Positions 1-40,820 of a stretch of 40,820 nucleotides of DNA are shown piece by piece. The DNA is taken from NCBI GenBank assembly GCA_007117135.1, contig SKHB01000043.1:1-40820 (forward strand). The letters are read 5' to 3'. The stretch comes from Microbacteriaceae bacterium (lineage in GTDB: Bacteria > Actinomycetota > Actinomycetes > Actinomycetales > Microbacteriaceae). Below the pieces are notes generated by a model that was given only the letters and a program-made list of their open reading frames with translations, searched no databases and was not told the origin of the DNA. Both the position numbers and the translations under genes were made by a program. Within the stretch, counting starts at the first letter, position 1; each line of letters begins with the position of its first letter.

Positions 1-263
1 GATTCTCAGGCGGCACAACCGGCCTGTGCATTGGCCACATCGCTCCGGAAGCGGTGGACGCTGGTCCAATAGCTTTCGTGAGAGATGGTGATCTGATACG
101 GGTCGATATTGCTGCTCGAAGTTTAGACATACTGGTCGACGCTGACGAGCTGGAGGCACGCCGAGACGGCTGGTCCCCCCTCCCTCCCCGATACACACGT
201 GGCGTTCTCGCGAAGTATCAGAAGCTGGTGGGTTCGGCGGCCATTGGCGCTGTCACAGGATAA
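1..263 (+). CDS. ilvD: Dihydroxy-acid dehydratase, 3' end only
   Basis: The window opens inside a gene read in the frame that starts at base 3 and ends with TAA at 261-263. The visible 86 residues begin with a stretch containing [16 protein letters not shown] and continue with [10 protein letters not shown], which is the well-conserved C-terminal region of IlvD/Edd dehydratases. IlvD is a cytoplasmic Fe-S enzyme that converts dihydroxy acids to 2-oxo acids in valine and isoleucine synthesis. The catalytic cysteines lie upstream, outside the window. ilvB starts only 33 bases downstream on the same strand, and genes of one pathway follow, so an ilvD-ilvB-ilvN-ilvC operon is likely. The N-terminal part cannot be judged here. 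Confidence 0.9.
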
Positions 264-296
264 TCAACTGCTGACGATCAACGGGAAGACGACATT

Positions 297-2117
297 ATGA
301 CTGCCCCAGAAACTATGACTGAGACAGAAGAACCAGACACCGAACTGGCCGCCTCGGAGGTTCCCTCCGATGCGCCCATGTTGACCGGCTCCGGGGCGAT
401 TTTGCGATCTCTCGAACTTCTCGGTGTGACCGATGTTTTTGGCCTGCCGGGTGGCGCCATCATGCCGTTTTACGACGAAATGATGCAGACCGGCAAGGTT
501 CGACACATTCTTGTCCGACACGAACAGGGCGCGGGGCACGCCGCCGAAGGCTATGCCGCGGCGTCAGGTCGGCTGGGGGTAGCCATTGCCACCTCAGGCC
601 CGGGCGCGACCAACCTGGTGACCGCCATTGCTGATGCGTATATGGACTCAGTCCCCATTTTGTGTATCACTGGGCAAGTGTTTTCCACCTCAATGGGAAC
701 CGATGCCTTCCAAGAGGTGGACATTTCCGGTGTGACCATGCCGATCACGAAGCACTCGTTTTTGGTCACCGACCCGGCAGACATTCCCCGGGTGATGAAA
801 GCCGCCGCTCACATTGCCACCAGCGGCCGCCCAGGCCCCGTGCTGGTGGATGTTACTAAAGATGCCCAGCAAAAGTCGGCGCCGTTTGTGTGGCCGGAAG
901 AGTTGGACCTGCCCGGCTACCACCCGGTGACCAAAGCCAACCAAAAGCAGGTGCAACTGGCAGCAAAAATGATTGCCGAGGCAGAAAGACCGCTCCTCTA
1001 TGTTGGCGGTGGTGTGGTGCGCTCTGGCGCGCACCAGGAACTCGACGTGTTCGCGAACCGCGTGGGGGCCCCGGTGGTGACCACGCTGATGGCTCGTGGG
1101 GCATTTCCCGACTCCAACCCCCTCAACTTGGGCATGCCCGGAATGCACGGAACCGTGCCCGCCGTGTTGTCGTTCCAAGAATCAGACCTGTTGGTGGCGA
1201 TTGGTTCCCGTTTTGACGACCGGGTGACCGGAAAAGTTGCTGACTTCGCGCCACACGCCAAAGTGATTCACATTGACATTGACCCCGCAGAAATTGGCAA
1301 AATTCGGCATGCTGAAGTGCCAATCGTTGGCGACGCCAAAGAAGTGTTGCTGGACCTGTTGCCGGCCTTCGAAGAGGCGGCCGCGGCTCACCCCCCCGAT
1401 TATTCGGCGTGGTGGGAGAGGTTGAACACTCTACGTGAGCAGTTCCCCCTGGGATTTGACGAACCAGATGACGGTTTGTTGTCCCCTCAGTGGGTGATTC
1501 AAAAAATCGGTGAGATGGGCGGCCCGGAAGCTGTCTACGCTGCTGGTGTTGGCCAGCACCAAATGTGGTCGGCGCAGTTCATCAAATACGAGCGTCCCGG
1601 CTCGTGGTTAAATTCGGGTGGGGCGGGAACCATGGGTTACGCCATTCCGGCCGCGATGGGGGCCAAAGTGGCAGAACCAGACCGGCTCGTGTGGGCTATT
1701 GACGGCGACGGATGCTTCCAAATGACCAACCAGGAGCTTGCCACCTGCACGATCAACAACATCCCCATCAAGGTGGCGATTATCAACAATTCGTCGCGCG
1801 GTATGGTGCGCCAGTGGCAAGCACTGTTTTACGATGGTCGCTATTCACACACCGACCTGAACACCGGTGCGGATACGCAGATGATCCCAGACTTCGTCAA
1901 ACTGGCTGACTCTTATGGCGCGCTCTCCATTCGTGTTCGCACGAAAAAAGAAGTGGAGCCAGCCATCAGGTTGGCGATGGAAACCAACGATCGCCCAGTC
2001 GTGATTGACTTCATCGTGTCGAGAGACTCCATGGTGTGGCCAATGGTGCCCCAAGGTGTCGGGAACTCGAACGTCCAATACGCCAGAGATATGGCGCCCG
2101 AATGGGACGAGGAATAA
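297..2117 (+). CDS. ilvB: Acetolactate synthase, large (catalytic) subunit
   Basis: A 606-residue thiamine-diphosphate enzyme. It condenses two pyruvates to acetolactate (valine, leucine) or pyruvate with 2-oxobutyrate (isoleucine). The N-terminal Pyr domain carries GLPGG at 49-53 and the catalytic Glu76 in [15 protein letters not shown]. The central FAD/Rossmann domain spans roughly 220-360. The C-terminal PP domain has the Mg/ThDP signature GDG at 470-472, ending in NN at 497-498. The length is normal; the first 25 or so residues are an acidic extension common in actinobacteria. The ATG has a GGGAAG ribosome site about 10 bases upstream. The regulatory subunit ilvN follows after 3 bases, so the two subunits are translationally linked. 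Confidence 0.98.
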
Positions 2118-2120
2118 CTA

Positions 2121-3682
<1,562 letters not shown>

Positions 3683-3693
3683 GGCGTAAACAC

Positions 3694-4086
3694 TTGAGCA
3701 CGGACGACTCCGCTGCTTTCACCTGGGGCCCCGACGACGATGTCGACGGGGCCCCAGGTGACTATGACCTCGAGGGCGCGAGCACTGAACGTGATTCCTC
3801 CGGTCTCAATTGGACCATTGGTGTGTTGGCTGTGTTGTATGTGTTGTGGGCGCTGATGTGGGTGGTGGGTCTTGCCCGCACGCCCGCTCTTGTCACGGGG
3901 ACAGCGCTCGACGACCTGATGTATCAGTTGGGGGTGTTCCTCTCCTACATTTCAGCTCCGTTGTGGTTTGTGGGGGTGGTGTGGCTGGGAACTTCGTGGA
4001 GCCACAAGACCCGCACCGGCGTCTTGCTGTTGGGGCTTGTTGTGTTGTTGCCGTGGCCATTTATTCTCCCGGCGGTGCTCACATGA
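3694..4086 (+). CDS. Small membrane protein of unknown function, 3 TM
   Basis: A 130-residue protein with no family I can name. The first ~33 residues are hydrophilic and acidic (run DDDVDGAPGD). Three hydrophobic segments follow at about 38-60, 70-95 and 104-128, so an inner-membrane protein with a cytoplasmic or external acidic tail is expected. The TTG start is the only reasonable in-frame start before the first helix; AGGGCG lies about 8 bases upstream. The gene starts 11 bases after ilvC and overlaps the next membrane gene by 4 bases (ATGA). Its first codons hold a long inverted repeat (3719-3761), which may limit read-through from ilvC or hide the early message. Its role beside ilvC and serA is unknown. 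Confidence 0.7.
   Translation: MSTDDSAAFTWGPDDDVDGAPGDYDLEGASTERDSSGLNWTIGVLAVLYVLWALMWVVGLARTPALVTGTALDDLMYQLGVFLSYISAPLWFVGVVWLGTSWSHKTRTGVLLLGLVVLLPWPFILPAVLT
3719..3761. repeat. Long hairpin inside the first codons after ilvC
   Basis: A 15-base arm (3719-3733) pairs perfectly with 3747-3761 (CACCTGGGGCCCCG against its complement, plus an outer T-A pair). Inside it, after one A-A mismatch, CGAC (3735-3738) pairs with GTCG (3742-3745) around a GAT loop. The total is 19 pairs with one mismatch, the most stable inverted repeat seen in the window. It starts 37 bases after the ilvC stop and lies within codons 9-23 of the next gene. It could be a T-less terminator or attenuator of the ilv operon. 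Confidence 0.7.
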
Positions 4087-4415
4087 AACAGTTCTTCGGG
4101 TTGATTGTCACTGTCGTGTTTTTGGGCTTCTCGGGGTGGGATCTGTGGGAGGCGGTTGGCAACTTTTTAGGTCTTCCCGGTTTTTATGTCGCGCTGGGCA
4201 TTGACAGCGAGACACCCTGGTTTTTGCTCTACGCCGGTCTTGTTGTTCCCGTTGTCGCGGTGGTGGTGGGTTTGTTGTGGGCTCGGGGCAGAGGCGTTAT
4301 GGCCAGAACCCTCATTTACGCGATCGTGTTGGCGGCCTCCAACGCGGTGTCGATGAGTTTGCTCGCTGCCGGCCAGGCATGGCTTGCCTACGTTCTTCCT
4401 CCGCTCGGTGGCTGA
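4083..4415 (+). CDS. Small membrane protein of unknown function, 3 TM
   Basis: A 110-residue hydrophobic protein starting at ATG, which overlaps the preceding stop in ATGA. An open frame extends further upstream, but that part is out-of-frame shadow of the preceding gene; the MKQFFGL start is the natural one. Hydrophobic segments are at about 4-24, 45-66 and 75-105. No catalytic motif or family signature is recognised. The 4-base overlap and similar size and composition to the gene before it suggest that the two are made together and may form a complex; this is inference. The next gene, serA, starts 80 bases later. Confidence 0.75.
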   Translation: MKQFFGLIVTVVFLGFSGWDLWEAVGNFLGLPGFYVALGIDSETPWFLLYAGLVVPVVAVVVGLLWARGRGVMARTLIYAIVLAASNAVSMSLLAAGQAWLAYVLPPLGG

Positions 4416-4417
4416 AG

Positions 4418-4486
4418 TAGGGTAAGAGTGTCCGTGTCAAACCTCAACGCCGAGAGCACACATAGCCCCGAACCAGCCAGGAAAGG
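4418..4486 (+). promoter_or_regulatory. Possible serA promoter and ribosome site
   Basis: The 80-base gap before serA contains TAGGGT at 4418-4423, with an overlapping TAAGAGT at 4423-4429. Either fits an actinobacterial -10 box (TANNNT). AGGAAAGG at 4479-4486 is a clear ribosome site 9 bases before the GTG at 4496. No convincing -35 box was found. A start near 4430 would leave a leader of about 65 bases with no obvious hairpin. Confidence 0.35.
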
Positions 4487-4495
4487 CGTTTAGCT

Positions 4496-6088
4496 GTGGC
4501 CAAACCCGTCGTCTTGATAGCCGAAGAGCTTTCCCCTGCAACGATTGACCAGTTGGGGCCAGATTTTGACATTCGCCATGTCGATGGCGCAAATCGTGAT
4601 GCACTCTTGCCTGCTCTCGCCAACGCCCACGCCGTTCTGATTCGTTCGGCGACCAAAATGGACGCCGAAGCGATTGCCGCCGCGCCTGACCTGAAAGTCA
4701 TTGCCCGCGCCGGGGTGGGGCTCGACAACGTGGACATTAAGGCCGCCACCGAGGCTGGTGTCATGGTGGTGAACGCCCCCACGTCGAATATCACGTCAGC
4801 CGCCGAACTGGCCATTGCTTTGCTATTGTCTGTTGCCCGCCATATTCCCCGCGCCCACGAATCATTATCCCGGGGCGCATGGAAACGCTCCGCGTATACC
4901 GGCGTGGAACTATACGACAAGACGGTCGGAATTATCGGCTTGGGGCGCATTGGCGCCCTGGTTGCCGAGCGGCTCGCGGGCTTTGGGGTTCGTCTCATCG
5001 GCTACGACCCCTATATTCAACCCACCCGAGCCGCCCAGTTGGGCGTCGAATTGGTGGACATGCCGACACTGATGGCCCAGTCTGATTTCATCACCATTCA
5101 CATCCCGAAAACCCCCGAAACAACGGGCATGATTTCAGATGCCGAGTTTGCCATGGCAAAGCCAGAGCTTCGTGTGGTGAACGCGAGCCGAGGTGGCATT
5201 ATCGACGAAGAGGCTCTGTTTCGCGCTTTGGAGTCGACAACGATTGCCGGTGCGGCGCTGGACGTGTTCGTGTCAGAACCACCAGAAGGTTCACCACTTC
5301 TCGGGTTGCCCAACATCGTTGTCACCCCGCACCTTGGTGCCTCCACCGATGAAGCCCAAGAAAAGGCGGGGGTGAGTGTTGCCCGCTCTGTGAAGCTCGC
5401 CTTAGAGGGTGAACTGGTGCCAGACGCGGTCAACGTTGCTGGTGGAGTCATTGACCAAAGTGTCCGCCCCGGCATCGGTTTGATGGAAAAGTTGGGCCAA
5501 GTGTTCATTGGCTTGGCCGGCGCCTCTCTGGCATCAGTGGACGTTGTCGTCCAGGGTGAAATTACCCAACACGATGTGAGTGTGTTAAAGCTCGCCGCCC
5601 TGAAAGGCATTTTCCAGCCGATTGTCAGTGAACAGGTCAGTTATGTGAACGCCCCGCTCCTTGCAGAAGCCCGGGGCGTTGCCGTGGGAATGGTCGTCGA
5701 CGAGGCAAGCGGTGAGTATCGCAACCTGTTGACTATCCGAGGCGTTTTGAGCGACGGGCACACCGTGTCGGTATCCGCGACGTTGATGGGACCTAAACAG
5801 AGTCAGAAGCTGGTCGAAATCAACGGGTATGACATCGAAGTGCCATTGGCCACCCACCACCTGGTCATGGTGTACCGGGACAGGCCAGGAATCGTCGCCG
5901 TTTACGGCAAAGAGTTTGGTGAAGCTGGCATCAACATTGCCGGTATGCAGATTGCCAGAAAGAGTGCCGGCGGTGAGGCGCTCAGTGTCCTCACTGTGGA
6001 CACTCGGGTTCCAGACGAAATTTTGGAGCGGGTAGCAACAGCTATCGACGCGACCAGGCTCTCAGCCATTGAGGTGGTGGACCTGTGA
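4496..6088 (+). CDS. serA: D-3-phosphoglycerate dehydrogenase, long ACT form
   Basis: A 530-residue enzyme that oxidises 3-phosphoglycerate with NAD+, the first step of serine synthesis. The substrate domain is split around the NAD domain. The Rossmann motif GLGRIG is at 148-153. Catalytic Arg232 is in NASRGG, Glu261 in VSEPPEG and His279 in TPHLGAST. An allosteric substrate-binding (ASB) domain occupies about 315-450 and a C-terminal ACT domain about 455-530 ([18 protein letters not shown]). This is the long type 1 form known from actinobacteria, in which serine binding to ACT inhibits the enzyme. Its stop overlaps the leuB start in GTGA. Confidence 0.97.
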
Positions 6089-7128
6089 CAACACTCAACA
6101 TTGGTGTTATTGCCGGGGACGGTATTGGCCCAGAAGTGATGGCGCAAGCCGTCGACACCCTGCGGGTGGCTTTCGCAGGCACCGCGACCATTAACACCAC
6201 CGACTATCCTCTGGGCGCTGGTCACTATCTGGAAACCGGTGACATTCTCACCGACGACCACCTACACGCTCTTGCCCGCCACGACGCCCTTCTTTTAGGT
6301 GCAGTGGGCGGTGACCCTACAGATGAGCGGTTGGCCGGCGGAATTATTGAACGCGGCTTGTTGCTCACGTTGCGTTTTGCTTTTGACCACTATGTGAACC
6401 TGCGGCCCACCCGACTCGTTCCCGGTCTGAGCTCGCCCCTGGCGCATCCCGGACACGTGGACTTTGTCGTCGTTCGTGAAGGAACGGAAGGCCCGTACAC
6501 CGGCAACGGGGGAGCGCTGCGTGTCGGCACGGCTGCCGAGGTGGCCACCGAAGTGTCGGTGAACACCCGTTTCGGGGTTGAACGCGTTGTTCGTTACGCG
6601 TTCGAGGTGGCGCGGTCGCGACGTAAACAGCTCACCCTGGTGCATAAAACAAACGTGTTGGGGTTTGCCGGGTCGCTGTGGTCGAGGACAACACATGAGG
6701 TGGCGGCAGAGTTCCCTGACGTCACCGTCGACTACCTGCACGTTGATGCGACCATGATTTTTTTGGTCACCGACCCGGCCCGCTTTGACGTTATTGTCAC
6801 CGACAACCTTTTTGGTGACATTGTCACCGACCTGGCTGCGGCCATTGGCGGGGGGATTGGCATTGCTGCATCAGGCAACATCAACCCTGATGGCGCCTTC
6901 CCCTCCATGTTTGAACCCGTCCACGGGTCCGCCCCCGATATTGCGGGAAAAAACATCGCCGACCCCACAGCGGCAATTCTCTCTGGCGCGATGCTCGCCA
7001 GGCACCTCGGATATTCAGATGTTGCAGACGCCATAGCGGCTGCTGTCGAAGCGGACCTGGCCGATCGTGGTCAAAACAAAGGGTCCACCACTGAGGTGGG
7101 CGAGCGTATTCGCGGCCGCCTCCACTAG
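6085..7128 (+). CDS. leuB: 3-isopropylmalate dehydrogenase
   Basis: A 347-residue enzyme that oxidatively decarboxylates 3-isopropylmalate in leucine synthesis, using NAD+ and a divalent metal. It has the N-terminal GDGIGPE at 11-17 and the metal/substrate aspartates in [11 protein letters not shown] (Asp240, Asp245, Asp249), followed by glycine-rich sequence. [11 protein letters not shown] near the C terminus is the adenine-side NAD motif. Length is normal. The GTG start overlaps the serA stop by 4 bases, so serA and leuB are translationally coupled. leuA, leuC and leuD are not in this window. Confusion with isocitrate or tartrate dehydrogenase is unlikely given the ilv neighbours. Confidence 0.95.
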
Positions 7129-7141
7129 AGCCCTTCCCCGC

Positions 7142-7205
7142 TTTTTTGGCCCAGCTGGGGGTTGTAGGCTGTTGGCACGTAACCACCCCACCGAAAGACA
7201 CCGCC
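7142..7205 (+). promoter_or_regulatory. Possible ilvE promoter
   Basis: The 77-base gap between leuB and ilvE contains TGTAGGCT; TAGGCT at 7165-7170 is a good actinobacterial -10 box and recurs before gltA. The -35 region (around 7142-7147) is only a T run. A start near 7177 would give a leader of about 29 bases ending in CCGAAAGACACCGCC before the ATG, with GAAAG as a weak ribosome site. Confidence 0.4.
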
Positions 7206-8318
7206 ATGCCCATCGACTTACCTATGGCACAAAAAGATCTCCTTTTCCAGGTCACAAGAAACGACCAGGCGAAAAGCGTTGCCGAGTTGGAAGACATTTT
7301 GGCGGCGCCCGCATTTGGGCAGGTGTTTACCGACCACATGGTCGACATTTGTTGGAGCGAGAAAGGCGGCTGGCACCGGCCCCGAGTCCAACCATACGGT
7401 CCGATCGCCCTCGACCCGGCCGCGTCTGTTTTGCATTACGGTCAAGAAATTTTTGAGGGGCTCAAGGCGTACCGTCATCCCGACGGCAGTGTGTGGTCGT
7501 TTCGGCCCGACCAAAATGCGAAACGTCTGCAACGCTCCGCGAAGCGCATGGCGTTGCCCGACCTGCCTGAAGAGTATTTCTTGGAGTCGCTTCGTCAACT
7601 CATCGCTGTTGACGGCCACTGGACACCCGGTGCGCCAGAAACCAGCTTATATTTGCGTCCTTTCATGTTCGCCAAAGAAGCGTTTTTGGGTATCCGTCCG
7701 GCGAAAAAGGTCAACTACTACCTGATTGCAAGCCCCACCGGGGCGTATTTCCCCGGTGGGGTCAGCCCGGTGTCTATTTGGCTGTCGACCACCTATTCCC
7801 GGGCGGGTAAGGGCGGAACAGGTCAGGCAAAGACCGGAGGCAACTATGCAGCATCGCTGGTCGCCCAAATGGAAGCGGCCGAACACGGTTGCCAACAGGT
7901 GATGTTCCTCGACTCGGTAGAGGGCAAGTATTTGGAAGAGCTGGGCGGCATGAACGTGGTTCTCGTCTACGCCGACGGAACACTGGTCACCCCCGCGAGT
8001 GAGACCATCCTTGAAGGTATTACCAGGGATTCGATTTTGCAGTTGGCGGCAGACCGCGGACACGCGGTCGAACGCAGACCGGTCGCTTTAGAGGAATTCC
8101 GTCAGGGTGTCGCGTCGAGTCAAATTACTGAAGTGTTCGCCTGTGGAACGGCGGCAGTGGTGACGCCGATTGGACAGGTGTTGACCCCGGACGGACCGAT
8201 CGGTTCGGCGAACGCCGAAGCCGGTGAATTGACCATGTCACTACGCGAACAGTTGACAGACATCCAATACGGCAGAGCTGAGGACCCTTACGGCTGGATG
8301 GTGCGGCTGAGTCAGTGA
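7206..8318 (+). CDS. ilvE: Branched-chain amino acid aminotransferase
   Basis: A 370-residue PLP enzyme (fold type IV) that performs the last, reversible transamination to valine, isoleucine and leucine. The PLP lysine is Lys209 in AKTGGNYAAS. Other family stretches are HYGQEIFEGLKAYR (78-90) and LEELGGMNV. I chose ATG 7206 (MPIDLPMAQ), which gives normal family length, over a longer frame opening at 7146 that would run through the promoter-like region. The gene closes the branched-chain block. Its coding region contains a perfect 11-bp inverted repeat at 7733-7761. The last codon overlaps the GTG start of the following membrane gene. Confidence 0.96.
   Translation: MPIDLPMAQKDLLFQVTRNDQAKSVAELEDILAAPAFGQVFTDHMVDICWSEKGGWHRPRVQPYGPIALDPAASVLHYGQEIFEGLKAYRHPDGSVWSFRPDQNAKRLQRSAKRMALPDLPEEYFLESLRQLIAVDGHWTPGAPETSLYLRPFMFAKEAFLGIRPAKKVNYYLIASPTGAYFPGGVSPVSIWLSTTYSRAGKGGTGQAKTGGNYAASLVAQMEAAEHGCQQVMFLDSVEGKYLEELGGMNVVLVYADGTLVTPASETILEGITRDSILQLAADRGHAVERRPVALEEFRQGVASSQITEVFACGTAAVVTPIGQVLTPDGPIGSANAEAGELTMSLREQLTDIQYGRAEDPYGWMVRLSQ
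7732..7762. repeat. Perfect inverted repeat inside ilvE
   Basis: CCCCACCGGGG (7733-7743) pairs perfectly with CCCCGGTGGGG (7751-7761) around the seven-base loop CGTATTT; an outer G-T pair extends it. It lies in codons for the conserved SPTGAYFPGGV segment, so part of the symmetry is forced by protein sequence. A role in RNA stability or pausing is possible but not shown. Confidence 0.55.
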
Positions 8319-8680
8319 GACACCTTCCCCTTCTTGACAGGCTCATCCTCACCGGGGCGGTCGTAGTGATGGGTGTCATCATTGGAATTGTGGTGACTCT
8401 TCACCATCGCAGTGTTCCCCCGTGGGGTGTCATTGCTGCGCTTCTTGTCGCGGCAGCTTGGGGGGTGGGGTTGAGGTTGACCACTCCCGGCCGCGGCGCC
8501 ACATTGGCTGGACTGTTGGCCATGCTTACTGCCCAGTTTGTGTTGGCGGCGGGGAGCCAAACCTCCATCATCGTTGGTGCGGGTGCTTTGGGCTACGTGT
8601 TGACGCTCGGCAGTGTGGTGGTTGCGGTGGTGGCGTTGGCTTGGCCTGAAGTATCTTCCAAGACCAAACCGGTAAACTGA
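8315..8680 (+). CDS. Small four-helix membrane protein (DUF6113-like)
   Basis: A 121-residue protein with four hydrophobic segments at about 10-28, 36-52, 60-78 and 86-108, and short loops. It starts at GTG, overlapping the ilvE stop in GTGA, and ends 31 bases before fdxA. A small membrane protein of this kind is found near fdxA and dapC in many Micrococcales and is catalogued as DUF6113; I assign that family from size, topology and position, not from a diagnostic motif. Function is unknown. The stop codon overlaps a possible -10 box (TAAACT) for fdxA. Confidence 0.75.
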   Translation: MRHLPLLDRLILTGAVVVMGVIIGIVVTLHHRSVPPWGVIAALLVAAAWGVGLRLTTPGRGATLAGLLAMLTAQFVLAAGSQTSIIVGAGALGYVLTLGSVVVAVVALAWPEVSSKTKPVN

Positions 8681-8707
8681 AGGCCTTGTCTGTCAAGAAA
8701 GGTATCC
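8673..8707 (+). promoter_or_regulatory. Possible fdxA promoter and ribosome site
   Basis: TAAACT at 8673-8678, overlapping the end of the preceding gene, fits a -10 box, and the same hexamer precedes the initiator tRNA at the end of the window. A start near 8685 would give a leader of about 27 bases containing AAGAAAGG (8696-8703), a good ribosome site before the GTG at 8712. No -35 box is clear. Confidence 0.4.
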
Positions 8708-8711
8708 CCTC

Positions 8712-9029
8712 GTGACCTACGTGATTGCGCTTCCCTGCGTAGATGTGAAAGACCGCGCCTGCATTGACGAGTGCCCGGTGGATTGCATTTATGAGGGTGA
8801 CCGCATGCTCTACATCCACCCGGATGAGTGTGTCGACTGTGGGGCGTGTGAACCGGTGTGCCCGGTGGAAGCCATTTACTACGAAGACGACGTGCCCGAA
8901 CAGTGGGCCGAGTATTACACCGCCAACGTCGAATTTTTCAACGAGGTCGGGTCCCCCGGGGGGGCCGCCAAAGTCGGCGTCATCAACGACGACCATGCCA
9001 TTATCAAAGCGCTTCCGCCCCAAAACTAG
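8712..9029 (+). CDS. fdxA: Seven-iron ferredoxin, [3Fe-4S][4Fe-4S]
   Basis: A 105-residue soluble electron carrier. The cysteine pattern matches FdxA-type seven-iron ferredoxins. Cys9, Cys17 and Cys50 fit the [3Fe-4S] site; Cys21, Cys40, Cys43 and Cys46 fit the [4Fe-4S] site; Cys25 is the extra free cysteine. The spacing from 40 to 50 is CVDCGACEPVC. The acidic C-terminal part (YEDDVPEQW and onward) is also family-typical. The gene lies 9 bases before dapC, as in many actinobacteria, though no redox link to lysine synthesis is established. The physiological partner cannot be read from the sequence. Confidence 0.95.
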   Translation: MTYVIALPCVDVKDRACIDECPVDCIYEGDRMLYIHPDECVDCGACEPVCPVEAIYYEDDVPEQWAEYYTANVEFFNEVGSPGGAAKVGVINDDHAIIKALPPQN

Positions 9030-9038
9030 TGGCCGTCC

Positions 9039-10127
9039 GTGCAGCTGCCTGACTTCCCCTGGGATAGCCTCCGCGAGGCCAAAGCCACAGCGGCAGCTCA
9101 CCCCGAGGGTCTGATTGACCTGTCGGTCGGCTCACCCGTCGACAACACTGTTGATAGCGCTGTTTCTGGCCTGAACGATGGGGGTAACTCGCCCGGCTAC
9201 CCCCAAACGGCGGGCTCACCAGAGCTCATTCACGCGATGGTGTCGTGGTGGCGACGGGAGCGTGGGGCAGGCTCGGTGACCGATCTGAACGTGTTGCCGG
9301 TGATCGGGTCAAAGGAAATGGTGGCCCTTTTGCCGTTTTTGCTGGGGCTCGGCAAAAACGATGTTGTTGTTCACCCCACCATTAGCTATCCCACGTACGG
9401 GGTGGGGGCGATGGCTGTGGGTGCGACGCCGCTTCCCGAAGACGACCCGGACCACTGGCCGGACAATACGGCGCTGGTGTGGATTAACTCACCTGGTAAC
9501 CCCACCGGTGAAGTGTTGGATGTAGACCGGCTGCAACGCATCGTCCACCGCGCTCGTCAGAAGGGTGCTCTACTGGTCTCAGACGAGTGTTACGGGCTTT
9601 TAGGCTCAGACGCGGACCCTGTTGCTCCTTCGGTCATCTCAAATGAGGTGGTGGCCGGTGACTATTCGGGCGTGTTGTCGCTGCATTCGCTGTCCAAGCA
9701 GGGCAACATGGCTGGGTACCGGGCGGCCTTTATGGCGGGGGATACCGGAGTGATCGGCTCTCTCCTGCATCGGCGTAAACATTTGGGGTTGATGGTGCCG
9801 GGGCCTATTCAATCGGCGGTGGCATCGGCGTTGACAGATACGGACAGTGTCGAGGTCCAGCGGCAAAAGTATTCCCACCGACGCCAAGTCCTCAGAGACG
9901 CTTTTGAGTCCGCCGGTTTCACTATCGACCATTCGACAGCCGGACTGTATCTTTGGGCGACGAGGGGTGAACCGGCGGATGACACGGTGGCGTGGTTAGC
10001 TGACCGGGGAATCCTTGCGACCCCGGGACATTTCTATGGCGAGGCCGGCAGACACCATATTCGTATTGCGTTGACGGTCTCCGACACCGACGCGGAGGCG
10101 GTGTCTGGCCGTCTCGCCAGCGGGTAG
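9039..10127 (+). CDS. dapC: Succinyldiaminopimelate aminotransferase
   Basis: A 362-residue class I/II PLP aminotransferase of the actinobacterial DapC type. It moves an amino group to N-succinyl-2-amino-6-ketopimelate on the way to meso-diaminopimelate and lysine. Motifs seen are NSPGNPTG at 150-157, SDECY at 181-185 and the PLP lysine Lys220 in SLSKQGNMAGYR. The GTG start (MQLPDFPWDSL) fits family N termini; there is no clear ribosome site, so coupling to fdxA translation, 9 bases upstream, is plausible. The nearby dapD and dapE code for the steps before and after it, which supports the assignment over a general aminotransferase. Confidence 0.93.
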   Translation: MQLPDFPWDSLREAKATAAAHPEGLIDLSVGSPVDNTVDSAVSGLNDGGNSPGYPQTAGSPELIHAMVSWWRRERGAGSVTDLNVLPVIGSKEMVALLPFLLGLGKNDVVVHPTISYPTYGVGAMAVGATPLPEDDPDHWPDNTALVWINSPGNPTGEVLDVDRLQRIVHRARQKGALLVSDECYGLLGSDADPVAPSVISNEVVAGDYSGVLSLHSLSKQGNMAGYRAAFMAGDTGVIGSLLHRRKHLGLMVPGPIQSAVASALTDTDSVEVQRQKYSHRRQVLRDAFESAGFTIDHSTAGLYLWATRGEPADDTVAWLADRGILATPGHFYGEAGRHHIRIALTVSDTDAEAVSGRLASG

Positions 10128-10285
10128 TGGTGGTTTCTCACAACGAAACTGGGAATTTTATATCGCTGTTCACCAGTGCCAGGGGTGTCGTCTAGGCTGT
10201 AAAGGCGGAAACTGTTACCCACAGACGCCGCACCCGGCTATACCCCCTGTCCCAAACCACGGTGACTAGTTGAAGGAGGAATTCG
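10128..10285 (+). promoter_or_regulatory. gltA promoter and structured leader
   Basis: This is the longest intergenic stretch in the window (158 bases). A weak stem (GTTTC 10133-10137 with GAAAC 10145-10149, followed by an AT-rich run) could end dapC transcription. TTCACC at 10169-10174 and TAGGCT at 10193-10198 form a plausible promoter with an 18-base spacer. The resulting leader of about 80 bases can form a two-part stem: GGCG 10204-10207 with CGCC 10226-10229, and CTGT 10212-10215 with ACAG 10221-10224. AAGGAGG at 10273-10279 is the strongest ribosome site in the window, 6 bases before the GTG. Confidence 0.5.
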
Positions 10286-11566
10286 GTGTCTGACGAGAAG
10301 GTAACCCTCAACTATTCAGGCGGTCAAGCAGAGTTCCCCGTTCGTCAAGGCACAGACGGCCACCCCAGCATCGACTTTTCGACCCTGACCCGCGACACGG
10401 GCTTCACGGCGCTCGACCACGGTTTTGTGAACACCGCGTCAACCACCAGCAACATCACCTTTATTGACGGCGACGAAGGCATTCTCCGATACCGCGGTTA
10501 CGACATTGCCGATGTGGCCACCCATTCGACTTTCGTTGAAGTGGCCTACCTCCTCATTTACGGCGACCTCCCCACGGCCAGTGAGTTGGCAGAGTTTGAC
10601 GAGAAAATTCGCCGTCACACCCTGCTCCACGAAGACTTGAAACGTTTGTTTGACGCGCTGCCACACAGCGCCCACCCCATGTCGGTGCTGTCCTCGGCGG
10701 TGAGTGCGATGTCCACCTATTACGGTGATTCGCTGAGTGTTCACGACCCCGAGCAGATTGAAATTTCCACCATCAGACTGCTCGCCAAACTTCCCGTCAT
10801 TGCTGCCTATGCACACAAGAAAAGTGTCGGCCAAGCTTTCCTCTACCCTGACAACACCAGGGGTTTTGTTGAAAACTTCCTGTGGTTGAACTTTGGTCTC
10901 ATGGCGGAACCCTACGAGGTCAACCCGGTGTTGGTGAGCGCACTCGACCGGTTACTGATCTTGCACGAAGACCACGAACAGAACGCTTCCACCTCGACGG
11001 TTCGGATGGTGGGCTCGACGGAGGCGAACATGTTTGCCTCTGTCTCGGCCGGGATTAACGCGCTGTCTGGTCCGCTCCACGGCGGCGCCAATGAAGCGGT
11101 CTTGACAATGTTGGCAGAGATTCGAGATTCCGGCGAGGGTGTTCACCGGTTTGTTGAACGGGTGAAAAACAAAGAAGACGGTATTCGTCTCATGGGCTTT
11201 GGTCACCGTGTGTATAAGAATTATGACCCTCGGGCCAGGCTGGTTAAAGAAAGTGCCGACGCTGTGTTGACGGAACTGGGTGTGACAGACGACCTTCTCG
11301 ACATTGCTAAAGAGCTCGAAGAGATTGCCCTCGCCGATGATTACTTCATTGAACGCAAGCTTTACCCGAATGTCGATTTTTATACCGGTGTGATTTACAA
11401 AGCGATGGGTTTCCCCACCCGCATGTTCACCGTGTTGTTTGCGATTGGCCGTTTGCCCGGCTGGATTGCCCACTGGCGGGAAATGAACAAAGACCCGAAT
11501 ACCCGCATTGGGCGCCCCCAGCAGCTCTACACCGGCCCGGTCGCCAGGTCCTGGCCCAACCGCTAA
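10286..11566 (+). CDS. gltA: Citrate synthase, type II
   Basis: A 426-residue enzyme that condenses oxaloacetate and acetyl-CoA to citrate at the entry of the TCA cycle. The catalytic triad is visible: His265 in PLHGGANEAV, His307 in GFGHRVYKNYDPRA and Asp364 in PNVDFYTG. Length and the N-terminal beta region fit the hexameric, type II Gram-negative/actinobacterial form rather than the shorter type I. It has its own promoter region and a very strong AAGGAGG ribosome site, consistent with high expression. It sits between dapC and dapD, a known actinobacterial arrangement. A hairpin after its stop reaches into the convergent dapD gene. Confidence 0.97.
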   Translation: MSDEKVTLNYSGGQAEFPVRQGTDGHPSIDFSTLTRDTGFTALDHGFVNTASTTSNITFIDGDEGILRYRGYDIADVATHSTFVEVAYLLIYGDLPTASELAEFDEKIRRHTLLHEDLKRLFDALPHSAHPMSVLSSAVSAMSTYYGDSLSVHDPEQIEISTIRLLAKLPVIAAYAHKKSVGQAFLYPDNTRGFVENFLWLNFGLMAEPYEVNPVLVSALDRLLILHEDHEQNASTSTVRMVGSTEANMFASVSAGINALSGPLHGGANEAVLTMLAEIRDSGEGVHRFVERVKNKEDGIRLMGFGHRVYKNYDPRARLVKESADAVLTELGVTDDLLDIAKELEEIALADDYFIERKLYPNVDFYTGVIYKAMGFPTRMFTVLFAIGRLPGWIAHWREMNKDPNTRIGRPQQLYTGPVARSWPNR

Positions 11567-11571
11567 CCACC

Positions 11572-11605
11572 AGCCCGGATATTACACTTGGTGTAACGCC
11601 GGGTT
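11572..11605. terminator. Bidirectional hairpin between gltA and dapD
   Basis: CCCGG (11574-11578) pairs with CCGGG (11599-11603), then an internal loop (ATA against CG), then TTACAC (11582-11587) pairs with GTGTAA (11591-11596) around a TTG loop. The outer A-T and G-T positions extend the stem. It starts 5 bases after the gltA stop and contains the dapD stop codon within its inner stem, so it can serve both convergent genes. There is no T tract, which is common for actinobacterial terminators. Confidence 0.6.
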
Positions 11606-12523
11606 GAGGGCAACCCCCACACCGGAGCGGGTAATCGCCTCCACAGCACCGTTCTCGCTGTTTCGGCGAAACAGCAAACCGGACGAGCCAGACAAATCTT
11701 TCGCTTTCACTGTGCGAGCATCGCCTGGATTGCGCAGGGTCACTTTTGTGCCTGCGGTGACATAGAGTCCTGCTTCAACCACACAGTCGTCGCCCAAAGA
11801 AATGCCCACCCCGGCGTTTGCTCCCAGCAAACAGCGTTTACCGACAGAAATGACCTCTTTTCCACCACCAGACAGTGTCCCCATGATCGATGCACCACCA
11901 CCAATGTCGGAACCGTCACCGACCACAACACCCTGAGAAATGCGCCCCTCCACCATGGAGTGCCCAAGGGTGCCAGCGTTAAAGTTCACAAAACCCTCAT
12001 GCATGATGGTGGTTCCCGCCGCGAGGTGTGCACCCAGGCGAACCCGGGACGTGTCGGCGATACGGACCCCTCCAGGCACCACATAGTTTGTCATCGGCCC
12101 GAACCGGTCAATGCTCGTGATGCTCATGCCCGCGTGAAGGAGGGCTGCCGTCTTCGAGCGCGCCACGGCCACGGGAAGAGCGCCTTTCGTGGAAAAAGCA
12201 ACAATGGGCAGGATGCCAAAAATGCCCTCCAAGTTGATGGTGTTGGGGGCGACCAGGGTGTGAGAAAGCAGGTGAAGCCGCAAATAGGCGTCTGACACGC
12301 TTGCCGGGGGGGCATCCAAGTCAACGGCCACCCCCACGCCCACCATTCTCACCTCACGCAGGTCGTCCTCGCCCTCCAGGGCGCTCACATTCCGGGGAAC
12401 CAGTCGTGGTTCAAAACCTGCCGGCGCTGGACCTAGCGCGGGCTCGGGAAACCAGGTGTCCAACACCTGGCCGTCGCGGTCAACAGTTTGTAGGCCGTAG
12501 CCGTGGGCAAAACGCTCCGTCAT
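11582..12523 (-). CDS. dapD: Tetrahydrodipicolinate N-succinyltransferase
   Basis: A 313-residue enzyme of the actinobacterial DapD type. It succinylates tetrahydrodipicolinate with succinyl-CoA before the DapC step. The C-terminal half has the imperfect hexapeptide repeats of a left-handed beta helix (for example [19 protein letters not shown], then [19 protein letters not shown]). The reading frame stays open 86 codons upstream of the chosen start, across the divergent dapE gene. I chose ATG at 12523 ([10 protein letters not shown]) because of family length and because a -10 box ends 7 bases before it. The mRNA is then leaderless. Stop lies within the hairpin shared with gltA. Confidence 0.93.
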
Positions 12524-12569
12524 AGCTCCCAGGCTAGTAGACCCGGCCAACCCGGATACACTCGAGACC
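12524..12569. promoter_or_regulatory. Divergent leaderless promoter pair, dapD and dapE
   Basis: On the minus strand TAGCCT (12536-12531) ends 7 bases before the dapD ATG. On the plus strand TACACT (12557-12562) ends 7 bases before the dapE GTG. Exactly 20 bases separate the two -10 boxes, so each -35 region would fall on or beside the opposite -10 box. No SD-like sequence fits in such short distances, so both messages should begin at or within a base or two of the start codon. Confidence 0.65.
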
Positions 12570-13649
12570 GTGTCCAGCTCTGTTAGTCCCCTGCCGACCG
12601 ATGTCGGTGTTGTTGAGCTGACCCGTGTGTTGTGTGACATGGAAAGCGTCTCAGGGGACGAAGAACACCTAGCTGATCGCATCGAAGCAACCCTTCGACG
12701 GGCGTCACACCTGGAAGTTCTCCGCCACGGCAATACGGTCGCAGCCCGAACAACGACCCCCGCGTCCGGTCGCGTTCTCATTGCCGGTCACATCGACACT
12801 GTCCCCGTATCGGGGTGTCTGCCGGCCCGTGTAGACCGGGAAGCATTGTGGGGGAGGGGAAGCGTGGACATGAAGGGGGGAGTTGCTAGCCACCTGATTC
12901 ACGCGGTGAACCAGGCTCCAGCCAGACACAGCCTCACCTGGGTGTTCTACGACCAGGAAGAAGTTGAAGCGCCACGCAACGGTTTGGGGCGCTTCGCGGC
13001 CGCCCACCCCGACTGGATGGTGGCCGATTTTGGCATTCTGGGCGAACCGAGTAACGCCCTCATTGAAGGCGGCTGCAACGGAACACTCCGCGCTGTTGCC
13101 ACTTCTACCGGTCGGCAAGCCCACTCGGCCAGACCCTGGATGGGGGTCAACGCTATTCACGCCCTGTCTCCACTGCTGAACCGTCTCGCCTCACACACCC
13201 CTGAAACCCGGTCGGTGGACGGGTTGGAGTATCGCGAAAGCCTCCAAGCGGTTGGCGTTTCTGGCGGCATTGCGGGAAATGTTGTCCCTGACTCCGCTTC
13301 GGTGACGATCAATTTCCGGTTTGCTCCCGACAGAAGTGTCGAAGAGGCCATTGCCTACGTGTCGCAGGTGTGTGAGGGTTTCTCGGTGGAGGTGGTCGAT
13401 GCCGCCGCCGGAGCCAGACCCGGTCTGGATTCTGCCATTGCAAAAGATTTTGTGGCTTTGGTGGGGCAACCGCCCGCCCCGAAATATGGCTGGACTGATG
13501 TGTCGAGACTGTCTGAAGCGGGAATACCGGCCGTGAATTTTGGTCCGGGTGACCCGTCTTTGGCTCACTCGCCGGACGAAAATGTCCCCATTTCACAGCT
13601 GCAACTCGCGCACGACACCCTTGGCCGCTGGCTGTTTTCCCCCCAGTAG
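12570..13649 (+). CDS. dapE: Succinyl-diaminopimelate desuccinylase
   Basis: A 359-residue M20-family metallohydrolase that removes succinate from N-succinyl-LL-diaminopimelate. Metal ligands are visible as His74 and the adjacent Asp76 in GHIDTVP, Asp100 in [10 protein letters not shown] and the Glu pair 130-131 in YDQEE. The C-terminal HSPDENV supplies the last histidine. The dimerisation domain lies roughly at 175-290. The GTG start lies directly after a TACACT -10 box (7 bases), suggesting a leaderless message. With dapC and dapD it completes the succinylase branch around gltA. Confidence 0.93.
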
Positions 13650-13660
13650 GTTGCTTCTAT

Positions 13661-13719
13661 TTGTCCGATGTGCCGTCGACCGGCGATAATAGGGGGGAGA
13701 CACACAAGCGAATAAGGAG
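13661..13719 (+). promoter_or_regulatory. Promoter and ribosome site of the DUF3117 gene
   Basis: TTGTCC (13661-13666) and GATAAT (13685-13690) with an 18-base spacer give one of the better sigma-A-type promoters in the window. A transcript from about 13697 has AAGGAG at 13714-13719, 8 bases before the ATG. In contrast to its neighbours, this gene has a leader and a ribosome site. Confidence 0.6.
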
Positions 13720-13727
13720 ATTTGACG

Positions 13728-13895
13728 ATGGCTGCAATGAAGCCCCGGACGGGCGACGGACCCATGGAGGCTGTTCGCGAGGGTCGACTGATTATTGTCA
13801 AGGTTCCCCTCGAGGGCGGTGGACGCTTGGTGGTGTCAGTCAACGACGTCGAGGCCCAAGAACTCCACGACGCTCTCGCCGGCGCCATCAAATAG
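13728..13895 (+). CDS. DUF3117 protein, 55 residues
   Basis: A very small protein, MAAMKPRTGDGPMEAVREG onward, ending in ELHDALAGAIK. This matches the highly conserved actinobacterial DUF3117 family (Rv1211 type) along its whole length. Function is unknown; it is predicted to be a small beta-rich cytoplasmic protein. It has its own promoter and ribosome site. It sits between dapE and an O-methyltransferase gene, as in Mycobacterium. Its TAG stop is directly followed by the TTA (stop) of the convergent methyltransferase gene, with no intergenic base. Confidence 0.92.
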   Translation: MAAMKPRTGDGPMEAVREGRLIIVKVPLEGGGRLVVSVNDVEAQELHDALAGAIK

Positions 13896-14534
13896 TTAGG
13901 CGGGGTCCGGGTGAACAACCACCCAGGCCAACCCTTCACCGACCGGCATAATCGCATGAGCGACCCGGTCATCCTGCTCAATCACTTTCAGGAGGGTTCG
14001 GTAGGCGACGACGTCATCTGACCGGTCAGCCGGGTGGGCAGCCTTCCCTCCCACCAGACACCGCGTCACCAAAATCGACCCGCCCGGCCGACACACCGTG
14101 ACAGCGGCGTCATAACAGGCGCTGGCGTTCGCCGCGGGAGTGTCAATGACGACCAGGTCGTAACTGGATTCGTTCATCTTCGGTAGCACGTCTTCTGCTT
14201 TTTCAGTGATCAGACGAAGTTGGGCCGGGTCAATTTCCAGCTCCGGCATCATTTCTTTTAGCGTCAAGTGGTAATCCAATTCGCTGTCAATGCTGGTGAT
14301 GTGTGCGCCGGGGCAGGCCTGAATGAGTTGCATGGTGAGAAGGCCAACGCCTGTTCCGACTTCGATGATCGCTTCGGCGTTGATCGCTCGAGCAATTTGG
14401 CCAATTGTCTGGCCGAGGGCCGGCGAGAGTGGGTCGACACCATGCTCGAGGGTGGCGCGGTGAACTAGAGCAACCTCTTCAGTTTCTGTGACAAAACCGT
14501 CAACATACCGGTCAACGATGTCCCTGTCGCTCAC
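13896..14534 (-). CDS. SAM-dependent O-methyltransferase (family 3)
   Basis: A 212-residue protein of the catechol O-methyltransferase-like family, close to mycobacterial Rv1220c. The SAM-binding motif I is EVGTGVG at 58-64, followed by DSELDYH (acidic end of beta 2) and YDLVVIDTPAANA (beta 4 and metal-site region). The C-terminal part has GGSILVTRCLV and GLAWVVV, typical beta strands of the fold. The acceptor substrate is unknown. GTG 14534 is preceded by GGAAGGGG, 7 bases upstream, so this gene has a normal leader. A possible -10 box, TAGGGT, is at 14582-14577 on the minus strand. It is divergent from tatB. Confidence 0.88.
   Translation of the reverse strand: MSDRDIVDRYVDGFVTETEEVALVHRATLEHGVDPLSPALGQTIGQIARAINAEAIIEVGTGVGLLTMQLIQACPGAHITSIDSELDYHLTLKEMMPELEIDPAQLRLITEKAEDVLPKMNESSYDLVVIDTPAANASACYDAAVTVCRPGGSILVTRCLVGGKAAHPADRSDDVVAYRTLLKVIEQDDRVAHAIMPVGEGLAWVVVHPDPA
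13904..13929. terminator. Hairpin at the DUF3117/methyltransferase junction
   Basis: GGGTG (13909-13913) pairs with CACCC (13920-13924) around a six-base loop. After one C-A mismatch, GGTC (13904-13907) pairs with GGCC (13926-13929), with one G-T pair. It begins 8 bases after the DUF3117 stop, inside the 3' coding end of the convergent methyltransferase gene. There is no T tract. Confidence 0.4.
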
Positions 14535-14605
14535 AGTGTGTTGCCCCTTCCGCGCCGCATCTTGAGTCTTGACACCACCCTATGCCGGTTAACAGGCCAA
14601 CACAC

Positions 14606-14618
14606 TATTGTGGTCTTC
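14606..14618 (+). promoter_or_regulatory. Leaderless promoter of tatB
   Basis: TATTGT (14606-14611) ends 7 bases before the GTG at 14619. A perfect TTGACA occurs at 14569-14574 but is 31 bases from this -10 box, too far to work with it. The opposing methyltransferase -10 candidate (14577-14582) is 23 bases away. Confidence 0.5.
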
Positions 14619-14999
14619 GTGTCGTTTGGTCTGACCATTGAAAAACTTCTGCTGATTGGGATAATCGCCGTTTTCCTCATCGGACCTGACCGCCTGCCCG
14701 GATATACCGCCCAGTTTGCCCGTCTCATCAAGTCCATGCGGGACATGGCCAAGGGGGCGAAGGACCGGATGAAGGATGAGCTGGGCCCAGATTTTGACGA
14801 ACTGGAGTGGAAGAAACTTGACCCCCGGCAATACGACCCTCGGCGCATTATCCGCGAGGCTCTTCTCGAAGACGACACCCCGACTCCGGCCGTTGCGTCT
14901 GCTGCCGTAGCTCGGCCCGCGATCGAGTCAGCTTACCAAAAGCGACAGCGGTACTTGCGAGAAGGCAAACCTGCCCCGTTTGACCCGGACGCCACCTAG
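14619..14999 (+). CDS. tatB: Sec-independent translocase subunit TatB
   Basis: A 126-residue protein with the TatA/B architecture: one N-terminal membrane helix (about 5-20, IEKLLLIGIIAVFLIGPDRL), the GPDRLP hinge, then a charged amphipathic helix (24-55) and a long hydrophilic tail rich in Pro and Ala. TatB forms the twin-arginine receptor with TatC for folded protein export. The frame is open 27 codons upstream, but GTG 14619 (MSFGLTIEKL) gives the normal start and lies 7 bases after a TATTGT box. Placement between an O-methyltransferase and Mrp supports TatB over TatA. tatC is not in this window. Confidence 0.88.
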   Translation: MSFGLTIEKLLLIGIIAVFLIGPDRLPGYTAQFARLIKSMRDMAKGAKDRMKDELGPDFDELEWKKLDPRQYDPRRIIREALLEDDTPTPAVASAAVARPAIESAYQKRQRYLREGKPAPFDPDAT

Positions 15000-15011
15000 C
15001 CTGCGCGCCCC

Positions 15012-16103
15012 CTAAACAGCGGACACCGGCAACGACACTCCCACCCGGCTGTTGCCGGAACGGATCAGCGTATCGGCAATCGTCTCCAGCACCACCGCGG
15101 CCGGGTCGTCCGGGTGGCTCAGCGTCACCGGAGTGCCCGTATCTCCCCCCTCCCGCAGGGCAACACTGAGCGGAACATTTCCGAGGAGGGGAACGTCAAG
15201 CCGGGCGGCGACCTCCTGGCCGCCCCCCTCGCCAAACAGGTCAAGTGGTGTGCCATCGGGGAGTCTGCCCGCAGACATAGTTTCGACCACGCCGATGATT
15301 TTTTGTCCCACCTGCCTGGCCACAAGCCCCGACCTTTCAGCCACATCTGCTGCCGCCACCTGCGGAGTAGTGACAACAAGTACTTCTGAGTGCGGCAATG
15401 TTTGGCCGAGGCTGATGGCAATATCGCCGGTTCCCGGGGGAAGGTCGATGAAAAGAAAATCTAGGTCACCAAAGTGAACGTCGGTGAGGAACTGTGTGAG
15501 GGTGCGGTGAAGCATGGGTCCCCGCCACGACACGGGCTGGTGAGGGGGCACAAACATGCCGATGGAAATAGCTTTCACGTCGTGGCCGATGGGCGGCAAC
15601 ATCATGTCATCAATGCGGGTGGGTGTGGTGCCCTCAATGCCGAGAAGCCCGGGAATAGAAAATCCGAACACGTCGGCGTCAATGATTCCCACAGCAAATC
15701 CGCGTTTCGCGGCACTAGCCGCCAGGTTCGCCGTGACTGTGGATTTTCCGACTCCCCCTTTTCCGCTGGTGACCGCAATAATGCGGGTGAGGGTGCCCGG
15801 CCCAAAGGGCATCTTTTTTTCACCCCGCAGGCGGCTAATTAGTGTTTGACGTCTGGCCTGATCCATCACCCCCAAAGTGACTGACACCGTTTTACCTCCG
15901 GAAACGGACGTGACCGCTTGGGTCACATCGGCTTCGATTCGGTCTGATGCAGGACACCCCACAATGGTCAGTGCAATAGCCACATCGATGGCCGTGTCGC
16001 TAATGGTGATGTGGTCGACCATGTCGAGTTCAGTGATGGGTCGCCGGATTTCCGGGTCAATAACTGTTTCTAGTGCTCGCTTGACAGTAGATTCGTCGCT
16101 CAC
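15012..16103 (-). CDS. mrp: Mrp/ApbC-type P-loop ATPase
   Basis: A 363-residue protein with an N-terminal DUF59/MIP18-like domain (about 4-80, with Cys50 in VGCPAS) and a Mrp/NBP35 ATPase domain. The deviant Walker A SGKGGVGKST is at 113-122, followed by DADVFGFSIPGLLG and DLPPGTGDIAIS. Family members carry or transfer Fe-S clusters. Here the usual C-terminal CxxC cluster site is absent: the place after ETMS reads AGRLPDGTP, and Cys50 is the only cysteine. The GTG start has CTGGAGG about 10 bases upstream. Convergent with tatB, divergent from the YflT-like gene. Confidence 0.92.
   Translation of the reverse strand: MSDESTVKRALETVIDPEIRRPITELDMVDHITISDTAIDVAIALTIVGCPASDRIEADVTQAVTSVSGGKTVSVTLGVMDQARRQTLISRLRGEKKMPFGPGTLTRIIAVTSGKGGVGKSTVTANLAASAAKRGFAVGIIDADVFGFSIPGLLGIEGTTPTRIDDMMLPPIGHDVKAISIGMFVPPHQPVSWRGPMLHRTLTQFLTDVHFGDLDFLFIDLPPGTGDIAISLGQTLPHSEVLVVTTPQVAAADVAERSGLVARQVGQKIIGVVETMSAGRLPDGTPLDLFGEGGGQEVAARLDVPLLGNVPLSVALREGGDTGTPVTLSHPDDPAAVVLETIADTLIRSGNSRVGVSLPVSAV
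15026..15058. terminator. Possible hairpin after tatB, inside mrp
   Basis: CCGGCAAC (15026-15033) pairs perfectly with GTTGCCGG (15051-15058) around a 17-base loop, 26 bases after the tatB stop and within the last codons of the convergent mrp gene. The loop is long and there is no T tract, so a terminator role is uncertain. Confidence 0.3.
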
Positions 16104-16175
16104 GGTGGCCCATCCTCCAGGAGTACGGCACTAGGAATAATTGCGGGTGTGGAGGGAAGTCTAGCTGGGGGGTGT

Positions 16176-16187
16176 GAGAATGGACTG
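16176..16187 (+). promoter_or_regulatory. Possible leaderless promoter before the YflT-like gene
   Basis: GAGAAT (16176-16181) ends 6 bases before the GTG at 16188, the same spacing as the better leaderless boxes in this window, but the first base is G instead of T. A ribosome site is not obvious. The assignment rests on spacing and is weak. Confidence 0.3.
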
Positions 16188-16688
16188 GTGAGTGAGACCA
16201 CCCCCCGAGCCAATAACGCCCACACCGCACACATGTCTGTGCCGGTGGGGGAAGAAATTGGTGTCTTCGCGCACTATGACGATGCACGCAAGCTGGTGAA
16301 CCGTCTCCTGTCCGGGGGTATCCCCGCCCAGTCAGTTGCAATTGTCGGAGGTGAGGTCACCCTGGTGGAGAGAGTTGTCGCCCGCTACGGCTATGGCCGT
16401 GCGGCCCTGGCCGCAGCCCTCACCGGGTCGTGGATTGGTGTCATCGCTGGCCTCCTGTTTACGGTCACCACTCCGGGGGAATCCCTCGCGCCTCTGGCCG
16501 CCGGTGGCCTCATCGGCGCCGGGTTGGGCATGATGGTGGGAATGGTGCTGTACACCACGAGAGGGTCTGACCGGCCAACGTTTCGCTCCCACCAGCACAT
16601 CATTGCCTCCTCCTATCGGATCGTTGTTGACTCCGAGGTGGGAGGAAAAGCAAAGCGTGTGGCAGCTTCGGAAGGCGGTGAAGCATGA
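16188..16688 (+). CDS. YflT/GsP17M-like stress protein with two TM helices
   Basis: A 166-residue protein. An N-terminal domain (about 18-60, with EIGVFAHYDDARKLVNRLL and PAQSVAIVGGE) matches the general stress protein 17M/YflT family. Two glycine-rich hydrophobic segments follow at about 75-97 and 105-128, then a short cytoplasmic tail (SHQHIIASSYRIVVDS). The open frame extends upstream to 16149, but GTG 16188 (MSETTPRANN) is the likely start. It overlaps mgtE by 4 bases (ATGA). Pairing of this family with an MgtE-like transporter is recurrent in actinobacteria. A role in Mg2+ transport or stress is inferred from context only. Confidence 0.82.
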   Translation: MSETTPRANNAHTAHMSVPVGEEIGVFAHYDDARKLVNRLLSGGIPAQSVAIVGGEVTLVERVVARYGYGRAALAAALTGSWIGVIAGLLFTVTTPGESLAPLAAGGLIGAGLGMMVGMVLYTTRGSDRPTFRSHQHIIASSYRIVVDSEVGGKAKRVAASEGGEA

Positions 16689-18031
16689 GTGACAGTGTGC
16701 AAGACGATCTTGATCTGAAAGATGCCTTAGACGCGGGACAGATGCAACCGGTGCTGTCCTGGTTGGAAGAGAAAGCAGCCCACGAGGTTGCTGAAGAAAT
16801 GCAGCGACTCAACCCTGTTCAAGCGGCTTTGCTATGGCGCTTGCTGGGTCGGGACACCGCTTTGGAAGTTTTTGAGGAACTCGACAGCCACCAACAGCAA
16901 CAGTTGCTCTCCGGCATGCGCGATAGTCATTTCCGGGAACTCGTTGAACATATGGACCCCGATGACCGTGCCCGGTTGCTGGGCGAAGCACCGGCAGGTT
17001 TTGTCCGCAAAGTTCTTGCCGGCCTGTCACACCGTGAACGGGCAATGACCGCGGCGTTGCTCGGTTACCCTGACGACTCGGTGGGGCGCGTGATGAGCCC
17101 CGAGGTTGTGACCGTTCACGAAACCACCCCCGTGGGAGACATTTTGCAGGTGGTGCGTCGAAAAGGCTTAGACGCCGAAACCATTGACCTGTTAGCTGTT
17201 GTCGACTCGAGCAGAAAACTGGTCGGCGTGTTATCACTGAGCGAAGTGGTCATGGGCGACCCTGAGCTCACCGCGGGTGACTTGGCCGACACCCAGGCCC
17301 CCACACTCGATGTCGCGGAAGACGCCGAAATGGCGGCCCGTTTGGTTCAAGAAACAAACCGTCTAGGGCTTCTCGTGGTCGACAGTGAACACCGTGTGCT
17401 TGGTGTTTTGACTGTTGACGACGCCCTGGAACTCATCGAAGAAGCTGACACCGAAGACGTTGCCCGACAGGCCGGCGCCCTCCCCACGGGGGGTCACTAT
17501 TTGTCTGCGAGCGTGTTGCGCCTTGCCCGGCTTCGAGTCGTGTGGCTACTGATTTTGATTATTGCTGCGACCCTCACCGTGTCCGTGTTGCAGCTGTTTG
17601 AGTCGTCTTTGGAACGTGTGACCGCGCTTGCCCTCTTCATCCCCCTGCTGGTGGGAACGGGGGGAAATGTGGGGGCACAGGCAGCGACCAGTGCGGTGCG
17701 TGCTCTCGCCATTGGTGAGGTGCGCTCCAGTGACGTGTTGCGGGTGGCGTGGCGGGAATCAAGGGTGGGGTTACTGTTGGGTGTCATTCTCGGCGCCCTC
17801 GCCTTTGGCGCGGGCTGGTTTGTTGCAGGCCCCGCAGTGGGTGCCACGGTGGGAATTTCCGTGGTCTTAGTGTGTATGTGGGCGGCCACAGTGGGTTCGG
17901 TGATGCCGTTGGCGGCGCGAGCTGTCAACATTGACCCGGCCGTTATTTCTGCGCCCATGGTGACCACGCTGGTGGACGCGACGGGGCTTGTTATTTATTT
18001 TCTGGTCGCCGCCTGGTTCTTGGGCCTCTAG
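16685..18031 (+). CDS. mgtE: Magnesium channel/transporter MgtE
   Basis: A 448-residue protein with the complete MgtE layout. The N domain (about 10-130) is helical and acidic. Two CBS domains follow (about 138-265; VMSPEVVTVHETTPVGDIL and LLVVDSEHRVLGVLTVDDAL). A membrane domain of five helices runs from about 285 to 448. GTGGNVGAQAATSAVRALA and DPAVISAPMVTTLVD are the family's pore signatures. In this family the CBS and N domains bind Mg2+ and close the pore when cytoplasmic Mg2+ is high. The start overlaps the upstream YflT-like gene in ATGA. Its TAG shares a CTAG with the stop of the convergent aminopeptidase gene. Confidence 0.95.
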   Translation: MSDSVQDDLDLKDALDAGQMQPVLSWLEEKAAHEVAEEMQRLNPVQAALLWRLLGRDTALEVFEELDSHQQQQLLSGMRDSHFRELVEHMDPDDRARLLGEAPAGFVRKVLAGLSHRERAMTAALLGYPDDSVGRVMSPEVVTVHETTPVGDILQVVRRKGLDAETIDLLAVVDSSRKLVGVLSLSEVVMGDPELTAGDLADTQAPTLDVAEDAEMAARLVQETNRLGLLVVDSEHRVLGVLTVDDALELIEEADTEDVARQAGALPTGGHYLSASVLRLARLRVVWLLILIIAATLTVSVLQLFESSLERVTALALFIPLLVGTGGNVGAQAATSAVRALAIGEVRSSDVLRVAWRESRVGLLLGVILGALAFGAGWFVAGPAVGATVGISVVLVCMWAATVGSVMPLAARAVNIDPAVISAPMVTTLVDATGLVIYFLVAAWFLGL

Positions 18032-19485
18032 TTGGTGGGGGTTTCTCCCACCACGTCGGCCCACCATGCTTCCACCGCGTCGACAGTTCGTGGAATATCG
18101 GCGGACAGATTCACACTGCCGGTGTCGGTCACCAGGATGTTGTCTTCGATGCGAACCCCGATACCCCGCCATTCTTCTGGCACCGTGAGGTCATCGGGCT
18201 GGAAATACAGCCCCGGCTCGACCGTGAACACCATGCCGGGTGCCAACACTCCATCCATATACATTTCCCGGCGGGCCTCAGCGCAGTCGTGAACATCGAG
18301 CCCTAAGTGGTGGCTGGTGCCATGAATCATGTATCGACGGTGATAACCGTTGTCTGGTTGCCGTGACTCTTCGGCTGACACCGGCAGAAAACCCCACCCC
18401 TCCAGCGCTTCTGAGATCGCCACCATTGCTTGGTCGTGAACGGAACGGAAGGTGACACCCGGGCGAATGTGAGCAATAGCGCGATCGGCAGCGGCTAACA
18501 CTGCCTCATACACGTTGCGCTGAATGTCGCTGAAGTGACCGCTTACCGGAATGGTGCGGGTAATGTCCGCCGTATACAGAGAGTTCCTCTCCACCCCGGC
18601 ATCCACCAACAGGAGGTCTCCCGGTTGCACGGGACCATCGTTGGTCACCCAGTGCAAAATGCACGCGTGAGCCCCAGAAGCAGCAATTGTGCCGTAACCG
18701 ACGTCGTTACCCTCTGCCCGGGCGCGGGAATAAAAAGCACTTTCGATGATGCGCTCGCCCCGCTCGTGTCCCACCGCACGGGGCAGAGAGGTCAGAATGT
18801 CGGTGAATCCGCGGTGGGTCGAGAGGACGGCCTCTCGAAGTTCGAAAATTTCGTGTTCATCTTTGACAAGACGCATTTCGCTGACTTCTCTCGCCAACTC
18901 GAGGTCTGATTCGACTCCGGCCTCACCCCGCGAGCTGTCCAGTTCACGGGTGAGGTCATCGTCTGCTTCGCGGATGATGCGAACGGGTGAGTCAAACGAA
19001 CCCGTTTCCGGTATGTCATGACGGCTGGTGACTGCAATTCCCAGCAGTGCTGAGACGTCGTCCAGGCTGGGCCGGGGGCCCGTCCAAAACTCACCAATGG
19101 CGGCGTTTGCATAAAACTCGTCGGTGTCGCGACCCGCCGGGCCTAAAACATAAAGCGTCGCCGGGTGAGCGTCTGACAGCACCAAAACAGACCCGGGGAC
19201 AGTATCTGACCCCCAGCCGGTCAAATAGGTGAACGCGGTGTGTGGCCGGTAGGGGTAGTCGGTGTCATTGGAGCGCTGTTTGGGCGAACCGGCCGGAATG
19301 ATCAGCGTGTCACCAGGAAACGCAGTGACCAGTTTGTCTCGCCGTGTGGCAGCCTGTTTCGCCATCGAGGTGACAGACGGGGTGGCGGTGGTGTGAGGTG
19401 CCCACTGGGACGCCATGAACTCTTTGAACACGGACGAGTCGGGCGTTCGGGTTCGCTCGGGCTGTGGAGCTTCACTATCTGCCAT
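18028..19485 (-). CDS. pepP: Xaa-Pro aminopeptidase (M24B)
   Basis: A 485-residue metallopeptidase that removes N-terminal residues preceding proline. An N-terminal creatinase/AMP_N domain (about 40-190) is followed by a pita-bread catalytic domain (about 210-470). All five metal ligands are visible: Asp295 (VDAGVE), Asp307 (TADITRT), His392 (HGTSHHLGLDVHD), Glu423 (TVEPGLYF) and Glu447 (VRIEDNILVT). The frame stays open 96 codons upstream through the PHP gene; ATG 19485 (MADSEAPQPER) gives family length. GAGACT (19497-19492, minus strand) ends 6 bases before it and may be a weak leaderless -10 box. The stop overlaps the mgtE stop by 4 bases. Confidence 0.94.
   Translation of the reverse strand: MADSEAPQPERTRTPDSSVFKEFMASQWAPHTTATPSVTSMAKQAATRRDKLVTAFPGDTLIIPAGSPKQRSNDTDYPYRPHTAFTYLTGWGSDTVPGSVLVLSDAHPATLYVLGPAGRDTDEFYANAAIGEFWTGPRPSLDDVSALLGIAVTSRHDIPETGSFDSPVRIIREADDDLTRELDSSRGEAGVESDLELAREVSEMRLVKDEHEIFELREAVLSTHRGFTDILTSLPRAVGHERGERIIESAFYSRARAEGNDVGYGTIAASGAHACILHWVTNDGPVQPGDLLLVDAGVERNSLYTADITRTIPVSGHFSDIQRNVYEAVLAAADRAIAHIRPGVTFRSVHDQAMVAISEALEGWGFLPVSAEESRQPDNGYHRRYMIHGTSHHLGLDVHDCAEARREMYMDGVLAPGMVFTVEPGLYFQPDDLTVPEEWRGIGVRIEDNILVTDTGSVNLSADIPRTVDAVEAWWADVVGETPTN
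18033..18053. terminator. Hairpin just after mgtE
   Basis: TGGTGGG (18033-18039) pairs with CCCACCA (18047-18053) around a GGGTTTCT-type loop, starting 2 bases after the mgtE stop. It lies inside the last codons of the convergent aminopeptidase gene and could stop transcription from both sides. There is no T tract after the stem. Confidence 0.45.
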
Positions 19486-19520
19486 GCCACTAGTCTCCCA
19501 GGTTTCCCCGCCGACCCGCC

Positions 19521-19532
19521 TACGATTGAAGG
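19521..19532 (+). promoter_or_regulatory. Leaderless promoter of the PHP gene
   Basis: TACGAT (19521-19526) ends 6 bases before the GTG at 19533. The short TGAAGG between them resembles a ribosome site but is too close to the start to be used in a transcript beginning downstream of the box. The divergent pepP box lies 23 bases away. Confidence 0.5.
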
Positions 19533-20447
19533 GTGGCAGAGCTTCGAATTGACCTTCACACCCACACGACTGTGTCAGACGGGTCTGACACCCCGAGCGA
19601 CCTGGTGGACAATGCCGTTGCTGCCGGAGTGCACGTGATTGGTCTGACTGACCATGACACGACGGCCGGGTGGGCGGAGGCTTTCCAGGTCGCACAGCTG
19701 AGGGGACTCGGGATCGTTCCGGGTATTGAACTCTCCGCCCAGATCCTCGACGACACCGGCCACACCCCCCCACTCAGCGTGCACCTGCTGGGCTATCTGG
19801 TTGACCCGGACAACGCCGTGATGGTCGACGAGTTGGCAAAAATCCGCTCACACCGAGACGACCGCCTGCGGCTCATGGTGGAGCGATTGGCGGAAGACCT
19901 CGACATCACCTGGGCGGAGGTGGCTGACGGAATCGCTGAGGGCGCCACTCCGGGCCGCCCCCACATTGCAACTGTTTTGGTGCGCAAAGGCATCGTGAAA
20001 GACGTGTCAGAAGCGTTTGACCACTACCTCGCTTCCCACGGCCGCTACCACGTCCCCCACTATGCGCCACGATTGAATAGAGCCCTCGAAGTCATCACCC
20101 AGGCGGGTGGCGTTGCCATTTTGGCGCACCCCCTCAGCGGCGACCGCAGATACGCCCTTAAACATGCCTCCCACGCCGACCTGCTGATCGAAGAGCTTGC
20201 AGAACTTCAACGTCAGGGACTCTCCGGGGTGGAAATTCACCACCGTGAGAACGCGCCTCAGCATGTGGAGACCCTCCGTGACGCGGCAACCTCCCTTGGT
20301 CTCATTCAGACCGGTTCGTCGGACTACCACGGGGACAAAAAACCCAACCGGTTGGGTGAACACCTCACCGACGAAGTGGAGTTTCAGAAAATTCTTGACC
20401 GTGGCACCGGTCACCCCTGGCTGCCGCCAGGGGACACCACTGCTTAG
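19533..20447 (+). CDS. PHP-domain phosphoesterase (RNase AM / TrpH type)
   Basis: A 304-residue PHP protein. Metal-binding motifs are in the N terminus, DLHTHTTVSDGSD (from residue 7) and LTDHDTTAGW, then GIELSAQ, and near the C terminus SSDYHGD. The length and the insertion between the PHP motifs match the YciV/RNase AM and Rv-type PHP proteins that act on 3',5'-nucleoside bisphosphates or short RNAs; the true substrate is not shown. GTG 19533 follows a TACGAT box by 6 bases. It converges on the DEAD-box helicase gene, and the two stops overlap by 4 bases (TTAG). Confidence 0.88.
   Translation: MAELRIDLHTHTTVSDGSDTPSDLVDNAVAAGVHVIGLTDHDTTAGWAEAFQVAQLRGLGIVPGIELSAQILDDTGHTPPLSVHLLGYLVDPDNAVMVDELAKIRSHRDDRLRLMVERLAEDLDITWAEVADGIAEGATPGRPHIATVLVRKGIVKDVSEAFDHYLASHGRYHVPHYAPRLNRALEVITQAGGVAILAHPLSGDRRYALKHASHADLLIEELAELQRQGLSGVEIHHRENAPQHVETLRDAATSLGLIQTGSSDYHGDKKPNRLGEHLTDEVEFQKILDRGTGHPWLPPGDTTA
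20414..20433. terminator. Hairpin at the PHP/helicase junction
   Basis: CCCCTGGC (20414-20421) pairs perfectly with GCCAGGGG (20426-20433) around a TGCC tetraloop. It lies inside the last codons of the PHP gene and 10 bases beyond the stop of the convergent helicase gene, so it is best placed to end helicase transcription. No T tract. Confidence 0.5.
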
Positions 20448-21778
20448 CTTCGGGGCCCCTGCTCGGTGTGACGGGTGACACGCTTGCGGGGGCGACGTTT
20501 CTTCTGCGGGGCCGGTTTGTTTTCGCCGGAATCGCTGCGGGGGGTGTCTCGACGGGGTGGCTGACCGGCTTTCTTCTCGCGCTGAGGAATCGGGGTCGCC
20601 TTCAGGCGGCCTTTCGTTCCGGCAGGGATAGACAGGTCAGCAAAAAGATGCTCCGACGACGAATACGTTTCTTGTGGTTCGTCGATTCCCATCTCCAGGG
20701 CTCGGTTGATCAGCGCCCACTTGTGCAAGTCGTCCCAATCCACAAACGTCACCGCAATGCCCGTTTTACCGGCGCGACCCGTTCGACCCACCCGGTGGAG
20801 GTATGTTTTGTCGTCGTCGGGGACGGTGTGATTTATGACGTGGGTGACGTCATCCACGTCCACCCCACGTGCCGCCACATCCGTAGCAATCAGAACGTCT
20901 CTTTTCCCCGCCTTGAACTGGGTCATCGCGCGCTCGCGGGCGTCCTGGCTCATATCGCCGTGAACACTGACCGCGCCAAAGCCGCGGTCCGAGAGTTCTT
21001 CGGTGATGCGCTGGGCGGCACGCTTGGTGCGGGTAAAGATAATAGTTTTGCCTCGGCCGTCAGCCTGAAGAATGCGACCAATAACTTCGTCTTTGTCGAG
21101 AGCGTGAGCCCGGTAGACGATGTGTTTGATGTTCGCCTGAGTGATCGTTTCGTCGGGGTCTTGGGCTCGGATGTGAAGCGGTTTGCTCATAAACCGCCGC
21201 GCCAACGTGACCACCGGGCCGGGCATGGTGGCAGAAAACAGCATGGTTTGCCTAGTGGCAGGAATTTTTTGGAACAGGCGCTCGACGTCGGGCAGAAAGC
21301 CAAGATCTAACATTTTGTCGGCTTCATCTAAGACGACCACTTGAACTTCTGCCAACGACAGGTTTCGCTGTTGCATCAGGTCTAACAGGCGCCCAGGTGT
21401 TCCCACCACGATTTGTGCACCGGCTTCCAGTTGGGCGATTTGACCCTCATAGGCTTTGCCGCCGTAAATGGCGACAACGGCGGTGGTGCGGTTGGAGGTG
21501 GCCAGCTCGATATCTTCCGCCACCTGGATGCACAGTTCACGGGTGGGAACAACCACTAAAGCTTTCACACCGGGGCCCGGATTGTCACCCAATTTTTGGA
21601 TGAGGGGGAGAGAAAACCCCAAGGTTTTTCCTGTTCCCGTGCGGGCTTGGCCAATAATGTCTTGGCCGGTGAGGGCAACGGGAATGGTTTGTTCTTGAAT
21701 GGGAAACGGGGAGTCAATGCCAGCGCTTGTCAAAGCGTCGACCATATCCGGCGAAACGCCGAGGTCAGAAAAGTTCAC
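20444..21778 (-). CDS. DEAD-box RNA helicase (RhlE/CshA-like)
   Basis: A 444-residue superfamily 2 RNA helicase. The Q motif includes Phe25 and Gln28. Motif I is ARTGTGKT (45-52), Ia PTRELCIQ, motif II DEAD (151-154), motif III SAT (182-184), and the RecA2 motifs include HRVGRTGRAGKTG. The last ~60 residues are a Lys/Arg/Pro-rich tail (KKRRPRKR), probably an RNA-binding extension. The frame is open upstream, but GTG 21778 (MNFSDLGVSPDMV) fits family starts; AAGG lies about 10 bases before it and TACACT (21821-21816, minus) is a candidate -10 box. It corresponds in position to the RhlE-like gene upstream of the adn cluster in Mycobacterium. Confidence 0.93.
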   Translation of the reverse strand: MNFSDLGVSPDMVDALTSAGIDSPFPIQEQTIPVALTGQDIIGQARTGTGKTLGFSLPLIQKLGDNPGPGVKALVVVPTRELCIQVAEDIELATSNRTTAVVAIYGGKAYEGQIAQLEAGAQIVVGTPGRLLDLMQQRNLSLAEVQVVVLDEADKMLDLGFLPDVERLFQKIPATRQTMLFSATMPGPVVTLARRFMSKPLHIRAQDPDETITQANIKHIVYRAHALDKDEVIGRILQADGRGKTIIFTRTKRAAQRITEELSDRGFGAVSVHGDMSQDARERAMTQFKAGKRDVLIATDVAARGVDVDDVTHVINHTVPDDDKTYLHRVGRTGRAGKTGIAVTFVDWDDLHKWALINRALEMGIDEPQETYSSSEHLFADLSIPAGTKGRLKATPIPQREKKAGQPPRRDTPRSDSGENKPAPQKKRRPRKRVTRHTEQGPRS

Positions 21779-21862
21779 TACATACAGCCTTATCGTTGAT
21801 GTTGTTATTGGGCTCAGTGTATCGGGGAATGGGTGCGGCGCCCCCAGGCGAGCCCGGGTCAC

Positions 21863-21874
21863 TATTGTGGAGGG
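21863..21874 (+). promoter_or_regulatory. Leaderless promoter of the MiaE-like gene
   Basis: TATTGT (21863-21868) ends 6 bases before the GTG at 21875. The intervening GGAGGG looks like a ribosome site but would be at the very 5' end of the transcript. The same TATTGT hexamer occurs before tatB. Confidence 0.5.
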
Positions 21875-22591
21875 GTGGTGTGGAGCTGGTGGAAGAAGAA
21901 AACACCGGGGCGGATTCTGAAGGTTCGCTCAAGAGCCGACGCTGACCAGGTCAGCCGCATAGACCTCACAGACTTGGTTCCGCCGGCAGCGGACTTCCTC
22001 GCACACAGTGCCGCGGCCATGTTGGTGCTCTCCGGCGAGTACTCCAAGGTGGGCCGTCAAGCCTGGTCGGTTGTTGACCAGGACGCGCTTGCCCGAGCCA
22101 CCCAGGTTGCTCTTGAGAGATACGAAACACTCCATGGTCTTTTGGCCGACTATGTTCCTAACGCCACCGAGGCGATGGTGGGACCACTGGCGTATGTGAA
22201 GGAACAAATGGCCCGAATGGTGGCTGACCGTTGGTTTGAACGGGTTGCCACGTGTTACGCGGTCGGCGGTTTTTTGACCGACTTTTACCGCACCCTCGCC
22301 CAGGGGTTGCCCACCAGTCTGTCGAACAAGGTGTTGGAAGTGCTGGCGGATACCACCGATGAGACCCTCAGCGGCGACGTGTTGGCCCGCGTGGTAGAGC
22401 TGGACGTCCAGTATGTGTCACGGGTGAGCCTGTGGTCCAGGAGACTCGTTGGTGACACGATGCTTATTGCCCGAAATGCTCTGCCTCGTATCAACCGGGT
22501 GACCTCTACCGGTGATCGGTTTGAACCACTGTTCACCGACGTGTTGGCGTCACACAGTAAGCGCCTTGACCGCTTGGGTCTTACGGCGTAG
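21875..22591 (+). CDS. Ferritin-like, MiaE-type protein (MiaE_2 family)
   Basis: A 238-residue, mostly helical protein. It resembles the actinobacterial ferritin-like family annotated as MiaE_2, found beside a DEAD-box helicase and DUF3107 (Rv3210c type). Family members are predicted di-iron proteins related to tRNA-(ms2io6A) hydroxylase; enzymatic activity in actinobacteria is not proven. Acidic/His-rich helices such as ALERYETLHGLLADY and VKEQMARMVADRWFERV suit a four-helix bundle. I chose GTG 21875 (MVWSWWKKKTPG), which follows a TATTGT box; an open frame runs to 21833. The 3' end overlaps the convergent membrane gene by 11 bases. Confidence 0.72.
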   Translation: MVWSWWKKKTPGRILKVRSRADADQVSRIDLTDLVPPAADFLAHSAAAMLVLSGEYSKVGRQAWSVVDQDALARATQVALERYETLHGLLADYVPNATEAMVGPLAYVKEQMARMVADRWFERVATCYAVGGFLTDFYRTLAQGLPTSLSNKVLEVLADTTDETLSGDVLARVVELDVQYVSRVSLWSRRLVGDTMLIARNALPRINRVTSTGDRFEPLFTDVLASHSKRLDRLGLTA

Positions 22592-22919
22592 TCGCCGGGA
22601 CAGCCCCAGCGGGGGATGCCGCCTGAGCTTTCGTATCGGTCAAGCGGGTAAACATTTCCTCATCGTCGCCGTCACGTTTTTTCGGCAGCCAGAGAGCTAA
22701 CCACAGCGTGACGGCGAGGGTTAGACCTAAGGTAATCAGCCAAGTCCAAACACTTCTGGGCGCCAGTCCTGCCCACACGACAACCACAAATGCCAGCGAA
22801 CCGACAGCCACCCCCACCGAGGGCATGAGGCCCAAGCCGTGACGGTCACGCCCCGGCACGACGTATCGAATCGCCGCGCCAATGAGGCCGGCGAAGGTGA
22901 CAACGAGTACGAGTTCCAT
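22581..22919 (-). CDS. Small membrane protein, 3 TM
   Basis: A 112-residue protein with hydrophobic segments at about 2-20, 32-52 and 58-80, then a charged, low-complexity C-terminal tail (KKRDGDDEEMF, then an Ala/Pro-rich end). I do not recognise a named family. The ATG at 22919 follows directly on the TAA of the DUF3107 gene with no gap, so the two are co-transcribed and probably translationally coupled. Small membrane proteins in this position are seen next to DUF3107 in related actinobacteria; the role is unknown. Confidence 0.75.
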   Translation of the reverse strand: MELVLVVTFAGLIGAAIRYVVPGRDRHGLGLMPSVGVAVGSLAFVVVVWAGLAPRSVWTWLITLGLTLAVTLWLALWLPKKRDGDDEEMFTRLTDTKAQAASPAGAVPATTP

Positions 22920-23147
22920 TTACGGAGCAAACCCTACTTTGCGGCCAGACTCCTGGGTGAGCTCCACATAGGTGAGGGTTCTTGTGGGGACAATATAAAT
23001 GTGACCCTTAGTGTCTTCCAAACGAAGCATGCCACCGTCCCCTCCCGCAACCTGGTCGGCGATGGTCTTTTCTAGCTCGGCGGCCGTTTTGTCGCTCTCA
23101 AAAACGATTTCGCGGGCCGAGTGTGCGATACCAATATGAATTTCCAC
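22920..23147 (-). CDS. DUF3107 protein, 75 residues
   Basis: A small protein, MEIHIGIAHSAREIVFES onward, ending in GRKVGFAP. It matches the actinobacterial DUF3107 family (Rv3208A/TB9.4 type). A short beta-alpha-beta fold is predicted; ATP binding has been reported for the mycobacterial relative, but a function is not established. GTG 23147 follows a TACGCT box by 7 bases, so the message is probably leaderless. It is divergent from adnA and shares a 45-base promoter region with it, an arrangement that suggests shared control. Confidence 0.9.
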   Translation of the reverse strand: MEIHIGIAHSAREIVFESDKTAAELEKTIADQVAGGDGGMLRLEDTKGHIYIVPTRTLTYVELTQESGRKVGFAP

Positions 23148-23192
23148 GCTCCCTAGCGTACGACAGTCAGAGGTTAGCTTTAGCCTGGAGGG
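23148..23192. promoter_or_regulatory. Divergent leaderless promoter pair, DUF3107 and adnA
   Basis: On the minus strand TACGCT (23160-23155) ends 7 bases before the DUF3107 GTG. On the plus strand TAGCCT (23181-23186) ends 6 bases before the adnA GTG. A second overlapping candidate, TAGCTT, is at 23175-23180. Twenty bases separate the main boxes, exactly as in the dapD/dapE region. No SOS-type operator (GAAC-N4-GTTC-like) was seen. Confidence 0.65.
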
Positions 23193-26100
23193 GTGAATAT
23201 GTCAGCAAATCCCCAGTGGGCTGCTGACACCGTGGCGTGTATCACTGCTGACCCCACTGCGTCACAAGTGGTCATTGGTGCTGCGGGGTCAGGCAAAACA
23301 ACCCTGCTGGTGGAACGCGCGGCGTACCTCATTGACAGTTTCGGGTTGCACCCAGACCAGGTGCGCCTGCTCACCCCCTCCAGAGCGCAAGCGACCAGGC
23401 TTCGAAACGACGTCGCCACGCGTATTCCCCGCGCCACGAGGGGTCCGTTTGCCAAAAGCGTGGCGTCGTTAGCGTTTGGCATCGTCAGCGCCGACCACAT
23501 TGGTCGTGGTCTTCCGCAGCCGACATTGCGTTCCGGTGCTGATATTGATGAAGACATCAGGTCACTTCTCGCCGACCACGATGACCAGGCAGCGCCGTTT
23601 GCTGCCGTGTTTGACCGTGTCGTGTGGGAAACAGAAACATTCCGCACCGAACTTCGGGAACTTTTCGCCCGGGTCATCGAACACGGGCACACCGCCTCAG
23701 ACCTCGAGTCGTGGGGCAAAGAGTTTGACCGCCCAGAATGGGTGGCGGCAGGTCAGTTCATGGCGGACTATCAGCAGGTCATCGCCCGCTCGAGGCCGCA
23801 CAGTTTTGAACCGGCAGAGCTCATCATCCGAGCAGCCACCATTGTGAGCCAGCGCATGCCCGACGAGCTTGCTGACCTTCGGGTGTTACTTGTCGACGAT
23901 GTGCATGACATTCCTGCCTCAGCGAGGCGACTCCTGGCGGCCTGCGTTTCCTGGGGTGTCTCTGTCACGGCAGTGGGTGACCCCGACAGTGCCGGTCAAA
24001 CTTTTCGCGGTTCAGACCCCGACTCACCGGCGCTGTTAGCCGACCTTCTCAGTGTCACACCCACCTACCTTCCAGAGGTTTTTCGACACGGGAAAACCCT
24101 CCGAGATACCGTTTCCCGGTTGGTGGGACGGGTGGGGTCAGCTCGGGCTGGACAACAGCGCCAAGCGAGCTCCCGCGTGAGCGACCACGACACCCCCCTC
24201 TTGACGATTACCTCCGGTTCCACCACCGAAGAAGATGACGCCATCGCACGCTTCATCGCTGACCGGCACCATGCCGGCACTCGGCTTGACCAGATCGCGG
24301 TCATTTCTCGGCGGGCAGGGGCCCTGGGTGGTGTTGCCCGCGCTCTCGGGCAGTTACACATCCCCAGCCACCTTGCTACCCGCTCGCCCCTGTCTCATGA
24401 GCCAGCGGCGAGAGAGTTGCTGTGGTGGACGCAGGCGGCACTGTCTCCGGAAGTGATTACCGCCGAGCGGACAGCGGAGATGCTCGCTGGTATTTACGGG
24501 GGGTGGAGCGCGTTGGAGCTTCGACGCTTCACCACGTGGATTCGCCTACAGGAGGCAACGGCGGGCACCAGGCGCCCCGCGTCGGAGGTTCTCCGCGATG
24601 TTGTCGTGGGTGACGATATTGCTATCGACGCGCCCGATGTCCTCGCGAGGCACGTGGATCGCACGAGGCGGATCATCGACACTATTCGGAATGTGTCAAC
24701 TGCCCCAATTGATCAGGTGATTTCTGCCGCGTGGAAAGTGGTCGGCGTCGAGGCGGAGTGGGTTGAGCGGGCTCAGGCAGGTGGTGACGGGTCACGGTTT
24801 GCCTCCGAGGCTCTCGACGCGGTCGTCGCACTGAGTGAAACGGCCACACGTTTTGCCGACACCCACCCGGGAGTGTCAGCTGACGTATTTGTTAGTCGAA
24901 TACTGAACCAGGATGTTGCGGAAGACGTTTTGGTGCCCGAGCCTCTGGGCGAAGCAGTGTGGTTGGGAACCCCATCGGGGGCTGCCGGGAGGGAATGGGA
25001 CACTGTCATTGTTCACGGCCTCAACGACGGAGTGTGGCCCAACACGAGGCTTCGCGGAACTTTGTTGGGAGCGCCCCACGTGTCGTGGGTATCCAAAGGG
25101 ATGGCCCCGGGAGATATTGATCAGCGTCGGGTGGTCCTCGACGACGAAATCCGCCTGGCCGCGCTGGCAGCTTCGCGTGCCACCAGCCAACTGGTGGTGT
25201 CGGCAGTGAGCGCGGACGATACGGTTCCGAGCCCCCTGTTTGATCTCATGGCGACAGATTGTCCGCCGTGGGCAGGCGATGACACGTCTTTGCGGGATGT
25301 GCGCTCCCTCGTCGGGGCGCTGAGACGACAACGTATCACCGGGGCGCAGGAAAATGACCACCAGTGGGCGACACTTGGGTATTTGGCCAGTGTGAGATGT
25401 CCCGGGGCTCACCCAGACGACTGGTGGGGTCTTGCCCCCGCCACCACCACAGCTCCCCTCTTTGCTGATGAGGTGGTGAGGTTATCCCCGTCGAAGGTGG
25501 CCAACGTGGAAGAGTCGCCTCTGATGTGGCTATTGGACACTATTGCGCCGGAACCCCTGCCGCCCACCGTCGACATTGGCGCAATCATTCACCAGGCGTG
25601 GGAGAACAACCCGTGGGGTCCAGCAGAAAACATGTCTGCTTACGTTGATAGCCGCTGGTCCGACATCCCATTTGATTCTGTGTGGTTGGGGGAAGCGAAA
25701 CGTGCCGAAGCGCACAGACAGATAGCCGCCCTCGACCATTATTTGCACGACCAGCGATCCGAACACATCGAGTTGGTGGCTTCGGAGAAAAAATTTGAGA
25801 TTGCCTTTCCCGGGGCGCTCATGACCGGGTTTATTGACCGGATTGTTCGAGACGCCAGTGGCAACATCCTGGTGGTTGATTTGAAAACCGGTCGGCATAA
25901 GACCGACGGCCAAGTGGTCGACGATGCTCAGCTACTGTCCTACCAACTCGCCCTCACCACGCCAGAGGTGTCCGCAGAGTGGGGACTCGACGACGTCACC
26001 ACCGGGGGTGCATATTTGTTGTATGTTTCCAGCGGTAAAGGCGGGAAGCCGTATCGCATCGCCTTCCAAGCTCCCCTGGATGACGACGGGCGAGAAGTGT

Positions 26101-26234
26101 TCCTGGAGCGACTGGAGGCGGTTCGGCAAGCCATCGCCCAGCACCAGTTCGCCCTCGGTGAGGGCGGTGGTCGAACCGGTGGTGGACCCCCGAAGCACCG
26201 CTGGCATCTGATGGGCCAGGTGTGTGGTGACTGA
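23193..26234 (+). CDS. adnA: AdnA-like helicase-nuclease subunit
   Basis: A 1013-residue protein with an N-terminal UvrD-like motor domain and a C-terminal RecB-type nuclease, the AdnA layout. Walker A GAAGSGKTT is at 29-37. The Walker B site reads VDDVHD (Asp235, Asp236) instead of DExx, suggesting a weak motor, in line with AdnA being the lesser motor in mycobacteria. The nuclease has Asp896 and Lys898 in VVDLKTG, then QLLSYQLAL. AdnAB resects double-strand DNA ends in RecA-dependent repair. The GTG start follows a TAGCCT box by 6 bases. The end overlaps adnB by 8-11 bases, so the two subunits are translated together. Confidence 0.92.
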   Translation: MNMSANPQWAADTVACITADPTASQVVIGAAGSGKTTLLVERAAYLIDSFGLHPDQVRLLTPSRAQATRLRNDVATRIPRATRGPFAKSVASLAFGIVSADHIGRGLPQPTLRSGADIDEDIRSLLADHDDQAAPFAAVFDRVVWETETFRTELRELFARVIEHGHTASDLESWGKEFDRPEWVAAGQFMADYQQVIARSRPHSFEPAELIIRAATIVSQRMPDELADLRVLLVDDVHDIPASARRLLAACVSWGVSVTAVGDPDSAGQTFRGSDPDSPALLADLLSVTPTYLPEVFRHGKTLRDTVSRLVGRVGSARAGQQRQASSRVSDHDTPLLTITSGSTTEEDDAIARFIADRHHAGTRLDQIAVISRRAGALGGVARALGQLHIPSHLATRSPLSHEPAARELLWWTQAALSPEVITAERTAEMLAGIYGGWSALELRRFTTWIRLQEATAGTRRPASEVLRDVVVGDDIAIDAPDVLARHVDRTRRIIDTIRNVSTAPIDQVISAAWKVVGVEAEWVERAQAGGDGSRFASEALDAVVALSETATRFADTHPGVSADVFVSRILNQDVAEDVLVPEPLGEAVWLGTPSGAAGREWDTVIVHGLNDGVWPNTRLRGTLLGAPHVSWVSKGMAPGDIDQRRVVLDDEIRLAALAASRATSQLVVSAVSADDTVPSPLFDLMATDCPPWAGDDTSLRDVRSLVGALRRQRITGAQENDHQWATLGYLASVRCPGAHPDDWWGLAPATTTAPLFADEVVRLSPSKVANVEESPLMWLLDTIAPEPLPPTVDIGAIIHQAWENNPWGPAENMSAYVDSRWSDIPFDSVWLGEAKRAEAHRQIAALDHYLHDQRSEHIELVASEKKFEIAFPGALMTGFIDRIVRDASGNILVVDLKTGRHKTDGQVVDDAQLLSYQLALTTPEVSAEWGLDDVTTGGAYLLYVSSGKGGKPYRIAFQAPLDDDGREVFLERLEAVRQAIAQHQFALGEGGGRTGGGPPKHRWHLMGQVCGD

Positions 26235-29200
26235 GACACAGTATTCGGCGGCAGAAATTTGTGACCTTCTCGATCTTCACGCCCCCACCTCTGAACAGCA
26301 GGCTGTCATTGAAGCGCCCCTGGAGGGTGTGTATCGGGTGATTGCGGGTGCTGGGTCAGGCAAAACAGAAACCATGGCCCTTCGCGTGGTGTATCTGGTG
26401 GCCAACAGGATGGTGGCGCCCCAAGATGTTTTGGGTCTGACTTTCACCAAGAAAGCCTCCGGCGAGCTGTCACAACGGCTCGGAGAACGCATCGCGCTGC
26501 TGGGTGAGCGTCTGCCCAACATTCCCACCCCCGACCCGTTTGACCGACCCAAGGTGTACACCTACAACGCTTTTGCGACGAGGCTTTTCTCTGACTATGC
26601 CGTCTACCTGGGCGTTGACGGGGATGTTCAAGTGGCCAGTGCCGCAACGGCGTGGGGTATTGCCCGGCAAGTGGTGAAAGACAGCCGGGACACCAGGCTG
26701 GCTGACTTGGGTGTGGGCGTTGATCGGGTGGCCAGCCTGGTCCTCAGGCTCTCCCAATCACTGGGCGAAAACGAAGTGGATGGCGACGATGTCACCGCAC
26801 TGGTGAGCCGCGTGAGCGAGCTCGCCGATCTTCCCCACGGGGGTCGAGGTCAATACGCCGAGGTCGATGAATATGTGGGCAATGTGGCGTCGCTATTGCC
26901 GCTGTGGGGTGTGGTCGAAGACTTTCAAGAAGCCAAAAAACGCCGCGGCATTGTCGAATTTTCCGACCAGGTGCGATTCGCTTTAGACGTTGTGAGACGA
27001 GCACCCCAGGTGTCAGAAACTCTTCGCCACACACACAAAGTGGTGTTACTTGACGAATATCAAGACACCAGTGTGTTGCAGGCAAAACTGCTCTCAACAC
27101 TGTTTGCTGATCACCCGGTGATGGCAGTGGGAGACCCCCACCAGGCGATTTATGGCTGGCGGGGGGCAAGTGCGGGAAACCTCACCGATTTTCCCACCCA
27201 GTTTGCGCCGACAACGCAGGCAACAACATTTTCACTGGCCATTAGCTGGCGAAACTCGAAAGCCGTATTGGACGCCGCCAATACTCTGGCGATTCCTCTG
27301 ACCCGTGATAACCCCGACGGGGTTGTCAGCCTTCAGCCGAAACCAAACGTTCCAGACGGTCTTGTGCACGTGGAGATTTTGGAGACACTTGACCAGGAGG
27401 CTGAAGCAATCGCGTCGTGGTTTGGGCAACGACTGGTGTCAGGCGACGAACAGTCACCCACAGCCGCGCTTCTGCTTCGAAACAGGTCACACCAGGACGT
27501 TTTTGTTCGAGCACTGCGCTCACAGGGTATCCCCGTGCACGTTTTGGGCATTGGGGGGCTGTTATCTGACCCGGTTGTCGCCGACATGGTGTGTGGGGTG
27601 GCGGTTGTTCACCGACCCGAAGCAAATACAGAATTAGTCAGATTGTTGGCCGGGGGGAAATATCGAGTAGGGGTCGCCGACCTGTATGCCCTCGCTCAGG
27701 TGGCCAAGAAGTTGCGGCGAATACAGTCCACACCCCCTGGGCTCGACGCTGACCGCGGTGTGGACCCCATCACCCCACCAGCACTTTCGCTCGTCGAGGC
27801 TCTCGATTGGCTTCGAACAAAACCGGACACCGACGGTGTGTGGGAGTCGTTTTCGCCGGAAGGTCGGCAGCGACTGCGACGGGCTGCCGAGCTTATTCAC
27901 TCTAGACGGCGGTATCTCCACGACGATCTGATTGACCAACTGGTGGGCTTTGAAAAAGCTGTCGGGTTGGATATTGAGGCTTCAGCGAACCCGGAGCGCG
28001 ACGATTCCAAGAAGTCACGCGCTGCCCTGTTTGACGCCGCCGCCACCTACCAGGCCACCAGTGACGCCCCCACAGCGTCGGGTTTTATCGACTGGCTGCA
28101 GGAAGCCGAATGGCGGGACAATTTGCAACCGCGCAGTGACGACCCCGAACCTGGCTGTGTTCAAGTTCTGACCATTCACGGGGCAAAAGGTTTGCAGTGG
28201 GATTATGTGGCCATCCCACGGATGGTCACCGACGAACTTCCCTCGAAATCCCGTGACGGCAAAAAAGGCTGGTTGCAACGCGGCGAACTTCCCTACCCGC
28301 TTCGCGGTGACCGCGAGCATTTGCCCGAGTTCACTTTTGGTGGTGCCGAGACAAGAAAAGAAGTCAAAGACGCGGCCGAAGAGTTTTTTAGCCGGGTCGC
28401 CGATTACCATCTGGCTGAGGAGCGCCGCTTAGCGTATGTGGCCATCACGAGGACCAAACAGGAGGTGGGCCTGTTCGGGTCCTTTTGGGCAACGCAGCTT
28501 CGCCCCCGCACCCCTTCCGTGTTCATTCGGGAACTCGACAAGAGTGGGCTCATCGCACCGGTTCCCCAGGCGTCCGAATTCGACGAAAACCCTCGAGAAA
28601 ACGCCGTCGATGACGTGTTGTGGCCAGGGGACCCGCTCGGTGAGCGACGCCCCGCGGTCGAGCACGCTGCAGCTCAGCTGCTGCCCCACGTCGCCCGAGC
28701 GCCTCACGGCATTGACGAGTCGTTTCGACAGGCACTCGATGAGGCCATCACTGCTCAACACGCACCGCCTCGGGCCGCCAAACCTGCCATACCTTTCCGG
28801 TTGGCCGCGTCAAGCTTGGAGGGTATCGTGAAAGATTCTGACACGGTCATGGCTCGTCGCATGCGACCGGTTCCGCGGCAGGTTATGGGGGCAGAACGGG
28901 CAGGAACACTGTTTCACGAGTGGGTAGAAACCCACTATCGAGAACGCGGTGTCACCCTCCTCGCTGGAGATGTTGATATTGATGGCGAGCCGGAGGCGAA
29001 CACAATGTCAGACGAAGCATCCTGGCGGGAGGGTTTCCTCGCCAGCGATTTTGCCCACCAAACGCCTCTTGCTATTGAGCGGGAAATTCACCTCCCGATT
29101 GCTAGGCGGGTGGTGGTGTGCAAAATCGACGCCGTGTTTGAGACCGACACGGGTGTCGACATTATCGACTGGAAAACCGGTCGACCTCCGGCCAACGCCG

Positions 29201-29412
29201 AGGAGGAGCGTGCCCGGTCGTTGCAACTGTCGTTGTATCGATTAGCGTGGTCGGCGTGGAGTGGCATGCCGCTTGAACAGATCACCGCGGGGTGGTGGTT
29301 TTCAGCAACACGTGAACTGGTGCGACCAGCGACCCTGCTCACCATGGACGAACTAGAGGCCGTGCTCACCGACGCTTTTGGTGCTTATGAGGCGGGCGAC
29401 ACAAAGTCGTGA
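26224..29412 (+). CDS. adnB: AdnB-like helicase-nuclease subunit
   Basis: A 1062-residue UvrD-like helicase with a C-terminal RecB-type nuclease. Walker A AGAGSGKT is at 41-48 and a canonical Walker B DEYQD at 277-281, so this is the active, leading motor. Other motifs include GDPHQAIYGWRGA, LTIHGAKGLQWDYV and YVAITRTKQ. The nuclease has GTLFHEWVE before Asp982 and Lys984 in IDWKTG, followed by LQLSLYRLAW. Two GTG codons (26224, 26227) are possible starts, both inside the end of adnA. The last 28 bases overlap the convergent GT61 gene. Length is close to mycobacterial AdnB. Confidence 0.93.
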   Translation: MVTETQYSAAEICDLLDLHAPTSEQQAVIEAPLEGVYRVIAGAGSGKTETMALRVVYLVANRMVAPQDVLGLTFTKKASGELSQRLGERIALLGERLPNIPTPDPFDRPKVYTYNAFATRLFSDYAVYLGVDGDVQVASAATAWGIARQVVKDSRDTRLADLGVGVDRVASLVLRLSQSLGENEVDGDDVTALVSRVSELADLPHGGRGQYAEVDEYVGNVASLLPLWGVVEDFQEAKKRRGIVEFSDQVRFALDVVRRAPQVSETLRHTHKVVLLDEYQDTSVLQAKLLSTLFADHPVMAVGDPHQAIYGWRGASAGNLTDFPTQFAPTTQATTFSLAISWRNSKAVLDAANTLAIPLTRDNPDGVVSLQPKPNVPDGLVHVEILETLDQEAEAIASWFGQRLVSGDEQSPTAALLLRNRSHQDVFVRALRSQGIPVHVLGIGGLLSDPVVADMVCGVAVVHRPEANTELVRLLAGGKYRVGVADLYALAQVAKKLRRIQSTPPGLDADRGVDPITPPALSLVEALDWLRTKPDTDGVWESFSPEGRQRLRRAAELIHSRRRYLHDDLIDQLVGFEKAVGLDIEASANPERDDSKKSRAALFDAAATYQATSDAPTASGFIDWLQEAEWRDNLQPRSDDPEPGCVQVLTIHGAKGLQWDYVAIPRMVTDELPSKSRDGKKGWLQRGELPYPLRGDREHLPEFTFGGAETRKEVKDAAEEFFSRVADYHLAEERRLAYVAITRTKQEVGLFGSFWATQLRPRTPSVFIRELDKSGLIAPVPQASEFDENPRENAVDDVLWPGDPLGERRPAVEHAAAQLLPHVARAPHGIDESFRQALDEAITAQHAPPRAAKPAIPFRLAASSLEGIVKDSDTVMARRMRPVPRQVMGAERAGTLFHEWVETHYRERGVTLLAGDVDIDGEPEANTMSDEASWREGFLASDFAHQTPLAIEREIHLPIARRVVVCKIDAVFETDTGVDIIDWKTGRPPANAEEERARSLQLSLYRLAWSAWSGMPLEQITAGWWFSATRELVRPATLLTMDELEAVLTDAFGAYEAGDTKS

Positions 29413-30596
29413 ATTTTTTGCCGAATCACTGACGGGTCAAGGTGATAGTTGCTCGTAAAAATTCCGCCCTCTTCTGGGGTGTAAAACAGGTGCCAATAGT
29501 GCGAGTGTGTGAGGGTGGCGAGGTCAGGCAGGATTGTCATGTGGGTGAGGCGGGAATCCTGCCAACACAGCACGTGTGTATCAGGGGAGGCGAAAAGCAT
29601 CCCCGCAAACCCCGCACCAGATGGCCCAATGATGTGTGTTGCGCCGGAGAACAAAGTGACCTGTTCGGCCAAAGATAATGTCTCCGGGGCAACCGCGGTG
29701 AAACCAAACTCGGCGGCAACCGCGGCAATTTCATCCTGGTTGTATACCCGCCTGTTTCCGGTTCGGGTGATAAAAATTTTGTCGCCCCACGGTGACGTGT
29801 GCCCGCCGAAGCGGTCAAGGAACACTTGGCGGTATGACTCCATTCCTTCTCGGTGGAGGAGGTGAATTTGAGACACTGGTCGGGTAGCGACGAGACTGTC
29901 TGGGGCATTCATGATTTCGAGCGAATCAATCCAACACAGTGACCCCCGAATGCGCCCTCCTTCCGGAATGCGAATGACATCCCGGCCGTCGAGGAAAAGC
30001 TCCAATGCCTCCACCATGGTGGGGTAGCGAAAAATTGATTCGGGGACACACACCGGCCACGATCGGAACGGTTCGGGGAGCAGTCGGGCCGTGTGAAGCT
30101 GGGGCAGAGCATCCACCAGCCAGTGGTACCAGTTTGTGTGAGAATGGCCACCCAGCAAAATGGCGCCATCAGTGTCAGTGGTGTGGCCACGGGTCATGTT
30201 GACCAGCGCACGAAATCCCGACTCCCACACCACCTGGTTTCCTTTTCTGACCACCGTCCAGGGTCCGGGATTTCTGCGCGGCCCAATCATCATCTGGTTG
30301 CCGTGAACCAGGTAGGGGAAGTGGCGGGTGGCGACAGTCGTGGCGCGCTCGACAACCCGCCACCCCACGGGAGGAAAATGTTCTGGTTCTGGCTGGACGA
30401 AGGGCTGACCAAATTCTTGAACGCGCGAGGTGATAGCTGGTGTGGGGCCATAGATGGTGCCCTCGTGGGTGACGCCACGGGTGATGATTTCTTGCACCTG
30501 GACGGGTCTCACCCACCGGCTAATGAGCCAGCCCAGGCCCGGTATGTTCGCTAAAGCGTGGAGGACGATGTAAACGGTGCGAAGAATCTGCTTCAC
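29385..30596 (-). CDS. GT61-family (DUF563) glycosyltransferase
   Basis: A 403-residue protein with DUF563/GT61 signatures: HTNWYHWLVDALPQL from about 152, FITRTGNRRV at 275-284 and GPSGAGFAGMLF at 324-335. This family transfers sugars such as xylose or GlcNAc onto glycans or proteins; in bacteria it is often found in polysaccharide clusters. A hydrophobic N-terminal stretch (about 8-25) could be a membrane anchor. Acceptor and donor are unknown. GTG 30596 lies 9 bases after the upstream kinase-fold gene, so the two form an operon. No other polysaccharide gene is nearby. This gene is the odd one out in an otherwise conserved DNA-repair neighbourhood. Confidence 0.85.
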   Translation of the reverse strand: MKQILRTVYIVLHALANIPGLGWLISRWVRPVQVQEIITRGVTHEGTIYGPTPAITSRVQEFGQPFVQPEPEHFPPVGWRVVERATTVATRHFPYLVHGNQMMIGPRRNPGPWTVVRKGNQVVWESGFRALVNMTRGHTTDTDGAILLGGHSHTNWYHWLVDALPQLHTARLLPEPFRSWPVCVPESIFRYPTMVEALELFLDGRDVIRIPEGGRIRGSLCWIDSLEIMNAPDSLVATRPVSQIHLLHREGMESYRQVFLDRFGGHTSPWGDKIFITRTGNRRVYNQDEIAAVAAEFGFTAVAPETLSLAEQVTLFSGATHIIGPSGAGFAGMLFASPDTHVLCWQDSRLTHMTILPDLATLTHSHYWHLFYTPEEGGIFTSNYHLDPSVIRQKIHDFVSPAS

Positions 30597-30605
30597 CGCA
30601 ACAGT

Positions 30606-31568
30606 CTAGCTCTCAGAAGTGTCGCTCAGCGGATGGGGATTCTCGGTGATGGGTTCAGTGAGGTCTGATTCCATGTCCCCGGAGATACGGTCGTGAAGTT
30701 CGTTAATCAGCTGTGTTGCTTCGTCGACAATCTGTTCGTTTCGACTATCAATTCCGTGGAGTAACCACCGGGCGATGTCGAGTTCAGCCCAGAACCTGGC
30801 CCGTTGGAAAATCCGCTGGTCAGCATCTTGGCGGTTATCCAGGTAAGCGGTTTTTGCGGGTTCTAAACGTTGTGCCACATGCGGGGTGGTGAACCAGGCA
30901 ACATCTCTGGCCGGGTCGCCCACAGCCAACTCTCGCCATCCGGTGACCGCAGTGATGGTGACACCTTCGGTGAGGAACGCCCCCAAGTGAAGTGCGCCGT
31001 GAATGATGGTGGGTTCAAACTGCCACAGGTCTCGGTCTTCGTAGGCGGCTTCCCAACGGCGAAGAAGGTTCTTGGGAAGGAGAGTCGTTTTTGCTGCTCG
31101 ATCGACAATGCTGGTCGCTTTACGCATGGAATCCGTGGCGGAGTGGACAGGCCTGCCCTGGTCATACAACGTTGACGCGGGGATGGAGTGCAACTGGGCA
31201 ATCGCCTGGCCCACCGCTGAGGCCATGTCGGGTGTGATTTTGTCTTGACGTATGCGGACACCCGGCAAATAGGCGCCAACGCTGAGTGTCCGCCCCTCCA
31301 CCGTGGTGGTGCCAATGACGCGGGGGGCAGCGAAAGGTAAGCGGGAACGCAGGCCTTCGCCGATGGCTTGAGCTCCAGAAACTCGGTCACGCTGTTTCGA
31401 TTCGGCTTCGTCAGATTCGGGCACTTCAATCACCCAAGCCTGCCCGTCGGCATCCCAGGCGAGTGCTGAGCGAACACCGGGAAGATCAAATTGGGCAGTT
31501 TTCACCAACTGCATATCGGGCACAGCTGCGGCTGCCTGCGCCGCTAGCATGAGGGTGTGATGGCTCAT
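30606..31568 (-). CDS. Aminoglycoside phosphotransferase-fold protein, probably catalytically dead
   Basis: A 320-residue protein with the APH/choline kinase fold. The catalytic loop that should read HGDxHxxN reads HGALHLGA (190-197), so the base Asp is Ala192 and the Asn is Ala197. The metal-binding VIDW motif reads VTGW (208-211), with Gly210 for Asp. The family stretch GDPARDVAWF (217-226) that follows is intact, so the alignment is secure. I infer a pseudokinase or a repurposed fold. ATG 31568 (MSHHTLMLAAQ) was chosen over an upstream frame start; TACCCT (31581-31576, minus) ends 7 bases before it. The GT61 gene follows in the same operon. Confidence 0.82.
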   Translation of the reverse strand: MSHHTLMLAAQAAAAVPDMQLVKTAQFDLPGVRSALAWDADGQAWVIEVPESDEAESKQRDRVSGAQAIGEGLRSRLPFAAPRVIGTTTVEGRTLSVGAYLPGVRIRQDKITPDMASAVGQAIAQLHSIPASTLYDQGRPVHSATDSMRKATSIVDRAAKTTLLPKNLLRRWEAAYEDRDLWQFEPTIIHGALHLGAFLTEGVTITAVTGWRELAVGDPARDVAWFTTPHVAQRLEPAKTAYLDNRQDADQRIFQRARFWAELDIARWLLHGIDSRNEQIVDEATQLINELHDRISGDMESDLTEPITENPHPLSDTSES

Positions 31569-31581
31569 ACCATCCAGGGTA
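31569..31581 (-). promoter_or_regulatory. Leaderless promoter of the kinase-fold/GT61 operon
   Basis: TACCCT on the minus strand (31581-31576) ends 7 bases before the ATG at 31568. No ribosome site fits in between. It drives away from nudC, whose start is 76 bases to the right. Confidence 0.5.
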
Positions 31582-31644
31582 TGTCGACAGGTCTGAAGCA
31601 CCCGTTTGCCACACCGTTCGTGCCAGGGGAAGGGAGCAGGCACC

Positions 31645-32589
31645 GTGACCTATTCGGAGAATCTTCCCCTGTCTCGAAACGCTCTGGACCGGGATGCTCA
31701 AAGCCGATCCGTTCCCGGCCTCCTCGATGACGCCTGGCAACGAGGTGACACCAAAGTGGTTGCCATTTGGCGGGGAGAAGTGCTGTGTGACACGGGGGAC
31801 ACTCTGGCTCTTCGACTGTTATCGCCCACCGAGGTTCTCCAATGGGAAAAAAGACTGTACCTGGGGAAGACGACCATCGATTCGGATGACGGGGTTCTCG
31901 CCGGAACGGTGATTATTGGTGTGATGTTGAGCGACGACCAAGCCAGGGCGATCGAACCAGATGTCACCAAATGGGTCAGTGGACGAACCAGCGGTCACGC
32001 TCTCGGAGCGCGCGATGCAGGCTTGCTGGTTGAAGCGTTGGCGCTGTCCAACTGGCACCGTTCCCACCAGTTCTCTCCCTTGAGTGGCGCAGCAACCAGA
32101 CATTCGGACGCCGGCTGGGTGTTGGTGGATGAAGAATCGGGCAAAGAGATTTACCCTCGCACCGACGCCGCAATTATTGTGCTGGTGACCGATTCCCATG
32201 ACCGCATAGTGTTGGGAAGTAATGCCATGTGGGAGGCGCAGCGTTATTCCCTCTTGGCGGGTTTTGTGGAACCCGGGGAGTCGCTCGAAGCTGCGGTCAT
32301 CCGCGAAGTCCACGAAGAATCGGGCCTCGTGGTGAAAAGCCCCGTCTACTGGGGAAGCCAACCGTGGCCATTTCCGGCGTCACTGATGGTCGGATTCCGG
32401 GCAGAACTTGACGAGGAAGCTTCGGGGGCCCTCCGGCCAGATGGGACAGAAATCATCGACCTGCGCTGGTTCAGCAGAGATGAACTACAAGCCGCACTGC
32501 CCACCATTGCCCTGCCCGGGCCCACGTCCATTGCCCGCCAAATGATCGAACACTGGTTTGGCAGGCCCCTTGTGTCGGGGCCGTGGTAG
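31645..32589 (+). CDS. nudC: NADH pyrophosphatase NudC-like, zinc ribbon lost
   Basis: A 314-residue Nudix hydrolase. The Nudix box is complete at 206-228 (GFVEPGESLEAAVIREVHEESG), and the NudC-specific SQPWPFP follows at 238-244, so NAD(H) pyrophosphatase activity (or removal of NAD caps from RNA) is expected. The zinc-ribbon region, normally FCxxCG and a second CxxC, reads FSPLSGAA at 143-150 and has no cysteine; Cys48 is the only cysteine in the protein. I chose GTG 31645 (MTYSENLPLS), with AGGGAG about 9 bases upstream, over an earlier frame start at 31606. It overlaps uvrD2 by one base in TAGTG. Confidence 0.9.
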   Translation: MTYSENLPLSRNALDRDAQSRSVPGLLDDAWQRGDTKVVAIWRGEVLCDTGDTLALRLLSPTEVLQWEKRLYLGKTTIDSDDGVLAGTVIIGVMLSDDQARAIEPDVTKWVSGRTSGHALGARDAGLLVEALALSNWHRSHQFSPLSGAATRHSDAGWVLVDEESGKEIYPRTDAAIIVLVTDSHDRIVLGSNAMWEAQRYSLLAGFVEPGESLEAAVIREVHEESGLVVKSPVYWGSQPWPFPASLMVGFRAELDEEASGALRPDGTEIIDLRWFSRDELQAALPTIALPGPTSIARQMIEHWFGRPLVSGPW

Positions 32590-34265
32590 TGGCTGACCTG
32601 TTAGCGGGCCTCAACGATGGCCAAAAAAAAGTAGCGACCTGGTTTGACTCACCGGTTGTTGTGTTGGCGGGGGCGGGCACAGGAAAGACGAGAGCCCTCA
32701 CACACCGCATTGCTCACGGTGTCGCCGAAGCCCACTACCGGGCAGAAAACACTTTGGCGTTAACGTTCACCCAAAAAGCGGCCGCAGAAATGGCCGGCCG
32801 ACTGCGCGCGCTCGGTGTCCAACAGGTGTCGACGAGGACGTTTCACTCGGCAGCGCTTCGCCAGTTGCAACATTTTTGGCCCAAGCTGACCGGCGGTTTT
32901 TTGCCCGATATTCTCCCCAGCAAAGCCAGCCTTGTTGCGCATGTTCTCGAGACGATGCGCATCGCAGTTGACCAGGCCGTCCTTCGTGACATTGCTGCCG
33001 AGGTGGAGTGGCGGAAGGTGAAAAGTTTGAGCCCGCACGACTATCGCACAGCCGTCGAAGCGGGGGTGAGGGTCACACCGGCAGGGCTGAGCGCTGACGA
33101 CATGGTGGAGGTGTTTGACCGATACGAGAAGGCGAAAACCGAACGTAAACGCATCGATTTTGAGGACGTGTTGTTGCTCGGCGTGGGAATGCTTGAATCG
33201 GAGCCTGGTGTTCTCGCTCAGGTCAGAGATCGGTATCGGCATTTTTTGGTCGATGAGTATCAAGATGTCTCACCGATCCAACAGCGACTGCTCGATTTGT
33301 GGCTGGGGGACGCAAAAGATGTCTGCGTGGTGGGAGATGCCTCCCAAACGATTTACACTTTCGCCGGAGCCACCAGCGATTACCTTTTAGGTTTTCCAGA
33401 CGCCCTCCCGGACGCGCACCTGATTCGATTGGAAACCAACTACCGCTCGACGTCAACGATTGTTGAGTTGGCGAACCGGGTCATCGACAACCAACCCGGG
33501 GCTCTCACGCTTGTCTCACAAAGTGGTCCGGGGCCAGACATTGAACTGATTGATGAAGACACCGACGACCGGGAAGCTCAGGCCATTGCACAGCGCATTG
33601 CCGCCCTCAACGCAGGCGGCACGGCGCTTGGCCATATTGCCATCCTCCACCGATATGCCGCCCAAATGTTGGCTATTGAGGGCGCGCTTCGCCAGCAGGG
33701 TTTGTCAGTCTATGTCCAAGGGGGGACAAGATTTTTTGACCAACCACACATCAAACGTGCTGTCATGGAAATTCGTGGCGCTGCTGTTGCCGGCGTTCAG
33801 GGGTCTATCGCCCAGGTGGTGACCGACATTTTGTATGGGGTGGGTTATCAGGCGAAAGAACCTGACCACCGCGGGGCCGAACGTTCCACCTGGGAGGACC
33901 TTCGCGCGCTGATTGCCCTTGCAGAAAGTTCTGACCAGGCAATGACTCTCACCGAATTTTCAGACGAATTAGTGAAGCGTGCCGCCGCGCATGACGAACC
34001 AGACCGTGACGCCGTCACTCTCACCACGGTTCACGCGGCAAAAGGCCGCGAATGGCCAGTGGTTGTGGTGATGGGGTTGACGGAAGGCAACTTTCCGATT
34101 TCTTATGCGAAAAAGGATGCCGAAATCGCTGAAGAACAGCGCCTGTTTTATGTGGCCGTGACGCGCGCACAGCAGCGCCTCATTTTAAGTCTCGGCCGTG
34201 CACAACGTCAGGGCGCTGCCCACCAACGAACCCCCAGCCGGTTTCTTCGAGCACTCAAGCGATAA
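32589..34265 (+). CDS. UvrD2-like DNA helicase, short form
   Basis: A 558-residue superfamily 1A helicase. Walker A AGAGTGKTR is near 27-35, Walker B DEYQD starts at Asp222, and GDASQTIYTFAGA, TTVHAAKGREWPVV and FYVAVTRAQ are the later motifs. By position after nudC and by sequence it matches UvrD2 of actinobacteria. The mycobacterial protein is about 700 residues with a C-terminal HRDC domain and tetracysteine motif; here the protein ends right after motif VI (RFLRALKR), so both are missing. GTG 32589 overlaps the nudC stop by one base; GTG 32583 is equally possible. It converges on the next gene with an 8-base gap. Confidence 0.9.
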   Translation: MADLLAGLNDGQKKVATWFDSPVVVLAGAGTGKTRALTHRIAHGVAEAHYRAENTLALTFTQKAAAEMAGRLRALGVQQVSTRTFHSAALRQLQHFWPKLTGGFLPDILPSKASLVAHVLETMRIAVDQAVLRDIAAEVEWRKVKSLSPHDYRTAVEAGVRVTPAGLSADDMVEVFDRYEKAKTERKRIDFEDVLLLGVGMLESEPGVLAQVRDRYRHFLVDEYQDVSPIQQRLLDLWLGDAKDVCVVGDASQTIYTFAGATSDYLLGFPDALPDAHLIRLETNYRSTSTIVELANRVIDNQPGALTLVSQSGPGPDIELIDEDTDDREAQAIAQRIAALNAGGTALGHIAILHRYAAQMLAIEGALRQQGLSVYVQGGTRFFDQPHIKRAVMEIRGAAVAGVQGSIAQVVTDILYGVGYQAKEPDHRGAERSTWEDLRALIALAESSDQAMTLTEFSDELVKRAAAHDEPDRDAVTLTTVHAAKGREWPVVVVMGLTEGNFPISYAKKDAEIAEEQRLFYVAVTRAQQRLILSLGRAQRQGAAHQRTPSRFLRALKR

Positions 34266-34273
34266 CGGCGGTG

Positions 34274-35080
34274 TCACTGGGCAGTGTGGAGGCCGCGGCA
34301 GGCGCAGCGGGGATGAAAATCGATAGCCTCCCAGGTGATTCGCCGATCGACGGCCGAAAAAGATGCCCGAGTGAATCCGGGTTCACACCCGGGCATGCCG
34401 CCGGGGCTCAACAGCAGAAGAAGGAGAGCCCAGGCCATACCGATATGGGGTGAGGCGATCAGGGGGGACCTTTTTCCCCACAGTTGGCTGGATATTTCCA
34501 ACCAGCCAACGGTGTTGTCTCGTCGGTGTGATTCCACACACACCAAACACGGCGTGTGGCCGGGAGTGACTGCCGGCCCCACCGAAACGGTTTGGTCACT
34601 GAAGATCACTGGAGTGTGCGGGACGTCAGTTCTCGACAACAGGTCAGCCCAACGGGGGTGAACAAGGTAGTCCGCAACCACCATCACAGTGTCACCGACG
34701 GGGACCGTGTCGTCAGTAATCTGCCCCGGAATAGTGACCTCCATGCCACACATCCGAGCCAGGGTTGACAGCTCGTGGATTGCGTCTGAAGTGCTCCAGG
34801 CTTCTAATCGCAGTGGAGAAGTGGGGGCGGGGACGTTGAGTGCTGGCCACAGGGCGCCCACCAGGTGGTCGACCCAGTCTGCACTGACTCGGTGAACTCG
34901 GGCCAGCATGGCCAACCCGCTCGCGGGGGTGCCTTGGGAGAGAGCGTGCAAAAGTGGTGCTGCATTATCGGGGATGTTGTCCAGGTGTGCTCGGGGAGGG
35001 TCTATGCCCACTTGGATACTGGTGGCACTCGTCCACACCAGCGGAAGATGTTCTGGTAGACGGTAAACGGGAGAATCCAT
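34274..35080 (-). CDS. ThiF/cyclodehydratase-like protein, stand-alone
   Basis: A 268-residue protein resembling the TIGR03882-type 'cyclodehydratase' proteins related to E1/ThiF enzymes (Rv3196-like position). A zinc site is visible as CLVC (Cys178, Cys181) in PGHTPCLVCVESHRRD and CAC (Cys259, Cys261) near the C terminus. No ATP-binding GxGxxG motif of active E1 enzymes is seen. Family members often act as partner or leader-binding domains in azoline peptide clusters, but no YcaO, oxidase or precursor peptide is nearby. I chose ATG 35080 (MDSPVYRLPEHLPLVW), with GAGGGC just upstream; GTG 35104 is the alternative. Probably co-transcribed with the Zincin_2 gene, 51 bases upstream. Confidence 0.7.
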   Translation of the reverse strand: MDSPVYRLPEHLPLVWTSATSIQVGIDPPRAHLDNIPDNAAPLLHALSQGTPASGLAMLARVHRVSADWVDHLVGALWPALNVPAPTSPLRLEAWSTSDAIHELSTLARMCGMEVTIPGQITDDTVPVGDTVMVVADYLVHPRWADLLSRTDVPHTPVIFSDQTVSVGPAVTPGHTPCLVCVESHRRDNTVGWLEISSQLWGKRSPLIASPHIGMAWALLLLLLSPGGMPGCEPGFTRASFSAVDRRITWEAIDFHPRCACRGLHTAQ

Positions 35081-35131
35081 GCCCTCAGCATGGGAGAAAC
35101 TCACACCCGGTGACGTTTCTTGTCCACATCC

Positions 35132-36532
35132 CTACTGGGGCGGATTCTTCGGGTTCTCACGTTCATCGGATTGTCCAAGGTCCTCGTCCCCGGGCTCCGA
35201 CTGTTCACCAAAAATGTTGTCCAAGAAACTGTCAACATCGGTGATGTCTTCACCGGAACCAGCCAGCCGTGCGACACAGGCCTCCGGGTTGTCGAGGTCG
35301 AACTCGGTGGGAACAACGTCTGGGTGACTCCACAGTTCGTCGCGGGCCTCCGGCCCTAAAGCGTCGTGGATGCGACCCCACAGTGCGCTGGCATCGCGCA
35401 GGCGCCGGGGTCGCAGTTCCAGCCCGACAAGTGTTTTGAATGCTTGCTCGGCGGGGCCACCGGTTGCGCGTCTGCGCCTAATCGCCTCGGCCACACTGTC
35501 TGCTTTTGGTAGGCGGCTTGTGGCGAGGGTGGTGATGTGGTCTACCCATCCTTCGATGAGAGCCAACATGGTTTCTAGCCGCTCCAAGGCCCGCAGTTGC
35601 GCTTCGGTGCGCTCTGGCAACAGCGCGCCGCTTGCAAGAAGTTCTTGAATGTCGTCGGGTTTGGTCGGGTCAAGGTTTTCAGCGATCTCAAAAATACGCT
35701 CACCGTCAATACGAATGCCTCGGGCATAGTCACCCAGAACACTCATCAGGTGTGAACGTAACCACCTGGCGTGACGGAAAAGCCGCTGGTGGGCGAGCTC
35801 ACGGACCACCACATACAAATCCACTTCATCTGCGGGAACTTCAAGGCCCCGCGAAAAGTTGCTCATGTTTTGAGGCAGGAAACCCGCGCGAACATCACCC
35901 TCAGTTTCCGCCTGAATGAGGGGAATGCCAATATCCCCGGCGGAGAGAACTTCCTGTGACAGTGTTCCCACCACCCCCGCAAGTTGGAGACGAAACAGGC
36001 TTGTTCCGAGCTTCGTCAACATTGCTTTGGACTGACCCAGCAGGTCAGCCATTTCTTCGGGTGCGTGTTCGGCCATCATGTCGCCCAGCGCATTCGACAG
36101 GGCCAATGCGACAGGGTCGGCCATTTCTTGCCACACCGGCAGGGTGCTGCGCGCCCAATCAGCTCTTCCCATGACCAGGGGCAACGTGTCGGGGGCAGGA
36201 ATGTCGGTGACCTCGCTCACCCACAGCGCGCCGATGTTGATCAGCGATTGAAGGTGTTCGGCTCTCTCGCCGGTGACATCTTCAGACCCTTTCTTCGCCA
36301 CGCTCACTGCGTGATCGACGGCAGCGCGCTCGCCGCCCATCATTGCTTGGCCCATCCCTTTGGTGAGTTGGTCAATCATGCCAAGCAGCTCTTCCGGGTT
36401 GCCTTCGAAGCCTGCGGCTTTGGCTAATTCGCTTGGGTCAAAACCTTCCCCACCTTCAAAAAGGCGTCGGAATGCTTCCCGCATCCACTCGTCGGGGGAA
36501 TCCTGCGGGCTGTCCGGATCGCGATCTGACAT
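35132..36532 (-). CDS. Zincin_2 (DUF2342) putative metalloprotease
   Basis: A 466-residue actinobacterial protein of the DUF2342/Zincin_2 family (Rv3195 type), sometimes labelled as F420-biosynthesis associated. The family's core helix reads VVRELAHQRLFRHARWL, with Glu245 and His248. This is not a canonical HExxH, though the ExAHxRLF form is normal for the family; ALIEGWVDHI follows later. A protease activity is therefore unproven. The N and C termini are acidic and disordered (SEPGDEDLGQSDERENP). ATG 36532 lies 6 bases after TAGCGT (36544-36539, minus strand), so the message is probably leaderless. It is divergent from the PDZ-Lon protease gene, as in Mycobacterium. Confidence 0.88.
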   Translation of the reverse strand: MSDRDPDSPQDSPDEWMREAFRRLFEGGEGFDPSELAKAAGFEGNPEELLGMIDQLTKGMGQAMMGGERAAVDHAVSVAKKGSEDVTGERAEHLQSLINIGALWVSEVTDIPAPDTLPLVMGRADWARSTLPVWQEMADPVALALSNALGDMMAEHAPEEMADLLGQSKAMLTKLGTSLFRLQLAGVVGTLSQEVLSAGDIGIPLIQAETEGDVRAGFLPQNMSNFSRGLEVPADEVDLYVVVRELAHQRLFRHARWLRSHLMSVLGDYARGIRIDGERIFEIAENLDPTKPDDIQELLASGALLPERTEAQLRALERLETMLALIEGWVDHITTLATSRLPKADSVAEAIRRRRATGGPAEQAFKTLVGLELRPRRLRDASALWGRIHDALGPEARDELWSHPDVVPTEFDLDNPEACVARLAGSGEDITDVDSFLDNIFGEQSEPGDEDLGQSDERENPKNPPQ

Positions 36533-36544
36533 GACTCCACGCTA
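36533..36544 (-). promoter_or_regulatory. Leaderless promoter of the Zincin_2 gene
   Basis: TAGCGT on the minus strand (36544-36539) ends 6 bases before the ATG at 36532. GGAGTC lies between, too close to the presumed transcript start to act as a normal ribosome site. Confidence 0.5.
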
Positions 36545-36592
36545 CAGCCTGGGACCACCCGGGCCGAGACTGTTCGCTCAGGGCTCCGCCGT

Positions 36593-36627
36593 TACACTGG
36601 CACCGAAGCTACTAAGCGGAAGGCCCC
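36593..36627 (+). promoter_or_regulatory. Promoter of the PDZ-Lon protease gene
   Basis: TACACT (36593-36598) is a good -10 box. A start near 36605 gives a leader of about 23 bases with GGAAGG (36619-36624) just before the ATG at 36628. No -35 box stands out. The divergent Zincin_2 box lies 48 bases away. Confidence 0.45.
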
Positions 36628-37725
36628 ATGGTTCTCTACACCTCGCCCGACCCGAGCGCTCACATTAGGGAGCGCTCGAGGGTTGTCGGCTGGTTACTGC
36701 TGGTGTTCACCGTGGTGACCACACTGGTTTTGAGTCTTCTTCCCGCCCCCTACGTTATTGACCAACCCGGCCCCACGTATGACACGCTCGGCCAGGTGGA
36801 AACCGATCAGGGGGCGGTGACGCTCATTTCTGTGCCGGAGAGCCCCGACTTCCTGCAGTCTGGTGAGCTTCGCTTGACGACGGTGACGCGGGTGGGAAAT
36901 CCGGAGAGTTTGCCGTCGTGGTGGAGTGTGATGGTCGCGTGGGTGACACGTGACAGGTCGGTGATGCCCGTCGACGCTGCGTTTCCTCCTGGCCGAACGG
37001 TGGAGCAGAATCGTGAAGCGGCCCGAATTGACATGGAAAATTCTCAGCAGGAAGCAATTGCCGCTGCCTTTGGATACCTCAATGTTCCCTACACCAGTTT
37101 TGTTCGAGTTGAAGCGGTTGTGGAGGGTGGTCCCAGTGAGGGGGTCATTCGAAACGGCGACATCATTTCCCAGGCTGCCGGCGTTCGGGTTGCTGATGTC
37201 ACTCAACTGCGCGCGCTGATTGCCGACAACGGCGTTCAACAGGCGATAACTATCACCCTCGAGCGTGAGGGAAACGACATCAACATTCCGGTGATTCCCC
37301 GAATGTCCGACGGACCACGGCCCATTCCTGCTATCGGAGTTTTGGTTTCTGGCCGATACGACTTTTCAACCCCGGTCGAAATTCAGCTGGAAAATGTTGG
37401 TGGCCCTAGTGCTGGCCTTATTTTTGCTTTAGGTGTTGTCGAAAAACTCACCGCGGAAGAAATTGTCCCCCCGGCGGTTATTGCCGGAACGGGAACAATC
37501 ACCGCCTCGGGTGAAGTGGGTGGGGTGGGGGGTGTTCGACATAAAGCGTTTGGTGCCGCGCAGGCGGGCGCGAGAGTGTTTCTGATTCCCCGTGACAATT
37601 GCGATCAGGTTCGAGGGCTCAATATTTCTGGCATGGACATTGTTCCGGTGGTGACCCTCAATGATGCTGTTGACGTTTTGGCAAGGTCACGTGGCGGGGC
37701 CCCATTGCCGAGTTGTTCAGGTTGA
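36628..37725 (+). CDS. Membrane-anchored PDZ-Lon protease (YlbL type)
   Basis: A 365-residue protein with one N-terminal membrane anchor (about 18-40), an extracytoplasmic PDZ domain (about 160-230) and a Lon-type S16 protease domain (about 240-355). The catalytic dyad is visible: Ser261 in GGPSAGL and Lys306 in GGVRHKAFGAAQAGA. This is the YlbL/Rv3194c family; the Bacillus member degrades a cell-division inhibitor after DNA damage, but substrates in actinobacteria are unknown. It has its own -10 box and a GGAAGG ribosome site. The UPF0182 gene follows 65 bases later on the same strand. Confidence 0.92.
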   Translation: MVLYTSPDPSAHIRERSRVVGWLLLVFTVVTTLVLSLLPAPYVIDQPGPTYDTLGQVETDQGAVTLISVPESPDFLQSGELRLTTVTRVGNPESLPSWWSVMVAWVTRDRSVMPVDAAFPPGRTVEQNREAARIDMENSQQEAIAAAFGYLNVPYTSFVRVEAVVEGGPSEGVIRNGDIISQAAGVRVADVTQLRALIADNGVQQAITITLEREGNDINIPVIPRMSDGPRPIPAIGVLVSGRYDFSTPVEIQLENVGGPSAGLIFALGVVEKLTAEEIVPPAVIAGTGTITASGEVGGVGGVRHKAFGAAQAGARVFLIPRDNCDQVRGLNISGMDIVPVVTLNDAVDVLARSRGGAPLPSCSG

Positions 37726-37751
37726 GCCAAGGTGTTCTCCGAGTTTGTTTA

Positions 37752-37790
37752 TAGACTGGGGAGACTTGTGCCAAGTTCAAGGGAGCATTC
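37752..37790 (+). promoter_or_regulatory. Possible promoter and ribosome site of the UPF0182 gene
   Basis: TAGACT (37752-37757, within TATAGACT) fits a -10 box. AGGGAG about 9 bases before the GTG at 37791 is a good ribosome site. No -35 box at a proper distance was found; TTGAGC at 37722-37727 is 24 bases away. Confidence 0.4.
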
Positions 37791-40706
37791 GTGAGTCAAA
37801 CAGTGGTGTCTGGTACTAATCGTGGACGGGTGACCTGGGGTGTCACCCTCGGGATTCTTGCCGCAATTGTTGTCGGTTTCTTCATTTTTGCATCGCTGTA
37901 TACGGAGGTTCTCTGGTTTGACCAGCTGGGCTTCGTCGAGGTTCTGCTCACCCGCTGGTTTGCCAGTGCGGCCATGTTTGTCATCGGGTTTGTGGCGATG
38001 GCAGTCCCCGTGGGGATCTCCATTGACATGGCGTGGCGTTTTAGGCCTGTCTACGCGAAGTTGTCCAATGAGTTAGACCGCTACCGGCAAATGATTGACC
38101 CGTTGCGCCGTCTGGCGATGATCGGCATTCCCGCCGTCTTGGGCCTCTTCGCTGGTTTGGCGTCAGCTAACGCGTGGCAACAGTTTGTGTTGTGGACGGC
38201 ACGTCAACCTTTCGGGATCACTGATCCGCAGTTTGGTCAAGATGTTGGTTTCTACGTCTTCGAACTTCCCGTCTACCAGTCGGTGCTGAGTTTCGCGTCG
38301 GCCGTCGTCATTATTTCGGCGATTGGTGCGGCGGCAACAGGGTTCTTGTATGGCGCGATTTCGGTGAACGGCCGTGAGGTTCGCATTTCCCGTGTGATGC
38401 GCATTCACATTGCCATTTTGGGTGTGGTGTATTTTGCCCTCCAAGCGGTGTCGTTGTGGTTGCGCCAGTTTGAGACCGTCGTATCGGCCAGCCCCGGCTT
38501 TTTGGCTTTCGGCGCTGGATTCACTGAAGTAAACGCCACCATTCCCGCCCGGGCCATCCTGGCCGGTATTGCGGCTCTCGTCGCTGTCTTGTTCCTCATC
38601 ACGGCAATTATTGGGCGTTGGCGCCCGGCAATCGTGGGAACTGCGCTATTTGTGGTGTCGTCGCTTCTCATCGGTTCCGCCTACCCCGGCATCATTCAGC
38701 GGTTCCAAGTGGATCCGAGCGCGAGGACTTTGGAAGCGCCCTACATTGATCGAAATATTGATGCCACGAGAGACGCCTACGGCGTTTCTGACCTGGAATA
38801 TGTTCCCTACCAGGCAGTCACCGAGGCCTCCGCAGGTGCGCTCCGAGAAGACGCCATCACGACGGCGAATATTCGACTCATTGACCCGGCTCTCGTCACT
38901 GACGCATTTGCCCAGCTGGAACAGTTCCGTCAGTATTACCGCTTCCCCCAGTTTTTGGACGTCGACCGGTATGAAATAAACGGCGAAAGCGTTGACACGG
39001 TCATCGCTCTGCGTGAAATGAACCTGGCCGGTTTGCCAAGCCAAAGTTGGTACAACAACACGATCGTGTTCACCCACGGTTTTGGTGTCGTCGCCGCTTA
39101 CGGCAACCAGCGAACCGCGGATGGCCAGCCGAAATTTATCGAGCAGGGAATCCCGCCGAACAAGGTGTTGGGCGACTACGAGCCACGAATTTACTTCGGT
39201 GAATTCTCCCCCGAGTATTCGATTGTCGGCGGACCGGAAGGCTCGCCCGCCCTCGAACTGGACTTCCCCTCCGGCGACGACGAAAGCACCCAAAACGCGA
39301 CCTACACGTTTACCGGTGACGGCGGTCCGACACTGGACAGCTTCTTCAAACAGCTGCTTTATGCGCTGAAGTTCCAGTCGGAGCAGATCATCCTCTCCGA
39401 CGCGATCACCTCAGAGTCGCAAATTCTCTACGACCGTCACCCGCTCACCCGAGTGGGCAAAGTAGCGCCCTTCCTCACCCTCGACAACGACCCCTACCCG
39501 GCAATCGTTGACGGCCGTGTGGTGTGGATTGTGGACGCTTTCACCACAACTGCCAGCTACCCCTACTCCACCCCGGTGAACGTGTCACAGGCGATTGCCG
39601 ACACGTACCGTCCGGCACCGCAGATTGCTTTTGATCAGATTAACTACATCCGCAACTCTGTGAAGGCAACTGTTGACGCGTATTCGGGTGAAGTAACTCT
39701 GTATGCGTGGGAGGCGGACGATCCAATTTTGGCGGCGTGGATGGAAGTTTTCCCTGATGCCGTCAAGCCGAAAGACGACATGTCAGAAAATCTTCTCCGA
39801 CACGTCCGTTACCCGCAAGACATGTTCAAAGTGCAGAGGAACATCCTCGGGGCCTATCACGTGCAAGACCCGGGCACCTTCTTCTCCAGCGAAGACGAGT
39901 GGGTCACCCCCAACGACCCCATTTCGAACCCGGCAGCGCCCAGGCTTCAGCCGGCCTACTACCTCACCATGCAGATGCCCGGTGCTGAAGACCCGTCCTT
40001 CACCATCTACTCGACGTTCATTCCTCGAGCAACCGGTGAAGCAACGCGTAACGTGCTATTCGGTTACCTTGCGGCCAATGCTGATTATGGTCCTGACTAT
40101 GGAAAGCTGACGCTCTTGACATTGCCGAAGCAGACCACTGTCCCCGGACCCGGTCAGGTGCAGGCCCAGTTTGACTCGGATGCGAACGTCGGTCAGCAGT
40201 TGAACCTGTTGCGCCAGGGCCAAACCGAAGTCATCTCGGGAAACCTGTTGACCCTGCCGGTTGGTGGCGGTCTGCTGTATGTTCAGCCGGTGTATGTCCG
40301 ATCAACCGGTGACACGTCGTATCCGCTGCTGCGGAAAATCCTGGTGTCATTCGGTGACCGAATCGCCTTCGAAGACACGCTCGACGAAGCACTCGACGCT
40401 CTGTTCGGAGGAGATTCGGGTGCCGTGGCCGGTGACGGTGGCATTGAACCGGGAACAACGCCAGACCTCGAAGACATTGCCGAACCAGACACGGTGACCC
40501 CGCCGGCTCCAGAGCCTGAGGACACCGTTGACGAAGGCCCCGGCACAGTCATCGCCGAAGGCCTCGAAGCCGCCTTGGAGGACGCCCGCCAAGCCCTGCA
40601 AGATCGTGAAGCTGCCTACCGGAACAACGATCTTGTCGCCGCAGCTGAAGCTGACCGCAGGCTCACCGATGCGATTGAACGTGCCCTGACGTTCGACATC
40701 AACTAA
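37791..40706 (+). CDS. UPF0182 large membrane protein
   Basis: A 971-residue protein of the UPF0182 family (COG1615, Rv3193c type). Seven hydrophobic segments occupy roughly residues 13-38, 52-76, 103-124, 162-187, 200-223, 249-272 and 281-302. A large soluble domain of about 550 residues follows, probably on the outside, then an acidic Pro/Glu-rich linker (about 885-920) and a final helix rich in Ala, Arg and Glu (ALEDARQALQDREAAY). Function is unknown in this widespread family. The GTG start has AGGGAG about 9 bases upstream. The stop is followed after 6 bases by a long inverted repeat. Confidence 0.93.
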   Translation: MSQTVVSGTNRGRVTWGVTLGILAAIVVGFFIFASLYTEVLWFDQLGFVEVLLTRWFASAAMFVIGFVAMAVPVGISIDMAWRFRPVYAKLSNELDRYRQMIDPLRRLAMIGIPAVLGLFAGLASANAWQQFVLWTARQPFGITDPQFGQDVGFYVFELPVYQSVLSFASAVVIISAIGAAATGFLYGAISVNGREVRISRVMRIHIAILGVVYFALQAVSLWLRQFETVVSASPGFLAFGAGFTEVNATIPARAILAGIAALVAVLFLITAIIGRWRPAIVGTALFVVSSLLIGSAYPGIIQRFQVDPSARTLEAPYIDRNIDATRDAYGVSDLEYVPYQAVTEASAGALREDAITTANIRLIDPALVTDAFAQLEQFRQYYRFPQFLDVDRYEINGESVDTVIALREMNLAGLPSQSWYNNTIVFTHGFGVVAAYGNQRTADGQPKFIEQGIPPNKVLGDYEPRIYFGEFSPEYSIVGGPEGSPALELDFPSGDDESTQNATYTFTGDGGPTLDSFFKQLLYALKFQSEQIILSDAITSESQILYDRHPLTRVGKVAPFLTLDNDPYPAIVDGRVVWIVDAFTTTASYPYSTPVNVSQAIADTYRPAPQIAFDQINYIRNSVKATVDAYSGEVTLYAWEADDPILAAWMEVFPDAVKPKDDMSENLLRHVRYPQDMFKVQRNILGAYHVQDPGTFFSSEDEWVTPNDPISNPAAPRLQPAYYLTMQMPGAEDPSFTIYSTFIPRATGEATRNVLFGYLAANADYGPDYGKLTLLTLPKQTTVPGPGQVQAQFDSDANVGQQLNLLRQGQTEVISGNLLTLPVGGGLLYVQPVYVRSTGDTSYPLLRKILVSFGDRIAFEDTLDEALDALFGGDSGAVAGDGGIEPGTTPDLEDIAEPDTVTPPAPEPEDTVDEGPGTVIAEGLEAALEDARQALQDREAAYRNNDLVAAAEADRRLTDAIERALTFDIN

Positions 40707-40712
40707 GCCGGT

Positions 40713-40749
40713 CAAGAGACCAGTTCACCTCTGGTAAACTGGTCTCTTG
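40713..40749. repeat. 13-bp inverted repeat between the UPF0182 gene and tRNA-fMet
   Basis: A 13-base arm at 40713-40725 (CAAGAGACCAGTT) pairs perfectly with 40737-40749 (AACTGGTCTCTTG) around an 11-base loop. It starts 6 bases after the UPF0182 stop and ends 3 bases before the tRNA. It can form a terminator hairpin for the upstream gene, but it also overlaps the presumed -10 box (40735-40740) of the tRNA promoter. There is no T tract after the stem. Confidence 0.75.
40735..40740 (+). promoter_or_regulatory. Presumed -10 box of the initiator tRNA
   Basis: TAAACT at 40735-40740 would start transcription about 6 bases before the tRNA 5' end. The -35 region at the right distance lies within the left arm of the inverted repeat and is not close to TTGACA. 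Confidence 0.4.
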
Positions 40750-40752
40750 CGA

Positions 40753-40820
40753 CGCGGGGTGGAGCAGTTCGGTAGCTCGCTGGGCTCATAACCCAGAGGT
40801 CGTAGGTTCAAATCCTGCCC
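40753..40820 (+). tRNA. Initiator tRNA-Met (CAT), 3' end cut off by the window
   Basis: The acceptor 5' strand CGCGGGG starts at 40753, followed by TG, the D stem GAGC...GCTC, and an anticodon arm CTGGG-CTCATAA-CCCAG with anticodon CAT. The T arm starts GTAGG-TTCAAAT-CCTGC. The three G-C pairs at the base of the anticodon stem (GGG/CCC) and a 5' C are hallmarks of the initiator rather than elongator tRNA. The variable loop is AGGTC. The window ends before the last acceptor bases, so the C1-A72 mismatch cannot be checked. Confidence 0.93.

Follow-up and report, generated by a model that had tools for sequence, protein, structure and literature searches.

The protein described here has the fold of a macrolide phosphotransferase (MPH) and lacks all three classical catalytic residues. 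This loss is ancient in the Microbacteriaceae, and separate losses occurred elsewhere in the Micrococcales, the order as coded in the genome collection used, of which the gene is a near-universal core gene. The gene lies in the window, the 40,820-nucleotide stretch of Microbacteriaceae DNA that was analysed, which forms a single contig in a bin of 1.71 Mb with 86.5% completeness and 3.65% contamination. In the reading that we favour, with a probability of roughly 60%, the ancestor was an MPH-like kinase whose essential role was non-catalytic binding and whose catalysis was lost repeatedly.

Fold and active site of the window protein

The reading frame, its coordinates and its motifs agree with the initial annotation: HGALHLGA occupies residues 190–197, Gly210 lies in TAVTGW, and GDPARDVAWF (217–226) is intact (Table 1). 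The sole Pfam match of the protein is APH (E 4.1e-13). The NCBIfam Mph models match weakly, the best being MphA, whose 50 bits fall far below the threshold of 550, and the curated cut-off is therefore reached for none of the Mph models. The AlphaFold model, calculated with 53 orthologues, has a pLDDT of 93.6 and a pTM of 0.88. Using Foldseek and VIA-align, MphH was the best PDB match (Z 24.9, 281 residues aligned, rmsd 3.7) and MphA the second (Z 24.7), although the absence of a family or fold from the Foldseek list does not rule it out. Since macrolide phosphotransferases are the top structural matches, the fold is of the MPH type; the kinase fold recognized earlier thus stands, and its assignment as APH is narrowed. 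The likeness to MphA, MphB and MphH comprises the full-length fold (Z 23.9–24.9), about 20–24% identity, the landmarks RWxxxxxD..W and GDPxxD, and the spacing of the catalytic site.

In pairwise alignments, Ala192, Ala197 and Gly210 stand opposite the D/E, H and D of MphA and MphH, whereby Glu is the base of MphH. The accessible part of PMC5760710 gives Glu196, His201 and Asp214 as the catalytic residues of MphH, and the spacing of +5 and +18 is common to these residues and to positions 192, 197 and 210 of the window protein. The alignments thereby bear out the losses that had been read from the HGDxHxxN and VIDW motifs. The protein shares the MPH/APH fold with active MPHs, but possesses neither a base at 192 nor metal-binding residues at 197 and 210. 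As in other pseudokinases, a kinase-like fold is found without the catalytic Asp and the metal ligands, together with a pair resembling H158/D220 of PKA (an analogy drawn from the available part of PMC2860764): His127 and Asp222 are invariant in all four groups compared. These sequence features strongly support a protein that is non-catalytic at the classical site.

Table 1. Features of the window discussed in the text; positions are those of the window
Feature	Position	Strand	Remark
MPH-fold pseudokinase gene, 320 aa	30606..31568	-	ATG 31568-31566, stop 30606-30608
TACCCT, -10-like element of the putative leaderless promoter	31576..31581	-	7 nt before ATG
Codon 48, Glu replacing beta-3 Arg	31425..31427	-	Arg in 90/91 family loci outside the genus
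Codon 62, Arg replacing acidic alpha-C residue	31383..31385	-	Glu in 96% of 25 'intact' loci
Codon 192, Ala replacing catalytic base Asp/Glu	30993..30995	-	pairwise alignments with MphA, MphH
Codon 197, Ala replacing metal-binding His/Asn	30978..30980	-	pairwise alignments with MphA, MphH
Codon 210, Gly replacing metal-binding Asp (DFG-like position)	30939..30941	-	pairwise alignments with MphA, MphH
GDPARD (217-222), retained structural motif	30903..30920	-	Asp222 pairs with His127, by analogy to PKA D220/H158 (available part of PMC2860764)
C-terminal tail, residues 301-320, beyond the folded domain	30609..30668	-	genus-specific conserved LTxPIS..HPL
GT61-type glycosyltransferase gene	29385..30596	-	9 bases past the pseudokinase stop codon
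nudC-like NUDIX gene, divergent neighbour	31645..32589	+	predicted start GTG 31645
adnB-like UvrD/PD-(D/E)XK gene, convergent neighbour	26224..29412	+	

Active-site states in the family and the order

Active-site residues were tabulated for 194 in-order loci and five further matches (four outside the order and the paralogue L109), with one locus per genome, apart from the genome of the window, which contributes two; the matches listed under-represent the weakest orthologues. The second locus of the window's bin (L031, contig C28) encodes a pseudokinase 89% identical to that of the window, while nudC, the adnB part and the glycosyltransferase reach 78%, 79% and 69%, respectively. This locus probably represents a second species in the bin.

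None of the 109 Microbacteriaceae loci among the matches listed has the full triad, and 106 are without Asp192. Taken singly, Asp192 occurs in 3 of these listed loci, His or Asn at 197 in 4 and Asp210 in 9; the three with Asp192 read HGD or NGD and lack the other two residues. Among 80 loci of named organisms, Leifsonia, Clavibacter, Cryobacterium, Rathayibacter and Microcella included, 77 are without the Asp and none is intact. For the in-order loci outside the family, the triad is intact in 25 of the 85 listed, distributed over nine families: every listed locus is intact in f2 (1), f5 (4), f13 (2), f17 (1) and f20 (5), as are 9 of the 11 listed in f14. In f6, HGD and Asn/His are present and Asp210 is absent in 9/9 listed loci. 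Asp192 was also lost in f4, f7, f9, f10, f14 and f18. Intact orthologues in close relatives, named beforehand as the sign of a recent decay, were thus found in none of the family loci listed. Since the family has no intact locus and 25 exist in other families of the order, the loss is old rather than recent.

A tree of 129 rows was built with the trait columns left out; it is a quick build with long-branch warnings. The families cluster on it almost perfectly (20 changes for 20 groups, the minimum possible being 19), and inheritance is therefore largely vertical. Position 192 gained or lost its Asp in at least 10 changes and position 210 changed at least 19 times, these being minimum changes and not rooted losses.

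Retention, selection and promoter

The gene was found in 57 of 60 relatives, in 197 of 199 Microbacteriaceae genomes (178/178 of the good ones) and in 191 of 198 genomes of the order (182/187 of the good ones), mostly as a single copy per genome among the matches listed. Beyond the order, an orthologue was hardly found in class- and phylum-wide draws. The class-wide draw yielded matches in 20 of 197 genomes, 16 of which were the own genome or members of the order, the other four scoring 76–100 bits; in the phylum-wide draw, 7 of 198 genomes matched: the order supplied five, counting the own genome, and the remaining two scored 93–95 bits. Retention extends to a reduced genome consisting of a single 927,303-base contig (0.93 Mb), in which the frame of locus L046 is open and the three sites read KKN, Ser and Glu.

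A dN/dS comparison, proposed in the initial annotation, gave 0.026–0.078 in eight same-genus pairs and thus strong purifying selection, although several dS values are saturated. The closest pairs, with dS of 0.17, 0.32 and 0.86, have dN/dS of 0.068, 0.050 and 0.026, respectively. Some adnB and uvrD2 rows in this comparison (22–23% identity) are mis-aligned paralogues and were ignored. When the 300 positions are ordered by conservation, position 192 comes 197th in the family outside the window's genus; in the intact loci it is invariant by definition. His127, Asp218, Asp222, Arg256 and Glu262 are invariant in both sets. Trp172 is also invariant, and Trp182 nearly so. The same pattern, with catalytic residues lost and fold-holding residues kept, characterizes the spore-kinase pseudokinases in the available text of PMC2860764.

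The promoter claimed earlier was recovered as a conserved arrangement of a -10-like element and the start codon. Of 108 family loci, 106 have a TAnnnT that starts exactly 12 or 13 bases 5' of the ATG, and so do 178 of 185 in-order loci, for which shuffling predicts 2.05; the spacing could be read in 108/109 family and 185/194 in-order loci, the rest having no usable start or 30 upstream bases. A ribosome-site-like stretch occurs in only 9 of the 108 family loci, and we infer that the pseudokinase transcript is leaderless. A sigma-70 consensus scan did not report the TACCCT at 31581-31576. Maintenance of the gene by selection, visible in its retention, dN/dS and promoter, is a further feature shared with pseudokinases. 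With no full triad in the 109 family loci listed, strong purifying selection and a conserved promoter, the picture of a maintained non-catalytic protein put forward in the initial annotation holds.

Possible modes of action

As best we can infer from the sequences, the pseudokinase would act by binding or docking. An MPH-like small-molecule kinase would have turned into a pseudokinase, fully so in the Microbacteriaceae, and the C-lobe core (His127, Trp172, Trp182, Gly-Asp-Pro-x-x-Asp, Arg256 and Glu262) would provide a rigid docking surface. A partner would be recruited by the C-terminal tail, a flexible segment in which most of the family has a conserved short helix, and the old active-site cleft would be either dispensable or hold a ligand without turnover. 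Sequence by itself does not prove inactivity. Among the matches listed, 3/109 family loci keep Asp192 and the beta-3 Arg is kept outside the genus, and an acid gained at position 264 could take part in chemistry. More tentatively, the selected function may have been non-catalytic through much of the history of the gene, with an antibiotic-kinase fold and a tail peptide forming an order-wide docking hub, the gene being indispensable despite the losses of kinase activity, even in a 0.93-Mb genome; we rate this extended proposal as conceivable, though short of probable.

Outside the genus, 75 of the 91 family loci have a tail motif of the VxxVExML type, compared with 4.5 in shuffles, and across 63 rows the conservation of its V and L is 90% or higher. 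In the model the motif forms a short, low-confidence helix (tail pLDDT 47–59), and at this pLDDT there is no sign of docking onto the kinase domain, so that a tail docked there is unsupported. The window's genus lacks VExML and has its own tail, LTxPIS, in 14 of 18 loci; for this genus, the tail model therefore rests on a different and less tested tail. Both tails may be partner-binding peptides. An origin of the motif as an antisense artefact of adnB was rejected: the overlap of the two genes in L063 covers about 63 bases and lies downstream of the motif, and in L062 the neighbouring gene ends short of the tail.

A different use of the fold would be a ligand sensor, in which non-catalytic binding in the cleft, of either a nucleotide or a small molecule as in MPHs, controls a partner. 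We consider this unlikely, though with an appreciable chance. It bears on the N-lobe, for which no clear ATP lysine had been recognized at the outset. This observation is correct for the window protein, which has Glu48, but the residue of the lineage at this position is Arg and not Lys: among the matches listed, the 91 family loci outside the genus comprise 90 with Arg and one with Lys, and an acidic residue occupies position 62 in 90 of the 91. Since the beta-3 Arg is kept there, nucleotide binding may persist in the family outside the genus, and the invariant Trp172 and nearly invariant Trp182 are likewise in keeping with a sensor. However, the window's genus has Glu (15/18) or Ser (3/18) at position 48 among the matches listed, its nucleotide-loop segment has three residues fewer than that of most family members, and the three metal-binding and catalytic positions are all lost. 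The order as a rule combines Arg48 with an acidic residue at 62, and the charge-swapped Glu48-Arg62 occurs in 6 of the 18 genus loci; a strict charge swap was rejected on this count.

An unusual but active enzyme, in which other residues such as an acid at 264 took over or the reaction changed as in SelO, appears improbable; a takeover by other residues had been named in the initial annotation as a finding that would overturn its reading. SelO keeps the metal-binding Asp and Asn, whereas the window protein has Gly210 and Ala197 in place of such residues and differs in this from a SelO-type AMPylating pseudokinase; both of its metal-binding positions are lost. Asp or Glu at 264 is found in 106 of 109 family loci and in 0 of 73 Asp192-keeping loci outside the family, among the matches listed, as would suit a new catalytic residue. 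In addition, the site tolerates change, because the base of MphH is Glu and not Asp (alignment; accessible part of PMC6109786). On the tree, however, the acid at 264 requires few changes (four), and its link to the loss of Asp192 is not significant. This acid was therefore rejected as a substitute base and is better described as a clade-wide gain. The Asp192-keeping loci outside the family have Ala264 in 68 of 73 cases among the matches listed.

Gene neighbourhood

The flanks were long enough for comparison in 103 loci of the order. Of these, 79 have nudC as the divergent upstream neighbour (family 39/45, outside 40/58) and 72 have adnB downstream (family 31/45, outside 41/58); rows that place adnB upstream probably reflect the UvrD-like gene nearby and were scored as having no adnB downstream. 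This synteny makes a functional link to AdnAB or NudC possible, and the initial annotation had suggested that the protein serves DNA repair or NAD metabolism. Beyond synteny, nothing was found in favour of this role, and we regard a partnership with either neighbour as very doubtful. The pseudokinase gene has its own conserved and apparently leaderless promoter, is divergent from nudC and convergent to adnB, and is present without nudC being found beside it in 19 of the 103 loci. AdnAB occurs outside the order, for instance in mycobacteria, where the pseudokinase orthologue is hardly found. A decaying pseudogene can be dismissed: the loss of catalytic residues would fit, but the open frame, dN/dS of 0.03–0.08, conserved promoter and near-universal retention, reduced genomes included, rule out recent decay.

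The GT61-type glycosyltransferase gene is accessory, being confined to the sub-clade of the window (five loci, L001–L004 and L031), and is probably co-transcribed with the pseudokinase gene. The window NudC, in turn, has none of the zinc-ribbon cysteines in residues 141–174 (HQFSPLSGAATRHSDAGWVLVDEESGKEIYPRTD). The corresponding stretch is without Cys in 71 of 110 family rows (duplicate loci included), as well as in 3/3 rows from f15, the single f7 row and 1/10 from f6; the other rows keep three to four.

Relation to known kinases and pseudokinases

In contrast to MphA, MphB and MphH, the window protein is without the three catalytic positions, and its gene is a vertically inherited core gene and not a resistance gene. 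An active Mph resistance gene is ruled out by the active site and by the scores (50 bits against 550). Orthology to the MphH of Brachybacterium, a genus that may lie in the order, was considered and set aside, as MphH scores only 43 bits against the window protein. Because the family genes resemble Mph models, we expect that annotation may call them macrolide or aminoglycoside phosphotransferases; the family members are best read as non-resistance genes.

The host of the window is a non-sporulating actinobacterium. Kinase-like pseudokinases are a known kind of protein, while the MPH-descended family of the Micrococcales is undescribed in the open-licence PMC literature searched, in which no description was found of the family, its order-wide reach or its graded series of losses. 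The BSK pseudokinases, such as YutH and BSKC6, are kinase-like (CAK) proteins in which the catalytic Asp was lost independently; they retain the pair equivalent to H158/D220 of PKA, and a common non-enzymatic role has been argued for them (available part of PMC2860764). Set beside the window protein by description only, they belong to another subfamily and, in the same part of that source, to endospore-forming Firmicutes and a spore-coat context, whereas the window gene is an actinobacterial core gene with a putative leaderless promoter that adjoins adnB and nudC. The bacterial serine-threonine pseudokinase families of PMC12599244 are likewise conserved, but belong to the protein-kinase-like bSTK group according to the accessible text of that source; the term 'APH' was not found in its main text as searched.

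At a single locus, the order offers orthologues that are intact, half-degraded or fully degraded, a natural series from enzyme to binding protein through which the ancestral function may be approached. Near-universal retention points to a still unnamed core process of Actinobacteria. One Microbacteriaceae genome (G202) carries, in addition to the pseudokinase, an Mph-like paralogue on contig C6 (L109) that reads HGE..H..D and matches the Mph(E)/(G) models with E 5.9e-73; it is a different gene located elsewhere in that genome.
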